Translations under genes and position numbers: made by a program
Part shown: positions 1-64,000 of the stretch, piece after piece
Layout: every line of letters begins with the position of its first letter
How positions within the stretch are numbered: position 1 is the stretch's first letter
Assembly (NCBI GenBank): GCA_002720865.1
Contig: PBIO01000011.1
Span: forward strand, 186,001 to 250,000
Source of the DNA: Halobacteriovorax sp.
GTDB lineage: Bacteria; Bdellovibrionota; Bacteriovoracia; Bacteriovoracales; Bacteriovoracaceae
DNA length: 64,000 nucleotides
Direction: 5' to 3'
The notes under the pieces: generated by a model
What the model was told of the DNA's origin: nothing
The model's database searches: none
What the model saw: the letters and a program-made list of their open reading frames with translations, nothing else

Positions 1-47
1 GATGTCCAGCTAAATATAAAACTGGACCACCTTAAAAAGAGTATTTA

Positions 48-92
48 ATTGATAAGGGGCACCGAAGTTCTCTGGTGCCCCTTGCTATCAAT
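48..92. terminator. Long hairpin, probable terminator of an upstream gene
   Basis: An inner stem GGGGCACC (56-63) pairs with GGTGCCCC (74-81) across a 10-nt loop. An outer stem ATTGATA (48-54) pairs with TATCAAT (86-92). There is no clear T-run after it, so it may be a bidirectional or Rho-assisted terminator, or a palindromic intergenic element. Confidence 0.6.
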
Positions 93-116
93 TGTGGGAC
101 TTATTATAATCCTTTA
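82..116 (+). promoter_or_regulatory. Sigma-70-like promoter placing the mRNA start at the ATG
   Basis: A -35-like TTGCTA (82-87) and a perfect -10 TATAAT (105-110) are separated by 17 nt. The ATG of the ferredoxin-MBL gene is at 116, only 5 nt after the -10 box, so transcription should begin at or beside the start codon. No ribosome binding site is visible. A leaderless mRNA is inferred. Confidence 0.55.
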
Positions 117-985
117 TGGCCAACCTAAGAAATAAACGAAATAAGAATGCTGAAGGTAACTTCTTTGTCGATAATAGCTGCATTGATTGCGGCACCTGCT
201 ATTGGATGGCACCTCAAGTTTTCAAAGAAGATGATGGGATGAGCCTAGTTTATGAACAACCAAAGCCCAATCAAGAAGTTAGGGCCATGGAAGCACTCTT
301 TAGCTGTCCAACCAATTCCATAGGCTATACTGGGGCGCGAGTTGAGATGAGAAAAATTTCAAAAACCTTTCCCATTCCAGTCTCCGAAAATGTCTTTCAC
401 AATGGTTATCACTCAGAGAGCTCCTATGGAGCTGCAAGTTATTTTATTCAAAGAGATAATGGTAATGTGCTCGTAGATTCTCCTCGCTATTCAAGTGTTA
501 TCTCTAAAAATATTAAAGACATGGGAGGGGTCGTGCTTCAGTATTTAACTCATCGAGATGACGTTGCTGATACGGACCTCTATCAAAAAGATTTTCTCTC
601 TAAAAGGTTGATGCATAAAGACGATATCTCAAAAAAGACTGAGCACTTTGAGATCATTTTAGATGGCCAAGAGGACTATCAGATCGATGACGACCTTCTA
701 GTCATCACAGTTCCAGGTCATACAAAAGGTCATACCGTCCTTCTCTACAAAGAAAAATATTTATTTACAGGAGATCATCTCGCTTTTCAAAGACATCAAA
801 AACACCTCTACGCTTTCAAGACCGCTTGTTGGTATGATTGGGATATTCAAATCAAAAGTATGGAAAAGCTCTTAAATTATAATTTTAGTCATGTTCTTCC
901 TGGTCACGGTGCCCCCTACAAAGCAAATAGTTCAGCTGATATGAAGCTAGAGCTCGAAAAATGCATCGAGTGGATGAAAAGCTGA
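116..985 (+). CDS. Ferredoxin-MBL fold metallo-hydrolase fusion
   Basis: The 289-residue protein begins with a ferredoxin-like cluster domain (about residues 1-75; Cys of CIDCGTC and a later Cys in FSCPTNS). A metallo-beta-lactamase-fold domain follows (about 90-285), with PGHTKGHT, a metal-binding TGDH and a final PGHG. The usual HxHxDH motif is degenerate (THRDDVAD), as in the ferredoxin-linked branch of this superfamily. Such proteins are annotated as cytoplasmic redox-linked hydrolases of unknown substrate. The N-terminus (MANLRN...) matches the usual start of the family, which supports ATG 116 even though it lies directly behind the promoter. The methyltransferase start overlaps its stop codon. 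Confidence 0.85.
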   Translation: MANLRNKRNKNAEGNFFVDNSCIDCGTCYWMAPQVFKEDDGMSLVYEQPKPNQEVRAMEALFSCPTNSIGYTGARVEMRKISKTFPIPVSENVFHNGYHSESSYGAASYFIQRDNGNVLVDSPRYSSVISKNIKDMGGVVLQYLTHRDDVADTDLYQKDFLSKRLMHKDDISKKTEHFEIILDGQEDYQIDDDLLVITVPGHTKGHTVLLYKEKYLFTGDHLAFQRHQKHLYAFKTACWYDWDIQIKSMEKLLNYNFSHVLPGHGAPYKANSSADMKLELEKCIEWMKS

Positions 986-1614
986 TGCTTCTCCTAAGAA
1001 TTAAAGACTTCTTTAAAACTCTCTTAGACAAAGGCTTCTTATCGACTCTCAAACTTTTATTTTCTACATTCAAAGATAGGGTCTCTAATAAACCTTTTGC
1101 AAGAGAGACCGTTTTTGAACCTCAAGATGTGAACCCAGAGATTTCCCCATATTTGCCTTCCAGGTATGAACCACTTGTTGAAGTGTTAAAAAGAATCTCG
1201 TTCTCTAGTAAAGATGTCTTTGTTGACGTCGGTGCTGGTAAAGGTCGCGCTATGATCATTGCATCGAAAATGGGTTTTAAAAAAGTTAAGGGGATAGAGC
1301 TCTCAAGGCCTCTGTTTATTAAAGCTAATAAAATTTTAGAAAAAGCTAATTTAAACTACGAATTGATCAATTCTAATATTTTGGACTATAAGATTAAGGA
1401 AGAAGATAACTTCTTTTATCTCTACGATCCATTTCAGGATGATATCCTCAAGGCCTTTTTAAATAATTTAGTCCAAAGCAATCTAAAGGTTCGAATCCTA
1501 TATCATAACAATATCAGCAACAAGAGTGAGCTTTTTTGTAAGTTCCCAAACATAAGCCTAAACTCAAGCTTCGAAATTATGGGTAATCACTATTCCCTTT
1601 TCCATTTAAATTGA
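985..1614 (+). CDS. Class I SAM-dependent methyltransferase
   Basis: A SAM-binding motif I (DVGAGKGRAMIIAS) lies about 80 residues in, and an acidic motif II (GIELS) follows. The fold resembles the small DOT1-like or generic class I methyltransferases; the substrate cannot be told. The ATG at 985 overlaps the upstream TGA (TGATG), the usual sign of translational coupling, and is preferred over the in-frame ATG at 961. That gives 209 residues. It forms a two-gene operon with the ferredoxin-MBL gene. Its 3' end overlaps the convergent amphi-Trp gene by 25 bp. Confidence 0.75.
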   Translation: MLLLRIKDFFKTLLDKGFLSTLKLLFSTFKDRVSNKPFARETVFEPQDVNPEISPYLPSRYEPLVEVLKRISFSSKDVFVDVGAGKGRAMIIASKMGFKKVKGIELSRPLFIKANKILEKANLNYELINSNILDYKIKEEDNFFYLYDPFQDDILKAFLNNLVQSNLKVRILYHNNISNKSELFCKFPNISLNSSFEIMGNHYSLFHLN

Positions 1615-1823
1615 AATTCAATTTCTTCTTCGTCGCTAGAGCGCTCGTGCTCAATATTAAAAACCGCACTTACTGGAACATGAATCCTTTCTCCAGCAAT
1701 CTGAATAGCAAAATACTTATCATTTTCTAAGCAATCCGCTAACCTTCTAAGCTTATTAATCATTTCTTTTTTCGAATAGGTTTTCTCTAAATCTCTTTTC
1801 TTCTTCTTTTTTAACTTAGGCAT
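1590..1823 (-). CDS. Amphi-Trp domain protein
   Basis: This 77-residue protein has a very basic N-terminus (lysine-rich, residues 1-20). The rest fits the small amphi-Trp domain: a helix with LRRLADCLE, then a beta segment around IQIAGERIHVPV, and a C-terminal strand ending in EFQFKWK. These proteins are conserved, cytoplasmic and of unknown function. An AAAGGAA ribosome binding site lies just before the ATG. The assignment rests on the pattern and length only. Confidence 0.7.
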   Translation of the reverse strand: MPKLKKKKKRDLEKTYSKKEMINKLRRLADCLENDKYFAIQIAGERIHVPVSAVFNIEHERSSDEEEIEFQFKWKRE

Positions 1824-1847
1824 GCATATTCCTTTGATGATTCTAAT

Positions 1848-2435
1848 TTATAACTGTATCGCTAAAATTATTAACACCACCAGCATTAATAATTTGAAAA
1901 TTTTTAATGAACTCGAGATTTTAACGGCTGGAACCACCGCCCCATTCAGATCTCCCAAGCTATTCGCCATTTCAGATTCTTTATGAATTCTTCTAATGAT
2001 CGTAAAAGTATAAAAGGCTATTAAAGTATTTATCAAATAAGAAGTATTGGTAAAGCTTTGAGATAAAACTGAAGCAGAGGTGATTTCCTCTAATTCAATT
2101 ATACTGATACAGACAACTGTAATTAGAAAAATAAATTCAAAAAAATAAGGGTTTCTTTCCATTAATCTTTTATAGAGGATTGCTAAAGTGGTTTTTTCTT
2201 TTTGCTCAAATGTCTTAGCGGCAATAGCATCAAAAACACTTGAAGGATTACTTGCTTTTTTCGTTACTTCAATAAAGCTAGAACTAACATCTTCCATGGT
2301 AATATGAAACTTTTCAAGTTCGGTTCTAAGCTCTAAGTCTTGCTCGATTCTAAGTTTTAAGAGCCTTTTTTGATCTTCTGAAATATCTCCAAACAAGTAG
2401 TCGGATAGAATACGTTCTTTCTCTAAATCAAACAT
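1848..2435 (-). CDS. Putative membrane anti-sigma factor
   Basis: The 195-residue protein follows an ECF sigma gene and overlaps its end by 8 bp, so the two are translationally coupled. It has a charged cytoplasmic N-terminal part (about residues 1-90, with the LSDYLFGDISEDQK pattern common in anti-sigma N-termini). Three hydrophobic segments follow, at about 95-115, 125-147 and 178-194. No zinc-binding HxxxCxxC motif is visible, so it is not a ZAS-type anti-sigma factor. The role is inferred from position, topology and length; the signal it would sense is unknown. Confidence 0.6.
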   Translation of the reverse strand: MFDLEKERILSDYLFGDISEDQKRLLKLRIEQDLELRTELEKFHITMEDVSSSFIEVTKKASNPSSVFDAIAAKTFEQKEKTTLAILYKRLMERNPYFFEFIFLITVVCISIIELEEITSASVLSQSFTNTSYLINTLIAFYTFTIIRRIHKESEMANSLGDLNGAVVPAVKISSSLKIFKLLMLVVLIILAIQL

Positions 2436-2934
2436 CTTCGACCTCTAATTTTAACAATTCTTGAATTTTTTTAATTCCTCGAAACAAAATTATTCCAACA
2501 TTAGAAGATGATAAGCCAGTTATCTGGCTGATTTCCCTATTATTGTATCCTTCCTGGAACTTTAAAATGAATACTTCCTGGTGTTCAGCACTGAACCCAC
2601 TAATAATTTTAAAAATTATGTTCTTCTCAATTTTATCTTCAAAAAAGAAAAACTCTGACAATGTATTATTTTTTTGTTCATCAAACTCTTCCATTTTTTG
2701 TCCTTTTCTAAAGTAATCAATGGCCTCGTTTCGACAGACTCTATACAACCAAGGAACTACATAATCTTGAATCGATAGAAAATTCTCTTTCCATAATTTA
2801 ATAAACGCACTTTGAACAATCTCTTCTGCCTGTTCCTTATTTCCAGTTAGTGAATAAGCGTAGTTCAATAACGATCTTTCATGCATGGTTAACACACCTT
2901 GAAACCATTGTTTTTGAACATACGACTTTTTCAA
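2428..2934 (-). CDS. ECF-family RNA polymerase sigma factor
   Basis: A 168-residue sigma factor with region 2 (about residues 15-85: LLNYAYSLTGNKEQAEEIVQ, then the region 2.4-like RVCRNEAIDYFRK) and region 4 (about 112-160: EVFILKFQEGYNNREISQITGL, a helix-turn-helix). Region 3 is missing, as expected for extracytoplasmic-function sigma factors. The start is TTG at 2934, preceded by AGAGGG; no ATG fits the domain better. It is followed by the probable membrane anti-sigma gene. Target promoters are not identified. Confidence 0.85.
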   Translation of the reverse strand: MKKSYVQKQWFQGVLTMHERSLLNYAYSLTGNKEQAEEIVQSAFIKLWKENFLSIQDYVVPWLYRVCRNEAIDYFRKGQKMEEFDEQKNNTLSEFFFFEDKIEKNIIFKIISGFSAEHQEVFILKFQEGYNNREISQITGLSSSNVGIILFRGIKKIQELLKLEVEDV

Positions 2935-3013
2935 CTAGGCCCTCTTTACTAACGTTCAACTTCAAAAAGTATTACAAAAATATTTCAAACTTTAGTAATT
3001 TTAACACCTTAGC

Positions 3014-3202
3014 CTAGAAGTTACTTTCTTTATTTAGCATTTGCTCAGCGAGATCAAAAACTTTGGTCATAATATTTCCAAGCTTTGAGTCCATGACTCC
3101 TTTTAACTTAAAGACCACTCCAGCTACTACCGCAATTAGAAGGATGTACTCTGTTGAAGTTTGACCATCTTGATTTTTAAGATATTCTTTAATTCCTTTC
3201 AT
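3014..3202 (-). CDS. Flp/class III-type pilin
   Basis: The start is set at 3202 because GGAGATTACG precedes that ATG; an upstream in-frame ATG (3262) would add 20 residues that spoil the signal. The 62-residue product has a short charged leader, then GQTSTEYILLIAVVAGVVF. That is the processing site, the E at mature position 5-like spacing and the hydrophobic assembly helix typical of Flp and class III pilins. The tail is amphipathic. It should be cleaved by a prepilin peptidase and assembled by a Tad-like system; no tad genes are in the window, so it is an isolated pilin gene. Confidence 0.75.
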   Translation of the reverse strand: MKGIKEYLKNQDGQTSTEYILLIAVVAGVVFKLKGVMDSKLGNIMTKVFDLAEQMLNKESNF

Positions 3203-3283
3203 CGTAATCTCCTTGTTAAAGAGATAACGCTGGAAAAGAGAAAGTATTACAGATTTAATCAACTATTTTGTAAATAGCTGAAA

Positions 3284-4510
3284 TTACTTCCAATATTGGA
3301 TAATTTCTTCGGAGTCTCTGACTAAGCTTTGATAGAGGTCTGAGTTCTTTATGCTCATTCTTGGGTCTACTCTAATAAGCACATCTTTGACGACGAAGTG
3401 TAGGGTTGTAACCTCGCTCTGGCTCCCCTCGTAGGAAATATAAGAGACTTCTCGTTGTCCGATTTTTTTAAAGTGAGAATCTACCTTTAGGGTCTTGTCT
3501 TTAGAAAGTTCTTTTAAATACTTTTCCACATGAAACTTAAGATCTTCGTCGGCAGTTAGTTTTTTTAGATGAATACGAATCTTCACTTTTTCGTTGTCTC
3601 GTCTTTTATAAGTAAGAAGTGGCATCCTTAAGACCTTCTTTTGTTTGAATTCGTATCTTGATTCGTTATAAGGAATTTTAAAGCTGCGATAGGGAAAGTC
3701 TAAAAAGGTTCGCTCATCGATCTTTATGACTTTGGCCATTGGCTCTGAGAATAAAAAAATCGAGCTGGCGGCAATTCCGATTAAAGATGTAAAGAAAATT
3801 GCGTCCCGACCCTTGAGCTTGAAACTATTATTTTCTGTTAAGAGGACGTCTGAAGCCAATCCTCTTACCCAAATAAATAGTGAAAGAGAAAAGAGAAGTG
3901 TAAAACCAAAATATTTTAGAAACTCTATTGAAAAGATGGGCTCTCTTATGGCCCCTAAGATATGGTGAATTGGAATAGTTAGAGCAATCTTAGAAATAAG
4001 AGGCTTCACTCCATAAAGAAGTTCTGGAAGGAACATAAAGAGCAGTAGAACTGTTCCTATGGCCGAAACTTCTGATTGCTTCTTTGCGATTAGCCCAACT
4101 CCCATTCCTAGCATTGTAAAAAAGAGAGAGCCAAGAGCAATAGTGATAACACTTGAGATTAAATAGATTTCTTTAAAATGAAAGATGAGGATTATTCCCA
4201 TCGTAACGACAAATGTAACAAGTGCATATAAGGAGGCGCGACCTAAAATTATTTGCCTAATAGAAATCGGCGTAAGTAGTAGAGCTGTCAGAGTCTTTTT
4301 TTCTTTTTCTTCCGTTGTTAAAAATGCCGGGCAGTAAAACCCGATCATGACAAGCGACATATTTACCGTCATCTCAACGAAGAGTTCTCCTATAGCAAAA
4401 GAGAGCAAGAGGTTCATGGTTAAAACCATTGAGAACATGGTTAAACTTTGAGGATGTCTAAAGAAATCTCTTAGCTCTTTTAAAAAGAGGGTTTTAATAA
4501 CGCTATTCAT
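3284..4510 (-). CDS. ABC-2 type transporter permease with C-terminal soluble domain
   Basis: The start at 4510 is preceded by GGGGGAGGG and overlaps the ATPase stop by 8 bp, so the two subunits are coupled. Six to seven membrane segments span about residues 20-255 (NatB/ABC-2 pattern, with the cytosolic TTEEKEKKTLTALLLTP loop). A last membrane segment then leads to about 150 extracytoplasmic residues rich in Lys, Glu and beta-type sequence. That tail is unusual for this family. The substrate is unknown; export of ions, lipids or peptides is equally possible. Confidence 0.8.
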   Translation of the reverse strand: MNSVIKTLFLKELRDFFRHPQSLTMFSMVLTMNLLLSFAIGELFVEMTVNMSLVMIGFYCPAFLTTEEKEKKTLTALLLTPISIRQIILGRASLYALVTFVVTMGIILIFHFKEIYLISSVITIALGSLFFTMLGMGVGLIAKKQSEVSAIGTVLLLFMFLPELLYGVKPLISKIALTIPIHHILGAIREPIFSIEFLKYFGFTLLFSLSLFIWVRGLASDVLLTENNSFKLKGRDAIFFTSLIGIAASSIFLFSEPMAKVIKIDERTFLDFPYRSFKIPYNESRYEFKQKKVLRMPLLTYKRRDNEKVKIRIHLKKLTADEDLKFHVEKYLKELSKDKTLKVDSHFKKIGQREVSYISYEGSQSEVTTLHFVVKDVLIRVDPRMSIKNSDLYQSLVRDSEEIIQYWK

Positions 4511-5228
4511 TTCCCTCCCCCATAATTTCAAGGAAGATATCTTTTAGTCTTTTGGCATTATATTTTGTTAAGAGCTCATGGGGGACCCCTTCTTCAACGA
4601 TGACTCCATCTCTTAGAAACCCAACTCGATCACAAAGTTCTTCAACCTCTTCCATAAAATGAGAGGTGATAAAAATAGTCGTACCGCGCTTTTTCAATTC
4701 TTTGATGAAGCGGTGAACTTTATCAGCAGCAATTGGGTCAAGCCCACTTGTTGGTTCGTCTAAGAAAAGAATTTTTGGCTCATGAAGAAAAGCTCTTGCT
4801 ATCAACACTCTTTGCTTAAAGCCTTTTGAAAGCTCTTTTGCTTTAGTATCCCGGTGCCCATTAAGACTTAGCTCGTCCATGACTTGAGCAACTCGTTCTT
4901 TTTTTAAATTAAGTAAATTGGCAAATAGCTCCAAGTTTTCTAAAACCGTAAAATTTTCGTACAAATTTTGAGATTCCTGTACTACCCCAATTTGGTTTAA
5001 AAACTCAGTATTCCGTGGGAAAGGGCTTAAGTCAGCTAAGGTCAGTGTTTCAACTTGGCAATCCGTAAGCCCTATAAGAATTCTAATGGTGGTACTCTTA
5101 CCTGCCCCATTGGGTCCGAGGAATCCATAAATCTCCCCTTCCTCTACATTTAGGGTTAATCCCTTCAAAACTTGCTTTGAACCATAAGATTTACAGAGAT
5201 TTGAAATATTAATGATAGGAGATTTCAT
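4503..5228 (-). CDS. ABC transporter ATP-binding protein
   Basis: The 241-residue nucleotide-binding subunit has Walker A GPNGAGKST (about residue 38), a Q-loop, the signature LSKGFKQR (the usual Ser-Gly-Gly is replaced by SKG), Walker B ILFLDEP and the switch His in FITSH. It matches the NatA/CcmA-like exporter ATPases that pair with ABC-2 permeases, and it is coupled to the permease gene downstream. The membrane complex would drive export; the cargo cannot be read from sequence. Confidence 0.9.
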   Translation of the reverse strand: MKSPIINISNLCKSYGSKQVLKGLTLNVEEGEIYGFLGPNGAGKSTTIRILIGLTDCQVETLTLADLSPFPRNTEFLNQIGVVQESQNLYENFTVLENLELFANLLNLKKERVAQVMDELSLNGHRDTKAKELSKGFKQRVLIARAFLHEPKILFLDEPTSGLDPIAADKVHRFIKELKKRGTTIFITSHFMEEVEELCDRVGFLRDGVIVEEGVPHELLTKYNAKRLKDIFLEIMGEGNE

Positions 5229-5274
5229 CTTATTTACTATAACATAGGAGCATAGGAATAAACTGGAGAATTTT

Positions 5275-6078
5275 GTGAAACAACGAATCTACCAAGTCAT
5301 ATTTGAAGCAGAAACGAAGGAAGGCAAAGTATTTGATGTCGTCCTTATCTTTGTCATTCTCCTAAGTATCTTGGTCACAATGCTAGATTCAGTTCTAAGA
5401 TTGAATCTTAAATATGGACAACTATTTTATACATTGGAGATTGTATTTACTGCCTTGTTCACTATCGAGTACCTCTTTAGGTATTACTGTAGCCCAAGAA
5501 AGCTCTCCTATGTTTTTAGTTTTTTTGGGTTGATCGATTTACTTAGTATTTTGCCCCTTTATATCTCCTTTTTTATTCCAGGAGTGGCCGGGCTATCAAT
5601 CCTTCGAGGACTTAGGGTACTTCGAGTCTTTAGGATTCTAAAACTTACCCAATACTCCCATGCTAGCAAACATCTTTCCACGGCCTTAAAAAGTAGCTGG
5701 CCTAAGATCTCGGTCTTTCTTCTCACTATTTTGACTGCAGTACTTATTATTGGTGCTCTTATGTATTTAGTTGAAGGAAGACAAAATGGCTTCACCAGCA
5801 TTCCAAAATCGGTCTATTGGGCCGTTGTGACAATGACTACTGTTGGTTATGGGGACTTAGTACCTCAAACTGAATTAGGACAGTTTATCTCAATCGTTTT
5901 GATGATTCTTGGTTACGGAGTTATTGCTGTTCCTACTGGGGTGGTTTCCTCAGAGCTTATGGGGGCCATGAAAAACGACATCACACTTAATACAACCACT
6001 TGCCCTAATTGCTTTATGGAAGGTCACCGAAAAGCCGCCTGCTTTTGTTTTAACTGCGGGTATAAACTCGTTAAATAG
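5275..6078 (+). CDS. Voltage-gated-type potassium channel with C-terminal zinc ribbon
   Basis: Six membrane helices are visible: S1 near residues 20-40, an Arg-repeated S4 (RGLRVLRVFRILKL) near 107-120, and a pore loop with selectivity filter TVGYGD near 188 before S6. The last 35 residues form a CPNC...CFNC zinc ribbon, which most bacterial Kv channels lack. The start codon is GTG 5275 behind CTGGAG. The channel should pass K+ through the inner membrane. It stands alone and is transcribed away from the ABC pair. Confidence 0.9.
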   Translation: MKQRIYQVIFEAETKEGKVFDVVLIFVILLSILVTMLDSVLRLNLKYGQLFYTLEIVFTALFTIEYLFRYYCSPRKLSYVFSFFGLIDLLSILPLYISFFIPGVAGLSILRGLRVLRVFRILKLTQYSHASKHLSTALKSSWPKISVFLLTILTAVLIIGALMYLVEGRQNGFTSIPKSVYWAVVTMTTVGYGDLVPQTELGQFISIVLMILGYGVIAVPTGVVSSELMGAMKNDITLNTTTCPNCFMEGHRKAACFCFNCGYKLVK

Positions 6079-6087
6079 TTCAAAAAA

Positions 6088-6112
6088 AAAGCCCGTATCA
6101 AACGGGCTTTCT
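6088..6112. terminator. Rho-independent terminator, bidirectional
   Basis: AAAGCCCGT and ACGGGCTTT form a 9-bp stem with a 5-nt loop. An A-run precedes it and a T-rich stretch follows, so it can stop both the channel gene on the + strand and the peroxidase gene on the - strand. Confidence 0.9.
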
Positions 6113-6142
6113 TCTTTCATATAAATTTAATCTGTATGCTTT

Positions 6143-8362
6143 TTATAAACCTTCCATTGGCTGGATGGCCTTCTTCACGTCATTGTAAACTGGAAGCCAA
6201 GGACGAAAGGCGTTTTTAACCACTCGTTTTGATCCAATAGTTTTACGTTTTTCGTAGAATCTATTTTTGAATTCTGGAAAGTGACGCATAATAACATCGC
6301 CCATTTCTTGTTTTTGAACGTGCTTGATACCCTTTCTTGTATAGTGCTCTTTTGTAAAATAGTCCGAGAAGAATGGATCGGCCATAAGTCTTCTTGAGGC
6401 CATTAGAGCAAAGATATAAAAAGGAGTATTACCAAAAGCATATCCTGGGTAACGATCGGCTTCAGCTAAAGTACCTACCAGAAGATCAACTTGCTCAATA
6501 TCATTATTGTAAATATCTGCAAGAATTTTTTGGTCTTCTTCATTAGGAGTCAATTCTCTAAAAGAATTGATGGCCGGCATATTGAGCTGACGTCTGAAGT
6601 TATTATACTTTGGAACACCTCTTTCACGGTCTCTAAAGATATCAATAGCTCCCATATCCATTCTTGTTGAATCACTATGCTTCTTACCAGTATTTCTTTC
6701 GGCAACAAAGTTACTCATCCAAGTTGGGTAGTTATGAAGAGTCATAGCTCCTGGGAATGAAGTACCAAACGAGTTCATCCATGTGGCTGAACCATGCTTA
6801 CTAAAAGTGTCTTTCGCATTTCTAAAGATCATGTCTTTAGTATTAACTTTTTCACCTGGCTTATTAGTAGCGGCATCTCTAACTGTAACTGTATCCGGAA
6901 CAAGTGGGTGCATTCTATAAACGGCCACGAATTCTTCAGTTAGAGTAAATGGTACTGAATAAAGATCTAAGGTATTTTTTCCAACTAGACCTGAGATAAG
7001 GTGCTTAACTCCGCCACCAACTTTTCCTCTTAAAAAAGGAATTGATAGGCCTGTTACTTCTCTCATTCCGTACCAGTTTGATCTCATACCAATTTGAAGC
7101 ATTTCATTATCAAGTAGAGCCGGGGTCCACTCAGCTGTATGAATTTTTGCCATTAAGGCTGAAACTATCAAACGAGCTTTTTCAAAAAAGATCTGATCAC
7201 ATTCTTCCTGTTGAATATCTTTGTCGCAAATTGAACTCTTTTTTGGCTTTAGAAGATTATCAACAACCCAATTATGCTCTAGGTGAAAGAGAAGGTGTAC
7301 AAGCTCTAAGCCAACCCACCAGTTATCAGAAAAACCAGTAACCGGAAGACCATCCTTAGTATAACGAAGCCTTCTATTCTTTTGGTCAACAGCAATCTTT
7401 CCATAAGGAAGAAGTTTTCCTGTATTTACTCCGTCTCTCCAAACACTTCTAACTTTTCTAATTGTTTCTGGGTCAGATCCATAGATTTGAGAGGCATCCC
7501 ACCAGTGAGTAACTCTGTTTCTAAAAGTTTTGTCGTATCCATGCTTATTATGCTTACTTTCTCTTTCTGTTTCAGATTGAGTAGCTGGAACTTCCATTCC
7601 CTCTTTAAAGTCTTTATGTGCTGAATGTGCTGGGATTTTATGCTTTCTTGATTTTGAGTTCTTACCGTGAGTAAACCAATCATGGTTCATGGCCTGAAGC
7701 CAAGCCGTAGCAAGAACATTAATTACTGGAGCATCAACTTGCTTTCCATTTTTTCTAGCAAATAATCTCTGGCTAATCTCTAGTGGCGAAGGATTCATTA
7801 AGCTTTGCTTATTGGCCTTATCATGGGCATCAGTCGTTATATTACGCCCAAATCTTTCATTATTAGCTCCCATGCGAAGTTGATTAGCTAGCTTCTTATC
7901 ACGATCAGTTAAGTGCTTTTCATATTTATAAAAATAACATTCTCCGTAAGCAGATCTATGAACTCTTTTCATGATCTTATCACAATCTATTTTTTCATTC
8001 GGGCTTACACCAGTGTCGTATAAGTTTTCCTCTAGCAGAGCCTGACGTCTTCCTGAAAGCTCCTTAGAAAATTTAAGGTTTTTCGGAGATGCAATTGTTT
8101 TTACGAACTTGAGTTTATTTTTCTTTCCAGAGTAGCCATCGTATTTGAACTTGGCCCAATCTCTTCCTCGGTTCTTCCAGTAGTCCGCATCTGCCTCGTC
8201 CTTACTTCTATCAACTTTAGGATACTCTTCCTTTGGTAATCCGTTGACTAGTAATTCTTCATCAGAAGATACATTCCGTTTAACATTTTCATTCGTACTA
8301 CTTGAACAAGCAGCGATAACAAATAAGAGTAATAAAAAAATCGTACTTTTAAACCAGCTCAC
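6143..8362 (-). CDS. Animal haem peroxidase family lipoprotein
   Basis: The 739-residue protein opens with a lipoprotein signal (hydrophobic stretch then IAACSSS), so it should be lipidated at the envelope. The rest matches the animal-type haem peroxidase family. A distal-side LQAMNHDW lies near residue 227 (HD of the family motif). A proximal segment TEEFVAVYRMHPLVPD lies near 480-490 with the likely haem-ligand His. DIFRDRERGVPKYNNFR (about 575-592) matches the family's QRGRDHG motif in altered form. The product would oxidise organic or halide substrates with peroxide outside the cytoplasm. It is divergent from a two-gene operon of secreted proteins. Confidence 0.85.
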   Translation of the reverse strand: MSWFKSTIFLLLLFVIAACSSSTNENVKRNVSSDEELLVNGLPKEEYPKVDRSKDEADADYWKNRGRDWAKFKYDGYSGKKNKLKFVKTIASPKNLKFSKELSGRRQALLEENLYDTGVSPNEKIDCDKIMKRVHRSAYGECYFYKYEKHLTDRDKKLANQLRMGANNERFGRNITTDAHDKANKQSLMNPSPLEISQRLFARKNGKQVDAPVINVLATAWLQAMNHDWFTHGKNSKSRKHKIPAHSAHKDFKEGMEVPATQSETERESKHNKHGYDKTFRNRVTHWWDASQIYGSDPETIRKVRSVWRDGVNTGKLLPYGKIAVDQKNRRLRYTKDGLPVTGFSDNWWVGLELVHLLFHLEHNWVVDNLLKPKKSSICDKDIQQEECDQIFFEKARLIVSALMAKIHTAEWTPALLDNEMLQIGMRSNWYGMREVTGLSIPFLRGKVGGGVKHLISGLVGKNTLDLYSVPFTLTEEFVAVYRMHPLVPDTVTVRDAATNKPGEKVNTKDMIFRNAKDTFSKHGSATWMNSFGTSFPGAMTLHNYPTWMSNFVAERNTGKKHSDSTRMDMGAIDIFRDRERGVPKYNNFRRQLNMPAINSFRELTPNEEDQKILADIYNNDIEQVDLLVGTLAEADRYPGYAFGNTPFYIFALMASRRLMADPFFSDYFTKEHYTRKGIKHVQKQEMGDVIMRHFPEFKNRFYEKRKTIGSKRVVKNAFRPWLPVYNDVKKAIQPMEGL

Positions 8363-8548
8363 TATTGGCTCCCGTTAACATTAATTTTCTCAAGCGGAAT
8401 CGTATCAAATGGTTCGACGGGTTGCAAAGTAGGCAATAGGGGCGAACTTTTTTACTCGGGTACTTATGTATCCAACTATTCCCCCGCCTGTAATTTTTTA
8501 ATTAATATGAGATACTTCGAGCATATTGTTTAGGTAGGAGAATAACCG

Positions 8549-9607
8549 ATGAAAACACTTTTATTATTTGTATCTTTATTTACTTTAATTTCATGTAGCA
8601 CGATCGACAAAGATCGTTACCCAGCAAGCTTTGGACGAGACTTATCTGGAACCTATCTTGGGGTGGCTGATTATAAGCTATTTCATAAGGGACCAAATAA
8701 TGCGGCCACAAGACTTTATTTGCACCCTATTAAAGGTGAGAAAGAAAGTTACTATGCTCTTGTTCATGAGTATGTGAACCTCCTTAATATGTTCCCTGAG
8801 TATGTTGCTGCTGCAAAAGCTCCAGGACTTAATAAGCTTATCGGTTATCTAAAAAAGATTACGGCCAAGCTAGAGGTTATGAAAGTTGTCCCAACTGGAA
8901 CTGAAGGTACCTTTAATATGTACGAAGTTAGAGTTGATGGCGAAAGCTTAACTCATGTACCAACTGATAAACCAAGACAGCTAGTTTTAAGTGATAAGCA
9001 AGAATTAGAGCATCCTCTTGAAGGAGCTATCATTACTTCAAATGGAGGTAAGGGACAGCCAAAAGAGATCTTCTTCCCAGCTGATAGAGATAAAAAGTAC
9101 AATGGGCTTCAATACACCCTAGCTAATTTTACTTATAAAGCTTTTAAGCTTGATTCAACTTGGAGAAAGTCATTTCTTCCAGGACCATATCTTTCTGCTT
9201 ACGGAAGACTTAACGATACTGTTTTAGAGCTTAGCCTAGAAGGCGGAAAACAGATGACAAACTTCATTATCAATCCAGAAATGAAAGATAAGTCTAGTTG
9301 GCGAAGAAAGAAAATGTTCACAAATAAAAAGAGTGCCTTCTTAGAAGGTGATTATGAAATGATTGAACCAGCAGAAGGAATGTTTTTGCTAAGAGAAATC
9401 AGCTCAAATAAAAAGACGAATAAAGTATTAGAAGGAAGAATTGGTTTATTTGTAGATATCTTTGATGCCACAAAAGCACTTAACCAAGATGTGGTTGAAC
9501 TAATCTTTGTAGATCCAGCCAATCCAAAAGACTTCCTTATGTACTACGAGCACCCAGACAATGGTGAAGGTACTGGAGAAGTGGAAGCGGAAGAAGAAAA
9601 AGAATAA
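8549..9607 (+). CDS. Lipoprotein of unknown function
   Basis: A 352-residue protein with a lipobox (FTLISCS, Cys about residue 17) and a strong AGGTAGGAG site before the ATG. No known domain is recognised. The C-terminus is an acidic tail rich in Glu. It is followed after 13 bp by a second secreted protein with a comparable layout (an IFF[VP]-containing segment in each), so the two form an operon and may be distant paralogues. The divergent neighbour is the peroxidase lipoprotein; a shared envelope function is possible but unproven. Confidence 0.7.
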   Translation: MKTLLLFVSLFTLISCSTIDKDRYPASFGRDLSGTYLGVADYKLFHKGPNNAATRLYLHPIKGEKESYYALVHEYVNLLNMFPEYVAAAKAPGLNKLIGYLKKITAKLEVMKVVPTGTEGTFNMYEVRVDGESLTHVPTDKPRQLVLSDKQELEHPLEGAIITSNGGKGQPKEIFFPADRDKKYNGLQYTLANFTYKAFKLDSTWRKSFLPGPYLSAYGRLNDTVLELSLEGGKQMTNFIINPEMKDKSSWRRKKMFTNKKSAFLEGDYEMIEPAEGMFLLREISSNKKTNKVLEGRIGLFVDIFDATKALNQDVVELIFVDPANPKDFLMYYEHPDNGEGTGEVEAEEEKE

Positions 9608-9620
9608 ATAAGGAACAAGT

Positions 9621-10592
9621 ATGAAAAACTTAGTTGTATTTCTTCTTACTTTTAGTCTTTCTTTTCCCCTTCTTGCGGCAAAATATAAGCTGCCAAAGAA
9701 TTATCAAAAGTTAGACGGCTGTGAAAAACAAAAGCTACTGTGGAATCATGTGGAAAAAACAAAGCATGATAAACTACCTGGCTTTAGTGGCATGGGAGTA
9801 TTAAAACTACTCGCCATGTCTGTTCAGGCCATGAGAAAGAAGAAAAATTATGACTCTGATGTCGCCCCAAAGGGATGGAAGAAATATCTCCACCGAAGAG
9901 GCTCCGTGGCAAAGGTTAAAATTGTCCCTACTCCAGGTCATACCTATACAGGGGCTTTTCAAGGGGTCAGCTGCGGTCTTATCCGTCTTAGCCTTACCTA
10001 CAAGCCCACAAAGAAAAAACGTGATGTGGCACCTGGTCTGGCCCTTAAAGTCTTAAGAGACGATATGCCAAGTGCCAATGTCTCAGCTCTTTATAGACTC
10101 GAAGGTCAAGAAAAAGACTATAACTTCTTTGCCAACCCTCTATCTAATATCGTCCCAATCGGAAATGATATCGGTTTAAAACTTGTGCATGCAATTTTTA
10201 AAAGAGTGACGGACTACCCAGAAGAACTCCTTGTGAATGACTTCGCAGCTTTTACTTCCTCTGGAAAAAAAGAAGCTGCTCCTAAATCTCCAAGGCAGAT
10301 CTTCTTCGTACCTAATCCGAAGTTAAAGATGAAGTCCTATAAGCATGATGTTCGAGAAGACTTTCATAAAATTAAAGAAGGTACCCTTCTTTACAGTGTC
10401 TATGCTGTTGATGATAAGTACAACGGCTTTGATTATTATAACTACGAGAAAAAAGATATCTCGAAGTTTTTAAAAGACTCTGTAAAAGTAGCTGATATCA
10501 TCACTACTTCTAGTTTTATCTCTTCTGAATTTGGAGATACTGGAATCTTCTTTAAGCATGAAATGCGTCCAGAAAATAAAAAAAGTAAATAA
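9621..10592 (+). CDS. Secreted protein of unknown function
   Basis: A Sec signal peptide (MKNLVVFLLTFSLSFPLLAAK) leads a 323-residue basic protein without a recognised domain. An AGGAA site precedes the ATG. The segment RQIFFVPNPKLK resembles KEIFFPADRDKK in the upstream lipoprotein, which hints at common ancestry. It is the second gene of the operon and ends 3 bp before a convergent MBL-fold gene. No enzyme motif was seen. Confidence 0.7.
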   Translation: MKNLVVFLLTFSLSFPLLAAKYKLPKNYQKLDGCEKQKLLWNHVEKTKHDKLPGFSGMGVLKLLAMSVQAMRKKKNYDSDVAPKGWKKYLHRRGSVAKVKIVPTPGHTYTGAFQGVSCGLIRLSLTYKPTKKKRDVAPGLALKVLRDDMPSANVSALYRLEGQEKDYNFFANPLSNIVPIGNDIGLKLVHAIFKRVTDYPEELLVNDFAAFTSSGKKEAAPKSPRQIFFVPNPKLKMKSYKHDVREDFHKIKEGTLLYSVYAVDDKYNGFDYYNYEKKDISKFLKDSVKVADIITTSSFISSEFGDTGIFFKHEMRPENKKSK

Positions 10593-10595
10593 GTT

Positions 10596-11417
10596 CTAAT
10601 TGATACTAAGTGGAAGTTTTCCTTCGGGAAAGCTTCCTAGTGTCGGATAAAAAGGCATCTTTCTAAGTTTCTTTTCAAAATCTATAAAAAAATTATCATT
10701 ATGTACTGGATAGACTTTCTTAGCTTTGATTTTAGCAATCAGCTTTTCTTTTAATTCATCGATATTTTTACTTGTTAGCCCGACAATAAGAAGATCTATT
10801 TCCCCGAAGGCCGGATACTCTCTTGGAATAGCCGTTGGATGAAAAAGAATCTTCTTTTCCTTATGCTTTAAAAAGAAGCTTAGATTAGATTCCATCTTAA
10901 AATCTCTGGCCCCTGAATCTTTGCTAATCTTTGAAACTCCCCGTGCAAACTCAATATTCATCGGCAAGTTAGTATGTCTAACTTCAAAGAAGTTCACTTC
11001 AAACTGATCAAAGGAAATCGAACTCCCCTCTTTCACTACTTTAAGTTTTTTAGGCTCAATTTTATTGGCCGTTAAAATAGGAATTACATCCTTGGTTCCA
11101 TAAACTAGGGCCTTAGGGTTTAACCTCATTACTTCTGGTAGATCTAAAACATGATCATAGTGAGTGTGAGAAATAAAAATCACGGTCTTTTTATCGGAAG
11201 GCCCAAAGTACTTCTTCACTCGCTCCTTATTGGACTCAACCTTTGAATTAAAAAGCACCTTATGAAGGGGCACCCGTGTGACAAAAGGATCCACGATCAA
11301 CCTGGTCTTCTCGTCCTCAAATAGCAAACAAGTGGCCCCAAACCACTTCATATCTAAGGCGAAGGAGTTTGAAATCATCATTAAAATGAAAAGGGCAAAG
11401 GCAATCAACTTTGGCAT
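10596..11417 (-). CDS. Secreted MBL-fold metallo-hydrolase, UlaG/RomA-like
   Basis: After a signal peptide (residues 1-20), the metallo-beta-lactamase core shows FISHTHYDH (HxHxDH, about residue 95). The order resembles UlaG- and NAPE-PLD-like hydrolases: a short WFGATCLL start, a FHPTAIPREY segment and a final PVHND. It probably acts in the periplasm on a phosphoester or lipid-like bond; the substrate is unknown. It converges on the 9621-10592 gene. Confidence 0.8.
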   Translation of the reverse strand: MPKLIAFALFILMMISNSFALDMKWFGATCLLFEDEKTRLIVDPFVTRVPLHKVLFNSKVESNKERVKKYFGPSDKKTVIFISHTHYDHVLDLPEVMRLNPKALVYGTKDVIPILTANKIEPKKLKVVKEGSSISFDQFEVNFFEVRHTNLPMNIEFARGVSKISKDSGARDFKMESNLSFFLKHKEKKILFHPTAIPREYPAFGEIDLLIVGLTSKNIDELKEKLIAKIKAKKVYPVHNDNFFIDFEKKLRKMPFYPTLGSFPEGKLPLSIN

Positions 11418-11598
11418 AAGAGCATCTTAGCACCAAAATTCACTCTATCCATCCCAAGACATAACTCACTGAAATCACTATAAGTATTAGCCAAAAACCT
11501 TTAATCCTAACTATTTCCTAACGATATTTCATAATTCCTAACAGGCCGTCCCAATTAGTCTTTGGTAAAAATAAGATGTCTTTTAAACGGAGGAACAA

Positions 11599-11679
11599 AT
11601 GAAAGACCTATTACATAACCTATTTCTATCAAGCTCTATTATCTTTTTCCTTTATAGCTTTGGTGTTTTGGCGGTCTAA
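11599..11679 (+). CDS. 26-residue hydrophobic peptide
   Basis: The ORF has a strong GGAGG at 5 nt before its ATG. It encodes a short charged start (MKDLLHN) followed by one probable membrane helix (IIFFLYSFGVLAV). It lies in a 358-bp gap between genes that otherwise holds only AT-rich DNA and a weak stem-loop (11707-11726). Small one-helix peptides often tune membrane complexes, but no partner is evident. Confidence 0.45.
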   Translation: MKDLLHNLFLSSSIIFFLYSFGVLAV

Positions 11680-11775
11680 AAAAGCTGCCAAAAAAAGCTA
11701 ATTCAGATGATCTATTTCTAGGTCATTTGAGCCAAACTCGTGTTAAATTCCTCTTATTATAAATGGGAGGAAAAA

Positions 11776-12090
11776 ATGAACGACGAATCTAATATTTGCC
11801 CTAGAGAAGAAGACTTCTATCGTGAGAACGAAGAGCATCTTAAAAAACGCCGAAATAAATTAAATAAGAAAAGAGAAGAGCTAAAGGCCAATAAGGCTAA
11901 AGAGTCCCATTGGATGAAATGTCCAAAATGTGGAGACCAAATGTTTGAGCTAGAGCTCCTCGACATCATGATTGAACAGTGTGAAGGCTGCGATGGACTT
12001 TTCTTTGATAGCGGAGAACTTGAAACTCTCTTAGACATTACTGATCGTAGAGGTTTCTTCTCATCGATTAAAAGAACCTTGTACAACTAA
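11776..12090 (+). CDS. TFIIB-type zinc ribbon protein
   Basis: The start is set at 11776 behind GGGAGG, which gives 104 residues. A charged helix (about residues 1-45) is followed by a zinc ribbon, CPKCGDQMFELELLD...CEGCDGLFFDSGELE, the zf-TFIIB family pattern. Such small proteins are cytoplasmic and of unknown function. It is 12 bp upstream of the ATP-grasp gene and in the same direction, so they are probably co-transcribed with 13260-14516. Confidence 0.8.
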   Translation: MNDESNICPREEDFYRENEEHLKKRRNKLNKKREELKANKAKESHWMKCPKCGDQMFELELLDIMIEQCEGCDGLFFDSGELETLLDITDRRGFFSSIKRTLYN

Positions 12091-12102
12091 TAGCGGGAAC
12101 GA

Positions 12103-13257
12103 ATGGGAAGATGTGTTTTAATAATTGGTGTAAGAAGACAATGTTATAAAGCTGCTCTAGAACTAGGTCACGATGTGATTTTATGGAGTGATGGGGAACT
12201 TAAAAAGACGAGAAAGAAAAACCTGACTGGCTGGATTGAAGACCCCTATTGTGAAAACCTTCCCGAACTTACTGAAAATTTAATTGAACAATTAAAAAAA
12301 TTTAAAATTGATCGAGTCATCGCCAATACGGAAGAAACCGTTATTCTAGGGGCCTTGGTAAGAAAAACACTCAAACTTAAGCATCTTGCCGTAGATGTCA
12401 CAGATCGTTTTCATAATAAATGGGTGATGAAAAACTTTGCCCTTAAAAATGATATTCCCATTACTAAATATAAACTTATAGAAAACGATACAAAACCTGA
12501 AGCCTTGATCGAAGAACTTGGACTCCCCCTTGTAATTAAGCCCGTGGACTCCTCTGGTGCTCGCGACGTAAAGATTGCGAAAAATCTCGATGACGTTAAA
12601 TCCTTTTTGGAGACAGGTCTCCTCGCTGAAGCCTTTGTTGAAGGCTCAGAAGTTAGCGTTGAAACTTTTGTAAAAAATGGCGAGCCCATCTTTCACAATA
12701 TAACTGAGTATCTTCACCAATGGAGAAAGTCCGTCGTACCGGCCAAGTTAGAAGACTCCTTAAAGAAAAAAATCTTAGAAATAAATGATCAAGTTTTAAA
12801 AAGCTTTGGTATCGACAGAGGCATGACCCATGCCGAGTTCTATCTGACAAAAGACGGTCCGGTTTTTGGTGAGATCGCCATTAGACCTCCCGGTGGCTAC
12901 TATATGGACCTCATTCAAAAGGTCTATAATTTCGACTCTTGGAAGCTTTATATCGACCTAAGCTGTGGGGACGAACCAAAAGACTTTACTCCCAATGAAA
13001 ATGGATCCGCCGCCGTCTTCATGATGCATCCTGGAGCTGGAAAAATTCTTTCTATTAAAGGCGCTGAAGAAGTAAAAGAAAAAATAGAAAATATTTTTGA
13101 GTTTTCTCTTCGAAGAGAAGTTGGTGACATTATTTTACCCCACGAAAGTACAAGTAACGAAGTTGGGCATATTTTATTTTGGTCACCAAATAGAGAGCAA
13201 CTTAATAAAGATTTAGAATATATTGAATCAACCTTAACCATAGAAGTTGGGCAGTAA
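12103..13257 (+). CDS. ATP-grasp domain protein
   Basis: The 384-residue protein has a Rossmann-like start (VLIIGVRRQCYKAALELG), then the ATP-grasp core: a lysine strand VIKPVDSSGARDV (about residues 140-155), the hinge EAFVEGSEVSVE (about 182-195) and the Mg-binding FGEIAIRPPGG (about 250-262). It is closest in style to the PurK/biotin-carboxylase-like or carbamoyl-phosphate-synthase-like ligases that join a carboxylate to an amine. The acceptor is unknown. It stands in an operon between the zinc-ribbon and CNNM genes. Confidence 0.8.
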   Translation: MGRCVLIIGVRRQCYKAALELGHDVILWSDGELKKTRKKNLTGWIEDPYCENLPELTENLIEQLKKFKIDRVIANTEETVILGALVRKTLKLKHLAVDVTDRFHNKWVMKNFALKNDIPITKYKLIENDTKPEALIEELGLPLVIKPVDSSGARDVKIAKNLDDVKSFLETGLLAEAFVEGSEVSVETFVKNGEPIFHNITEYLHQWRKSVVPAKLEDSLKKKILEINDQVLKSFGIDRGMTHAEFYLTKDGPVFGEIAIRPPGGYYMDLIQKVYNFDSWKLYIDLSCGDEPKDFTPNENGSAAVFMMHPGAGKILSIKGAEEVKEKIENIFEFSLRREVGDIILPHESTSNEVGHILFWSPNREQLNKDLEYIESTLTIEVGQ

Positions 13258-13259
13258 AT

Positions 13260-14516
13260 ATGGACCCGTTTAGTTATATCGTTATCGTTATCCTTTGCTT
13301 AGTGCTCTCGGCCTTCTTTTCAGGAAGTGAGACGGCCCTATTAAGACTTACTAAAGACAAAGTCGATAGTGATCTTGAAAAATCAAGCAACCTCTCCATC
13401 ATGGCCGCTAAAGAGCTAATAAAAACACCCGCAAAACTCCTTGTGACCATTTTACTTGGAAACAATGTGGTTAATATCCTTGGAGCTTCTTGTGCCTCGG
13501 CCCTAGGGGTTTACTACTTTGGGGAGCAAAAAGGACTTATCATCTCAACCATCGGAATGACCTTAGTTGTCCTTATCTTTTCAGAAATCCTTCCTAAGTC
13601 CGTGGCCGCAAAAAACCCGGGGAAGCTAGGATACTTCTGCTCTCTTCCCTTATTTCTTATCCATAAAGCCTCTACTCCTATTCACTTTGTTTACGAAAGA
13701 ACCATTGATCCACTGGTTAGACTAATTGCGGGTAAACAAAACGAAGGTCCTCAATCAAGTACAGCAGAGGCCATCATGAAACTTGCGGAAGGATTAAAAA
13801 GCCGAAAAGGAGATGGAACCCCTATTCCAATTATTGGCTCCGCCGCTGCGGCAGCTTCCCTCTACGCAGAAGATATTCTCATCTCAAGGGCAGAAATCTT
13901 CGCCCTAGAAGAGCATACCTCGATCCAAGAAGCAGAGAAAAAGCTTGGTAAGTCTCGTTACACCAGGGCCATCGTCTATCAAGACACATTAGATAAAGTC
14001 CTTGGCATCATTCACCTAAAAGACTTAGTTCGTGCCAATAACTCTGAAGAGCTTGAAAAGAAAAAAACAATCAACGACATTATTAAGCCTGTTCTTTTTG
14101 TGCCAGGAAAGATGCCCATACTCTCCCTACTTCCGCGTATGCAAAAAGGACTTATCCATACGGCCGTGGTCCAAGACGCCTTTGGGATCACCAAGGGCAT
14201 GATCACTCAAGAAGATATCCTCGAAGAAATTGTAGGAGAAATCAGAGATGAGTTCGACACGGACGAGCTAAAGCGAATCAAAAAAATCACCCCAGAAAAA
14301 TACGAAGTCCTTGGAAAACTCTCCCTCCACGACTTTAACCGCGAAACCGGCTGGAACCTTTCAGGAGAAAGAGGCGAAAGCATCAGCGAAATCCTCTTCA
14401 CCGAACTAGGCCGCACCCCCAAAAAGGACGACGCCATCACCATCGATGACTACTCCCTAAAGGTCCTCGACATGTCCGGAAAACGCCTTGCGAGAATTGA
14501 AATTATTAAGAATTAA
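13260..14516 (+). CDS. CNNM/CorC-HlyC family membrane protein
   Basis: Residues 1-190 are a CNNM (DUF21) transmembrane domain with about three to four membrane helices and the FFSGSETALL start. A tandem CBS pair follows (about 215-330, with HLKDLV and QEDILEEIVGEI), then a CorC/HlyC-type C-terminal domain (about 340-418, HDFNRETGWNL and VLDMSGKRLARIEI). Family members handle Mg2+ or Co2+ at the inner membrane, with CBS domains sensing nucleotides. The start lies 2 bp after the ATP-grasp stop. Confidence 0.9.
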   Translation: MDPFSYIVIVILCLVLSAFFSGSETALLRLTKDKVDSDLEKSSNLSIMAAKELIKTPAKLLVTILLGNNVVNILGASCASALGVYYFGEQKGLIISTIGMTLVVLIFSEILPKSVAAKNPGKLGYFCSLPLFLIHKASTPIHFVYERTIDPLVRLIAGKQNEGPQSSTAEAIMKLAEGLKSRKGDGTPIPIIGSAAAAASLYAEDILISRAEIFALEEHTSIQEAEKKLGKSRYTRAIVYQDTLDKVLGIIHLKDLVRANNSEELEKKKTINDIIKPVLFVPGKMPILSLLPRMQKGLIHTAVVQDAFGITKGMITQEDILEEIVGEIRDEFDTDELKRIKKITPEKYEVLGKLSLHDFNRETGWNLSGERGESISEILFTELGRTPKKDDAITIDDYSLKVLDMSGKRLARIEIIKN

Positions 14517-15291
14517 GTTTTTCTAGCTCCGAGAGATAGCTTTTATACAGATTACAAAGGGGTACCCATATTGAGTTGGCTCTTTTAACCGGAGCCACTT
14601 CTAACTCAAACTTTTTTAAATCATCGGGAATCCCTTCATAAAGATCCACCATCGTTTTTTGATTATTTAATTCGTAGGGATATAACTCTTGAACTTTTTC
14701 CACCACCTCAGCGAGTGGAACTTTTTGACTAATAAGATTGCTGGCGTACTTTGATGCCTTTCTTGCTTCATTAATTCGCCATTCAAGTTTTTCTATCTCT
14801 TTAACCACATGCTCTTTTTGTCTTTCAAGCATCGTTTTTGAATTTAACAAATGCTTAAGTTCAATCTGGAAGGTTGGTGATACTTTTCCCATTTCACTTG
14901 TGAGCATACTCTCTAGTTTATGAGAGTAAACATCCACAAAGTGATAAAGAAATAAAAAGGTTCCAAGCCCTCCGGCCACGGGTCTTATATCAGTTGAAAC
15001 TAAACTTGATACAATTTCATGGAGCCCTATACGTGTTAAATGATAAATAGGTACGCCAGAACTATTTTCCTTACGTAAGATCTCTTGCTCAGTGAGCTTT
15101 TCTAAAAATCTACTGATTTGTGTGTTTTGTATATTGATCGAAGGTCCTGGCAATAAGGACTCTATCCAATTGGTAAAGACTTCTAAAAAATATTTTACGT
15201 CCTTTTGTCTAAACCCCTGTTCAGAGCTGCTTGAATGAGCCGCTAAGATTGAAGTGTATAAGAATGGTTTAAATTCCTTATATTTTGACAT
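14506..15291 (-). CDS. Putative winged-helix protein with coiled coil
   Basis: A 261-residue cytoplasmic protein. Residues 50-95 read like a winged helix (TQISRFLEKLTEQEILRK, then YHLTRIGLHEI). A charged helical stretch (about 160-200) suggests dimerisation. No signal peptide and no named domain. It overlaps the end of the CNNM gene by 11 bp and sits just downstream of the Gly-rich pair, possibly in the same transcript. A regulator role is only a guess. Confidence 0.55.
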   Translation of the reverse strand: MSKYKEFKPFLYTSILAAHSSSSEQGFRQKDVKYFLEVFTNWIESLLPGPSINIQNTQISRFLEKLTEQEILRKENSSGVPIYHLTRIGLHEIVSSLVSTDIRPVAGGLGTFLFLYHFVDVYSHKLESMLTSEMGKVSPTFQIELKHLLNSKTMLERQKEHVVKEIEKLEWRINEARKASKYASNLISQKVPLAEVVEKVQELYPYELNNQKTMVDLYEGIPDDLKKFELEVAPVKRANSIWVPLCNLYKSYLSELEKLNS

Positions 15292-15309
15292 GAGGAAATT
15301 TTAGCATCC

Positions 15310-17589
15310 CTAATTTAATTCGTCAGATTTCTTTGATTTTTTAAACTGGGTCACAAGATACTTGGGAAACTCTAAGCTTATAAGAGAATAAGAGATATCT
15401 CCGACACCTAGGACCGCATGTCCGGCCACATGGGCAACACTTCCATAAGAAACCAATAGCCCTCCCCCAGTCAACGCCCCAGTCGCCAAGGTCATTCCTT
15501 TCATTGCTTCATAGGCCATGGCTCCTCCAGCATAGACCGTGGAACCGATAGCCCCCCCAGCGATTGTCACTCCAGCTCCTGTCGTACCAATAAGAGAAGT
15601 TCCGAGGGCTGCTGTTTTTCCAATTCCCCAATACGCTGCCGATGAGGCCGTCCCTAGAGTCGCGATGCTCGCTCCCGTCAGTGCCCCTGCCGTTGGAGCT
15701 ATAATATAAGTAATAGGTTTTCCAAGCCAAGTAAGACCCGAGGCCGTATAGCCGGCCCCAAGAATAGAATACTTTGAGAGTTTACTGGCCGCAAAACTAC
15801 TGGCCCTAATAAATTTTTCAGAAGTATAACCTATCGCTTTAGTTGTATGACCAGTTCCCGAAATAGCCCAGCTCCCAGAGTAGGCCGACGCATACTGAAC
15901 ACCACTGGCCAGTTTTCCCGTTCCTAAAACAGACCAATTCGTTAAAAATGCTGCTGGATAAGAGAAAGCCTTAGTGGTCAAACCATATAAATAGCCTGTC
16001 CCTTGAACGACTCTTCCTGACGAATAGAGACCTCCTTTAACTAGCTTGCCTAAACCTTTTTGAGCATATTCGCCCGTATAACCAAGAGCGCGAGTCGCAG
16101 CAAAAGCAGGATACTTTATTGCCTTTACTCCATATCCTCCTATTTTTCCTCCAAGATACTCAGAACTAGCGAGGGCCACGGCACCAACACCTGAAACAGC
16201 AGGAACAATCACATCACCAATCGTTTGAGTTGAATCGATCACCACCTCTGTTCCTATAAGAGCGGTAGAGGCCGCTGAACTTAAGATAAGACTTGAGGGA
16301 TAAATAACAGCATTATTAACTCCTAGTCCAAGCATACTGACCGTAGATAAAGTCGCTGGCTTTAAAAAAGAGTCATAGAAAATCGCCTTAGTTAAAATTC
16401 CAGTCGATTTAAAAATTCCAGTAACTAAACCAATAATTCCAAAGTCTTCTTCAAAAGAGTTATCCATCTTTCTTTTGTTCTCACTCCAATCACTTCCAAA
16501 ATTTGAAAATGAATTAGAAAGAGTATTTAACAGTGGTCCGTTGATTTTATCCCTTATTTTCTTTGATCTAGTAATTCCTTTTTTATAATTTGGAATTAAT
16601 TTCTTTGAATACTTATCATCAAACCTTTTAAAACCCTTATAAGTAAAAGATGTACCAATGCTCTTTCCTGCTAAATCAAAATGCCTCTTTGAAGAGCTTG
16701 TTAAAGTATCATCAACTTGATGGGAAATGTTGTCCAAGCTACTAAGGAGCTTTCTAGAGCTCTCCTTCATCGATTTATTAAAACTTTCACCATCAATCTT
16801 TGTTAAATAAGAAAACTTATCTCCTGATTTATTTAATTCTTCGAATGTTTTCGTTCCAAAACTTTTAGATATCGAGTAGCTTTTCTTTCCCGTTTGAATG
16901 ACCCTCGTCTTCCATTTCTTAGCAGACTTTGAACTAGTCCGATTGGTTTTCTTAGCCGCTTCCTTTAAATTATCCTTAAATAAAGTCGACCGCCCCAATA
17001 GATGATTGCCAATTTTTTGAAGCCCCTTTCTTGTTTTATAGGCACTGGTTCTTCCATTTTTTAGAATATTAGAGCTAACCGATGCACTTGACTCTCTACT
17101 ACTAGACTTAATCTTCGCCACTGTCTTATCTACCTTAACGCCAACCTTTTTACTCCTATCTAAAGAAAATAAAAAAATGCTTTTTGGAGCAGACAGAGAC
17201 TTTTGAAAAAGCTCATATGCTCCTGTCTGTGATTCCCTATTCACCCTTTTAGTTAATTCCCAGGACTGGTCAAAAATCATTCCCCCAAATTTGGCGCTCC
17301 TCTTACTCCCCTTTTTAATCAAGCTAAAAGACTCACCAACATTATCAATTCCAAGTAAAAGAGACTCCTTAGAAGCACTTCCCATCATCCCAAGCCCTAA
17401 ATCCCAATAGCTTGGGGCCGCAGGAATGATTTTCACACTCGTAAAAGGAATTCGTCCCATTCCATTTTCATAGAGGTCCTTATGGGCAGAATACATATGA
17501 TGCTTAGTATACTTAAGAGGATCTTCCGCTTTCTTTGCAAAAGAATTAAAAGAAAATAATAAAAAAACTAAACCGAAAAATAATTTCAT
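15310..17589 (-). CDS. Secreted two-part protein, basic helical N-terminus and Gly/Ala-rich C-terminus
   Basis: The 759-residue protein has a signal peptide (FGLVFLLFSFNSFAKK). Residues 20-400 are very basic and helical, rich in KS and KR repeats. Residues 400-745 are a hydrophobic region of small residues with many GxG and GxxG elements spaced about 25-35 residues apart. It resembles no family I know. It shares its two-part plan and an N-terminal pattern (AHKDLYENGMGRIP... versus EEHKEMYREGWYIVP...) with the gene directly upstream, so they are paralogues. The ATG overlaps the upstream stop by 1 nt. Confidence 0.6.
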   Translation of the reverse strand: MKLFFGLVFLLFSFNSFAKKAEDPLKYTKHHMYSAHKDLYENGMGRIPFTSVKIIPAAPSYWDLGLGMMGSASKESLLLGIDNVGESFSLIKKGSKRSAKFGGMIFDQSWELTKRVNRESQTGAYELFQKSLSAPKSIFLFSLDRSKKVGVKVDKTVAKIKSSSRESSASVSSNILKNGRTSAYKTRKGLQKIGNHLLGRSTLFKDNLKEAAKKTNRTSSKSAKKWKTRVIQTGKKSYSISKSFGTKTFEELNKSGDKFSYLTKIDGESFNKSMKESSRKLLSSLDNISHQVDDTLTSSSKRHFDLAGKSIGTSFTYKGFKRFDDKYSKKLIPNYKKGITRSKKIRDKINGPLLNTLSNSFSNFGSDWSENKRKMDNSFEEDFGIIGLVTGIFKSTGILTKAIFYDSFLKPATLSTVSMLGLGVNNAVIYPSSLILSSAASTALIGTEVVIDSTQTIGDVIVPAVSGVGAVALASSEYLGGKIGGYGVKAIKYPAFAATRALGYTGEYAQKGLGKLVKGGLYSSGRVVQGTGYLYGLTTKAFSYPAAFLTNWSVLGTGKLASGVQYASAYSGSWAISGTGHTTKAIGYTSEKFIRASSFAASKLSKYSILGAGYTASGLTWLGKPITYIIAPTAGALTGASIATLGTASSAAYWGIGKTAALGTSLIGTTGAGVTIAGGAIGSTVYAGGAMAYEAMKGMTLATGALTGGGLLVSYGSVAHVAGHAVLGVGDISYSLISLEFPKYLVTQFKKSKKSDELN

Positions 17590-18959
17590 TACTCTTTCTC
17601 CTTTAAATCTTCTACTGCTCCGTCAATAACATCCTTTACTCGTTCGCTATCCTTTAAAATCACTTCCACCTTATAACCGCTCTTTTCAAGCTTACTCACA
17701 TCAAGAGCGGTACCGGCCGGAAGCTTATTTAAGCTTTTATCCTTTCCTCTAATTGAGGCGATAACAAGATCGGGACCATCCACGACAACAGCAAGAACTG
17801 CTCCCATGGACATTAAAACAGTATGGGCAGGAAGCGCCACCATGGCATTATAACCAAGTACCATTGCTGACTTAGATGTAGTAAAAACGGTTTTCCCAGT
17901 GGCCTTTCCAAAATTATAAAACATAGACCCCACATGCTTACCAGTTCCAATCATTGAGCTTCCTATGACCTGACTCCCAGATGTAACTGCTCCAGCTGAA
18001 CTTATCACCACGCGGTTAAATGCAGAAAGTCCATGTCCTCCGACATAAGTTGGCATCACTGATGCGGCTCCTAAAATACCAAGTGAGGCATAAACTCCAG
18101 ACTCTACATAGGGCGATAATACATGGACTCCTAATTTACCCGTGTGAAATAAAACTCCACCCAAATTACTTACACCTCGGTAGGCCGTACTTGCGGCCAC
18201 GACAGGAGGAAAGAGAACCATCCCCCCACCTTTTTTCAAATTTCTTCCGCTAGGCTTAACCACTCCATAATAGGCCCACTTCAAGTAGCCCCATAAAACT
18301 TTTGGAATTGCTGTTATAGAATTGGATGCCTTTCCAGACTTATGATACTGATCTTCAAATTCGGCTTTGGCCTTTTTTAAACTACCTTTCCAAGAACGAT
18401 CAACCTCGCTCCCTTTCTTACTTCTAAATTTCCTTATAAATCTCTTAAAGTTTTTGATATCACCAGAGATCTCATCTCTCGTTTTACGAGGTGAGTTCAC
18501 TATGGCCTCAAGATCCTTTTCCATGCGGTTTACAAATTTCACATGCCCAAGAACAAAATGCTCCTTGGCCTTCCCAAAATTATTTTTTGAAAACTCCCAC
18601 TCGCTCCGGCTCAACTCTCTCGTTTCCTTTCGAATCGATTTAGAAGTTCTCTTAGAAAACTCATTTATCTTCTTAAGTGTCTGAAGCGCTTTTTTCGGAT
18701 GCTCCTTCTGAAAGGCCACAAACTCCGCCGAATCCTTCTTAAAGCTCGCCGCAAACTCCGCCCATGCCCTCGGCGTAGTCTTACTCACATCCCTATAAAT
18801 TTCCTTAAAATTCTTTTTCGTCGCTGGCACAATATACCAACCTTCCCGGTACATTTCCTTATGCTCCTCCACACTCCTCTCAAGAAAGTACTTCTTCTCC
18901 CTCGCAAAAAGCTCAAAGCACATACAGGCCATCACAAAAACAACGATCAAATTCCTCAT
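17589..18959 (-). CDS. Secreted paralogue of the downstream Gly-rich protein
   Basis: The start is taken at 18959 behind GGAGACAAT (an ATG at 18977 is in frame but lacks a site), giving 456 residues. The signal peptide is NLIVVFVMACMCFELFA. Residues 25-230 are basic and helical (Lys/Arg/Glu-rich), and 230-415 are rich in Gly, Ala, Ser and Val with GxG steps. A short C-terminal KVEVILKDSERVKD segment closes it. Its gene is first in the pair with the downstream 759-residue protein. The twin palindromes upstream probably control both. Export and membrane association are inferred; function is unknown. Confidence 0.6.
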   Translation of the reverse strand: MRNLIVVFVMACMCFELFAREKKYFLERSVEEHKEMYREGWYIVPATKKNFKEIYRDVSKTTPRAWAEFAASFKKDSAEFVAFQKEHPKKALQTLKKINEFSKRTSKSIRKETRELSRSEWEFSKNNFGKAKEHFVLGHVKFVNRMEKDLEAIVNSPRKTRDEISGDIKNFKRFIRKFRSKKGSEVDRSWKGSLKKAKAEFEDQYHKSGKASNSITAIPKVLWGYLKWAYYGVVKPSGRNLKKGGGMVLFPPVVAASTAYRGVSNLGGVLFHTGKLGVHVLSPYVESGVYASLGILGAASVMPTYVGGHGLSAFNRVVISSAGAVTSGSQVIGSSMIGTGKHVGSMFYNFGKATGKTVFTTSKSAMVLGYNAMVALPAHTVLMSMGAVLAVVVDGPDLVIASIRGKDKSLNKLPAGTALDVSKLEKSGYKVEVILKDSERVKDVIDGAVEDLKEKE

Positions 18960-19022
18960 ATTGTCTCCGATTCTCATCCCCGAATCTTATGACAATACCC
19001 ATTCCCCACTGCCCAAAAACAA

Positions 19023-19035
19023 GTTACATTGTAAC
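19023..19035. promoter_or_regulatory. Palindromic operator candidate 1
   Basis: GTTACATTGTAAC is a 13-nt near-palindrome (centre 19029) located 63 bp upstream of the Gly-rich pair's start. It is nearly identical to a second copy at 19096, with centres about 73 bp (seven helical turns) apart. Confidence 0.6.
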
Positions 19036-19095
19036 AAATTCACTTTTAAAACAATCCCAGACGGCATCTATTCGTTTTTTAATAGCGTCAAAAAT

Positions 19096-19108
19096 GTTAC
19101 AATGTAAC
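19096..19108. promoter_or_regulatory. Palindromic operator candidate 2
   Basis: GTTACAATGTAAC, which with flanking T and A makes a perfect 15-nt palindrome (TGTTACA-A-TGTAACA). It is 52 bp before the + strand gene at 19161. With the copy at 19023, it suggests two dimer sites for one regulator shared by the divergent genes. Confidence 0.6.
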
Positions 19109-19160
19109 AAGTATTCTTTATGCAAGAAAAATCTACTGGGATTTATGATAAAATCTTTTA

Positions 19161-19775
19161 ATGAGATGCCCATATTGTTCACATGAATTTCCACTCACTA
19201 GAGAACGTTATTTTGGTGCCGTAACCGGAAAGCACACCTGTCCAAATTGCATGGAGATATCAAGGTTAAAATGTGAGAGCTGGTGGATACCAGTTGTTTT
19301 TTACTCAAAGTATCTGTTTGGTTTTCTCGCTATACTTATTCTTGTAACAATTCTTGCAATATTTTTTGATATTCCTAGAAATGCTTTGCTAGTAATAAAA
19401 ATCATACTGATCATTAAATTTGCCTACGTTGTTCTTAAAGCTGATATGAAGCACGATGAAGAAGTCAAAAAATTGGTTAAGATCGATCACAAAGAACAAT
19501 ACTTCAAAAAAATAAAAGAAAATGACAAGTATCAGGGTGATGATGATTGGAGGATTGGCCCTCAATCAATTGATTTTAACAATCTAAAACTATATTTTCG
19601 CCAATATAGTCCTCAAGTTGGTGATGACCACGATCATTGCGATTTCTGTGGAGAAAAGTTCTCTATAATAATTGAAGAGGCCTTAAAAGAAGGGTACGTA
19701 ACTGAAAATGGATATCCTTGGGTCTGCAAACAATGCTACGAAGACTTTAAAGAAAGATTTAATCTAACTAGCTAA
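19161..19775 (+). CDS. Membrane protein with two zinc-binding modules
   Basis: The 204-residue protein starts with a zinc ribbon (CPYC...CPNC, about residues 3-33). Two membrane helices follow (about 45-67 and 73-92), then a soluble C-terminal part with HCDFCGEKFS and WVCKQCYEDF, a second four-Cys module. Both metal sites should face the cytoplasm. No family name is recognised. It is divergent from the Gly-rich pair across the twin palindromes. It is the last gene before the first tRNA-Arg-derived att-like copy. Confidence 0.6.
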   Translation: MRCPYCSHEFPLTRERYFGAVTGKHTCPNCMEISRLKCESWWIPVVFYSKYLFGFLAILILVTILAIFFDIPRNALLVIKIILIIKFAYVVLKADMKHDEEVKKLVKIDHKEQYFKKIKENDKYQGDDDWRIGPQSIDFNNLKLYFRQYSPQVGDDHDHCDFCGEKFSIIIEEALKEGYVTENGYPWVCKQCYEDFKERFNLTS

Positions 19776-19796
19776 AAACTTAACCTTCCATGTTTT

Positions 19797-19814
19797 AAAT
19801 GGCGGGGCGTGAGG
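19797..19814. other. att-like copy of the tRNA-Arg 3' end (18 nt)
   Basis: AAATGGCGGGGCGTGAGG is identical to 42234-42251, the 3' end (with CCA) of the tRNA-Arg gene plus three flanking bases. Identity stops there. It marks the left boundary of the accessory region. Confidence 0.7.
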
Positions 19815-19837
19815 TTGCCTAGAGTCCGAAACACACT

Positions 19838-21079
19838 TTAGCCACACTCTTTTCCAGAGTTACAGTGTTTATTTATCTTAGGTCTGTAGTATTTCCACTC
19901 CTCTCTTTTGACCCTAAGCTCAAGTTTAAGTTTTTTCTGACAGATATTTTCGTCATATATCTCTATCGGAGTTGCACCTTCCAAAGTGGAAGTTGGCATA
20001 TTATTGAACAACTCAACCGCTCTTTTGACCTTTTTATACAACCTTCCATAGGTGATAGGCTGGTATTTATTAATGAACCTATTCTTAAGTACACTGAAAA
20101 AAGACTCAACCATAGAATTCGAAAAGATCACATCTTTTCTCGCTATCATTTTCGTAATATTTTTACCAACTAATAGCTGTCGGACTTGTCCTCCAGTATT
20201 TTCTCCTCCACCATCACTCATCAGAAAATTCGGTTGACTCTCTTTTATCACCCCTTTCAGGTTCTTAATTGTCATGGCTTGTCCTTTCTTAAGACTGACC
20301 TTCCAATTAATGATCTTCCTGGAATAGTTATCCATTACAACTTGAACATAAGCATTCCGACCTTCTCTTAGTCGAAAGTAAGTCACATCAATATGCCAAA
20401 TTTCGTTTGGCCTAGAGGCTCTAATTCCCAATCTCGCCCTTTTTCGTTTTCTTTTCTTTCTTGGTCTACGACCAAACTCTCGTGCATATTTTCTCCAACA
20501 GTCATAACCAAAATAGAGATTCTCATGGCGAAAACCATGATATTGAAGACCTTTTACTGACAAGTGAGATAACTTAGGGTCCGCAACCATTTCTTGAACT
20601 TTCTTTTGTTCCGCGAATGTAATTTGATTGGGCGCCATTATTTTACACTTGTTAAAACTTATTTTTGGACAGCCCTTCGTTTCGACTTTAAATCTATAAT
20701 ACTTATCACTTCTGATTCTCATGCACCGACAGAGCGCAGATAAAGAAATCCATTTACGATACTTATCTATAATATCAATTATCTTTTCCCTATTTTGTTT
20801 GAGGTTATAGACATCTCTGACCCCCGTAAGGTTAGCTAACAATTCTTGAACGAATAAATTTTTTGCCTTCTCTTCTTGTAGCTCTTTTTCGAGTCTTTCA
20901 ATTTTATCCTCCAAGGCCTTATTAAAGTTTAGATTACCTACACGAACTCTTTTCTTTGCACTCCTAATCCAATACAAAGCTGTAGTTCTTGGGATATTAA
21001 GCTCGGGAAATAGGTTAGGATTTCCACTCTTGATGATCATTTTCTTGATTGAATCATCATATTTCTTATACTGAGCCAT
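19838..21079 (-). CDS. DDE transposase, IS481/IS3-like
   Basis: A single 413-residue ORF. The N-terminal HTH part (about residues 1-60) is followed by a coiled stretch, a second HTH-like region, and the rve integrase core. The core shows HIDVTYFRL (first Asp, about residue 229), FLMSDGGGENTGG (second Asp, about 286) and SMVESFFSVLKNRF (Glu, about 320). IS3 elements usually split this over two frames, so one uninterrupted ORF is closer to IS481-like or fused IS3 types. No clear terminal inverted repeats were found; a weak candidate pair is TGAGGTTGCCTA (19811) against the complement near 21155. Confidence 0.8.
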   Translation of the reverse strand: MAQYKKYDDSIKKMIIKSGNPNLFPELNIPRTTALYWIRSAKKRVRVGNLNFNKALEDKIERLEKELQEEKAKNLFVQELLANLTGVRDVYNLKQNREKIIDIIDKYRKWISLSALCRCMRIRSDKYYRFKVETKGCPKISFNKCKIMAPNQITFAEQKKVQEMVADPKLSHLSVKGLQYHGFRHENLYFGYDCWRKYAREFGRRPRKKRKRKRARLGIRASRPNEIWHIDVTYFRLREGRNAYVQVVMDNYSRKIINWKVSLKKGQAMTIKNLKGVIKESQPNFLMSDGGGENTGGQVRQLLVGKNITKMIARKDVIFSNSMVESFFSVLKNRFINKYQPITYGRLYKKVKRAVELFNNMPTSTLEGATPIEIYDENICQKKLKLELRVKREEWKYYRPKINKHCNSGKECG

Positions 21080-21175
21080 AGAGCCTCCTTTTGACGAAAA
21101 TTCGTCAGATGTCTGTCGTTTTTATGGGATTTTAGATATTTATCGGCTTTTTTAGACCAATATCACAGGTCGTGA

Positions 21176-21343
21176 AATTGGCTCGTTCATTGGGGCTTGA
21201 CGGATTTTAAGCAAATTTGGAATGGTTCAAGTCCAGTCCTGGGCACCTTTACAACTTACTACGATGATTTAATCGTTCAGCAGCTAAGAGAAGTTTCTGA
21301 CGTTAGAATATTTCCTAAGTTTTTGATTGTTGAGGAAAACTAA
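21176..21343 (+). pseudogene. Possible C-terminal coding remnant
   Basis: An open frame without a start codon ends at TAA 21341-21343 and reads as plausible protein (ending QQLREVSDVRIFPKFLIVEEN). It occupies the 323-bp gap between the transposase and 21403. It may be the tail of a gene cut by insertion. A tRNA-T-arm-like string at 21223-21246 lies within it. Apart from this and a TGACGAA/TTCGTCA inverted repeat at 21092-21107, nothing else is seen in the gap. Confidence 0.25.
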
Positions 21344-21402
21344 AAAAGTATGCTGAAAAGGTTCTTAATAATGAGCTTGCTTTTTCACTAAAATAGGATT
21401 TG

Positions 21403-21870
21403 TTATTTTTTGAACTTTTCTTTTAAAAGTTTTAGTGTTCCTTCGTAGTGATAGTCTTTGACTTCTAAGATATTGCTGTAGCACTGTTCAAGTTTAGGAT
21501 CGAGAATAATTTCTCCTTCTATTTCTCGAAGAAAAAGTATTAATCTATCACCCTTAAAAAGTTGATATGGTGTTTCGGTCATTCGATCTTCCCAAACTTT
21601 AAAATTAAATTTTTTTCCAAATTTATTTTTTCCTTTAAAAACTCGTATAACATCTGACTCTATAGATATATTTCTACCTGTGATGTAATGCCAAAATACT
21701 AAATCAGATAGTGCAAATCCAGAATCGGAGCCAGACCATGTAACATTCACTTCAATAACATACTGTGACTCTGCTACCATTTGCTTCTTATTTAATCTAG
21801 GGCATAAAGGTGTTGCGAAAGCAAGATTGCCCATAATAATAGTTGCAAAAATAATGATTGTGTATTTCAT
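21403..21870 (-). CDS. Secreted protein, NTR/TIMP-like pattern
   Basis: A signal peptide (IIIFATIIMGNLAFA) leads a 155-residue product. The middle follows the NTR-like pattern: a Cys near the mature start (PLCPRLNK), a YVIEVNVT strand, SDVIRVFKGK, and later FKGDRLILFL with a second Cys (EQCYSN). In other bacteria such folds occur in secreted small proteins of unknown role. The start lies 13 bp downstream of the PKD protein's stop, so co-transcription is likely. Confidence 0.5.
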   Translation of the reverse strand: MKYTIIIFATIIMGNLAFATPLCPRLNKKQMVAESQYVIEVNVTWSGSDSGFALSDLVFWHYITGRNISIESDVIRVFKGKNKFGKKFNFKVWEDRMTETPYQLFKGDRLILFLREIEGEIILDPKLEQCYSNILEVKDYHYEGTLKLLKEKFKK

Positions 21871-21883
21871 AATCTATCCTCTG

Positions 21884-24800
21884 TTACTCTTCTGGGCAAT
21901 CAGGGGTCACCCCACTAAAAGTTTTAGTTTTATCTTTAGAGCCAAAGTGATCTTCTACTCTTAATTTTAACTCAAGATCTCTTGTACTTCCACAAGCGAT
22001 ATCCCAATATCCAGAAAACGATGATCCACCACTGTTTCCACTGCTGAAGCCTCCAAGCCACCTGTAAGAAAGAACATTTCTACCAAAAGTATCCTCTGAA
22101 GTTGAGCCTGATGCCGTAACATTAAATCTAAAACTCTTACCATCTCCATTAATGTCCACTCTATCAACATCAAAGTTACTTATAACTGATCTTAAATTCC
22201 ATTTCTTTGTTTTAAAATTAATACTCTTATCAGATAAACTATTATTAAAGACACCTAGTTCAAAAGTTGGAGAAGAAAAATTTCCTGTATTTATATTTGT
22301 TATACAACGAGCAAGATAATAAAGTTCATTATTAAATACTGTTGTCAGTTGAAGGGAATCATTGGATATATTGAATATACTGTCTTCTCCGTCAGTCGCA
22401 GAAAGTTTGTTTATAGAATAGATGACAAGGTCTTTATCTTGTTTGCCTACATTTATCAATGTTCCATCACCATTATCACTTTGCCCTACATAGTTACTAC
22501 AGCCAGCTCCAGTGCTATCCGTATAGTTAAATTCTCTAATTGTTAGTCCTAATGGACCAATGTTTTGTCCACCTTTTGTTAAGTCAAATTTATTGCTTGA
22601 AGTACCGATATAGCTATCAATATTATTCTCTGGTCTGCTTCCTTGATTATTTGATCTTTTTAAAACTTCTATCAATGTTTCAACTTTAGCTAGTTGTAAA
22701 GATTCAATTCCTTTTTCTTCAACCTTTTTCTTTTGAAACTCGGCTATCATCGTTTCATTTTCTGTCTCAAATTCAAAGCCATCTCTTATAGCATTTATAA
22801 AAGAAATATGACCTTCAGGCATAAAGTCCCAAAAGAGGTATTTTTCATACCAGCGAATAGAGCGTTTTTTAGTACTTTCTAGTCCATTTGCTAAAAGAGA
22901 AGGAACGGTCGAATAATAACTACGATCTTCGAATACAACGTCGTTAATATATCTTTTAGCGATATCAGGATAAGCACCCATAACTCCATTTATCGCAATG
23001 TCTTCAGCAATAGACTCACGAGCGGCGTCAGTAGGAGTGCTTTCCCTGCATCCAATCGTATTAAATTGGTCTATATGTGCTAATTCGTGTATCAATAATA
23101 CGTCTATTGATTTACGAAAATTAGTGGCATTATACTCACCATTTAAGAAAATTGTTGACTCTGTATATGCGCCTGTTTTTGAGACGGAGCCAATCCCATT
23201 ACCTGAAAGATTATTTTTTCTTGAACTCAAGAATATTGTTTTTGGTAAACCTAAGTTACTTGTATAATTTCTTTGAATTGCTCGTATTAAATATCTCATA
23301 TTCTCATTAAAGTTTTCATCTATTATATCTGGTCTATCTGAAATTATCTGAACCCCTTTATAGGTTTTTTCATATTTAAATTCACTATAGCCCGGTGTGC
23401 CGTAGTCAATAGTTATTATTGTGTAGTTTAATGCTTCTTGTAAGCTACTAAACCCAAATGGACATATTCCTTGTGACTTATTAATAGGAATAGTTTGTTC
23501 TTGAGGATCAAATCGACTATGAAACAGTCCATCAGAAGTTAAATCTCTACCCGTTATTGTATATCTGTAACTTTCATTTAAGTTTGATAAATGCAAAAAG
23601 ACATTAGATTTAGGAACAGTTTCAAAAAAAATCTTCGTTGATTCGTTTGACTCTACTTTTTTAACCGTTAAATCAACAGGTGAAGTTAACCCATCTTCAA
23701 ATTCAAGCTCTAGACCGTGTTCCAGTGTGCCGGGAGCATTAATCTGTAGAATTTGGCCAGATGAAACATTACTTGCTTGAAATATCACAGTTGGGTTAAC
23801 AATATCGACAAATATGCTTCTATTAAATGTAAAATTATCTTTAGTTACTTCATAAACAAGCTCAATTTTTCCAACTTCTGATACTACTGGGGTAAACGTA
23901 AACTCACCAGTCAGAGAATCAAAGCTATGATTTACTTGATTACCTACTATAGATAAGTTGAAAGATGCTACACCGCTAGTTGTATTACTTTCAAATCTTG
24001 GAGTAAATGAAAACTCTCTTCCTACAATCGCAGTAAATTCATTTTCTTCTCCAATATACGCTGGGCCAGCACTTGCATTGATTGGTATTTGTGCCTCGGC
24101 AAAAGAGCCATCTTCATCGCTAACTTTTAAAAAGAGTATTTTTTCTCCTGTGGTCGTAATGGTTTTGTTAAAAATACCACTATTAAATTCTTCACCATCT
24201 TCATCTGTCCAAGTAAAGGTTAGGCTTTTTCCCTCTGGGTCTGTACTCGTTGAAGCGTCTACGCTTATTTCAAATGGTACAGTCCCTACAAAAGATTCAG
24301 TATTTAATCCAATAAGAGGAATACCATTAACAAGAACATTTCTTGTCATTGTTGATGAGTTATCCCACTCATTTATTATTGTTAAACTAACTTCGTGAGT
24401 TCCAAGAGGAAGATTTTCAAAGATCACGGACTCATCATTTGAATACTCTACATCATTTAATTTCCAAGTCCTTTGAATAATATTTGCTGAATCTCCAGCA
24501 GATGATAGATCAGAAGTTGCTGAAAAAGAAGTATTTGGATTCGCTAGGAAAGGTAGTTCTGAAATAAAGGCATCAGGAATAGGTGCTTTTTTAAATTCTA
24601 AAGAGAGGCTATCTTTCTCTACAAAAAAGCCATTATCAAAATCAATTCTAAGTGAGGCCGTTAGGTCGTTATCATCTGAAACAGAAAAACTAACTGATTC
24701 ACCTGTGTAGGAATCTCCGTTACTGACAATCCAAGAGTAAGAACTAACCGTATTCCCAAAATGGCTACTGGTTGAAGAACAATCAACTTCCCTTATTTCA

Positions 24801-25948
24801 CCTTGAAGGCAGTTAATAGAAATCACAGGAATGTCTTCTATTGTTACTTGCGCTTGAACAGGTGCGCTCACTTGTCCAGAAGTATCAACAACCTGTAAGG
24901 AGATCGTTTTCATTCCGGCAAAAGAATAAGTATGCCTTACAGGACTTCCGTCATTTGAAACTAGAGTATTTCCATCACCAAAATTATAATTGTATTCTGA
25001 TATTCCTAAATCATCACTTGAGCCATTAGGGTTACACTCAATTTCATCAAAATTAACAAGAGAGCAAGATAACATCGCGATAGGTGCATTATCCTCTGCT
25101 TTAATAAGAGTGACACTAGAGCTTACCTGATCGCCTCTTGATGTAATAGCGGTAGCAACGCCAAGATAAGAGCCATTTGCTTCATACTGATGAGTAAATC
25201 TATTTTCGCTAAATACTCCATCTTCGGCGGCGAGTATTTCAATCGTACCATCACCCCAATTCATTTGAATTTCTGTTAACTCTTCTGTTTTATCAACTGA
25301 GAGAACATCGCAAATAAAATCGCCTGCATTGTTATCTGAAAAACATGATACTTCTGCGATTAGATCAGCACCGGATTCAGTCACAACGACTCGCTGAGTT
25401 TGTGAATCCGTTTTTCCTGCAAAATCTGTAACTGTTAAAGTTGCAAAGTAAACCCCAGGATTATAGAAATGAACAACGTCAGATCCCGTCCCTGTTGAGC
25501 CATCGCCATACGCCCAGTGGTAGCTAATTATTTCACCATTGGGACTTCCTGAGTATTGTTCTAAAAATCTAACATGACCCGTATTTTCTCCTTCAAATTC
25601 TACATAGACCTCATAGTTCGCAACTGGATTAAGCATTTCGGGGTCAGTGCTATCAACTGTAATTTCTTTTGATAAACTTGTTGTTAACCCTGATTCACTC
25701 GTCATGCTAACCGTTACGTTATAAGTTCCACTTGAAGCGTAGTTATGAGTAAAGAAATACTTCTCAGCTTCTTCTGGCTCGCTTCCATCACCCCAATCAA
25801 TAGTCATTCCTATAAACTCATAAGGGTCAAAAGAATCTACCGCATTTAAAAAGACCTGATTAGGCCCAGACTGAGCTAGATTAAATCTTACATAAGGCGC
25901 ACCTTCATTAGTTGTTAAATCAACAAAGAAATTTAAAGCTACGGCCAA
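21884..25948 (-). CDS. PKD-repeat protein with HExxH metalloprotease-like domain, N-terminus missing
   Basis: The 1354-residue reading frame contains about seven PKD or PKD-like repeats (about residues 20-630; conserved WGDGS, FGDG and HxYxxxGxY motifs). A He_PIG-like cadherin-type repeat follows (about 640-720), then a putative zinc protease region (HELAHIDQF near residue 960, with ESIAED about 20 residues on) and a final beta-rich PKD-like tail. Such proteins are secreted adhesins or proteases. No ATG, signal peptide or Shine-Dalgarno site fits the start; the best is TTG 25948, and the frame opens 20 codons earlier in unrelated-looking sequence. It is probably a 5'-truncated remnant. Confidence 0.7.
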   Translation of the reverse strand: MAVALNFFVDLTTNEGAPYVRFNLAQSGPNQVFLNAVDSFDPYEFIGMTIDWGDGSEPEEAEKYFFTHNYASSGTYNVTVSMTSESGLTTSLSKEITVDSTDPEMLNPVANYEVYVEFEGENTGHVRFLEQYSGSPNGEIISYHWAYGDGSTGTGSDVVHFYNPGVYFATLTVTDFAGKTDSQTQRVVVTESGADLIAEVSCFSDNNAGDFICDVLSVDKTEELTEIQMNWGDGTIEILAAEDGVFSENRFTHQYEANGSYLGVATAITSRGDQVSSSVTLIKAEDNAPIAMLSCSLVNFDEIECNPNGSSDDLGISEYNYNFGDGNTLVSNDGSPVRHTYSFAGMKTISLQVVDTSGQVSAPVQAQVTIEDIPVISINCLQGEIREVDCSSTSSHFGNTVSSYSWIVSNGDSYTGESVSFSVSDDNDLTASLRIDFDNGFFVEKDSLSLEFKKAPIPDAFISELPFLANPNTSFSATSDLSSAGDSANIIQRTWKLNDVEYSNDESVIFENLPLGTHEVSLTIINEWDNSSTMTRNVLVNGIPLIGLNTESFVGTVPFEISVDASTSTDPEGKSLTFTWTDEDGEEFNSGIFNKTITTTGEKILFLKVSDEDGSFAEAQIPINASAGPAYIGEENEFTAIVGREFSFTPRFESNTTSGVASFNLSIVGNQVNHSFDSLTGEFTFTPVVSEVGKIELVYEVTKDNFTFNRSIFVDIVNPTVIFQASNVSSGQILQINAPGTLEHGLELEFEDGLTSPVDLTVKKVESNESTKIFFETVPKSNVFLHLSNLNESYRYTITGRDLTSDGLFHSRFDPQEQTIPINKSQGICPFGFSSLQEALNYTIITIDYGTPGYSEFKYEKTYKGVQIISDRPDIIDENFNENMRYLIRAIQRNYTSNLGLPKTIFLSSRKNNLSGNGIGSVSKTGAYTESTIFLNGEYNATNFRKSIDVLLIHELAHIDQFNTIGCRESTPTDAARESIAEDIAINGVMGAYPDIAKRYINDVVFEDRSYYSTVPSLLANGLESTKKRSIRWYEKYLFWDFMPEGHISFINAIRDGFEFETENETMIAEFQKKKVEEKGIESLQLAKVETLIEVLKRSNNQGSRPENNIDSYIGTSSNKFDLTKGGQNIGPLGLTIREFNYTDSTGAGCSNYVGQSDNGDGTLINVGKQDKDLVIYSINKLSATDGEDSIFNISNDSLQLTTVFNNELYYLARCITNINTGNFSSPTFELGVFNNSLSDKSINFKTKKWNLRSVISNFDVDRVDINGDGKSFRFNVTASGSTSEDTFGRNVLSYRWLGGFSSGNSGGSSFSGYWDIACGSTRDLELKLRVEDHFGSKDKTKTFSGVTPDCPEE

Positions 25949-26074
25949 TAATGAAGCACTTGGTGGACTAAAAGCCCGACATGCTACAAACAGTGGAACC
26001 CCAGATCAAAGCCTGAGAGTAGAAGTAAAAACTGCTAAAGTATGGATAGAAATGCTAATGCATAGGTGGGCAAA

Positions 26075-26812
26075 TCATTTAGATGCAACATAAGCTGATA
26101 CAGCTGCAGCTAAACCACTAATCAAGTTTTTAACAGAGTTGAATTCATTTGGTTCAGTGTACTTACCCTTTAGGCCGGTTTCATAATCAGAGCATATTAA
26201 CGCTGCATTATCGTATAACCCCTCTCGAACAAGTTTTTCACAAAAAATCTGGTACCTTTCGATATAGGAAGTTCCTTCAAACTCTTCAAGAACAGAAAAG
26301 TGAGGAGAACTGCATCTGACGGGTGCTACTGATTTAGGATTTGACTCAACTAACATCAAATAGCCCAAGTAAGGCTTAAAATTTTTTCCAAACACTTTTT
26401 CCCTAAATGCGACGTTAAAGTCTGTGGCAGACCCTAAAGCTTCTTCACATCGGTTATTAAAATTATTACCAAAAGATCCGACTTGCGATTTAAATTCAAT
26501 AACGGCAATGAGATTCTCGCCATCAATGACTAAAACATCCCAGTTTTTAGTAGGTCTAAAAAAGCCAGGCAATGTCAAATTTGTTCTTCCATCTGTTAAA
26601 ACACAGGAAGCCTCTAGTCCATTACTCTCAACAGTTTTTTTAATGAGCTCTAGGAAACCATCCATATTTTTACCGGCGGTAACAGCTCCCCTGTTCCCCT
26701 GGTCAGCTTTTCCTTCTTCTTTGTTTTTTTTAGTTGCAGAATCTCTAGTTACCCAAAAATGCTTTACTGCTGAAGAGGTATATTTTTTATAAAACCCTAT
26801 TTCAATGCTCAT
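26075..26812 (-). CDS. PaeR7I/XhoI-type type II restriction endonuclease
   Basis: The 245-residue protein matches the PaeR7I family along its length: RGAVTAGKNMDGF (about residues 42-54), PGFFRPTKNWDVLV (about 82-95), AVIEFKSQVGSFGNNFNNR (about 104-122; Glu-x-Lys of the nuclease core) and EEALGSATD. Known members cut CTCGAG. It lies 3 bp downstream of the adenine methyltransferase stop, so the two are one operon. CTCGAG occurs in this window (for example 1912, 51946, 59882), which implies protection by the methylase. Confidence 0.9.
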   Translation of the reverse strand: MSIEIGFYKKYTSSAVKHFWVTRDSATKKNKEEGKADQGNRGAVTAGKNMDGFLELIKKTVESNGLEASCVLTDGRTNLTLPGFFRPTKNWDVLVIDGENLIAVIEFKSQVGSFGNNFNNRCEEALGSATDFNVAFREKVFGKNFKPYLGYLMLVESNPKSVAPVRCSSPHFSVLEEFEGTSYIERYQIFCEKLVREGLYDNAALICSDYETGLKGKYTEPNEFNSVKNLISGLAAAVSAYVASK

Positions 26813-26815
26813 GTT

Positions 26816-28522
26816 TTATACTCTCTTCACAGTCTCTGTGATCAATTTCTGGTCCTTATTAGAAAGACCATAAATTTCGTAGACCAATTCATTAAGCAGT
26901 TGGAAGTTTTCCCCGGATGAGTACTTCTTCAGCCTATTTACTTGGGATTTAGTAATTGATGAAAACTCTGGAATCCTTAATCTCCTTAGATATTGAGCTT
27001 GGTACCTTAAATATCCTCCTCTCATTCTCAATGAGTATTTGGATATAAAAAACAAAGTGAGGTCGGATTTCAAAATTGACTGGAGGGCCTGAAGATCCCA
27101 ATCAGAGTTTGAAACTATAAAGTAAAGATTATGATGAGGATAATAATCCCCACTATCGTAAACAATATTCGCCTTTCCTTTAATATCTGGAATTAAGAGC
27201 TTTTCCCTAGATGTTAGCTCGTAAGTGACTTTATCTATCGTCTTATACCATTTTGCAGGATTTTTCTTAGCAACATGCCTTTTCTTTAAAAGCTCGGCAT
27301 TTTCCTCGAAATATCTTTTTGTTTTAGGATATTTTTCCAAGTCAATTAGTTTGCTGTTTTTATCATAAGGATTAACTAAAACTGTTCCCTGATAGTCGAT
27401 TTCCCCAGATTTCATTTCTTTGGCCATTAATAATGGTAGCTTTCTGGACTTCTCAATATCTACTTCATTCCCTTTCCTAATAAAGACCTTATCATTTCCA
27501 GTTGCTACACCAATACCTACCTTACAGCCACAATCCTCAATTTTTTCAAACTTAGACTCAATTTCTCGCAAAAGCTTTAGCTCTTCGGGATGGTCTAATA
27601 TCCAAGGTTCTTTTCCATCAACTAGTTCAGGAATTTCATAGAACGAGTTATTTTTTATAAGTTTTTTAAATTTAAATTCCTTCGAATCCTTCAAATTTTT
27701 ATTTAAAATTCTTGTAGGTTTTCCTTTGCAAGTTTCTTTTTTAATCTCAAAAATCGAAGGATAAGCTGAAACTTCATCATGGAATGCATCTGTTGCAAAC
27801 ATATCTACAAAGCACGAGAGGTGGAAATTATTAGAAACGAGTCCACGAAGTGGTCCACCATATTTGTTTTTCATCCATCGGTCAGAGCAAATAAATGCAA
27901 GACTCCCCTCTTCTTTCAAAAGCAAAAGGCCTTTTTCAATAAAGGGAACATATAAATCAGCTCTATCGTAGATTGTGTTAAACCTTGTCTTATATTCAGC
28001 AAGTAAAGCATTATCAATTTCTTCTTGCCTAACGTAAGGTGGATTACCTACTACATACTCAAACTTCTTAATATCTAAGTCGTGTAGCAAAAAATCATCA
28101 TTTCGAAGCCATTGATTAACAAGCTTTTTAGCTACTTTTGGCTCAAGGCCCAGACTACAAATTAACTCAATCAATTCCAATTTGGTGTTTTCAAAAGAAG
28201 GCTTGTATAGTTCAACGGCACGGACAGAATCTTTCAAATCTTCAAATGCACCCTCTAAAGACTTGCTCTTCGATATGTATGATTTAAGAAGCCTCTTCGT
28301 AATTTCTTTAAGGAAATCTCCCCCACCAAACGATGGCTCCAAAATTGTAGATTTCCACAATTGTTTTGTAGTCATATAGCCAGATAAATCCAAAATGAAC
28401 TCGACCACTTCTGAGCGTGTGAAAATCTCCCCTCTTTCTGCACTCTCCATTTCAGCCAATTTAAGGATAGCTTTATTTATTGCGGGAGCTCGTTGATCAG
28501 AATGGGTTTGATAATGTGGCAT
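26816..28522 (-). CDS. N6-adenine DNA methyltransferase, PaeR7I partner
   Basis: The start is set at ATG 28522 (MPHYQTHSDQ); an ATG at 28606 would add 28 atypical residues. The 568-residue enzyme has SAM-binding LEPSFGGGDFL (about residue 40) and the catalytic NPPY in VVGNPPYVRQEEI (about 158), then a long target-recognition region. It resembles the single-chain methylases that modify CTCGAG for PaeR7I/XhoI systems. The start is followed by the nuclease gene at the operon end. No C-protein gene is seen. Confidence 0.85.
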   Translation of the reverse strand: MPHYQTHSDQRAPAINKAILKLAEMESAERGEIFTRSEVVEFILDLSGYMTTKQLWKSTILEPSFGGGDFLKEITKRLLKSYISKSKSLEGAFEDLKDSVRAVELYKPSFENTKLELIELICSLGLEPKVAKKLVNQWLRNDDFLLHDLDIKKFEYVVGNPPYVRQEEIDNALLAEYKTRFNTIYDRADLYVPFIEKGLLLLKEEGSLAFICSDRWMKNKYGGPLRGLVSNNFHLSCFVDMFATDAFHDEVSAYPSIFEIKKETCKGKPTRILNKNLKDSKEFKFKKLIKNNSFYEIPELVDGKEPWILDHPEELKLLREIESKFEKIEDCGCKVGIGVATGNDKVFIRKGNEVDIEKSRKLPLLMAKEMKSGEIDYQGTVLVNPYDKNSKLIDLEKYPKTKRYFEENAELLKKRHVAKKNPAKWYKTIDKVTYELTSREKLLIPDIKGKANIVYDSGDYYPHHNLYFIVSNSDWDLQALQSILKSDLTLFFISKYSLRMRGGYLRYQAQYLRRLRIPEFSSITKSQVNRLKKYSSGENFQLLNELVYEIYGLSNKDQKLITETVKRV

Positions 28523-28690
28523 AGAGAAATTCCTTAATATTCGATGGGTTAAGGGTATCTGGATCGAGGCTTGTTGACTACAAAATAATCCGACAGACTG
28601 CATCAAGTAACTATACTTTGGTCAATTTATTTCAAGATTACAAAGCCCCAATTTCCTAATATTATGTTCATCAGCACTAGCAGCTTCAAA

Positions 28691-28727
28691 TGGAGGAGAC
28701 GGCCGGATTTGAACCGGAGGATTTGCA
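28691..28727 (-). other. tRNA 3' end fragment
   Basis: Read on the - strand, this has a T-arm (CCGG-TTCAAAT-CCGG), an acceptor strand CGTCTCC, discriminator T and CCA. No matching 5' half (GGAGACG) follows within 120 bp, so it is a fragment, perhaps of a tRNA-Ser- or Cys-like gene, and not a functional tRNA. It lies in a 375-bp gap between the methylase and integrase genes that also holds the left att copy at 28804. Confidence 0.5.
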
Positions 28728-28803
28728 GTTTTGAAATTTTTCAAATTTAAAAGAGTTAAGAATTTTAGATCCTGCCAGCCCACGTGCTACACAGTTTTTT
28801 TGG

Positions 28804-28817
28804 AATGGCGGGGCGTG
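28804..28817. other. att-like copy of the tRNA-Arg 3' end (14 nt)
   Basis: AATGGCGGGGCGTG matches 42235-42248 at the tRNA-Arg 3' end. It lies 81 bp beyond the 3' end of the integrase gene (28898) and is the likely distal attachment site of the 28.8-42.2 kb element. Confidence 0.7.
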
Positions 28818-28851
28818 CCTAAGCCCCATAATTAACAATACTTAAAGCCTA

Positions 28852-28871
28852 AACTAGCACAAACTAGCCAG
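28852..28871 (+). repeat. Left pair of ACTAGC repeats, candidate integrase arm sites
   Basis: Two direct copies of AACTAGC(A/C) spaced 11 nt apart, beginning about 35 bp inside the left att copy. Almost the same pair occurs at 42074-42095, inside the right end. Confidence 0.45.
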
Positions 28872-28897
28872 CAAGACTTATTCCGGATGATTTCACA

Positions 28898-30049
28898 TTA
28901 GCTCTTTTTGAAGTCTGTGAAGCTAACCACATTCCCAGACAAGACAGGCTCCTCAGAGAGGAAGTTAAGGCACTCTGTGGCGCCCTTAGTATCCACTCCT
29001 GCAAGCCTTAGATAGATATCCATGGTCTTGGTATTCTTCCAACCACCAATCTTCATAACCACTGGACTTGGTACTCCACTGGCCAGCATCTGGGTGGCAA
29101 AGCATGCCCTTAGTGCATGAAATTTGATTGGATTGATACCGATAGACTTTAAGAACTCTTTTAAAGGCTGGGCCTGATTTCCATTATCCCAAGTCTTAGA
29201 ACGAGGGAGGATGTAACCCTCCCCGTCTTTATTAGGTCCACTTTTAAGCTCTAGGATTAATGCCCTTAGACTTTCATTAATAGGAACTGTTCTCCAATAG
29301 CGTCCCTTTGTAGGTCCAATCCTTTTAAGATTAGCTTCATAAGAACTATCTACAAGAATCAGATTCTTTTCTAAGTCTATCTTTTCCCACTTTAAAGCAT
29401 AGAGTTCTCCTGAACGCATCCCCGTTAATACGGCAAAGGCCCAGATATGATACCAAGGATGAGACAAGGCCTTGGCCAATCCCAAAAACTTGGTGATCTC
29501 CTCTAGGCTCAAGATGTCCGGAGCTTTTTCTTCCTGCTTCTCAAATACAAACCCTCTTAATGGAGAGCGTTCTGCATCTGAGATATAGCGAAACTCAATG
29601 GCCCATTCATAAACTCGGCTGATGATATTACAGACCTTCTTTTGATAAGATTTCCGAAGCCCTTCTTCATCCATCCTTTTCAGAAGGTCTCTTGCATCTG
29701 CCCTCGTAATACATGAGGCCGGCATCTTATTCCAAGGCGTCGTCCATTTTCCAATTGTTGAATTGTACTCCTGGATTGACCTTGGCGACATGTTTCCCAT
29801 ATATCCTGCCTTCATTTCGACATTCCACAGGTGAACAATATCTTCCCAAAAGACACCGTTACCATCCAGCTTCGCTGCTTCGTAACTGGCTTCCTTAAGT
29901 AGCTTTTTTTCGACTTTCTTGGCTTCGGCCATTGTTTTAATGCCTTTCGCACTTCTTTGAATTCGTTTCTTTCTTTGAGACTTACTCCTCACGTGAACAT
30001 ACACGCTATAGTATTTCTCGCTGTTTTCTATATAAGACTTGATTGCCAT
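28898..30049 (-). CDS. Tyrosine recombinase (integrase)
   Basis: The 383-residue protein has an N-terminal arm-binding-like region (about residues 1-60), a SAM-like core-binding domain (about 65-165) and a catalytic domain. The domain carries Arg in LTGMRSGELYALKW (about 211), HALRACFAT (His-x-x-Arg, about 313-316), GGWKNTKT (Trp for the second His) and Tyr in MDIYLRLAG (about 346). All active-site residues are present. It should insert and excise the element at tRNA-Arg. The adjacent HTH gene at 30051 is probably its excisionase. Confidence 0.9.
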   Translation of the reverse strand: MAIKSYIENSEKYYSVYVHVRSKSQRKKRIQRSAKGIKTMAEAKKVEKKLLKEASYEAAKLDGNGVFWEDIVHLWNVEMKAGYMGNMSPRSIQEYNSTIGKWTTPWNKMPASCITRADARDLLKRMDEEGLRKSYQKKVCNIISRVYEWAIEFRYISDAERSPLRGFVFEKQEEKAPDILSLEEITKFLGLAKALSHPWYHIWAFAVLTGMRSGELYALKWEKIDLEKNLILVDSSYEANLKRIGPTKGRYWRTVPINESLRALILELKSGPNKDGEGYILPRSKTWDNGNQAQPLKEFLKSIGINPIKFHALRACFATQMLASGVPSPVVMKIGGWKNTKTMDIYLRLAGVDTKGATECLNFLSEEPVLSGNVVSFTDFKKS

Positions 30050-30050
30050 A

Positions 30051-30299
30051 TTAACCTCCTTTGAATTTGGAAGTTTCCAATTGGTAATCTATCTCCTCAC
30101 GATCAAAGTACAATTTCCCCAAGTACTTTCGGCTTCGCAGTTGTCCTCTACTCACCAACATGTGAATAGCGTCGATACTACGGCCCAAGTACTCAGCCAC
30201 TTCTTTTGTCGTCAACCATCTTCGATTGTTAATGTTAAAGAACGATTCCCCTTTCGAGGTGTTGTTACCATATCCTGTCTCTGGTGTTTTCTCAACCAT
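30051..30299 (-). CDS. Excisionase-like HTH protein
   Basis: An 82-residue protein with a helix-turn-helix of the excisionase/MerR-like class: RWLTTKEVAEYLGRSIDAIHMLVSRG then YFDREEID (about residues 28-70). It lies immediately before the integrase gene (1-bp gap), as xis genes often do. It probably bends DNA at the att sites and favours excision; it could also regulate the operon. Confidence 0.75.
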   Translation of the reverse strand: MVEKTPETGYGNNTSKGESFFNINNRRWLTTKEVAEYLGRSIDAIHMLVSRGQLRSRKYLGKLYFDREEIDYQLETSKFKGG

Positions 30300-30313
30300 A
30301 TTAGTCTCCTCAA

Positions 30314-30682
30314 TTAAATACTTAATTTCTTAACAAGATATTCGCCTAGATTTAAGTTGGTTCCATTCTTTTCATTGTACTCATTCAAAGACTTTTCCAC
30401 TTTTTCCATTTCACTTAGACTGCTTTCTTTAATCTTTTCTATGTCTTTTTCAGTAAGTTTCCCTAAGGCGTACATAGCAAGTTCCTTAAAGGTAATCTCA
30501 CATCCAAAGTCTTTTTTATTGGTTTCTTCTAAGAGTTTAAAAACTTTCTCTAAGGCTTTTCTATCCTTTCTTAAGTCCACATAAAACTTGCTCTTAGATC
30601 TGTCTAAAACATACTCTTCTCTAAATCCTCTTGGCCTTCTTCCTCTTTTTTTCTTAATTTCTTCTGATTTAAAATCATTCAT
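30314..30682 (-). CDS. Basic AT-hook-like accessory protein
   Basis: The 122-residue protein begins with KKRGRRPRGF, close to an AT-hook core, then has charged helices (FKLLEETNKKDFG, KIKESSLSEMEKVEKSL). No family is recognised. It is 14 bp before the excisionase-like gene. The inverted-repeat oriT candidate at 30704-30835 lies just upstream of its start, so it may be a DNA-binding relaxosome or replication accessory protein. That role is inferred from position. Confidence 0.55.
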   Translation of the reverse strand: MNDFKSEEIKKKRGRRPRGFREEYVLDRSKSKFYVDLRKDRKALEKVFKLLEETNKKDFGCEITFKELAMYALGKLTEKDIEKIKESSLSEMEKVEKSLNEYNEKNGTNLNLGEYLVKKLSI

Positions 30683-30703
30683 CTTTTTCTCCTTTACTAA
30701 CTT

Positions 30704-30835
30704 CCCTGCCGAATTATCTTCTTTTCTTATTGTTAGTTCGTTTATTTATGACCCTTTCCATTCCACTGGTGGGAGGGGGAGGGTCAAAAATGGACGGACG
30801 TATCCATAAGAAATCACTAAATAATTTCGGCAGGG
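30704..30835. repeat. Inverted repeat flanking a G-rich segment, oriT candidate A
   Basis: CCCTGCCGAATTAT (30704-30717) is inverted at ATAATTTCGGCAGGG (30821-30835) with one inserted base, separated by 103 bp. The spacer contains GGTGGGAGGGGGAGGG (30768-30783), able to form a G-quadruplex. It is the whole non-coding gap between the accessory gene and the relaxase-like gene. Confidence 0.4.
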
Positions 30836-30879
30836 TAATTTTTTGTTCAATTCATTTCTAAAAAGTTTCTATTGCTCAG

Positions 30880-31578
30880 CTAAAGAAAAATCTCTTCAAA
30901 GGTTTTTGTTTCACCTTTGAAAAAGACCTGCTTTCCAGTAAAATTGATCTCAGAACCGATCAATCCTTCATCAAGAAGAAGAAATACCTTTGCTTGAACC
31001 ATGGTATCCATTTCTTCTAAAAATCTTTTATAGGTCCTATAGAGGGACTTCTTTTGAGTAATATACAGACAATATAGGCTACTTCTATCTTGCCCATATT
31101 TAGAAAGTTTTTCCTTTACTCGCTTTTCACTTTTTTGAGTCAATTCTACTTCAATCGCCATAGAATATTTTTTATCATTTTTCATACCTTGGATAACTGC
31201 ATCAGGCTCTACACCACCAAGAACTTCTTTAGAAATTATTTCTGGAGCATGAAATGACTCAAAATTAGTTAGATATCGAAGTATTCTCACAACTAGAATA
31301 TCATGGTGCAGACTTGCATTCTCGACATCATACGGGCTTCCTTTTGGTACTAATTGAGAGCCCATATGAGATAAGAACAAGTATTTTTTCTTTTTTTCAG
31401 CAAAGATACTTTTTAACAATTCGGCATTTTCTAGCTTTTTAACTTTTGAAGCCAGGTTTTTATACTTCAAATCATGGCCGCAAAATTCACTGATTCCACT
31501 ATAGTCAAGAACCTTCCACCTACCTACTGCAGAGAGAATATCTAAATATACTCCATAAGGAACAAATTTTACTTTCAT
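30880..31578 (-). CDS. Replic_Relax-like mobilization protein
   Basis: The 232-residue protein starts with a winged-helix part (about residues 1-75). A nuclease-like domain follows (about 85-175) with HHDILVVRILRYL, then GGVEPDAVI and AIEVELTQKSEKRVKEKLSKY, the pattern of the Replic_Relax (replication-relaxation) family. In related mobile elements this family supplies the DNA-nicking or relaxosome function. It overlaps the 31575 gene by 4 bp, so it is translated with the VirD4-like ATPase. The nicking residue is not identified. Confidence 0.6.
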   Translation of the reverse strand: MKVKFVPYGVYLDILSAVGRWKVLDYSGISEFCGHDLKYKNLASKVKKLENAELLKSIFAEKKKKYLFLSHMGSQLVPKGSPYDVENASLHHDILVVRILRYLTNFESFHAPEIISKEVLGGVEPDAVIQGMKNDKKYSMAIEVELTQKSEKRVKEKLSKYGQDRSSLYCLYITQKKSLYRTYKRFLEEMDTMVQAKVFLLLDEGLIGSEINFTGKQVFFKGETKTFEEIFL

Positions 31579-32915
31579 ACAAATATCTCTGGATCAGAGT
31601 CTTTTAAGACAATCTCAGCTAGAGTCATTGGATTTTCAGGTGCCTCGATATGATTCAGCTTAATTAGGTCTACAGAAAATGGTCTTTGCTGAAGATGTAT
31701 ACATTGCCCAATGTCGAGCCTTTTTATTACATTAGGATGAACAATTAACTCTTCTACTTCCCGCTCACTAAAAGACCCTGTCCTTTCTCCCTGGTCTACT
31801 CTTTCAGTTTTTTTGACCGATGTCCTTGTACCAATTGCTTTGGATAGATAATTAACATAATTATCGACCCTTTGATTCATAATAAACCAGTTATTAGTAT
31901 TTTCGAAAAGTTGATCCATTAAATCTGTATTAACTCTTTTTATATCACTAGGTGTCTGGAAGGCCATATTCAATTCAACTTTAGCACCTCTACATTTATT
32001 TAAAAGTTCTATAAATTCATCAGTAATAAATGAATAAAGTTCATCGATAAAAACTGCCAGAGCAGGTTCACTAGGGTCAATTACTTCATTATACTTTTTA
32101 AAAACCGTTTGATTTATCTCATTTAGAATAAGCTTCCCTATTACTTTTGAAGTGCTGGGGTAGCCTAATTTAGATAGTGAAATGTATATGCATGAACCAT
32201 CTTTCCAATATTCCCTAATCGATTTACCATAAGGGCTGAAATACTTATTCAGGTCGGAGAAAACGATATTTTCGAGATTATTTAAAAGTCCTTCCAAATC
32301 TCTTTTATTAAATTCATCCGTATTACATAGCTCACGAACTTCTTCCATTAATATTTTAAAATCTATTTTTTCTTTTCTTAGCCTAAGTCTTGAAATAGCC
32401 ATTCTTAGGGCCCTTAAGGCTACTGTACTATAATACTGCTCCGACCATTCAAAAGAACTATGGACTTTGTCTGCAATTTGATTTGTAGACCCCTCATTCA
32501 ATATATCTATTGAATTTAACTCACCAATACGGATTGGCACTCTATTTTCGTCTACACAGATCTTCTCAAAGAGGTTCCATCCCTTAGAATCCCCCTTGGG
32601 ATCAATAGAAATAATACTTTTTCCTAGTGAAGCATCATCCCTTAGACAAAGGCTTTGAAGTGTTGATTTACCATATCCCGTAGAACCAACTACAAGTGAG
32701 TGCAATCCTTTTTCTAGAGACTTTCCATTAATTTCTTTTTTATAAGTTTCTGAAAAACCAAAAGATTTATCATATACCAGATTTTGATTGTAATTTTCCA
32801 AAACCATCAATTCAGTAATTTTGGGTTTAAAGTTATCCTTTGATTTCAAGCTAAATAACGAAAAAAAACGGTTAACAAGAGCATCTATTAAGGACTCAAT
32901 CATTTCAAACAACAT
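31575..32915 (-). CDS. VirD4/TraD-like coupling ATPase
   Basis: A 446-residue P-loop ATPase with Walker A GSTGYGKST (about residue 77), IISIDPKGD following, Walker B LAVFIDEL (about 278) and FQTPSDI (about 311). It resembles type IV coupling proteins and HerA/FtsK-like pumps that pass DNA to a secretion channel. It is the first gene of a two-gene mobilization operon. No type IV secretion channel genes are in the element, so it would need a helper system. Confidence 0.7.
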   Translation of the reverse strand: MLFEMIESLIDALVNRFFSLFSLKSKDNFKPKITELMVLENYNQNLVYDKSFGFSETYKKEINGKSLEKGLHSLVVGSTGYGKSTLQSLCLRDDASLGKSIISIDPKGDSKGWNLFEKICVDENRVPIRIGELNSIDILNEGSTNQIADKVHSSFEWSEQYYSTVALRALRMAISRLRLRKEKIDFKILMEEVRELCNTDEFNKRDLEGLLNNLENIVFSDLNKYFSPYGKSIREYWKDGSCIYISLSKLGYPSTSKVIGKLILNEINQTVFKKYNEVIDPSEPALAVFIDELYSFITDEFIELLNKCRGAKVELNMAFQTPSDIKRVNTDLMDQLFENTNNWFIMNQRVDNYVNYLSKAIGTRTSVKKTERVDQGERTGSFSEREVEELIVHPNVIKRLDIGQCIHLQQRPFSVDLIKLNHIEAPENPMTLAEIVLKDSDPEIFV

Positions 32916-32955
32916 ATTTTCTCCTTCTTGCCCAACAGGGCATAGTTGTGCCTTT

Positions 32956-32970
32956 TCGTTGAATCAACGA
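32956..32970. promoter_or_regulatory. 15-nt palindrome upstream of mobilization operon
   Basis: TCGTTGA-A-TCAACGA has perfect 7-bp arms and lies 41 nt upstream of the coupling-ATPase start. It is a likely operator or start-site hairpin for the mobilization operon. Confidence 0.45.
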
Positions 32971-33088
32971 TTTGGCTTATTAAAATGTTGGTAAATTACT
33001 TTGAGATCCTTCTCAAAGATTCAAGATCATCCGTATTTCAACCATACAGAAATTTGAAATTTTGTCTAATCAGTATGCTGTCGTTTTT

Positions 33089-33134
33089 GGTCTGTGAGTC
33101 GTGCTCTGTGGGGGCATTTAGCGACTCACAGACC
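33089..33134. repeat. 13-bp perfect inverted repeat, oriT candidate B
   Basis: GGTCTGTGAGTCG (33089-33101) and CGACTCACAGACC (33122-33134) are perfect reverse complements around a 20-nt loop that contains GTGGGGGC. It has no T-run on either strand, so it is a poor terminator. Its place upstream of the mobilization operon is where an origin of transfer is often found. The rest of the 308-bp gap (32916-33223) is AT-rich. Confidence 0.5.
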
Positions 33135-33223
33135 TAAAACTGCACAAGAAATCACTTAATCTATTGAAAACAGGGAAATTGAATTCACAAAATAAAAAAA
33201 AAATCGGAGTATAATAAAATCCA

Positions 33224-33814
33224 ATGCTTAAATGGTCCTTAACACTAGCAATAATAACTACATCGATACTTATCTTCTCAACGAAGAATGATGCCGACAG
33301 TTTTAAGAAAACTGAAACAATTTCAAAAAACATACCCCTCACAAATTTAGAAGCTCAACCAACTGATTCTAAAACACAAACAAACAGCTTCCTCGATGAT
33401 ATCCCCCTTGAAGAGCCTTTTCAAAAAAGAACTCATATCAAAAGTCTTATTCAAGAATATTGTAGACAGGAGAAATTTAAAGCTGAAGAGAAAAAAGATT
33501 GCGAGTTCCTTCTTGAACAAAACCAGAATGAGATTCAAGCACTAATTTCAAAAGAATACACATCTATACAGTCTTATGGACGCTTAATAATTTATAAAGC
33601 GTTAGAACGTGAAATGGGCTCTAAAACGATGGCCAAAGCGATGATGAAAGTGATCGAAAAGTTGCATCCGGAAAGCAAAGATATATTAATTGAAGCAGCT
33701 GTTGATATTACATTCAAGAAACTAAAAGAAGGCTATAGAGTCAGTGACCTAGATTTTAAAGATATCTTTCTCAAAGAAAATCCATTCGTTAGAGAACTAG
33801 TCGAATCTAACTAA
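33224..33814 (+). CDS. Exported or membrane-anchored protein of unknown function
   Basis: The 196-residue protein has a hydrophobic N-terminus (LTLAIITTSILIFSTKN) that fits a signal or anchor. The remainder is charged and helical, and no domain is recognised. It is divergent from the mobilization operon and convergent with the LRR gene, whose stop is directly adjacent. Probably cargo of the element. Confidence 0.55.
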   Translation: MLKWSLTLAIITTSILIFSTKNDADSFKKTETISKNIPLTNLEAQPTDSKTQTNSFLDDIPLEEPFQKRTHIKSLIQEYCRQEKFKAEEKKDCEFLLEQNQNEIQALISKEYTSIQSYGRLIIYKALEREMGSKTMAKAMMKVIEKLHPESKDILIEAAVDITFKKLKEGYRVSDLDFKDIFLKENPFVRELVESN

Positions 33815-34993
33815 CTATTCTTTAATAATATCTACGCTAAAGTCAAAAGTGCTAAGAACATCGTATTTTGTCGACTTGGGAATAATAACTTTAGTCAATT
33901 TGTTATTCTCAAATGCCCTTGAACCTATTTTTTCAACACTCTTAGGGATTGTTAATGAAGATATTTCGTTACTTTCAAAGGCATCCATCTCAATTAGTTT
34001 TACGCCGGAAGGTATATCAAGATATTGAAGTTCATTATTAGTAAAAGCAGCTCTTTCAATAACCTCAACTGAAGAAGGTATATCTATGCTTCTCAGTTTA
34101 TTAAACATAAATGAAACGTTTGTTATCCTTTTCAACCCGCTTGGTAACTTAACATTAGTCAACTCATTATTACTAAAGGCCCCTAATTGAATTTCTCCAA
34201 CACTATCAGGTATATTTAAGGATTTAATTTTATTATTAAAGAAAGCAAAATCAGGAATTATTTTCGTTCCCTCAGGAATTTCGAGCGTTTCAATTTCATT
34301 ATCTGCAAAAATCATAGTCCCAAACTTAGAGACGTTTTTTGGGAATTTGAGAGATTTAATTTTATTGTTATTAAATGCATAATCTCCAATCTCAACTACA
34401 CCACTAGGAATTCTAACCTCGGTTAACTGGTTTGATGTGAAAGCATTCTTTGAAATAACTTGAACATTATCTGTTAAATGAAGTGATGTCATTCCATTTT
34501 CGGAGAAGGCTCCATTTCCAATATTTGTTATATTTGAAGACAACCTTAGAGTTTTAAAATCATTACGCGAAAAAATCCACTTAGGTAATGTCGTGATGTG
34601 TTTTGGAAATTTAAAGCTACTGATTCTATTACTTGAAAATATGCTTTCACCTATAGACTTAATGTTTTTTGGCAGTTCAACATAAGAAAGTCCGTTAGCT
34701 GAAAATGCATTATCTTCAATTTTAAGAACACTATCGGGAATAGTTATCTCCGAAAGCCTGTTCCACATAAATGCACTGTCTCCAATTTCGGTTACACTAT
34801 TAGGAATAAAAACACTCTTTATTCCTTTTTGAATAAAAGCAGATTTTCCTATTCGTTTCACATAGCTTGGAATACTGACATGCTCAGAGTTACAAACATA
34901 CTTTACAAGCTCACTTCCTTTCATTTGGAAGCAGGAGTTGCTATATGCAGAAGTAGAAAGTATTACACTAAAGACTAAGAAGAGGTTTCTCAT
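33815..34993 (-). CDS. Secreted BspA-type leucine-rich repeat protein
   Basis: After a signal peptide (LFLVFSVILSTSAYS), the 392-residue protein carries about 15 tandem repeats of 23 residues with the pattern LxxVxIPxxVxxIgxxAFxxNx (BspA / LRR_5 type), from about residue 35 to 375. Such surface LRR proteins bind host or partner molecules and are common in cargo regions. The gap 34994-35232 holds no gene. A role in contact with other cells is plausible; the ligand is unknown. Confidence 0.8.
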   Translation of the reverse strand: MRNLFLVFSVILSTSAYSNSCFQMKGSELVKYVCNSEHVSIPSYVKRIGKSAFIQKGIKSVFIPNSVTEIGDSAFMWNRLSEITIPDSVLKIEDNAFSANGLSYVELPKNIKSIGESIFSSNRISSFKFPKHITTLPKWIFSRNDFKTLRLSSNITNIGNGAFSENGMTSLHLTDNVQVISKNAFTSNQLTEVRIPSGVVEIGDYAFNNNKIKSLKFPKNVSKFGTMIFADNEIETLEIPEGTKIIPDFAFFNNKIKSLNIPDSVGEIQLGAFSNNELTNVKLPSGLKRITNVSFMFNKLRSIDIPSSVEVIERAAFTNNELQYLDIPSGVKLIEMDAFESNEISSLTIPKSVEKIGSRAFENNKLTKVIIPKSTKYDVLSTFDFSVDIIKE

Positions 34994-35232
34994 ATTTTAC
35001 CCAAGTATTTTAAAAGTTTCATACTTATTACTTTCTAGAATACTCTAAGTAAATATTTTGTATTTCTTTAGAATTTTTTACTCGTTGTAAGCCCCCAGAA
35101 TCATTAAACAATACAAGATTCGGCTATCCACTGGTAAAAAAGAACTTATATAGTTAAAGCCAGTTCCCAGAAACTAGAATAAGGCCAATCTATAATGCAT
35201 ATAAGCCAGCTCTAGTTGTTTGACCAAAAAAG

Positions 35233-35538
35233 TTAAAGGTTTTTTTTCTCAACTACTCCAAGTCTTAGCACTAACTCTGATCCTCCATAGGCAATAACTG
35301 GTATTAGGGTAAGGAGTAATATCCAAGTCGGTCCGACACCTAAATTCCTATCGGACCAGTAAACGGTAGTTCCAACAATTCCAATGGTCACTAAGTATAG
35401 TAAAATATTTTCCCATGTCGTTTTAAATCTCGCTTCATAGATGGTGTCGCATTTTCTGCATTTGAAAGTGGAGGTAGTAAATGATGGATTAGTAAATACA
35501 GATAACGATAGTCTGTTGTTACATTCAATACATTTCAT
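35233..35538 (-). CDS. Zinc-ribbon membrane protein
   Basis: The start is ATG 35538 behind AAGGAAAGGA (an in-frame ATG at 35568 lacks support). The 101-residue protein has CIECNNRL...CRKCDTIY (about residues 3-35) and then two membrane helices (about 45-65 and 70-90). Unknown function; probably co-transcribed with the kinase-like gene upstream. Confidence 0.55.
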   Translation of the reverse strand: MKCIECNNRLSLSVFTNPSFTTSTFKCRKCDTIYEARFKTTWENILLYLVTIGIVGTTVYWSDRNLGVGPTWILLLTLIPVIAYGGSELVLRLGVVEKKNL

Positions 35539-35591
35539 TTCTAATCCTTTCCTTAAAATGTACGTCATTTAGTCTCTTATCTCTTCATATT

Positions 35592-36101
35592 CTATTCAAC
35601 AATTCTTAGAATTTTCGATACAGACTCTTCAGGAGAGAGCTTTGAAGTATCCAGTTCTAAATCATATTTTATTCCTAAATGTGTTATATCGAATTGTCCT
35701 TCTGCAGTACCGATTTTTCTGTCTCCTCTTTCAGCCTCACGTTGTTTAAGGATTTCGAGAGGACAAAAAACCTTTATATAAAAAGGCTTAACACCACTAA
35801 GTTTTTTGCTAAACCTCTCAAAGCATCCCTCTTCAAAAACGGTATCAACAATACATAGAAGTCCGCTTTTTATAGCAGAAAGAGTATATCCGCTTAGAGT
35901 ATCGTGACATGGATCACATAGCTTTCGATATTCATCTCTATTGATCTCAGAAAGGGGTAAGCGATAAAGAAGGTCATCAAGCTTAATTAAAAGACGAGGT
36001 GGGTTTAACAGCTTCCTATGCAATATATGAGCTATAGAAGACTTTCCAGAACTAGAGGTTCCATTGAAAACGATCAAGTTTGGTGATATTTTTTTACTCA
36101 T
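35592..36101 (-). CDS. Chloramphenicol-phosphotransferase-like kinase
   Basis: The 169-residue protein has P-loop FNGTSSSGKSS (about residue 12) and the family-specific EAERGDRKIGTAEGQFD, with YDLELDTS near the end (about 150). This fits the CPT family, which phosphorylates chloramphenicol in Streptomyces. Most bacterial homologues are of unknown target. It sits in the cargo of an integrative element, so a resistance or small-molecule kinase role is possible but not shown. Confidence 0.7.
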   Translation of the reverse strand: MSKKISPNLIVFNGTSSSGKSSIAHILHRKLLNPPRLLIKLDDLLYRLPLSEINRDEYRKLCDPCHDTLSGYTLSAIKSGLLCIVDTVFEEGCFERFSKKLSGVKPFYIKVFCPLEILKQREAERGDRKIGTAEGQFDITHLGIKYDLELDTSKLSPEESVSKILRIVE

Positions 36102-36129
36102 TAGGCTATTATATCATAAGTACAGGTGG

Positions 36130-36180
36130 AAAAAGCACAGACCTATGCTTTTGGGCATCACCCCAAGCCAACTAGCACAC
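36130..36180 (+). repeat. 51-nt dispersed repeat, copy 1
   Basis: 48 of 51 bases match 42034-42084. Both include the elements GCACAG, TTGGGCATCACCCC and AACTAGCACAC. In this copy the AAAAGCAC/GTGCTTTT stem is partly broken. Confidence 0.7.
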
Positions 36181-36277
36181 TGAGAAGCCGCCAAGCTATA
36201 AGACATTACAGAATTCAAATCAGCTGGAAAAGCCGCGATGTCGTCAAAAAGGCAGTCTCAATTATAGGCGACTTTTT

Positions 36278-36679
36278 CTATAATTCATCCAAAACAGTTA
36301 TCACATCCACTTGTTGATCCCCAGTACACTTTCCGGAAATGCAATAGGTGAAACTCCCAGTTTTAGTCTTATATCCTCTTAAGCTCACAGAATAATGGCA
36401 GGTTAGTTTCTTTTCTTCCTGGTCCTTATGAGCCTTGCCCGTAACATAGGCTAGATTCCATACACCGTTACTATCAGTATCTACACCCCAACTACTGCAC
36501 TTAGGATTACGAAATGAAATATCTGCTCCTTTAAGGCCTACTCCATTGGTATCTTTAACGAGCCCCCTTACTGTGAGCTTGTTAGGGACATCAAAAATGC
36601 TACATGAGCTGACTGAAATCAAAAAAAATAAAATCGCCAAGAAACTCATAAGGAAATCAGTGTTAAATTTATTTGTCAT
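36278..36679 (-). CDS. Lipoprotein with Ig-like repeat segment
   Basis: Taken from ATG 36679 (133 residues), with a lipobox near FLISVSSCS (Cys about residue 26). An ATG at 36649 gives a tidier signal and is an alternative. The mature part has LTVRGLVKDTNGVGLKGADI, the start of a carboxypeptidase-regulatory-like fold. Unknown function. It overlaps the stop of the gene at 36669 by 11 bp, so the two are coupled. Confidence 0.5.
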   Translation of the reverse strand: MTNKFNTDFLMSFLAILFFLISVSSCSIFDVPNKLTVRGLVKDTNGVGLKGADISFRNPKCSSWGVDTDSNGVWNLAYVTGKAHKDQEEKKLTCHYSVSLRGYKTKTGSFTYCISGKCTGDQQVDVITVLDEL

Positions 36680-37184
36680 AAAAATACTTTCCAAATCGAG
36701 AAACTACTCCAAAGAGCAAGAATAACGTTAAATAGATATAATAATTAAACCACCCTAATCTTCCAAAATTAAGTTCATTAACTAAGTTATCGGATATTTT
36801 AACTTCTCCAACATGCATGCTCGTAATATCAAAAGGCTTGCATACCTTATTATGGATTCTTATCAAGCCATGATATCCAAGTTTCCCTATTTCAATCCTG
36901 TTAATATCCTCAAACTTTATCGTAACCTCATCAAAGGAGAAAACACTCTTATATGTCTCTATTCTGTCATCAAAAACTTTAAAATAACGTTTTTTGAAAC
37001 TTGGTATCCAAATAGATAAGCCTAATAAAATAAAGATTATACCAAATAAAGATAGCCAATCCGCCTCTGCATTTAATCCGAAGAAAATCATAAATGCTCC
37101 ACTTCCAACAAACATGACCATGATGAGCCATCCAGCATTTTTCATATAACCATAGTTTGATTCGAATATTGGTTTTTCACTCAT
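36669..37184 (-). CDS. Membrane protein of unknown function
   Basis: A 171-residue protein with membrane helices at about residues 13-33, 40-57 and a C-terminal one near 147-165. Between them lies a beta-rich stretch (FKVFDDRIETYKSVFSFDEV) like a PH domain of bacterial membrane proteins. No named family. It is first of the small operon with the lipoprotein downstream. Confidence 0.5.
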   Translation of the reverse strand: MSEKPIFESNYGYMKNAGWLIMVMFVGSGAFMIFFGLNAEADWLSLFGIIFILLGLSIWIPSFKKRYFKVFDDRIETYKSVFSFDEVTIKFEDINRIEIGKLGYHGLIRIHNKVCKPFDITSMHVGEVKISDNLVNELNFGRLGWFNYYIYLTLFLLFGVVSRFGKYFYDK

Positions 37185-37289
37185 TTAGCTCACCTATTTC
37201 ATTCAAGGCCTAAATTGTTCTAAAAATGTTCTATTATTAGCTGCAAGCAGGAATAGTGATACAATTATCCCCACTAAAGATAAGGTCAT

Positions 37290-37454
37290 TTAAAATTTAG
37301 TCCCTTTTGGGTACAGGAATGAAGCAAAATATGGATTCATACCCATTTTCACTTCCTCTTTCATAGTATCGTGTCGAGCGACTATGCATTTCACAAATAG
37401 CCATAATGAGACCACTAAAACAAGTATTAGAGATATGTTTATTAAAATAGACAT
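37290..37454 (-). CDS. 54-residue membrane protein
   Basis: The start is at 37454 with a GAGGGG site 6 nt ahead. One membrane helix (INISLILVLVVSLWLFVKC) is followed by a charged, soluble tail (KEEVKMGMNPYFASF). It lies between two other small membrane genes in the same direction. Confidence 0.5.
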   Translation of the reverse strand: MSILINISLILVLVVSLWLFVKCIVARHDTMKEEVKMGMNPYFASFLYPKGTKF

Positions 37455-37467
37455 CAAGCCCCTCTAC

Positions 37468-37710
37468 CTACGGTCTGAACAAATCCCAGAATCCAAAATA
37501 TTTCAACGATGCTAAAAATATAAAAAATCCTACTAAGGCAAGGATCTGAAACCAAATTCCACCAATTCCTTTTATGTGCCTCCAAGCTGCTCTTTCTTCT
37601 GTTGTTTCTCCAGGTTCCAAAGGGGGCTCAGGTTTATAGAGTTTATAGGCAGCAAAGAACAGGATGAAACTAACACTGAGTAATGTGGATGCAATTTCTA
37701 TATTACTCAT
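37468..37710 (-). CDS. Small two-helix membrane protein
   Basis: An 80-residue protein with membrane helices at about residues 5-23 and 50-70 and a charged loop (PEPPLEPGETTEE) between them. It lies 2 bp downstream of the lipoprotein gene at 37713, in one operon. No family recognised. Confidence 0.5.
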   Translation of the reverse strand: MSNIEIASTLLSVSFILFFAAYKLYKPEPPLEPGETTEERAAWRHIKGIGGIWFQILALVGFFIFLASLKYFGFWDLFRP

Positions 37711-37712
37711 AC

Positions 37713-38183
37713 CTATCCTGCAATATCCTCTAGTTTTTCCTTAGTCCAAACTGGGCAAGCACCTTTGTCTGGGTGAACATTCTTAAAACTCTTAATAGGA
37801 AAACCTCTCCCTTCAAGCCATGGTGCACATCCTTTCTTCCTTCCGATATACAATAGGCTAACAAATTTAGTTTTCCTTAGATACTCACGAACTTCAGGAG
37901 CAAGGAGCGCTAATTTCTTGCTACAAGTCTTAAGTAAAAGCTCTCTGGTTTTAGGATTAGTAATACTGGCTTCAATAATGAAGTCTTTAAAGATAAATCC
38001 CTTTTCATAAAAATTTACCTTAACTAAATAATCTTCTCTCAAGCCAGGACTAGTTTTTCTAATGCAAGAGTTGAGCTCGGTTTTGATGATGCTTGTAAGG
38101 CCTTTGAACTCTGAATCAATCATTGAACGATAATCAGAGACATTTTTAGGACTCATAGAACACGAGACCAAGAAAAAAGCCAT
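37713..38183 (-). CDS. Lipoprotein of unknown function, start uncertain
   Basis: From ATG 38183, the product is 156 residues with a lipobox FFLVSCS and Cys near residue 8, a very short signal. Extending the frame to the ATC at 38208-38210 gives a longer signal (nine extra residues) and puts GGAG 5 nt ahead. A non-canonical start is therefore possible. The mature protein has four further Cys residues; no family is recognised. Confidence 0.5.
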   Translation of the reverse strand: MAFFLVSCSMSPKNVSDYRSMIDSEFKGLTSIIKTELNSCIRKTSPGLREDYLVKVNFYEKGFIFKDFIIEASITNPKTRELLLKTCSKKLALLAPEVREYLRKTKFVSLLYIGRKKGCAPWLEGRGFPIKSFKNVHPDKGACPVWTKEKLEDIAG

Positions 38184-38246
38184 TAAAATAGAATCTACTA
38201 TTTTCTGGATATGCTCTCCTAATTGTATGCCTATAAAACCAATAAT

Positions 38247-38286
38247 TTGAACCCTTTACATAACCCGTATAATATAGTATACTATA
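38247..38286 (+). promoter_or_regulatory. Promoter overlapping a palindromic operator
   Basis: A -35-like TTGAAC (38247-38252) and -10 TATAAT (38268-38273) are followed directly by the perfect 14-bp palindrome TATAGTATACTATA (38273-38286), so the start of transcription lies inside it. The Panacea-type gene at 38362 is downstream. The arrangement suggests autorepression by the antitoxin. Confidence 0.6.
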
Positions 38287-38361
38287 ACGTTCAATTTTAC
38301 CCAATGGAAGTTAATGGAGTTAGTTTCTATAATATTGCTAAGAGGGCTTTAAAACACTGTT

Positions 38362-39111
38362 ATGGCCAAAGATAGCATATTAGAACTTATCAGATTCATT
38401 GTCTTAACTGCCCACTCCAAAGGGTATAAGGGCTTGTGGACTATCCACTTGGTTAAGTACTTATATCTAGCTGACTACTACAACTCAAAATCAGAACAGA
38501 AAAAGATTACCGATTGGAACTGGAAGTTTTGGAGTTTTGGTCCTTGGGCAGTTGAATCAGTTGATTTCATTTCTGAAGCTGTACAAAATGGATACATCCT
38601 TGCTCAATCAATGCCAGGGGTAAAAAGGGACGATAGTCCTAACGAATCGAATGACTATCTACTCTTTCATTCAGATGAAAAACTAACTGATACGGAGTTA
38701 GAAAAACTGGGAAGAGCAGTTCTTCCAGATGTTAGAACAAGAATGGCTCTTGTCGCCAGAATTGGAAAGTTTGGATTCAAAACTAATCCCTTGCTCAATT
38801 TTGTATATACAAACACTGAGTCAATGGCAGGAGTTAAAAAAGGCGACCTCCTCGATTTTGAAAATTTAAGTTGGTCTGAACAAACAGAAGTTACGATAAA
38901 GCCTATTAAAACAAAGAAGCTAAAAAAAGCGAAAGAAATTATGGCAAGGATTAAAGCCGAACAACCTGCAGAGTACCACCCACCTACTGGTGGTTACGAT
39001 GAAATCTATTATGCTGGCATGAATGCCCTAGATGCAGAAGACCTTGTAGGAGAAGATGAGGATGGACTAATTGGTGTCGCTTGCGTGAAAGATATTGCGT
39101 TTAACGACTGA
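38362..39111 (+). CDS. Panacea/SocA-like putative antitoxin
   Basis: The 249-residue protein carries the Panacea (SocA/DUF4065) pattern in its N-terminal half: LVKYLYLADYYN (about residues 28-40), then WKFWSFGPWAVESVDFI (about 52-68) and GYI. Members of this domain family act as antitoxins against many unrelated toxins. The C-terminal half is acidic. No Shine-Dalgarno is obvious before the ATG. The operator lies upstream and a second gene is 20 bp downstream. Confidence 0.65.
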   Translation: MAKDSILELIRFIVLTAHSKGYKGLWTIHLVKYLYLADYYNSKSEQKKITDWNWKFWSFGPWAVESVDFISEAVQNGYILAQSMPGVKRDDSPNESNDYLLFHSDEKLTDTELEKLGRAVLPDVRTRMALVARIGKFGFKTNPLLNFVYTNTESMAGVKKGDLLDFENLSWSEQTEVTIKPIKTKKLKKAKEIMARIKAEQPAEYHPPTGGYDEIYYAGMNALDAEDLVGEDEDGLIGVACVKDIAFND

Positions 39112-39131
39112 CTCTAATTAGTCTTTACAGT

Positions 39132-39875
39132 TTGGGAATAAGTCAAATCCAAGATAAATTCTATGAAAAGGTCCATCCCTTCAAAAGTGGGGACCCTAAA
39201 TCATTACTCCCTGGACAAATTGCCTGGGTACCGACACAGTTCTTTGACGGAAATATGATTGTAGTTGAAGTGGATAGAGCTCAAAGAGATGATCATAATA
39301 ATGTGAAATTTAAATTCACTAGGATGAAAGCTAGTCACTTCCAAAAAAATGAAGAGAAGCTTCCAATTCCAAATATAAAACTCGGTGCAACAGAAGAGCT
39401 GATGGCCTTCAAAACAAAAAAACGTCCCTGTATATTTTTAGGAAAAGCAGAGGATATTAATTTAAGTGAAGGTGATTTAAAAAAATTAGCAAAAGGAAAA
39501 AAACATCTATTTACCACCGATTGTTTGTTTCTTCCCATCTACAGTACTCATAAGGAAGACTTACAAAAGGGCTTTCCAATTGAGTTTGTAACAAGAATAA
39601 AGCACTTTCTTTACTCACATTTGCTTTATCTTCCTTCATGTAATCTAAAAAATCTTGAAACACTTAGACCTCCTAAAAATGAAGGGATTGTCAGATTAGA
39701 CCGACTGTTCGTAACAAGCCCAATCGTGCCCAATGTCTCTCCAACAGACGTAATGCTTGAGAGTAGTTATTTTAAGATACTTAAATACCACGTTAAAGAA
39801 TACCTATTTAAAGAAACTGACCCAAACCTCAAAGACCTTAGAGAATTGCTCGAAGAAGCTTATAACGATCTCTAG
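39132..39875 (+). CDS. Putative toxin with PemK/SH3-like start
   Basis: The start is TTG 39132; no ATG or ribosome site is found nearby, so expression would be weak. The 247-residue protein has LLPGQIAWVPTQFF (about residue 25) followed by IVVEVDR and a KKRPCIFLGKAED strand (about 96), like the SH3-like barrel of PemK/MazF toxins. A C-terminal helical half (residues 150-247) is not typical of MazF. It follows the Panacea-type gene in one transcript. Toxin identity is inferred from the pairing. Confidence 0.5.
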   Translation: MGISQIQDKFYEKVHPFKSGDPKSLLPGQIAWVPTQFFDGNMIVVEVDRAQRDDHNNVKFKFTRMKASHFQKNEEKLPIPNIKLGATEELMAFKTKKRPCIFLGKAEDINLSEGDLKKLAKGKKHLFTTDCLFLPIYSTHKEDLQKGFPIEFVTRIKHFLYSHLLYLPSCNLKNLETLRPPKNEGIVRLDRLFVTSPIVPNVSPTDVMLESSYFKILKYHVKEYLFKETDPNLKDLRELLEEAYNDL

Positions 39876-39941
39876 ATACAGAAACAAGCTAAGAAGATTT
39901 AGCTCCTTAAGTCTATGTCTATGTACTTTACCTAGAAGTAA

Positions 39942-41870
39942 TTAGCATGCTGGATCATTAAAATTTGCAACAGAACGTATTGACCCCTCTTCCGGAAAAG
40001 AAAGATATAAATCAATATCTGGACTCATCGTATTGTTCGGATTATCTATTATTAAATCAAGAATTCCATCCCTGTTTAAATCTCCCATCCACAAAATCCC
40101 AATGGTGTTCTTTATTGATATCTCATGTGATTTCCATCTAAGATTGAAACTAAACCCCTCTGTGCCATCAAAATATCTAGTCGTACTTTTCAGTATAAAA
40201 GTATAATCCACGCCTTTAAATTTAAACTTACACTTTTTGTCGTAATATTTTTTTCCATTAAATCTATCTTTAGACTGTTTTAATTCTAATTTCGTAATCT
40301 TTTTATCCCAGTCCTTGAGTTTTTCCTTTACATCTGACGGCCATTCTTTGATTTGAGCTTTATCTTTTGCATATTTTTTTCTTAACTTATCTATGAAGGT
40401 AAACTTTTCAATATTTAACCGGTTTATTTCTTTCGCATATTTTTCATCTTCAAGAGCAGTTGAAGGGATACATTGTCCGGTATCCCAACTTGATGTTTCG
40501 ACTGGTCCAGCCTTAAATGGGCCTTTAACAAGAAGCCATACATTTTTTTTTTCGTTCTTTGGTAAAGAAAACCTTCTTCCCAATCCACTGGTACCCATAC
40601 TATCTTTAATTGTATCAACTTTAACAGTAACGGACTCTAGATGATTTTTACTGTTATTAAAGGCGAATAGTTTATCATTGTTATATATCTTTGTATCGAA
40701 GCCACTGTAATCACCTAGCTTACCTAGTTCATATATGACATCAGTCGTTTTAACACGAATCTTTGAACTTCTTAAAATATCATTTCTTTCCTTTTCGTTC
40801 TTAATATTAGCCATGCTACATACGAAGCTAGTTGGTTTCCTTAATACTTCCATATCATTATATTTTACTGAGAGTTGTATAGTTCCTGATTTTACATTTT
40901 CATCACTACAGTGAAGATTATTAAAAAGGAAAATCTCTCCATTCGTAATACACTCATCTTTATTAGGAAAATATTTGCTATAAACTACTTTCTCTTTTTT
41001 TGATAAAAAGATAACCTTGATCCTACAGGGCTTTAAATTATCAGATTCGTTTTTCTCTCTCTTCATTTTAAACAAATACCCTTGTATATCTCTTAAGGGT
41101 CTAGTCGTTGCAATTTTATGTTTCAATCGTTCACGAATTTTATCGCAGGGAACTACATTTTTTAAAATTCCAACTCCCCCATTATTATAGTAAATCTTGA
41201 GGTATTTTATTTTTCCAAAAGGAGTCAAGTCTCCACATCTCGCTCCCGAAAAAACGCCTCTCCTAGTAAAATGCTTGTCATCACTTAATAACTCATCTGC
41301 AAACTGAATACATTCCCTCAACGACACTGCTTCATAAGAGTCAAAAAGAAAGTTTTCATCGCTTAACTTAGAAACTTGAGAGATAACACATCTTTTATTT
41401 CTATCCAAATTATGAATAACATCAAAACCAACTTTTTCTTTTCTAAACTTCTTCAATTCCTTACTATCATTTTCAGGTCCAAGTTTATCCAATTCACCAC
41501 AGTTTTGTACGTCAATCAGCTTCCCATTCGGAGAAGTTCCACTTAACCAATAAAATAGTTTGAAGTATCTTATTTTATTCTTGGATGTTTTATTATTACG
41601 GCATTTACTTAAGCCTTTTTTGTTCTCTAAGCATTCAGTAATGTCGCCAGTTTTTACAATTTCACTCGAAATAACTTCTTTTGAGAATGGGTTCTCTAAA
41701 TACTCAATTAGGCACTCATAAGGCCTTATACTCTCTCTAGCTTCTGTTTTTTTATTAACTTTATAATAATTAATTGAATTAATATTATGATTTTTAAAAG
41801 TGATTATCTTCTCGTAAGAAAAACAATTAACATTAAATATTAGACTTAAGAAAAAAACATATTTCTTCAT
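39942..41870 (-). CDS. Large secreted protein with calcium-binding-like C-terminus
   Basis: The start at 41870 behind AGGAATAGTT gives 642 residues with a signal peptide (YVFFLSLIFNVNCFSYE). The middle is lysine- and Cys-containing and not recognised. Near the end, MGDLNRDGILDLIIDN is an FG-GAP/EF-hand-like DxNxDGxxD loop. It is probably a surface or secreted cargo protein; it converges on the toxin gene. Confidence 0.55.
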   Translation of the reverse strand: MKKYVFFLSLIFNVNCFSYEKIITFKNHNINSINYYKVNKKTEARESIRPYECLIEYLENPFSKEVISSEIVKTGDITECLENKKGLSKCRNNKTSKNKIRYFKLFYWLSGTSPNGKLIDVQNCGELDKLGPENDSKELKKFRKEKVGFDVIHNLDRNKRCVISQVSKLSDENFLFDSYEAVSLRECIQFADELLSDDKHFTRRGVFSGARCGDLTPFGKIKYLKIYYNNGGVGILKNVVPCDKIRERLKHKIATTRPLRDIQGYLFKMKREKNESDNLKPCRIKVIFLSKKEKVVYSKYFPNKDECITNGEIFLFNNLHCSDENVKSGTIQLSVKYNDMEVLRKPTSFVCSMANIKNEKERNDILRSSKIRVKTTDVIYELGKLGDYSGFDTKIYNNDKLFAFNNSKNHLESVTVKVDTIKDSMGTSGLGRRFSLPKNEKKNVWLLVKGPFKAGPVETSSWDTGQCIPSTALEDEKYAKEINRLNIEKFTFIDKLRKKYAKDKAQIKEWPSDVKEKLKDWDKKITKLELKQSKDRFNGKKYYDKKCKFKFKGVDYTFILKSTTRYFDGTEGFSFNLRWKSHEISIKNTIGILWMGDLNRDGILDLIIDNPNNTMSPDIDLYLSFPEEGSIRSVANFNDPAC

Positions 41871-42033
41871 AACTATTCCTGAATTCAAGAGATACTTAAG
41901 CATACCATTAAATACTATTTAGTGAGACTTAAAACATTTCCAATTTTAATCAAAACCTTTTTAATTATCTCTTTTAAGTTATTAGCTAAGCGTTTTATAG
42001 ACTTTCTAGCCATTCTCTACAGAAACCTAGATA

Positions 42034-42084
42034 AAAAAGCACAGACTTGTGCTTTTGGGCATCACCCCGAGCCAACTAGCACAC
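42034..42084 (+). repeat. 51-nt dispersed repeat, copy 2
   Basis: Nearly identical to 36130-36180. Here the AAAAGCAC/GTGCTTTT stem is perfect (8 bp, 6-nt loop) and GGGcatcaCCCC follows. The copy overlaps the right-hand ACTAGC pair. The 333-bp gap 41904-42236 holds this repeat and no gene. Confidence 0.7.
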
Positions 42085-42095
42085 AACTAGCACAG
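42074..42095 (+). repeat. Right pair of ACTAGC repeats, candidate integrase arm sites
   Basis: AACTAGCACA occurs twice, 13 nt apart, about 140 bp inside the tRNA-Arg. It matches the left pair at 28852-28871. Confidence 0.45.
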
Positions 42096-42236
42096 GAAAA
42101 AGCCAATCGGAGATGGTCGACGTTAGAATGTGTTGGTTTTGAACGTATTGGAAGTAGATAAACCGCTAAAACTTCTTCTATGGTTTTAAACAGTTAGTTG
42201 TTGGATGAAAAATCTTCGAAAATTGTGCATTGAAAA

Positions 42237-42313
42237 TGGCGGGGCGTGAGGGATTCGAACCCCCGACCAATTGGTTCGAAGCCAACTACTCTATCCAGCT
42301 GAGCTAACGCCCC
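42237..42313 (-). tRNA. tRNA-Arg (anticodon TCG)
   Basis: The sequence read on the - strand folds as a cloverleaf: acceptor GGGGCGT/ACGCCCC, D-arm GCTC...GAGT, anticodon stem GTTGG/CCAAT with loop CTTCGAA (anticodon TCG), T-arm GGGGG-TTCGAAT-CCCTC, discriminator G and encoded CCA. The 3' end lies at the element side (42237). This tRNA end is the integration site, since copies occur at 19797 and 28804. Confidence 0.95.
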
Positions 42314-42456
42314 CCGTAATTTGATTAGGAATATAATAAATTTTAAGGGGGAATTCGTCTAGTTTCATTAATGAAAAAGGCCCATAGTCCCTATTTATCT
42401 ATGATAAGCTAGACATGCCCTCTCCGTAATCGAAAGAGCACTATTGTAAGAATAAG

Positions 42457-42482
42457 CCCCAACCTAAGTTGGGGTTTTTTTG
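42457..42482 (+). terminator. Rho-independent terminator, possibly of a small RNA
   Basis: CCCCAAC and GTTGGGG form a 7-bp stem with loop CTAA, followed by seven T residues on the + strand. No + strand gene precedes it; 42314-42456 may hold a small RNA. On the - strand it follows the frmB stop and could serve that gene too. Confidence 0.75.
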
Positions 42483-42514
42483 TGCCTAAATTTTAAGTGG
42501 AATAAATTTTTGAA

Positions 42515-43357
42515 CTAGTTGCTAAGAGCAAAACCCTTTAAATGAAAGGCAATATGCTCTTCGATAAAGGTACTGATATAGAAGTAACTATGGTCGTAGC
42601 CTTCGCGGTAATTGATTTTGACGGATTGGCCATGCTCTTTGGCGGCGCTCTCGAGGTTGCCAGTGATGAGCTCGGTTTCTAGGAATTCGTCGCTAGTTCC
42701 TTGGTCGATGAAGAGGGTGTCGGGGCGAGTGGTGCCTGATTTGATTAGTTCGGTGGCGTCGTACTCAAGCCAAGTGCTTTCGTCTTCTCCTAGGTAGCCA
42801 GTGAAGGCCTTCTTTCCCCAAGGGACTTTGCATGGGTTTACGATGGGAGAAAAGGCAGAGACCGTTTTGAAAAGCTCTGGGTTTCTAAGCCCGAGCACAA
42901 GGGCCCCGTGACCTCCCATGGAGTGACCCATGATTGAGAACTTATCTATATTAAAATTCTTTTTAAGAATTGAGATCAACTCGTCAGTAATATAATCGTA
43001 CATATTGTAATGATCGCAGTACTCGTCAGTGGTGGCGTTAAGATAAAAACCAGCACCAGAACCAAAGTCGTAGGAGTCATGCTCGTTTGGAAGGTCCAGT
43101 CCTCTTGGTGAGGTGTCTGGGCAAATAATCATGGTCTTTGTTCCGGCCAAGAATTTTTGAGCGCCAGCTTTGGTGATAAAATTTTCTTCATTACAGGTAA
43201 GACCAGATAACCAAATAATACAGGAGTCGATATCTGAATATTCGGTGGGAAGAAAAGCAGAGAACTTCATTTTTGTTTTAGTGCTAATGGAGTCGTGCTC
43301 AAAAACTTTTGTGCTTCCGTTAAAGGTCTTATTATCTTTTAGTTCTATGAGACTCAT
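42515..43357 (-). CDS. frmB: S-formylglutathione hydrolase
   Basis: A 280-residue esterase-D-type enzyme with the nucleophile in GHSMGGHGAL (about residue 145), CTS-like N-terminal SGLTCNEENF, and catalytic Asp/His (GTSDEF, GYDHSYFYI) near 223 and 257. It cleaves S-formylglutathione to formate and glutathione, the second step of formaldehyde detoxification, in the cytoplasm. It follows frmA with a 1-bp gap. Confidence 0.95.
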   Translation of the reverse strand: MSLIELKDNKTFNGSTKVFEHDSISTKTKMKFSAFLPTEYSDIDSCIIWLSGLTCNEENFITKAGAQKFLAGTKTMIICPDTSPRGLDLPNEHDSYDFGSGAGFYLNATTDEYCDHYNMYDYITDELISILKKNFNIDKFSIMGHSMGGHGALVLGLRNPELFKTVSAFSPIVNPCKVPWGKKAFTGYLGEDESTWLEYDATELIKSGTTRPDTLFIDQGTSDEFLETELITGNLESAAKEHGQSVKINYREGYDHSYFYISTFIEEHIAFHLKGFALSN

Positions 43358-43358
43358 A

Positions 43359-44486
<1,128 letters not shown>

Positions 44487-44498
44487 TTAAGTTTTTTA

Positions 44499-45125
44499 TT
44501 AATGACGTAATTTTAAGAAGGCTATAGCAGCAATACCTAGTACCATTATTCCAATGGTGGCCCACTTAAAATGCTTCTCAATTATTTCCTGCGCTTTTTC
44601 CCCAAAGAAGTAAACAATCCCGCACATAATGGTATAGCGAAGACCACGTCCAACAATTGAAGTTCCAATTAAGGTCACTAAACTAATTTTTGCTGAATAA
44701 ACTCCAGCGGTAACTGTAAAGACTTTAAAGGGAATGGGAGTAAAAGCCGCTAAGAATAGGGCCCCTACAGCATTTTCTTGAAATTTCTGGCCCACTAAAT
44801 CAAAGTTTTTCTCAAACCCAGGGATCCACTCAAACATTAGTGGTTGAATCTCTTGCCAGGCAAGAGAGCCTAAGAAATATCCAGCAACCGCACCAAGAAC
44901 CGAAGTTACTGTGGCAATGGCCGCATAGTGAAAGGCCTTCTTTCGATTCGCATAACTCATGGGAAGAAACATCACTTCCGGAGGAATGATAAAACAGAAA
45001 GATTCCGTGAACGAGAGAAGCCCCATGATCCATGGGGCCGACTTATGTTTACAAGATTCAATGATTTTAAAATATAGCCATTGAATCCAAGAACCAGCAA
45101 TGGGTTTTTCTTTTAACTCTTCCAT
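44499..45125 (-). CDS. YqaA/DedA family membrane protein (VTT domain)
   Basis: The 208-residue protein has five to six membrane helices, a Glu-bearing FTESFCFIIPPEVMFLPMS segment, and the VTT motif region FLAAFTPIPFKVFTVTAG (about residues 120-138). It matches the YqaA branch of the DedA superfamily, lipid scramblase- or transporter-like proteins of the inner membrane. Its ATG overlaps the topA stop by 1 nt, so they are coupled. Confidence 0.85.
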   Translation of the reverse strand: MEELKEKPIAGSWIQWLYFKIIESCKHKSAPWIMGLLSFTESFCFIIPPEVMFLPMSYANRKKAFHYAAIATVTSVLGAVAGYFLGSLAWQEIQPLMFEWIPGFEKNFDLVGQKFQENAVGALFLAAFTPIPFKVFTVTAGVYSAKISLVTLIGTSIVGRGLRYTIMCGIVYFFGEKAQEIIEKHFKWATIGIMVLGIAAIAFLKLRH

Positions 45126-47656
45126 TAGGCTTGTGCGCTTCCGGTGGCGGCCGCATCTTCAGCCGCTTGTTTTTCCATTTCTTCTTTACCCATGGGCGTG
45201 TCTTCCCAATCAACTTTATGCTTACACTGAGGGCATTGAAGCTGATGACCTTCTCTTTTGGTTACTCTCTCTCCCATAATGGCAAAACCACAACCTGGGC
45301 AAGCATGTTCAAAAGGCTTGGTCCACATGGCGTTTTCACAGTTCGGATAATTCGAGCATCCGTAGAACATCTTCCCATAACGAGATTTCTTCTCAGCAAA
45401 TTTCCCAACTTTACAGGCAGGGCAAATAATTTGAAGAGTGTAAGGAAGGGTTGTGTCACACTGCGGGTAATCTTCACAGCGAACAAAACGTCCATACTTT
45501 CCGGTCTTAACTTCTAGTTTCTTATTACAAGTTGGACATGGATCGTGGAACCAGTTCTTAGGAAGAATATGAATTGTTCCTTCTAAATCTTTTCTAAAAT
45601 CGAAGGTCGAATTACAGTCCGGGTAGTTTGAGCAGGCCAGAAACTGTCCGTTTCTCCCCCACTTAATATGGTACTCTCCGTCCTTACATTTTTTACAATC
45701 AATCCCCGTTGGAATCAGCTGTTTTTTGAGGTTTTTCATTTCCTCTTTGGCTTTTTCTAGGGTCTTTTCAAAATCTTTCCAAAAGTCTTTTAGAACTTTT
45801 TTATAGGTGATCTCACCTTCTTCAATTTGATCGAGTAAACCTTCCACATTGGCCGTAAAATCTACATCCATGACTTTTGGAAAAGATTCAACCAGCATGC
45901 GGCAAACCACCATCCCAAGCTCTGTAGGAATAAAACGGTTTTCAATCTTTTCTACATAGCCACGGTCTTGGATATTAGAAATAATGGCAGCGTAAGTCGA
46001 AGGACGACCAATACCTTTTTCTTCTAAGTCTTTAACCAATGAGGCTTCGTTGTATCTTGGGGGCGGTGAAGTCCAATGCTCTACGGCCTCAGGATTCTTT
46101 GAGGCCTTGATTGATTCACCTTTTTCAATTTCAGGAAGAAGACCTGACTTAACATCGTTAAGACTTTCTTCGTCATCCCCACCTTTTTTTGACGCTTTTT
46201 CCGCGGCCGCTTCAAGGTATACCGTTCTAAAGCCTGGGAACTTAATAATTGAACCAGTGGCCTTAAAAAAGTGCCCACCAGATTCAAAGGTAACTGAAGT
46301 TTGATCGATTATCGCTTGGCTCATTTGAGAAGAGATAAACTTATTCCAAATTAGCTCATAAAGCTTTTGTTGATCGGGCTCTAGGTCACCTCTTACTTCA
46401 TCAGGAGTAAAAGTTAAGTTAGTAGGACGGATGGCCTCGTGGGCATCTTGAACCTTACTATTTCCTTTTTTCTTATAAACAAGCTCTTCTTTTGGAAGAA
46501 ATTCTTTTCCATATTTACCAAGGATAAATTCTCTTAGAGATTCCATGGCCTCAGGGGCAGTTCTTACAGAGTCAGTTCTCATATAAGTAATCAAACCCTG
46601 CATCCCATGATCGCGAAGATTGATACCCTCATATAGCTTTTGGGCCACCATCATAGTTCTTTTAGCTGTGAAACCAAGCTTATTAGCGGCTTCCTGCTGA
46701 AGCTTTGAAGTGGTAAAAGGAGGAGTTGGGTTTTGCTTTCTCTCACGTTTTTTAACGTCAGTTACATTAAAGTCTTTGCCTTTAACGTCCTTAACAATCT
46801 TATCCGCTTCCTTTTGATCATTAAGTTCCATTTTCTTATTGGCTTCTTCACCGTAGTACTTAATCTCAAAAGCAGTATTATCTTTTTTCATCTCTCCATG
46901 AATTGAAAACCACTGCTCTGGCACAAAGGCCTTAACAGCGTCTTCTCTTTCAGAGATAATTCTAAGGGCAACTGATTGAACTCGACCGGCCGAGATTCCT
47001 CGCTGAACCTTATCCCAAAGAATAGGTGAGATTTTATAACCCACAAGACGGTCAAGAACACGTCTGGTTCTTTGTGAGTCATACATGGACTTATTTAATT
47101 CTGTTGGATTATCAATGGCCTCTTTAACAGCATTTTTTGTAACGGCGTTAAAAACAACTCTATGAACTTTTGCTTTCTTTCCAATTTCTTCAGCTAGATG
47201 GTGAGCGATCGCCTCACCCTCGCGGTCCATATCGGGAGCCAGGTAGATGGCCTGGGCTTTCTTAGCGAGCTCTTGGATTCTTTCGATCTTATCTTTCTTA
47301 CCTGTGATAGGTACAAGATCGATGGCAAAGTTGGCCTTAATATCAACGCCGAGCTTTGACTTTGGTAGATCTTTAATATGTCCGTTTGAAGCAACAACTT
47401 GAAAACCTTTTCCAAGGTATTTCTTAATCGTTTTTGCTTTGGAAGGTGATTCCACAACAACTAAAGAATATTCACCAAGATCTCTCTTTGCGGTCTTTTT
47501 CTTTTTTGCTGCTTTGGTTGTTTTTTTCGCTGCCTTTTTAGCTGTCTTTTTCGCTACTTTCTTTTTGGCAGTCTTCTTCTTTGCAGAAGAAGTCTTAGCC
47601 GTCTTTTTCTTTGCCGTCTTTTTTGAAGATGTCTTTTTCGCGTCTTTATCCGCCAC
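45125..47656 (-). CDS. topA: DNA topoisomerase I
   Basis: An 843-residue type IA enzyme. The first 60 residues are a Lys/Ala-rich tail (repeats of KKTAKK). The TOPRIM domain (about 62-175) shows VVESPSKAKTIKKYLG and APDMDREGEAIA. The active-site Tyr is in GLITYMRTDSVR (about 357), and RPSTYAAIISNI follows. Four C-terminal zinc ribbons (about 655-825; CxxC pairs) complete it. It relaxes negative supercoils. The basic N-terminal extension is like that in other predatory deltaproteobacteria and may add DNA affinity. Confidence 0.97.
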   Translation of the reverse strand: MADKDAKKTSSKKTAKKKTAKTSSAKKKTAKKKVAKKTAKKAAKKTTKAAKKKKTAKRDLGEYSLVVVESPSKAKTIKKYLGKGFQVVASNGHIKDLPKSKLGVDIKANFAIDLVPITGKKDKIERIQELAKKAQAIYLAPDMDREGEAIAHHLAEEIGKKAKVHRVVFNAVTKNAVKEAIDNPTELNKSMYDSQRTRRVLDRLVGYKISPILWDKVQRGISAGRVQSVALRIISEREDAVKAFVPEQWFSIHGEMKKDNTAFEIKYYGEEANKKMELNDQKEADKIVKDVKGKDFNVTDVKKRERKQNPTPPFTTSKLQQEAANKLGFTAKRTMMVAQKLYEGINLRDHGMQGLITYMRTDSVRTAPEAMESLREFILGKYGKEFLPKEELVYKKKGNSKVQDAHEAIRPTNLTFTPDEVRGDLEPDQQKLYELIWNKFISSQMSQAIIDQTSVTFESGGHFFKATGSIIKFPGFRTVYLEAAAEKASKKGGDDEESLNDVKSGLLPEIEKGESIKASKNPEAVEHWTSPPPRYNEASLVKDLEEKGIGRPSTYAAIISNIQDRGYVEKIENRFIPTELGMVVCRMLVESFPKVMDVDFTANVEGLLDQIEEGEITYKKVLKDFWKDFEKTLEKAKEEMKNLKKQLIPTGIDCKKCKDGEYHIKWGRNGQFLACSNYPDCNSTFDFRKDLEGTIHILPKNWFHDPCPTCNKKLEVKTGKYGRFVRCEDYPQCDTTLPYTLQIICPACKVGKFAEKKSRYGKMFYGCSNYPNCENAMWTKPFEHACPGCGFAIMGERVTKREGHQLQCPQCKHKVDWEDTPMGKEEMEKQAAEDAAATGSAQA

Positions 47657-47686
47657 AATCTCCCCCTTACGTAAAATTGATTACTG

Positions 47687-47743
47687 AAAAACGACTCCAC
47701 ATCCTGGTCGGGGATACCATTTGACCAGAGCGTCTAAGAGTCG
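47687..47743 (-). terminator. Two-stem terminator after the LysM gene
   Basis: On the - strand, CGACTC and CTGGTC stems pair with GACCAG and GAGTCG, and TTTTT follows GAGTCG. It lies just after the LysM gene's stop (47750) and before topA, so it probably ends that operon. Confidence 0.6.
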
Positions 47744-47749
47744 CCTTCT

Positions 47750-49891
47750 TTATAGCTTCTCAGTATTCAATAATTCGTCAATTTCTTCAAGGTCAAATTC
47801 AGTCAGACCGTAAGGATTTTCTTTGGCGTTGATATCTTCATCCATATATTTACGACCAACATCCTGCTCAATTTCATCAAGTGATTCAAAAGCATTTGGA
47901 TCAGGTTCTCCGGATTTTCTTTCAACTTCATCTAGATTTTGTTGCTCAAGGAACTTGTCTTCGTCCACCTTAGCCTCATTTAAGCTGGCCTCAGCCTCAA
48001 CTAGCTCATTTTCAAGTCTCTCAAGTTCTTTGAGATCACGCTCATGGTCTTTAAGGATTGAGCGCTCTCTTTCTTGTCTTTCAAGTTCTTCAAGCTCGTC
48101 TTCTGTAAGTTGCACCTTGTCAGCCTGACGCAAGAGGTCTTCGCCAATATCATCAAGATTTAATTCTATATCAAGTTCATCAAGTGCTTCCGCTTCTGTT
48201 TTATTAACTGCGCTAAGTAAACTTTTGTTCTTGAGTCTGCTTTCTCTTGCAGCCTGCTCTTCCGTTTTAGATAGAGCGATCTGCCCAATACCAATTTCAT
48301 TACTTGAGTTAGTAATAAGGGCCGTGGCGAAATTATCCGTAAGTGTAATAACTGTGGCCTCTCCAATCTTATAAGTTGGGTCAGGAGTAATTCTTTTTTC
48401 AGTATTTCTATCTTGGAATGAAAAGAGCTCAAAGACAGTTCCCATCTCTACGCCATCTGCTCGTCCTCTATCAAAATAAACAACATCACCAAAGGAAAGT
48501 CCATTGGCCGTATCTCTAAATGAACCAATGACAGCGGCTTCGATATTTCTTTTATTAAAAGTTTTAACAATCTTAGAAATCTTAGGAGTATAAATAGTGA
48601 TTCTATCCCCTCTTCTCACTAGGCCTGAAATCTCAAATATCTGACATTCCCAAAGATGATTTGTCTTTCTTACGGTTTTAATCTGGGCCGTAACTGTATA
48701 ACGATATCCTGTTCTATCAGAAATCTTATGAGCCACTTTTCCTTCAGGTGTATAAATAGAGAAAAGATCACCTGGCTTCACTTTCACGGTTGGATCAAAT
48801 TTTACATAAAGCTTATCGTACCGTTGTAGAAAGACCTGCTCCTCTGATGAAGCCTCTATAATTCCTAAGTCTTGAACAATATTTGTTGTCACAAATGAGT
48901 TTAGAAAAAAGCCTTCTTTTACATCGAAGACAATTTTTGAGTCCCTATCAAATCCGCTATCGTCATACTGCTCACCTGGTTCTGAAATTATAATATCAGC
49001 GATTGGCGGCTCGTATTTTTCCCACTCAGTCTTTAAGCTTTGTTTAGCAATATCAGCCAAGTCTTCATAAGTTTCTTCAGAGGCATATTGAAAATAAATT
49101 CCTTGATCAATAAGCTTCTTTCTTTCTGAGATCCAATCTGGCTTAGTCTCATCACCAAACTTTTTAAAATCAAAATGCTCTTTTGTTTCTCTCTTTACGA
49201 CATCTTTAGCCAGCCCACCTGGAGTCTCTTCAAAACTACCTAATTGAACCTCTGGCATCTTTTCAGAGTTCCCTGTATCAAAAACCAGGACCATTCCCGG
49301 CTCAATTTCGTGTGGGTTCTTTATATGGGGGTTTAATGACCAAATTTTGGAATAATAAAAACCTGAACCAAAGACCTTTTTACAAATTTTCCAAAGCCAA
49401 TCACCTTCTTGAATGGTGTATTTCTCTATTTTTGAAGCAGTAGCAATTTCATTCCATTCATCTTCAGGAATCTTCCCTTCAAGATATTTAGCCACTTCCA
49501 TAAGCTCTTTTTCTTCATTACCAACATCAAAGATTGTTGTTTTATTTTCAACTTGAGCTGACTTTGAAGCCTCTACATTTTCAGCTTCATTAATAATTTC
49601 TGGCCTAGCTTCTCCTCCACCTGTTTCTGTTATTTCCTCTTGAGGTTTTTCTTCTTTCTTTTCATCAAATAAGACCTCTCCAATATCACTTTTTAAAGAC
49701 TCGAGATCATCGACTTCCTCAGCTTCTGAAATATCTAATTCACTTGAAGTACTATCACTATCTTCTAGAAGGACGTTCACATCTGAAGCGTCCATGAGGT
49801 CTAGGGACTCAATATCTTGAGACTTAACAGGAGACAAGATAAGTCCTGTTAAAATGAGAATGAATATCGAGCTATTCCTAAGCTGTTTCAA
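47750..49891 (-). CDS. LysM-domain envelope protein
   Basis: The 713-residue protein has a signal peptide (NSSIFILILTGLILSPVKS), an acidic region, and a LysM domain near residues 150-200 (YTIQEGDWLWKICKKVFG ... NPHIKNPHEIEPGMVLVF). A beta-rich middle part and a long acidic coiled coil (about 580-690; LEELERQERERS, LKELERLENELV) follow. LysM anchors it to peptidoglycan. The start is 16 bp after a TPR lipoprotein gene in the same operon, so they may form one envelope complex. Confidence 0.8.
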   Translation of the reverse strand: MKQLRNSSIFILILTGLILSPVKSQDIESLDLMDASDVNVLLEDSDSTSSELDISEAEEVDDLESLKSDIGEVLFDEKKEEKPQEEITETGGGEARPEIINEAENVEASKSAQVENKTTIFDVGNEEKELMEVAKYLEGKIPEDEWNEIATASKIEKYTIQEGDWLWKICKKVFGSGFYYSKIWSLNPHIKNPHEIEPGMVLVFDTGNSEKMPEVQLGSFEETPGGLAKDVVKRETKEHFDFKKFGDETKPDWISERKKLIDQGIYFQYASEETYEDLADIAKQSLKTEWEKYEPPIADIIISEPGEQYDDSGFDRDSKIVFDVKEGFFLNSFVTTNIVQDLGIIEASSEEQVFLQRYDKLYVKFDPTVKVKPGDLFSIYTPEGKVAHKISDRTGYRYTVTAQIKTVRKTNHLWECQIFEISGLVRRGDRITIYTPKISKIVKTFNKRNIEAAVIGSFRDTANGLSFGDVVYFDRGRADGVEMGTVFELFSFQDRNTEKRITPDPTYKIGEATVITLTDNFATALITNSSNEIGIGQIALSKTEEQAARESRLKNKSLLSAVNKTEAEALDELDIELNLDDIGEDLLRQADKVQLTEDELEELERQERERSILKDHERDLKELERLENELVEAEASLNEAKVDEDKFLEQQNLDEVERKSGEPDPNAFESLDEIEQDVGRKYMDEDINAKENPYGLTEFDLEEIDELLNTEKL

Positions 49892-49907
49892 TCTTTATTG
49901 GTCCAGT

Positions 49908-50777
49908 CTATTTTTCCGCTTCAAAAAAATCATGAAGGATCGAATAGTATTGTTGTTGTTTCTTTTCTTGTTTTAGTTTTTCTGTACAAACGATTAATCT
50001 TCCAAGGGACTTTAGCACCATTCCTGAGAAGGCATCTTTACTGATGATTTCTTCAAAGACCTGCATGGCCAAGTCATATTCTTTTTGCTTAAAAAGAATT
50101 TCCCCAAGGAGATATTTTGCTCTCACCCTTACTTGTCTACTGGTTGAGTTCTCTACTACCTTAAGTAGATTTAGTGCTTCATTAAACTTATTTTGAGCTA
50201 TTAATCTTTCTGAGTCCCTAAGTTTAATGATTTCAGATTCAATGGATTCTGAAACCATATCACTCTCATGTTGAGTTAACCCCATGGTCATCTGAGGTCC
50301 TTCTTTTCTAACGATGCCATTTTTACCAAAGACATCTACTGTCTCTACTAAATCTGCATTTGGTCCTGAACCTTCAGTACCCCTAACTTCTGGAGCCGTT
50401 TTTAATTGTTCGACGAGCTGAGCAGGATCTTTTAAATCGGCTGGTCTTCCAGGGTCTGCCATGCCGGCTCTTTCACTTTCGAGTTGTTTTGGATCATAGT
50501 TCCCACTTAGAAGTGCCTGATACTTACCCATTAACTGCTCGTATTCTTCTCTTGGAACTTCCGCAGACTTACCTTTAGCTGCGTATGCGGCTGCTTTCTT
50601 TTTCTTAACTTCTGCCTTCTTTTCTTTTTCAATCTTTGGGTCATTTCCAAAAAGACTTCTTCGGCTAGAAACCCATGAGCAAGACTCAAGCAACCCAACG
50701 CACATAGAAAGCACGGTCAGCTGTAGCAATACGAATTTAAGACTTTTTGGAAAAAGGGGCTTCACATCGTCCTCCAT
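49908..50777 (-). CDS. TPR lipoprotein
   Basis: With the start at ATG 50777 (an ATG at 50819 adds 14 residues), the lipobox is LLESCS. A basic linker and Pro/Gln-rich region follow, then a TPR-like helical segment (about residues 190-275; NKFNEALNLLKVVE, YLLGEILFKQKEYDLAMQVFEEI). Upstream in operon with the LysM gene. It probably works at the cell envelope as an assembly scaffold. Confidence 0.7.
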   Translation of the reverse strand: MEDDVKPLFPKSLKFVLLQLTVLSMCVGLLESCSWVSSRRSLFGNDPKIEKEKKAEVKKKKAAAYAAKGKSAEVPREEYEQLMGKYQALLSGNYDPKQLESERAGMADPGRPADLKDPAQLVEQLKTAPEVRGTEGSGPNADLVETVDVFGKNGIVRKEGPQMTMGLTQHESDMVSESIESEIIKLRDSERLIAQNKFNEALNLLKVVENSTSRQVRVRAKYLLGEILFKQKEYDLAMQVFEEIISKDAFSGMVLKSLGRLIVCTEKLKQEKKQQQYYSILHDFFEAEK

Positions 50778-50890
50778 GACGCTACCACTTTCCTTATTAG
50801 GGAGTGGAATATGATTCATTAAATTTTCTCATGACATACAAAATCAAGTCAATGAAATAAGGTACTTTCCCTATTCATCAAGAGACTTCC

Positions 50891-51181
50891 ATGCTATTTG
50901 AACAAGGTAAAAAAAGCGAGTTTTTGATGAAACAAGACCAACTAGTTCACACCATTATTAGGGTTCCCAAAGAAGAATCAGCATTTGTCTATTTTACTTT
51001 AGAGGCCAATGAAGGTTTATCATTTTACTCCACTTTGGAAGAGTCCCTTGGACAGGGCTATCGAGACATCGTTATAAAAACTCATACTAGTCTTGAGGCA
51101 GAACTCGATCACTTGATGGAAGTGCTCGGGAAAGAAATAAATTTTGAAGTTAAGCTTAGAGAAACAATTGAGGACGCATGA
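50891..51181 (+). CDS. Small conserved protein, DUF4911-like
   Basis: A 96-residue protein whose middle (HTIIRVPKEESAFVYFTLEANEGL) fits the pattern of DUF4911 proteins, though I cannot verify it. The ATGA overlap with the radical SAM gene shows translational coupling. Confidence 0.55.
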   Translation: MLFEQGKKSEFLMKQDQLVHTIIRVPKEESAFVYFTLEANEGLSFYSTLEESLGQGYRDIVIKTHTSLEAELDHLMEVLGKEINFEVKLRETIEDA

Positions 51182-51990
51182 CCGACTCGACCAACGAAAA
51201 AAAATTTCCTAACACTAAGACTGTTTATGGTCCTGTAAAGTCCTGGCGGTTCGGAATGAGCCTTGGAATTGACCCTATATTTGAGATCAGCACCTGCTCT
51301 TTTAACTGTATTTACTGTCAGCTTGGTGAAATTCAAGACGTCACAAATCTCGTAAAAGAATATGTTCCTACCAAAAAAGTCTTAGAAGACTTTAAAGAAG
51401 TTATTGAAAAAGAAATCCCAATCGATGTTGTTACTTACTCTGGCTCTGGTGAGCCAAGCTTAGCCAAGAACTTAGGTGATATGATAAATGGCATTCGTGC
51501 AATAAAGCCCGAGCTTCCTCAGTATATTCTCACAAACGCAACACATCTTATTGAACCAGAGGTTAGGAAGAACCTTTTGGCCCTAGATAAAATCATCGTA
51601 AAAATAGATGCTTCTAATGAGGAAAATTTTAAACTTATTAATCGCCCTGCCGAAGGTGTGACTTTAAAACGCGTGTTAGAGGGAATTAAATTATTAAAAA
51701 GTGAATTTAAAGGAGAGATCGAAGTTCAATCTATGTTTATGCCAATAAATGATAAACATCTAGAAGACCTCGCTTCTATCTTAAAAGAAATTTCACCTAG
51801 CGCAGTTCAACTTAATACTCCAAAAAGACCCTATCCACTTTCATGGCATAGAGAAAACCGCGGGAATCATGAACTTGTTTTTGATTATGAGGTTCGTGAA
51901 CTTAAGAAGGTGGATGAAAATCGAGCTGTCGAAATCCAAAAACAGCTCGAGGAAAAAACAGGACTTAAGATTTATTCGGTCTATCGGTAG
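51178..51990 (+). CDS. Radical SAM enzyme, COG0731/TYW1-like
   Basis: A 270-residue protein with the iron-sulfur motif CSFNCIYC (Cys-x3-Cys-x2-Cys, about residues 39-46), then GSGEPSL (about 98) and NATHL. It resembles the stand-alone radical SAM proteins related to wyosine synthesis, but no tRNA target can be assigned. It overlaps the 50891 gene by 4 bp and ends 10 bp into the convergent endonuclease/phosphatase gene. Confidence 0.8.
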   Translation: MTDSTNEKKFPNTKTVYGPVKSWRFGMSLGIDPIFEISTCSFNCIYCQLGEIQDVTNLVKEYVPTKKVLEDFKEVIEKEIPIDVVTYSGSGEPSLAKNLGDMINGIRAIKPELPQYILTNATHLIEPEVRKNLLALDKIIVKIDASNEENFKLINRPAEGVTLKRVLEGIKLLKSEFKGEIEVQSMFMPINDKHLEDLASILKEISPSAVQLNTPKRPYPLSWHRENRGNHELVFDYEVRELKKVDENRAVEIQKQLEEKTGLKIYSVYR

Positions 51991-53075
51991 ATAAAACTCG
52001 CCACCACACCAAAATGATCTGAAAAACCTACTTTGCGGGCCGTCTTCTCACTATGCTCATAAGCAAACGGAATACCGGTTACAATACTTCCCTTCATATG
52101 ACCTTTATCGTAGCGATGCTCAGCTCTACTAAAGCGAGGAGCATGAATTCGGTAAGAGTTCCTAACTAGGTCTAACCCCTTCCCATCATTTAATCTCCTA
52201 TTCACAAAAATTCTATCGAGCATATTCCAGCTCATCTTAGGTGCGTAAAAATAGGTTCCAAGGGGCATGGTCTTTTTGACTGAGCGATCGATTTTCCTAT
52301 CATTCATGAAAAGCTCTCCCACATCGAAAAAAGCCGACTTATGTAAAAGAACATCCTCAAAAGGTCTCGGATAATTTTCAGGTATTGTATTAAAGTCTCC
52401 CAGAGCAATTAGATAATGACCTTTCTTTTCATTAAGCTTTTCCATTCTCTTTTTTAAGGCCTTAGCCGCTACGAGTCTGGTAGAAGTTGGGTTCCCTAGT
52501 GACGGCCAATGATTTACGAAGATGGTTAGCTTATCTTTATTTTTTAATTTGAATTCCACCTCTAAAATATTTCGAGTCGGCTTCTTCTTAAAATATTTAT
52601 CTTTAAGGACTATTTCTTTTTTATGAACAAACTTTAAGTCTTTCTCTTCATTGTATAAAAGTGCTACATCGATTCCACGTTTATCTGGACTATTAGAGAC
52701 TTGATAACCGCTATAACCTAATTCTTTAGCTAGTCTCTTTACAACGATTTCATTTTCTATTTCATTTAACCCGATAAAGGTTGGTTTTGGTTTGACACTT
52801 TCAACATATCTTTTTATTTGCTTGATTTTTAATTTGAGAGCCGCTTCTGTCCAATCAATTTTATGACAAGCTTCTTTGTATCTCCAATAACCAATTTTAT
52901 TACACTCTTCTTTTTTGCCTTTAAAGTTGCTAGGTAAAAAGGTCCAATCGTTCTTACCTTCATCCTTTTCGGTATCAAATAGATTTTCAACATTGTAGCT
53001 AAGCACGGTGAATTTTGTGATGGCCAAAACATTAAAGCTAACAAATAAAGAAAGTAGTAAGATTACTGAACGCAT
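51981..53075 (-). CDS. Secreted endonuclease/exonuclease/phosphatase family protein
   Basis: A signal peptide (residues 1-18) leads the EEP fold: SYNVENLFD (about residue 27), GLNEIEN (about 99, metal Glu), VNHWPS (about 185), GDFNTIPE (about 218) and a final SDHFGV (about 352). It acts outside the cytoplasm on nucleic acid or phosphoester, possibly as a secreted DNase in a predator. Upstream, a small hairpin (53085-53103) overlaps its AGGAG site. Confidence 0.85.
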   Translation of the reverse strand: MRSVILLLSLFVSFNVLAITKFTVLSYNVENLFDTEKDEGKNDWTFLPSNFKGKKEECNKIGYWRYKEACHKIDWTEAALKLKIKQIKRYVESVKPKPTFIGLNEIENEIVVKRLAKELGYSGYQVSNSPDKRGIDVALLYNEEKDLKFVHKKEIVLKDKYFKKKPTRNILEVEFKLKNKDKLTIFVNHWPSLGNPTSTRLVAAKALKKRMEKLNEKKGHYLIALGDFNTIPENYPRPFEDVLLHKSAFFDVGELFMNDRKIDRSVKKTMPLGTYFYAPKMSWNMLDRIFVNRRLNDGKGLDLVRNSYRIHAPRFSRAEHRYDKGHMKGSIVTGIPFAYEHSEKTARKVGFSDHFGVVASFIYR

Positions 53076-53113
53076 TAAATTCTCCTAGGTTGACTAAACC
53101 TAGCAAGATTTTT

Positions 53114-53911
53114 TTAAAGCTTCCAGTTAATTGGAGAGATCGACTTAAGTTTTAGTAGTTCTATCGAGGTGCTAAGTCCTATAAGATCCATTCTTAGAAT
53201 ACCAAAATTAGAAAAATAGATACGGTCAAAATTAATATCTGCCCTTAATTGAATAGGTTTTCCAACGAGAGTTCCGATAAAGATCATTTCCATATAATCT
53301 ACAATAGTGCCTGTTTTTGCTTCTAGAGTTATAGACTCGACCTTACAGGTATAAAAATCTGGGCGAAAGCGCTTATCACATTTATTAAATTGGTCAACGA
53401 AGTGTTCTTTAATGACTCTTTTAAATTTCTTTAACTGATCGCTTAAAAGAATAGGCTTCTCATAAGAGTATTTTCCTTCCTTTAAATCTTCTAAACAGCT
53501 TTTTTCGCGTTCTGAAAAAGGCTCCCCAATATACTTAGCTTCAGATGGCTTTACGGTTATCTTAAGCTTATATGCTTTATCGTTAACTTCTGTAACTTCC
53601 TCAGAAATTTCAGCAGCTGAGTAGCTAAATATGCAAAGGTATTTTGTTCCATCATCTTCTTTTTCAAATTGTAACTTCTTATCACCGAAGTAGGTGGCCT
53701 TATAACTATATTTCTCACCGGTAGTAGGTAGTTTTAGACTTCTAGTCTCTGTACCCATTTCACCAATTTCTTTTTCAAGAATATAAACGGGACTATTTTT
53801 AAGTAACTCAATTTGAGAAAGGGCCCTTGGAGTACGAATAGTACTCATCCTCTGCCCACAGCTGGCCAGAAAGACTAAAGTCGAAGTTAATAAAAGGGCT
53901 TTAAAATTCAT
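53114..53911 (-). CDS. Lipoprotein of unknown function
   Basis: Lipobox LASCGQ (Cys at residue 19), 265 residues. Beta-rich; no domain recognised. It is downstream of bcp in the same direction, with a 58-bp gap. Confidence 0.65.
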   Translation of the reverse strand: MNFKALLLTSTLVFLASCGQRMSTIRTPRALSQIELLKNSPVYILEKEIGEMGTETRSLKLPTTGEKYSYKATYFGDKKLQFEKEDDGTKYLCIFSYSAAEISEEVTEVNDKAYKLKITVKPSEAKYIGEPFSEREKSCLEDLKEGKYSYEKPILLSDQLKKFKRVIKEHFVDQFNKCDKRFRPDFYTCKVESITLEAKTGTIVDYMEMIFIGTLVGKPIQLRADINFDRIYFSNFGILRMDLIGLSTSIELLKLKSISPINWKL

Positions 53912-53969
53912 GCCCTCTTATAGCATTTTTATAGAGGGCATTGTCGATGTTTGTAGTTATTACAAGGAC

Positions 53970-54443
53970 CTAGAGGTTTTCCTTAATAAAATCAAGGACA
54001 TCGTCGTGATGGGTCTTCGTCTTTACCTTGTCCATAATATGCTTAAGCTTGCCATCTTTACCAATGATAAAAGTGCTACGGATGACTCCCATATATTCTT
54101 TTCCCATAAATTTCTTAAGCCCCCAGACTCCATACTTTTCCGTGATCTTATGTTCAGGGTCTGAGAGTAGGTCGAAATTCAACTTATCTCTATCAATAAA
54201 TTTTTGCAGTCTTTCTGGAGCGTCGGGACTAACCCCTAAAACAACAGTATCTTTAGAAGTAAACTTTCTTTTTGTGTCTCTAATTCCACAAGCCTGAACT
54301 GTACATCCGGGGGTCATCGCTTTTGGGTAAAAGTATAAAACAACATTCTTTTTTCCAGCGAAATCTTTTAAAGAAACCTTTTCACCTTTTTGATTGAGCA
54401 TTGAAAATGCGGGGGCTTTATTTCCGACTTTTGGCATTGCCAT
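53970..54443 (-). CDS. bcp: Thioredoxin-dependent thiol peroxidase
   Basis: The 157-residue peroxiredoxin of the Bcp/PrxQ type has YPKAMTPGCTVQACGIRD, with the peroxidatic Cys of PGCT (about residue 47) and a resolving Cys five residues on. It reduces peroxides in the cytoplasm. It is 18 bp downstream of the glyoxalase II-like gene. Confidence 0.93.
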   Translation of the reverse strand: MAMPKVGNKAPAFSMLNQKGEKVSLKDFAGKKNVVLYFYPKAMTPGCTVQACGIRDTKRKFTSKDTVVLGVSPDAPERLQKFIDRDKLNFDLLSDPEHKITEKYGVWGLKKFMGKEYMGVIRSTFIIGKDGKLKHIMDKVKTKTHHDDVLDFIKENL

Positions 54444-54461
54444 ATGATTCTCCTTTTTAAA

Positions 54462-55214
54462 TTACCAACTATTTCTAAGTTCTCTTAACCTTAAAAAAAC
54501 CTGTTTTTCCGTTGAGGTGTCTCCCTCTAAGTTCTTTTTAATCTCTTCTTGATCTAACCTCAAAAAAGTATTGATCTGTCTCTCTAGGTTCATATCGGTC
54601 ACTAAGAAATTATCTTTTTCATAGTCCTTATACAAGTCCTTGGCCTTTTGATTTGTCGGCTCTCTATCAAGAGTGAACTTTAAATTATTCCCTAAGTACT
54701 CATGCCCAGGGTAAACCTTAATTCCCCCATCAAGACCTTGAAACTGTTTTGAGATCGTTTCATAAAGAATTTCTGGATCTCCTCCGTTGTGGCAATTCCC
54801 AACTCCAGCGTTAAACAAGGTATCGCCCGTAAATACCGCCTTTGGAGTTTCGTCTTCTCTATAGAGTAAACAAAGGTGAGCATGAGTATGTCCAGGAGTG
54901 TCCATGACTAAGAAACTTTTTCCTTTACCAAGATCTATAAGCTCATCTTTATTAAGGTAGCGATCAACTCCCTCAATTTTTCCCTTAGCTGCCCTATGGG
55001 CCCAAACCTGACAGCCGGTCTTTTCCCTTAGCTTCTCATTGCCTTTGGTATGGTCCCAGTGCTCATGGGTATTTATCACCGCAACAAGATCTCCATCAAT
55101 TCCCGAGATAACTTGCTCAGCATCAAAAGGATCAATACAGTACCAACCCGCTTCAGCCTTTATTAAGTAGGTAAAATTTCGAAGCTGGCTCTGTGTATAC
55201 AGTTGAACGATCAT
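54462..55214 (-). CDS. Glyoxalase II-like MBL hydrolase
   Basis: The 250-residue protein has NTHEHWDHTKGN (HxHxDH, about residue 49), DTPGHTHAHLC and GDTLFNAGVGNCHNGG, and a C-terminal HAGH-type segment (NLERQINTFLRL). It resembles hydroxyacylglutathione hydrolase, which splits lactoylglutathione to lactate, and fits a cell that uses glutathione (frmA/frmB). Substrate choice is not certain from sequence. Confidence 0.85.
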   Translation of the reverse strand: MIVQLYTQSQLRNFTYLIKAEAGWYCIDPFDAEQVISGIDGDLVAVINTHEHWDHTKGNEKLREKTGCQVWAHRAAKGKIEGVDRYLNKDELIDLGKGKSFLVMDTPGHTHAHLCLLYREDETPKAVFTGDTLFNAGVGNCHNGGDPEILYETISKQFQGLDGGIKVYPGHEYLGNNLKFTLDREPTNQKAKDLYKDYEKDNFLVTDMNLERQINTFLRLDQEEIKKNLEGDTSTEKQVFLRLRELRNSW

Positions 55215-55282
55215 TGTTACACCCTTCCCAAGGATTACAAGTTTAGGTATTCTTTGCGGACGTTAATATTAGGGATATCGAT

Positions 55283-56521
55283 ATGGTTACAAAAGTCTTT
55301 TTATTTTTTCTATGCGCTAAAGGTTTAGTTGAAGCTTGGCTTGATCTAAAGAATAAGCGTTATATTGCAGCGAATCGTGACGCTGTTCCTGATAAATTTA
55401 AAGACAGTATCGACCTAAGCGATCACCAAAAAGCAGCTGACTATTCAATCACCAAAATTAATGTGGCCAGTTTTTTCAAACTTCTTAGCTATACCTTTCT
55501 TCTCATCTGGACTTTAGGTGGCGGTCTTGAGGCCATTGATAAATTAGCTCGCTCTTTTGAATATGGGCCCATTGCAACAGGTTTAGTTTTCTTTGGAATT
55601 TTTGGGGCTATTTCAATGCTACTAGGTTTACCAGAAAGTATTTTTTCAACTTTTGTTATTGAAGAAAGATTTGGTTTTAATAAGACAACCGCAAAAACTT
55701 TTATTTTAGACATGGTAAAAGGATTAATCCTTGGGGCCATAATTGGGCTTCCAATACTAGCTGGTCTGCTTTGGATGATGGGAGCACTTGGAAACTATTG
55801 GTGGATTGCTGGCTGGGCCTTTTTAACTTCAGTTCAATTTATTTTACTTTGGGCCTATCCTAGATTTATCGCTCCACTATTTAATAAGTTCTCCCCCTTA
55901 GAAGAGGGAGAAGTTAAAGAAAAAGTGCTCGGTCTCCTAGAGAGAACGGGATTTAAATCAAATGGTTTATTTGTCATGGATGCCTCCATGAGAAGCTCCC
56001 ATGGAAATGCATACTTTACTGGTTTCGGAGATAATAAAAGGATCGTCTTTTTTGATACCCTAATTAAAACTTTGGATGCCGGTGAAGTGGAAGCTGTTCT
56101 CGCTCACGAGCTTGGTCACTTCAAAAGAAAACATATTATGAAACAATTATTTAAAGCAGTGATCTTTAGCTTTATCGGTTTTTATATTTTGGGTGTCCTC
56201 TATAACTGGCTACCTTTTTATACGGGCCATGGAGTTAGTCAGCCGTCGGCTTATATGGCCCTTATGCTTTTTTCAATGGTGAGCGGACTTTATACTTTTT
56301 TCTTAACCCCCCTTTCTAGCTTCACTAGCAGAAAGTATGAATTTGAAGCGGATGAGTTTGCTTCTGAACATTCGGATCCAAATAATTTAATTACGGCACT
56401 AGTGAAAATGTATAAGGATAACGCGAGCACCTTAACGCCTGATCCTACTTACTCTGCTTTTTACCATAGCCATCCTCCAGCACTTGTTAGAGTGGCCCAC
56501 TTAGAAAGCCTTCAAAAGTAG
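55283..56521 (+). CDS. CAAX prenyl protease 1-like M48 metallopeptidase (Ste24)
   Basis: The 412-residue membrane protease has a large Ste24-type N-terminal membrane domain (about residues 1-200), HExxH in LAHELGHFKRKH (about 275) and the metal Glu in EFEADEFAS (about 354). It cleaves inner-membrane proteins. It stands alone, followed by a hairpin with T-run. Confidence 0.92.
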   Translation: MVTKVFLFFLCAKGLVEAWLDLKNKRYIAANRDAVPDKFKDSIDLSDHQKAADYSITKINVASFFKLLSYTFLLIWTLGGGLEAIDKLARSFEYGPIATGLVFFGIFGAISMLLGLPESIFSTFVIEERFGFNKTTAKTFILDMVKGLILGAIIGLPILAGLLWMMGALGNYWWIAGWAFLTSVQFILLWAYPRFIAPLFNKFSPLEEGEVKEKVLGLLERTGFKSNGLFVMDASMRSSHGNAYFTGFGDNKRIVFFDTLIKTLDAGEVEAVLAHELGHFKRKHIMKQLFKAVIFSFIGFYILGVLYNWLPFYTGHGVSQPSAYMALMLFSMVSGLYTFFLTPLSSFTSRKYEFEADEFASEHSDPNNLITALVKMYKDNASTLTPDPTYSAFYHSHPPALVRVAHLESLQK

Positions 56522-56528
56522 TTCTATC

Positions 56529-56570
56529 GGTTTCAATTAGGGACCAAATTGGAACCACACGTCATTTTTT
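56529..56570 (+). terminator. Probable terminator after the Ste24 gene
   Basis: GGTTTCAATT pairs with AATTGGAACC across an 8-nt loop, and a T-run lies 9 nt after the stem. It begins 8 bp after the stop codon. The remaining gap to 56718 is AT-rich and holds no gene. Confidence 0.5.
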
Positions 56571-56718
56571 CGTCTGTTAGAATTGCTCTTTTCTTACAAA
56601 GACGAATCTAAGCTATTGAAAACTCAATTTTAAATAAACTTCATGGAATCGAAATTTTTGACTCAAATCAAAATAGGAGTACAACTAATCTAAGAGCCAA
56701 TTATGGCCGGAGAATTTT

Positions 56719-56901
56719 ATGAAATCATTATTGATTGCCCTATTCTTAATTACTGCGGTTAGCGCCCCCTCGGCATTCTCTGCTGAGAAGTCTATGTCTA
56801 CACAGACTTCTTCAACGGATAAAGCACCTCCACATGGAGACGATGGTACAGGCGGAGACGGTAACGGTGGAAATGGCGGCGTAATTATTATCGACAGATA
56901 G
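56719..56901 (+). CDS. Small secreted Gly-rich peptide
   Basis: A 60-residue product with a GGAG site, a clear signal peptide (LLIALFLITAVSAPSAFSA) and a mature part of about 38 residues ending GDDGTGGDGNGGNGGVIIIDR. No cysteines. It is convergent with an Ala/Pro-rich protein gene 2 bp away. Possibly an exported peptide of unknown purpose. Confidence 0.65.
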   Translation: MKSLLIALFLITAVSAPSAFSAEKSMSTQTSSTDKAPPHGDDGTGGDGNGGNGGVIIIDR

Positions 56902-56903
56902 TC

Positions 56904-57563
56904 TTATGAGGCTTTCTTCTTAACCGGTCTTGCTGCTGCCGGCGCACCTTCAGGTCGCTTCTTTTTCACAGGAGCTGCCCCTTCTTCAGTTTCATTTTTA
57001 GTTTTATCAACAGCTGAATGATCAGCTAATAATTTTTTAATCATCGCAAGTTCTTTTTTAAGGGCCGGCGCTTTAGCGGCAACCTGAGAAAGGATTCTAT
57101 TAACTTTAGTCTCCAGCATTTTATTTTCTTGAGCGGTTTCTGCAATGATAGTTGTTAGTCTATGAGTTACGGCAATCTCAACTTTTGCTTGTAGCTCAAT
57201 TTCTAAAATACGATTTCCACCAATAACATTTCTTAATTCATCACCAAGATTATAATTGGCCGCGCCGGGAGAGGCGTGCATATAAGCACCAGTTTGAACC
57301 GGCGCTGCTTGCTGAACTGGTGCTGCAGGTTGAGCAGCGGGTGCTGCTTTAGCCGCAGCTTCTGGAGCTGCTTTCTTTGCAGGGGCAGGCGCTGCCGCAG
57401 GTGCTGCTTGAGGGGCAGGCTCGTCGTCGTCCGCTACGTCAAACTCAAGATCAGTCATGGCCTCATTATGTTTGGCCGCCTCAGCTGCTTTTCGCTGAGC
57501 CTCTTCTTTGGCCTTGAGATCTTCTTCGTCCTCAAATTCAATGTCGAGCTTATGAGCTCCCAT
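56904..57563 (-). CDS. Ala/Pro-rich cytoplasmic coiled-coil protein
   Basis: The 219-residue protein has an acidic start (DIEFEDEEDLKAKEEAQ), a low-complexity Ala/Pro/Gln linker (residues 50-100), a helical coiled-coil segment (about 120-180) and a basic Lys/Ala tail. No family recognised. Confidence 0.6.
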   Translation of the reverse strand: MGAHKLDIEFEDEEDLKAKEEAQRKAAEAAKHNEAMTDLEFDVADDDEPAPQAAPAAAPAPAKKAAPEAAAKAAPAAQPAAPVQQAAPVQTGAYMHASPGAANYNLGDELRNVIGGNRILEIELQAKVEIAVTHRLTTIIAETAQENKMLETKVNRILSQVAAKAPALKKELAMIKKLLADHSAVDKTKNETEEGAAPVKKKRPEGAPAAARPVKKKAS

Positions 57564-57688
57564 TGTACTCCTAAGTGTTTAATAATTTTGGGACAACTAG
57601 GCCTTGCCTAAAGAGTCCACCTCGTAAGCTTATCGGGATTTTGAGTGAATCATTTAAGGATTTTTTGACTGTTTTACTTGGGCTATAA

Positions 57689-58177
57689 CTAGCTGAAATT
57701 AATACGATTTTTCCGTATATTATGCCCTTCAAAATCAAGTAGCCAGCGTTTAGCAGCTAGACCTGGGGCAAACCCCACAAGGTCCCCAGACGCTCCCACA
57801 ATACGGTGGCAGGGTATAAATAAGGGAATGGGATTCTTATTATTTGCTCCTCCCACGGCCCTAGAGGCTTTTGGATTTCCAATTTTGCCAGCTAGCTCCC
57901 CGTAAGAATTAAGTTTACCGAAGGGAATCTTTTGAAGATTCTTCCAAACCTTTTTTTGAAACTCCGTACCTTCCGGACAAAGAGGAACATCGAACTTCAC
58001 TCTTTTCCCTTTAAAATATTCTCCCAATTGTTTCTTGGCCATTCCAACAGGACTTTTTAAAGGAGCTTTTTTAGCTTCAGTTTTAATTTTCTTAAAATGG
58101 ACTTCCTGCAGATAGGAATTATTTCCAAAAAGAGTTATGGTTCCAATAGGAGTTTCAAGGGTGTCGAAGTATTGCAT
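57689..58177 (-). CDS. ogt: O6-methylguanine-DNA methyltransferase
   Basis: A 162-residue suicide repair enzyme with the acceptor motif PCHRIVG (Cys about residue 118), RAVGGANNKNP and a final FAPGLAAKRWLLDFE. It removes O6-alkyl groups from guanine. Divergent from the amidotransferase gene. Confidence 0.93.
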   Translation of the reverse strand: MQYFDTLETPIGTITLFGNNSYLQEVHFKKIKTEAKKAPLKSPVGMAKKQLGEYFKGKRVKFDVPLCPEGTEFQKKVWKNLQKIPFGKLNSYGELAGKIGNPKASRAVGGANNKNPIPLFIPCHRIVGASGDLVGFAPGLAAKRWLLDFEGHNIRKNRINFS

Positions 58178-58204
58178 AAAAAAATCCTACCCTGAAAAGA
58201 GCAA

Positions 58205-58852
58205 ATGAAAAAGTCTATTGCTGTCATAGATTGCGCCGTAAAAGATCCTGCCATAGCATGTTTCAATAGGTTACAAAGAGAGACGGATAAAAATCTTAGC
58301 TATCATAATTTTCCCATGCAAGGAGTTCGCTCCCTTAATCTAGAAGAGGGATTTGAAGCTCTTATTATTTTAGGAAGTCATTCTAATGTTGGGGATGGTT
58401 CAGATTGGCATGGGCCGCTTATAGACTTCACTATAAAAAACTTAAAAAATAATACTCCCGTTTTTGGAATATGCTTTGCCCATCAACTTTTAGCTCATTA
58501 TTTTGGCTCTACCATGAGAGCTAACCCTGGAGAAAAAACATTAGAAGGGCTTAGAGAGTTTGAACTTAAAAGCGATACCTTTGGTCTAAAGGGAAAGCAA
58601 AGTTTTTTCACGGCCCATAATTTTCAAATAGAAAAGCTTGGGCAGGAGCTAGAGGTTCTTGGACAAACAGAAGATTCACCTTTTGAATTCTTGGCCCATA
58701 AATCACTTCCCTATTGGAGCTGCCAATCTCACCCTGAAGGCTCTGACTTTTTTTTAGAAAATGAAATTAGTTTTAAACTTGATGAAAGCTCAAGAAAGAA
58801 AGGCCTTGAGTCGGGCTTAGGTTTTTTGAAAGCTTTTATTTCTTATGTTTAA
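58205..58852 (+). CDS. Class I glutamine amidotransferase-like protein
   Basis: A 215-residue single-domain amidotransferase with the nucleophile Cys in GICFAHQLLAHYFG (about residue 95) and the His-Glu pair in CQSHPEGSDF (about 178). It resembles the GMP-synthase-like, gamma-glutamyl hydrolase-type enzymes. The synthase partner is not next to it. It ends 17 bp inside the convergent GAF gene. Confidence 0.85.
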   Translation: MKKSIAVIDCAVKDPAIACFNRLQRETDKNLSYHNFPMQGVRSLNLEEGFEALIILGSHSNVGDGSDWHGPLIDFTIKNLKNNTPVFGICFAHQLLAHYFGSTMRANPGEKTLEGLREFELKSDTFGLKGKQSFFTAHNFQIEKLGQELEVLGQTEDSPFEFLAHKSLPYWSCQSHPEGSDFFLENEISFKLDESSRKKGLESGLGFLKAFISYV

Positions 58853-59249
58853 AAGTTTTTGAAAATTCGATGAATTTTTTTTCTATCTCTGGAGAAAAAG
58901 CGTCTAGGGTATTGCTGTCAATATCAAGCTCAGCGATAAGAGCTCCACTTTCATCTGCCAATGGAATCACAAGCTCAGATCTTGTGGTTAGACTACAAGC
59001 AATATGCTCAGCCTCTTGCCTAACATCGGCGACATTAACAATCTTCTCTTCTCTAAGGGCCAGCCCACACATTCCGCGATCAATAGGTATACGAGTATGC
59101 TCTGTCTCCTCTCCTATAAAAGGTCCTAATACTAAGTCAGTAGAGTCTTCGTCATTTAGGTAGGAGGCTTTAAAGTAAATCCCTATCCAATCAACTAACT
59201 CAGGGGCAATTTTTTGGCATTCTAAAAGCCAGTTTCTTAAATCATTCAT
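58836..59249 (-). CDS. GAF protein, free methionine-R-sulfoxide reductase-like
   Basis: The 137-residue GAF domain has LGPFIGEETEHTRI, RGMCGLAL and HIACSLTTRSELVIPL, which match the fRMsr family. Both Cys positions (GMCG and HIAC) are present, as needed for reduction of free Met-(R)-sulfoxide. The third family Cys is replaced. It overlaps the hydrolase gene by 1 nt, in an operon. Confidence 0.75.
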   Translation of the reverse strand: MNDLRNWLLECQKIAPELVDWIGIYFKASYLNDEDSTDLVLGPFIGEETEHTRIPIDRGMCGLALREEKIVNVADVRQEAEHIACSLTTRSELVIPLADESGALIAELDIDSNTLDAFSPEIEKKFIEFSKTFKHKK

Positions 59250-60133
59250 TAGTGAACGCGGTCCTCATTATCTTCGGGAGACTTATAAAAACATTCCATC
59301 AACGAATTTTTCATATGGCTAAAATAGGGCTTTCTGTACTTTTCAATTTCATTATGAATCTCATGGTAGGCACCTTCAAACACTTTAAGATCAAAATCCT
59401 TTTCAATGAGATTAAAATAATCAATCAGTGAGTTTGAATGAACCACTCTATCCTCAGAGCCAACAGTAACGAAGGCCGGACATTTTGGATGAATAGCAGA
59501 AGAGAAAACTTCTTGGCTAGACTTCACCATCTCAAGAAGTAGTTTTGAATGAAGCTTTGTGTGGTTTAATTCATCCTTTAAGTAATCATCTTTCACATGA
59601 GGGTCGTGGGACAAATAATCTAAATCAACTAGACCTCCAAGCTTTAAGCTGGCCGGAAGTTTAGCTAAGTTTTTAAAGATTGGCAGAGGTGAAACTCTAA
59701 TCAGCTGACCTAAGGCTCCAGGAAAGCCAACTGGAGGAGCATTAAAGAAAACTCTTTCGGGATAAAAATCTTCCGCAGCAAAAGTTTTTAAATAACCACA
59801 GTTAATTAGGGCCCCCATACTATGGGCCACCATTACATAGCGCTGCATTTTATAATGCTTTCTTAAAAACGAAATAATCTCCTCGAGATCTTCCATAAAA
59901 ATAGTAAAGTCATTTATAAACCCTGCCTCACCCATAGAGCGACCATGACCACGTAAGTCATACTGAAAAATATTAAAGTCTTTACCAAAGAGCTCAGGAA
60001 TATAATTATGTCGTTCAAGATGCTCACCAATACCATGGGTTTTAATAAGCCAGACCGGAGAGCCCGTCTCCTGAATTCTAGCGTGAAGTTCTATACCATC
60101 GTGCATTCGTAGAAATTTATGTTCTTGAATCAT
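59249..60133 (-). CDS. Alpha/beta hydrolase, monoacylglycerol lipase-like
   Basis: The start is set at ATG 60133 (MIQEHKF); a 24-residue extension to 60205 lacks support. The 294-residue hydrolase has the strand DLRGHGRS (about residue 57), nucleophile AHSMGAL (about 101), and C-terminal GSEDRVV and AYHEIHNE. It probably hydrolyses lysophospholipids or monoacylglycerol. It is co-transcribed with the GAF gene. Confidence 0.85.
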   Translation of the reverse strand: MIQEHKFLRMHDGIELHARIQETGSPVWLIKTHGIGEHLERHNYIPELFGKDFNIFQYDLRGHGRSMGEAGFINDFTIFMEDLEEIISFLRKHYKMQRYVMVAHSMGALINCGYLKTFAAEDFYPERVFFNAPPVGFPGALGQLIRVSPLPIFKNLAKLPASLKLGGLVDLDYLSHDPHVKDDYLKDELNHTKLHSKLLLEMVKSSQEVFSSAIHPKCPAFVTVGSEDRVVHSNSLIDYFNLIEKDFDLKVFEGAYHEIHNEIEKYRKPYFSHMKNSLMECFYKSPEDNEDRVH

Positions 60134-60257
60134 GACGCTACCTGTAAGTTTACTCGGTCCACAATATGTAAATAGACATATTTCCCCGTAGATTAATACG
60201 ACCATTCATCTTACAATGATTAGCAGATAATCACCAGTTCAGAGTAAGGAAGCTAAA

Positions 60258-60626
60258 ATGTATTGCCCAAGTTGTTTAAACAATTCTCTCTATATAAAAG
60301 ATAGCGGAGTCATTGAAATTTTGATTAACGAAAAAAAGATGGATTCCGGTAGATTTCTTTTTAATAAGAATGGCAATAAAGAAGAAATAGTAACTGAAGC
60401 AAGAAAAAAGTTTGAAGAATTCATTAAGTGGTTATCAAATTTTTCAAATCTTGAGCCAGTTAAAAAAGTAAAATTTGTAACCGGCGATGTAAAATGTGAT
60501 TCTGGCTGTCCTTCTTCATTTACTAAGATAAGTGCTGTCGGTGACGTTCTCTCAGCTGCTCAGGTTAATAATATACTGTCAGAAATGGGTGAAAAGTATA
60601 ATATGGAATTTGTACTAGACGCCTAA
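60258..60626 (+). CDS. Small Cys-containing protein of unknown function
   Basis: A 122-residue protein with an AAGGAAG site before the ATG. It has CPSC at residues 3-6 and CDSGC in the C-terminal part (about 83-87), possibly one zinc site. No family recognised. It is followed by the CDF exporter gene. Confidence 0.6.
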   Translation: MYCPSCLNNSLYIKDSGVIEILINEKKMDSGRFLFNKNGNKEEIVTEARKKFEEFIKWLSNFSNLEPVKKVKFVTGDVKCDSGCPSSFTKISAVGDVLSAAQVNNILSEMGEKYNMEFVLDA

Positions 60627-60642
60627 CACAAAGGATCTTCAA

Positions 60643-61794
60643 ATCAATTACGAAGATAATAAAGCCGAAGCTCAAAAAGTAACATTAATTGGATCTGCAG
60701 TTGATCTCACCCTTGGGGTGGTTAAGGTCGTCATAGGCTTTTTCTTTAACTCTCACGCTCTGGTTATTGACGGTTTTCATAGCTTAACCGATTTAGTAAC
60801 CGATTTCTTTGTGGTCATTATAACGAGAATCTCTAATGAAAAACCCGACGATGAACACCCTTATGGTCATGGACGTTTTGAAACCTTAGGAACTGTTATC
60901 CTAGGTGCCATCTTAATGACCACGGCAGGAGCTCTTCTTTTTGAGACCATCCAAAGGTTAGTTACGGGGACCCAGTCAGTGGTTCCAGGTTGGCCCGTAT
61001 TTATTACGGCGATTGTCTCCATTATAGCTAAAGAAATTATTTTTCAATATTCTAAAAGAGTTGGAGAGAAACTAAACTCTCCCCTTCTTATCGCCAATGC
61101 TTGGCATTCAAGAAGTGATGCCATCACCACAATAGTCGTTTTAGTTGGTTCTCTTTTTGCTTACTTTGGATATTTCTTTATGGACGCCCTTGCGGCCGTC
61201 ATCGTATCAATCTTTATAGGAAAAATTGGTTGGGAGTTTTTATTTAATTCTATTAAAGAGCTCGTCGATACTAGTCTAGATTCCGAAAAGGTGAGAGAAA
61301 TAAAAGGGGAGATTTTACGAGTCCCAGGCGTAATCAGCATGCACGACTTAAGAAGCAGAATGCATGGGCAAAAAGCAGTCCTTGATGTGAACGTACAAGT
61401 TTCTCCACATATTACGGTAAGTGAAGGACATGAAATATCGTCTTGGGTAATGAAGAATCTAATTGAAAAATTTGACGAGATCGAAGATGTGACTGTTCAT
61501 ACCGATGTAGAAGATGACCGAGATGAGGCCTATATGCATTCGGACCTAGATCTTCTTCCTTTAAGACCTACACTTGAAGAAGAAATTCGCTCAAGCTGGT
61601 CTAAGCTCTCCGACGCTCCGATGTTATATGAAATTCATCTTCATTATTTAGGGGGAAGAGTTCTTGTAGACTTATATTTACTTAACTCTGAAATTAACAA
61701 AGACCAGCTTGAAAGCTGGTCTAGTAGTGTTCGAAATGACTTATCAAAAACATCTTGGTTTAAAGACGTTCGTATCTGGAATAGTTTTCTCTAG
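60643..61794 (+). CDS. Cation diffusion facilitator (CDF) transporter, non-canonical start
   Basis: The CDF signature is clear: KVVIGFFFNSHALVIDGFHSLTDLVTD (helices 1-2), HPYGHGRFE, and HSRSDAITT with the metal-binding His/Asp (helix 5). The C-terminal cytoplasmic domain (about residues 230-383) follows. The only ordinary start, GTG 60718, would cut off the first helix. The frame is open from 60619, and the best start is ATC 60643, with AAAGGA 7 nt ahead. It exports Zn2+, Fe2+ or similar in exchange for protons. Confidence 0.8.
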   Translation: MNYEDNKAEAQKVTLIGSAVDLTLGVVKVVIGFFFNSHALVIDGFHSLTDLVTDFFVVIITRISNEKPDDEHPYGHGRFETLGTVILGAILMTTAGALLFETIQRLVTGTQSVVPGWPVFITAIVSIIAKEIIFQYSKRVGEKLNSPLLIANAWHSRSDAITTIVVLVGSLFAYFGYFFMDALAAVIVSIFIGKIGWEFLFNSIKELVDTSLDSEKVREIKGEILRVPGVISMHDLRSRMHGQKAVLDVNVQVSPHITVSEGHEISSWVMKNLIEKFDEIEDVTVHTDVEDDRDEAYMHSDLDLLPLRPTLEEEIRSSWSKLSDAPMLYEIHLHYLGGRVLVDLYLLNSEINKDQLESWSSSVRNDLSKTSWFKDVRIWNSFL

Positions 61795-62291
61795 TAGATA
61801 GTTAGGTTCCAACCATATCTATAACAATCATCATTCTTACAAGCTGTTCTAGAAATTTTTCCTCTCCAAACAGCAGTTCCCCCAAAGCGAGAGCAATCAT
61901 CATTTATACATGAAACATTTCCACCGGAAAGATCGTAACCTGTTTTTACAGTCCAACCGTAAGTTAAGCAGGAGTTTAATTTACATTTTACTTCATCTTT
62001 TAAGACCTTATTCCCAGCCTTATTAACCGACTTCCAGCCTTCATAAAAGCAGCCACCAGGAAGACAAGTCACATCAAAAGTATCACCCTTTGAATCTATT
62101 GAAGACCAGCCTATATTTTCACAGTCTCCGGACTTGCAGTTATTATTTAAAAAATAAAACCCACCCATTTCTTGCATAAACCAACCGTCAGTAAAGCAAT
62201 CATCACCCTTACAGCTGATTGAGTATTTTTTTGAAGCGGCAAATGAATTAACAGAAATAAGAAAAAAGAAAAGAATGCTTAAGACTTTCAT
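61791..62291 (-). CDS. Secreted Cys-repeat protein (C-x4-C-x3-GW)
   Basis: A signal peptide (SILFFFLISVNSFAA) leads a 166-residue protein with six copies of a Cys-x4-Cys-x3-Gly-Trp motif (the fifth with GG) spaced about 20-30 residues apart: CKGDDCFTDGW, CKSGDCENIGW, CLPGGCFYEGW, CKLNSCLTYGW, CINDDCSRFGG, CKNDDCYRYGW. Twelve Cys, likely six disulfides. No family recognised. It ends 4 bp inside the CDF gene, convergent. Confidence 0.7.
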   Translation of the reverse strand: MKVLSILFFFLISVNSFAASKKYSISCKGDDCFTDGWFMQEMGGFYFLNNNCKSGDCENIGWSSIDSKGDTFDVTCLPGGCFYEGWKSVNKAGNKVLKDEVKCKLNSCLTYGWTVKTGYDLSGGNVSCINDDCSRFGGTAVWRGKISRTACKNDDCYRYGWNLTIY

Positions 62292-62332
62292 TGAGGGGGT
62301 CCTGATTAAAGTACCCCCATATTGTAGGAAAC

Positions 62333-63478
62333 TTAATTTCCAAATTCAATGGTCCACCACTGTTGAATAAGATTACAAGGTGAGCCATTAACGCTACCGC
62401 AAATATTTCCACCAGGGTGTCCAAGTCCATTAAAACTTCCAGCAGGCATCCTAACAAATTGATTATTAGTAGCTGTTCCACCTGCAGCGGGAGTTGGCTC
62501 AAGTAAGTTATTAAAATGAATATCGTAGTTCACCGCGTGGCAAGAAGAGCACTGCGTCTCAAGAATTGGTCTTAAATTCGCTTGATAGAAATTAAAGCCT
62601 GCACTTGAGGTCGTATAGGCCGCAAAAGTGATAGGAGTTTGATTGATAAGATAGTCTTGATTGTTTGAAGACGCATAAGCATAAAGTTGATGAGTTGTAC
62701 CATCTCTATAACTTAGTGGAACATAAAACTGAAAGGCATGGTTTCCAGCATAGCCTCCATTAAATCCAGGATTCGCAGCGATTGTTGAACCTATAAAAGT
62801 TCCAGCTCCTCCCTGCTGACCATCAAGATAAAATTTTACAGTGACGAGCTCTCCAACATTAGATGGGTTTGCGGCCCATCCAGTAATCTTTCCTAGTGAT
62901 GTTATATCTAAAATATCACCGGTAGGGTCAGTATTCGTATTATTGTTATTATTATTGCTTCCAGGGTTTTCTAATTCATACCACTGAATAACCACATCAC
63001 AAATTGGATCGGCCACACCAGATGGACATCTGTTCCCTCCCGTATGCGCCGTTATTCCTTGAATTTTATTCATCAGGTTATTTTGAACTCCTGAAGTTCC
63101 TACCATCATCATTTGTCTCATATTTTGGTACTCATAAATTGTAATAGGAGCTTGAACGGGTGGATTGTTTTGTGGGAGATCATGACAAAACATACAGTTG
63201 TTTTCAAAAGTTGTTTTAACTGTTTGTTCAAAAAAGTCCTCGGCAGCCGTCGTATTGCCGCCAGTATTATTATTATTGTTATTATTGTTGTTGTTAGTAT
63301 TGTTACCGGTATTATTGGTTCCACTATTTCCGCTCACCTGCTCATCTTCTGAGCTCGCAGATTTTCTAGCCGTCTTCTTTGGGGACTGAACTACACAATG
63401 GGTGTAAGAAAAAAGGATTGTTAAAACAAGTGTCACCGACCCAATGACTTGAAGCCATTTTCTATTTTCACTATTCAT
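62333..63478 (-). CDS. Secreted protein with two CxxCH haem motifs
   Basis: The 381-residue protein has a signal (LTLFSYTHC region, not a canonical lipobox), an Asn/Thr low-complexity stretch (about residues 50-75), CMFCHD (about 97) and CSSCHA near residue 313. An Ig-like beta stretch lies between them. It may be a di-haem cytochrome c acting in the envelope. Asn codons make AAC/AAT tracts in the DNA (63245-63310). Confidence 0.7.
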   Translation of the reverse strand: MNSENRKWLQVIGSVTLVLTILFSYTHCVVQSPKKTARKSASSEDEQVSGNSGTNNTGNNTNNNNNNNNNNTGGNTTAAEDFFEQTVKTTFENNCMFCHDLPQNNPPVQAPITIYEYQNMRQMMMVGTSGVQNNLMNKIQGITAHTGGNRCPSGVADPICDVVIQWYELENPGSNNNNNNTNTDPTGDILDITSLGKITGWAANPSNVGELVTVKFYLDGQQGGAGTFIGSTIAANPGFNGGYAGNHAFQFYVPLSYRDGTTHQLYAYASSNNQDYLINQTPITFAAYTTSSAGFNFYQANLRPILETQCSSCHAVNYDIHFNNLLEPTPAAGGTATNNQFVRMPAGSFNGLGHPGGNICGSVNGSPCNLIQQWWTIEFGN

Positions 63479-63564
63479 AGGTTCTCCCGTGCCGCTACCG
63501 ACTACCTTTGAAGTTGCTCTAACCTTTCGGAATAATGAATGTTCTAAGTTAATGACTCAGGTAT

Positions 63565-63756
63565 TTACTTGGGCTTACAAGTCTTTGAAATATCGTCTTT
63601 CTTGGAATTCTCTATGGCCTTTTCTTCGGCCACAGCTGCTTTTCTAAAGGCATCTATGGACGATTCTGTGTCGACGCTTAAAATGCCTTTTGCTACGGGA
63701 ATCATTTTATTCCCGTTAGCAAAGTAGGCTGAATTTATTTGGATAGCATTTTTCAT
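63565..63756 (-). CDS. Small cytoplasmic protein of unknown function
   Basis: A 63-residue protein with a charged C-terminus (KKDDISKTCKPK). It lies 6 bp downstream of the oxidoreductase subunit gene in the same direction, so it is probably in the same operon. No family recognised. Confidence 0.55.
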   Translation of the reverse strand: MKNAIQINSAYFANGNKMIPVAKGILSVDTESSIDAFRKAAVAEEKAIENSKKDDISKTCKPK

Positions 63757-63762
63757 AGGGTT

Positions 63763-64000
63763 TTATTCAACAACCCAGGTGTCACCAGAATTAAGAAGGG
63801 CCGTCATATCCCCCTCTCCTTTCTTAGCTTTAACATCAGCAAGCTGATCATTAAGCTGCTGATCATAAACCACATCAGGAACCCTTCTTAGAACCCCAAG
63901 AGGAACCGGAAGCTCTCCGCGCATTTCAGCTAGGATTTGAGCCACAATAGGATTAGTTTCATCATGAACAAGAAGTTCAGATTCATCTACATCACTTAGG
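63763..64000 (-). CDS. 2-oxoacid:ferredoxin oxidoreductase subunit beta, partial 3' end
   Basis: The frame is open to the window edge, so the 5' part is outside. The visible 79 residues include LLVHDETNPIVAQILAEM and PVPLGVLRRV, the family's C-terminal pattern. It couples oxidative decarboxylation of a 2-oxoacid to ferredoxin through thiamine diphosphate. The alpha subunit gene should lie beyond the edge. Confidence 0.8.
   Translation of the reverse strand, partial: LSDVDESELLVHDETNPIVAQILAEMRGELPVPLGVLRRVPDVVYDQQLNDQLADVKAKKGEGDMTALLNSGDTWVVE

What the first reader, a model, noticed from the sequence alone, without database searches (positions are those of the whole stretch)
15310..19108. 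Tandem Gly/Ala-rich secreted paralogues behind twin palindromes
Two large exported proteins share a basic helical half and a small-residue, GxG-repeated half, unlike any family I know. Their divergent upstream region holds two 13-nt palindromes 73 bp apart, seven helical turns. A dedicated regulator and a possible pore-forming or surface role in predation are worth testing.
Basis: partly seen in the sequence, partly recalled or inferred. Interest (0 to 1): 0.68.

Follow-up and report, generated by a model that had tools for sequence, protein, structure and literature searches.

The report
Paired eleven-residue-repeat envelope proteins, stress-type regulator
Two neighbouring genes make secreted proteins built almost wholly from an 11-residue helical repeat that no database describes; the same pair turns up in three bacterial phyla, and here a small DNA-binding protein that elsewhere sits beside membrane-stress genes probably controls it.

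Summary
Genes A (17589-18977, -) and B (15310-17589, -) encode secreted, basic-then-Gly/Ala-rich paralogues. Their profiles match (E 2e-31), though the two window proteins alone barely do (E 0.014). Both palindromes are exact, 73 bp apart, and the only exact copies in the 4.9-Mb genome.

New: (1) Both proteins are long 11-residue (hendecad) repeats. Hydrophobicity peaks at 97-99 degrees per residue, and 0 of 63 core a/d/h positions in B's polar half are charged. (2) The pair occurs in 5/369 Bdellovibrionota and 18/396 sampled Nitrospirota genomes (most as full pairs) and on Leptospira biflexa p74 and L. kobayashii pE30-1. No Pfam, NCBIfam or PHROGs family matches. A predation role is therefore unlikely. 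B carries a lipobox in 16 of 17 members, but not in this window. (3) The palindromes track the winged-helix gene just downstream (14506-15291). All three other genomes with that gene carry twin sites 63-65 bp apart; in two they precede a PspA/IM30 gene. No twin site was found elsewhere.

Best reading: an A-B-regulator operon for an envelope helical scaffold made under membrane stress. The regulator-operator link is strong by co-occurrence; the protein function is inferred. Structure prediction failed (pLDDT 38 and 30).

The parts
17589..18977 (-). gene A, 462 aa secreted protein (in-frame alternative start at 18959): basic helical half, Gly-rich half, conserved C-terminal domain
15310..17589 (-). 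gene B, 759 aa secreted paralogue; SPI-type signal peptide instead of the lipobox present in the other 16 complete family members compared; lacks the conserved last ~45 residues
16699..17391 (-). B residues 67-297: 21 hendecads in one register; a/d/h core positions carry 0 of 63 charged residues
15610..16302 (-). B residues 430-660: apolar Gly/Ala/Ser-rich hendecads with a wide uncharged face
17589..17870 (-). A C-terminal conserved domain (VLGYNA...DGP.L...LP.GT..D...), shared with full-length B homologues
   Evidence: part of it is the only region of the A model with pLDDT around 55-72
14506..15291 (-). P0003, 261 aa winged-helix protein, 18 bp after B, same strand; proposed regulator of the twin palindromes and probably cotranscribed with A-B
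19023..19035 (.). palindrome 1, GTTACATTGTAAC, 46-64 bp upstream of the A start
19096..19108 (.). palindrome 2, (T)GTTACAATGTAAC(A), 73 bp from palindrome 1 and 52 bp upstream of the divergent ORF at 19161
19161..19775 (+). divergent 204-aa zinc-ribbon/membrane ORF sharing the regulatory region; no homologue in 58 other genomes; not shown to belong to the system

Best explanation
An A-B-regulator operon. A and B are exported and, in nearly all relatives, B (and sometimes A) is lipid-anchored. Each folds as a long, almost straight alpha-helical hendecad rod. The polar N-terminal half forms a coiled coil in the periplasm. The uncharged Gly/Ala-rich half packs as tighter helices in or against a membrane and ends in a shared small C-terminal domain. 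A and B assemble together into an envelope scaffold or tether. In this genome the winged-helix protein P0003 binds the twin palindromes, about seven helical turns apart and on the same face of the DNA, as cooperating dimers, and controls the operon in response to a membrane or envelope signal; in relatives the same regulator and operator pair sits in front of a PspA/IM30 gene. Shown by sequence: pairing, export signals, 11-residue repeat, operator-regulator co-occurrence, PspA context elsewhere. Inferred: oligomer, membrane contact, scaffold role, stress inducer, DNA binding. Rough likelihoods: regulator-operator link 0.85; hendecad helices 0.85; envelope scaffold/tether role 0.4.
For: Repeat: lag-11/22/33 hydrophobicity autocorrelation in the polar half of nearly all B proteins; window B z = 7.6 (polar half) and 4.0 (Gly half) against shuffles; Fourier peak 97-99 degrees, i.e. 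11/3 residues per turn, in both halves of most A and B proteins and 96.5-99 degrees over the whole Leptospira proteins. Core positions a/d/h of window B: 0/63 charged, shuffles never below 5. 37% of alignment gaps of 8 or more residues between B homologues are multiples of 11, about 9% expected. A profile of B matches designed long helical bundles in the PDB (4uos E 4e-4). Pairing: A-B adjacent in Bdellovibrionota, Nitrospirota and Leptospira plasmids. Lipobox in 16/17 B and 6/19 A sequences. Regulator: twin sites beside P0003 homologues in 3 of 3 other genomes, spacing 63/64/65 bp against 73 here (+1 helical turn); none in the other fetched loci nor in 1.6 Mb of the window's own genome; exact palindromes in only 3 of 59 genomes. 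PspA_IM30 gene behind the twin sites in two of them (E 3.8e-9 and 2.8e-7).
Against: AlphaFold2 gave no usable model (pLDDT 37.6 and 30.4, pTM 0.26 and 0.20), so helical geometry rests on sequence periodicity. Some Nitrospirota B proteins show no 98-degree peak in the Gly half (136 degrees). The window's B has lost the lipobox and the conserved C-terminus, so this copy may be altered or degenerating. P0003 does not accompany the pair in other genomes that carry it, so the stress link is local to this lineage. No binding, localisation or expression data exist. Neighbours differ between phyla.
Confidence: 0.45

Rival explanations
1. Lipid-coating proteins: the 11-residue amphipathic helices lie flat on a membrane or lipid surface, as in synuclein, perilipins or apolipoproteins, and stabilise it under stress without forming a coiled-coil rod.
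For: Hendecads of 11/3 residues per turn suit either geometry; repeats such as GFVAGEAVKGG recall the synuclein 11-mer (from memory); lipid anchor in 16/17 B proteins; PspA link of the regulator.
Against: No Pfam match to any such family; the polar half has a canonical narrow a/d/h core rather than a broad lipid-binding face.
Confidence: 0.25
2. Helical pore or secretion conduit: the apolar halves insert in the outer membrane as an alpha-barrel and A/B export or release something.
For: Wide uncharged face and Gly spacing in the C-terminal half; a few uncharged stretches reach mean hydropathy 1.6-2.0 over 19 residues.
Against: Most 19-residue windows stay below 1.6; no pore family match; no transporter partner recognised in the neighbourhoods examined.
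Confidence: 0.12
3. Surface fibre or adhesin used in cell-cell contact or predation.
For: Exported, very long helical rods; host phylum includes predators.
Against: Found in Nitrospirota and saprophytic Leptospira, and in only 5 of 369 Bdellovibrionota genomes.
Confidence: 0.12
4. The palindromes belong to another regulator, or to the divergent ORF at 19161, and P0003 co-occurs by chance.
For: No DNA-binding assay; the second palindrome is 52 bp from the 19161 ORF.
Against: Four of four loci with a P0003 homologue hold twin sites at helically matched spacing; none in the other fetched loci or 1.6 Mb of own genome. Chance of a twin site (2 or fewer mismatches each, 60-75 bp apart) in one 14-kb locus is roughly 3e-4 (my estimate from the site rate).
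Confidence: 0.1

Closest known systems
Hendecad coiled-coil proteins (for example FilP and Scy; PMC9858780)
   Same: 11-residue repeat, uncharged a/d/h core, small residue at one core position, growth and loss by whole repeats
   Different: FilP/Scy are Gram-positive cell-division proteins with a DivIVA-like motif; these are exported, lipid-anchored in most members, paired, and continue the repeat into an apolar Gly/Ala half
PSP (PspA/IM30) envelope stress systems (PMC11237479)
   Same: A winged-helix regulator and twin operator of the same kind stand beside a PspA_IM30 gene in two relatives
   Different: No PspA gene in this locus or in the third of the genome sampled; the regulator matches no PadR or LiaR model; A/B are not named in the passages of that survey that I read
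11-mer amphipathic proteins (synuclein, perilipin, LEA, apolipoprotein)
   Same: 11/3 amphipathic helical repeat
   Different: No profile match; bacterial, exported, with conserved N- and C-terminal domains
ZorA tail (Zorya defence)
   Same: Weak match of B residues 183-299 to the ZorA tail (E 3e-4), both long repetitive helices
   Different: No MotA/ExbB part, no partner genes; treated as compositional similarity

Membership tests
hendecad coiled-coil proteins | 11-residue sequence periodicity over many repeats | tested here: met
   window B z 7.6 and 4.0
hendecad coiled-coil proteins | hydrophobic/small a, d, h core positions in 3-4-4 spacing | tested here: met
   positions 3, 6, 10 of the repeat 0/63 charged, position 3 small (71% G/A/S)
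hendecad coiled-coil proteins | alpha-helical structure | tested here: inconclusive
   models mostly helical but pLDDT 30-38; profile hits designed helical bundles
hendecad coiled-coil proteins | oligomeric bundle | not testable with these tools
   needs biochemistry or multimer modelling
bacterial lipoproteins | signal peptide with lipobox cysteine (window B) | tested here: not met
   LLFSFNSFAKK where the other 16 have a cysteine
bacterial lipoproteins | lipobox in the other B homologues | tested here: met
   16 of 16
PSP (PspA) system | PspA/IM30 protein in the locus | tested here: not met
   none in the window neighbourhood annotated here nor in 1.6 Mb of own genome by tblastn; present in relatives' regulator loci
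PadR or other named winged-helix family (P0003) | profile match above cut-off | tested here: not met
   only sub-threshold winged-helix hits (HTH_27, RTP); PDB 3r0a E 0.067
synuclein/perilipin/LEA/apolipoprotein | profile match | tested here: not met
   ApoLp-III only E 0.35
known pore-forming toxins | profile match | tested here: not met

The most novel reading that the evidence does not exclude
A and B are the two subunits of an undescribed envelope structure: a hendecad rod anchored by lipid that continues in the same 11-residue repeat from the periplasm into a membrane, spread across at least three phyla, and brought in this lineage under a PspA-type stress regulator.
Probability: 0.25. 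Interest if true: 0.8.

Novelty: new variant of a known kind. Interest (0 to 1): 0.62.

Why it matters
A two-gene envelope family with no database model, present in three phyla and in a cultured, genetically usable saprophyte (L. biflexa Patoc, LBF_RS18705 and LBF_RS18700), gives a directly testable route to what long exported hendecad proteins do. The regulator with twin operators is a second, separate find: a likely new controller of PspA-type membrane stress genes in Bdellovibrionota.

Tried and rejected
Genome-contig scan with P0002 alone found nothing; the alignment scan found five loci, of far more that exist, so that scan has low sensitivity. Viral contigs and phages: none. Two AlphaFold2 jobs on 5-6 sequence alignments: unusable; fold searches were therefore not run. 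Pfam, NCBIfam, PHROGs: no match; PADLOC gave only the weak ZorA-tail hit. Palindrome upstream of the pair in relatives: absent. The zinc-ribbon ORF as partner: no homologues. P0003 as a conserved partner of the pair: rejected, it travels separately. Short stand-alone C-terminal-domain proteins in G375 and G442: the G375 frame runs off its contig end and the G442 locus looks like a broken pair. Putative sigma-70 promoters: chance level. Searching the own genome for a PspA gene with twin sites: only a third could be read, none found. A 2023 survey of hendecad families (recalled from memory) is not in the library, so I cannot exclude that it lists these proteins.

Full report
Observation. A (462 aa) and B (759 aa) are overlapping reading frames on the minus strand, each with a signal-peptide-like start. 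The palindrome GTTACANTGTAAC has exactly two perfect copies in the 4.9-Mb genome, both in this intergenic region and 73 bp apart. The two window proteins are only marginally alike directly, but with homologues added the A and B profiles align at E 2.4e-31: they are true paralogues sharing an N-terminal LY.NG/GW...P.T motif and a C-terminal domain (GSGIVLSY...LEGPRW...DLP.GT..DL in B, VLGYNA...DGP.L...LPVGT..DL in A).

Distribution. The pair, in the order A then B, is present in 5 of 369 genomes of the window's phylum (the records found by name are Bacteriovoracaceae and Bdellovibrio MAGs) and absent from the two same-genus genomes searched. A is matched in 18 of 396 sampled Nitrospirota genomes, most with full A followed by B, some with fragments at contig ends; in one genome (G503) a second B-like piece lies 280 kb away. 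It is also on Leptospira biflexa plasmid p74 (LBF_RS18705, LBF_RS18700) and L. kobayashii pE30-1, next to periplasmic glucan genes. The published list of p74 genes with orthologues on chromosome I of other Leptospira does not contain the pair (PMC2229662). Trees of A and B keep Nitrospirota and Leptospira each as one group; one Bdellovibrionota member falls near Leptospira (weakly in A), and the window copies are long branches. No family in Pfam, NCBIfam or PHROGs matches, and nothing was found in phage or viral contigs. So the predation reading loses its basis.

What the proteins are. Hydrophobicity along B repeats every 11 residues. The Fourier peak is at 97-99 degrees per residue (11/3 residues per turn) in both halves of window B (z 7.6 and 4.0) and in most halves of the other A and B proteins; the whole Leptospira proteins peak at 96.5-99 degrees. 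In window B the phase is roughly kept from about residue 1 to 297, slips near 300-400, and is kept again from about 430 to 660. Residues 67-297 make 21 hendecads whose positions 3, 6 and 10 (spacing 3-4-4, i.e. a, d, h) hold no charged residue in 63, against a minimum of 5 in 20,000 shuffles. Position 3 is small in 71%, as expected for hendecad cores (definition in PMC9858780). Insertions and deletions between B homologues are enriched for multiples of 11 (144 of 389 gaps of 8 or more; gaps are counted over pairs of related sequences, so they are not independent). The Gly-rich half is therefore most likely the same repeat with an uncharged, small-residue face, not a beta structure, although some Nitrospirota members do not show the helical peak there. 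Sixteen of 17 complete B proteins have a lipobox; the window's has Phe at that place and an SPI-like site, and has also lost the last ~45 residues. AlphaFold2 gave low-confidence helices only.

The regulator. Immediately after B, on the same strand with 18 bp between, lies a 261-aa winged-helix protein, P0003. Homologues (33-44% identity) were found in 3 of 58 other genomes, none of which has the pair. In all three the same palindrome occurs twice: in G017 at 63 bp, in G014 at 65 bp, in G015 at 64 bp spacing, i.e. about six helical turns where the window has about seven. In G017 and G014 the twin sites lie about 67 bp before a PspA/IM30-family gene (the G014 match is slightly below Pfam's cut-off) followed by a ~405-aa hydrophobic membrane protein; in G015 they lie just before the P0003 homologue itself. 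No other fetched locus (about 790 kb including overlaps) and none of 1.6 Mb sampled from the window's genome holds such a pair of sites with 2 or fewer mismatches each. The exact palindrome occurs in only one further genome of 59, once. This is a strong co-occurrence argument that P0003 is the cognate regulator, that it is probably autoregulated, and that in this lineage it has been attached to the A-B pair.

Mechanism. Shown: export signals, pairing, repeat, operator-regulator linkage, PspA context in relatives. Inferred: that P0003 senses membrane stress, that A and B form a joint helical scaffold between or along membranes, and that the apolar half contacts lipid. Rivals are a lipid-coating role, a helical pore and a surface fibre; sequence alone does not separate them, which is why the functional confidence is modest.

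Novelty. Hendecad proteins and PSP-type stress control are known kinds; this exported two-protein family and this operator-regulator set are not in any library searched. A 2023 survey of hendecad families that I recall could not be read here, so prior mention cannot be excluded.

Noticed in passing
L126 4584-6398 and L127 3363-5249: A PspA/IM30-family gene followed by a ~405-aa hydrophobic membrane protein without Pfam match, behind the same twin palindromes: a possible new PSP-type module in Bdellovibrionota
   Followed up: partly
L048 4256-7267 (Bacteriovoracaceae UBA6166): CBASS-like defence operon (CD-NTase cyclase, E2-like protein, SAVED-HNH effector) close to the A-B pair
   Followed up: partly
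L121 4155-11119 and L122/L123 (Leptospira plasmids): The pair stands between divergent glucan genes (MdoG-family; mdoH also in L. biflexa) and a response-regulator GGDEF protein plus a kinase (APH family by Pfam); this arrangement is broadly shared by two Leptospira species
   Followed up: partly
window 19838-21079: Transposase with an integrase core (rve) domain close to the divergent ORF; may bear on how the region was acquired
   Followed up: no
window 19161-19775: Zinc-ribbon protein with hydrophobic segments, no homologue in 58 other genomes; an orphan sharing the operator region
   Followed up: partly
window 21884-25948: 1354-aa protein with at least four PKD domains
   Followed up: no
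L062 4091-4877: In one Nitrospirota genome the pair follows a small hydrophobic-tailed protein and a holin-superfamily-III-like protein (weak Pfam match), possibly in one operon
   Followed up: no
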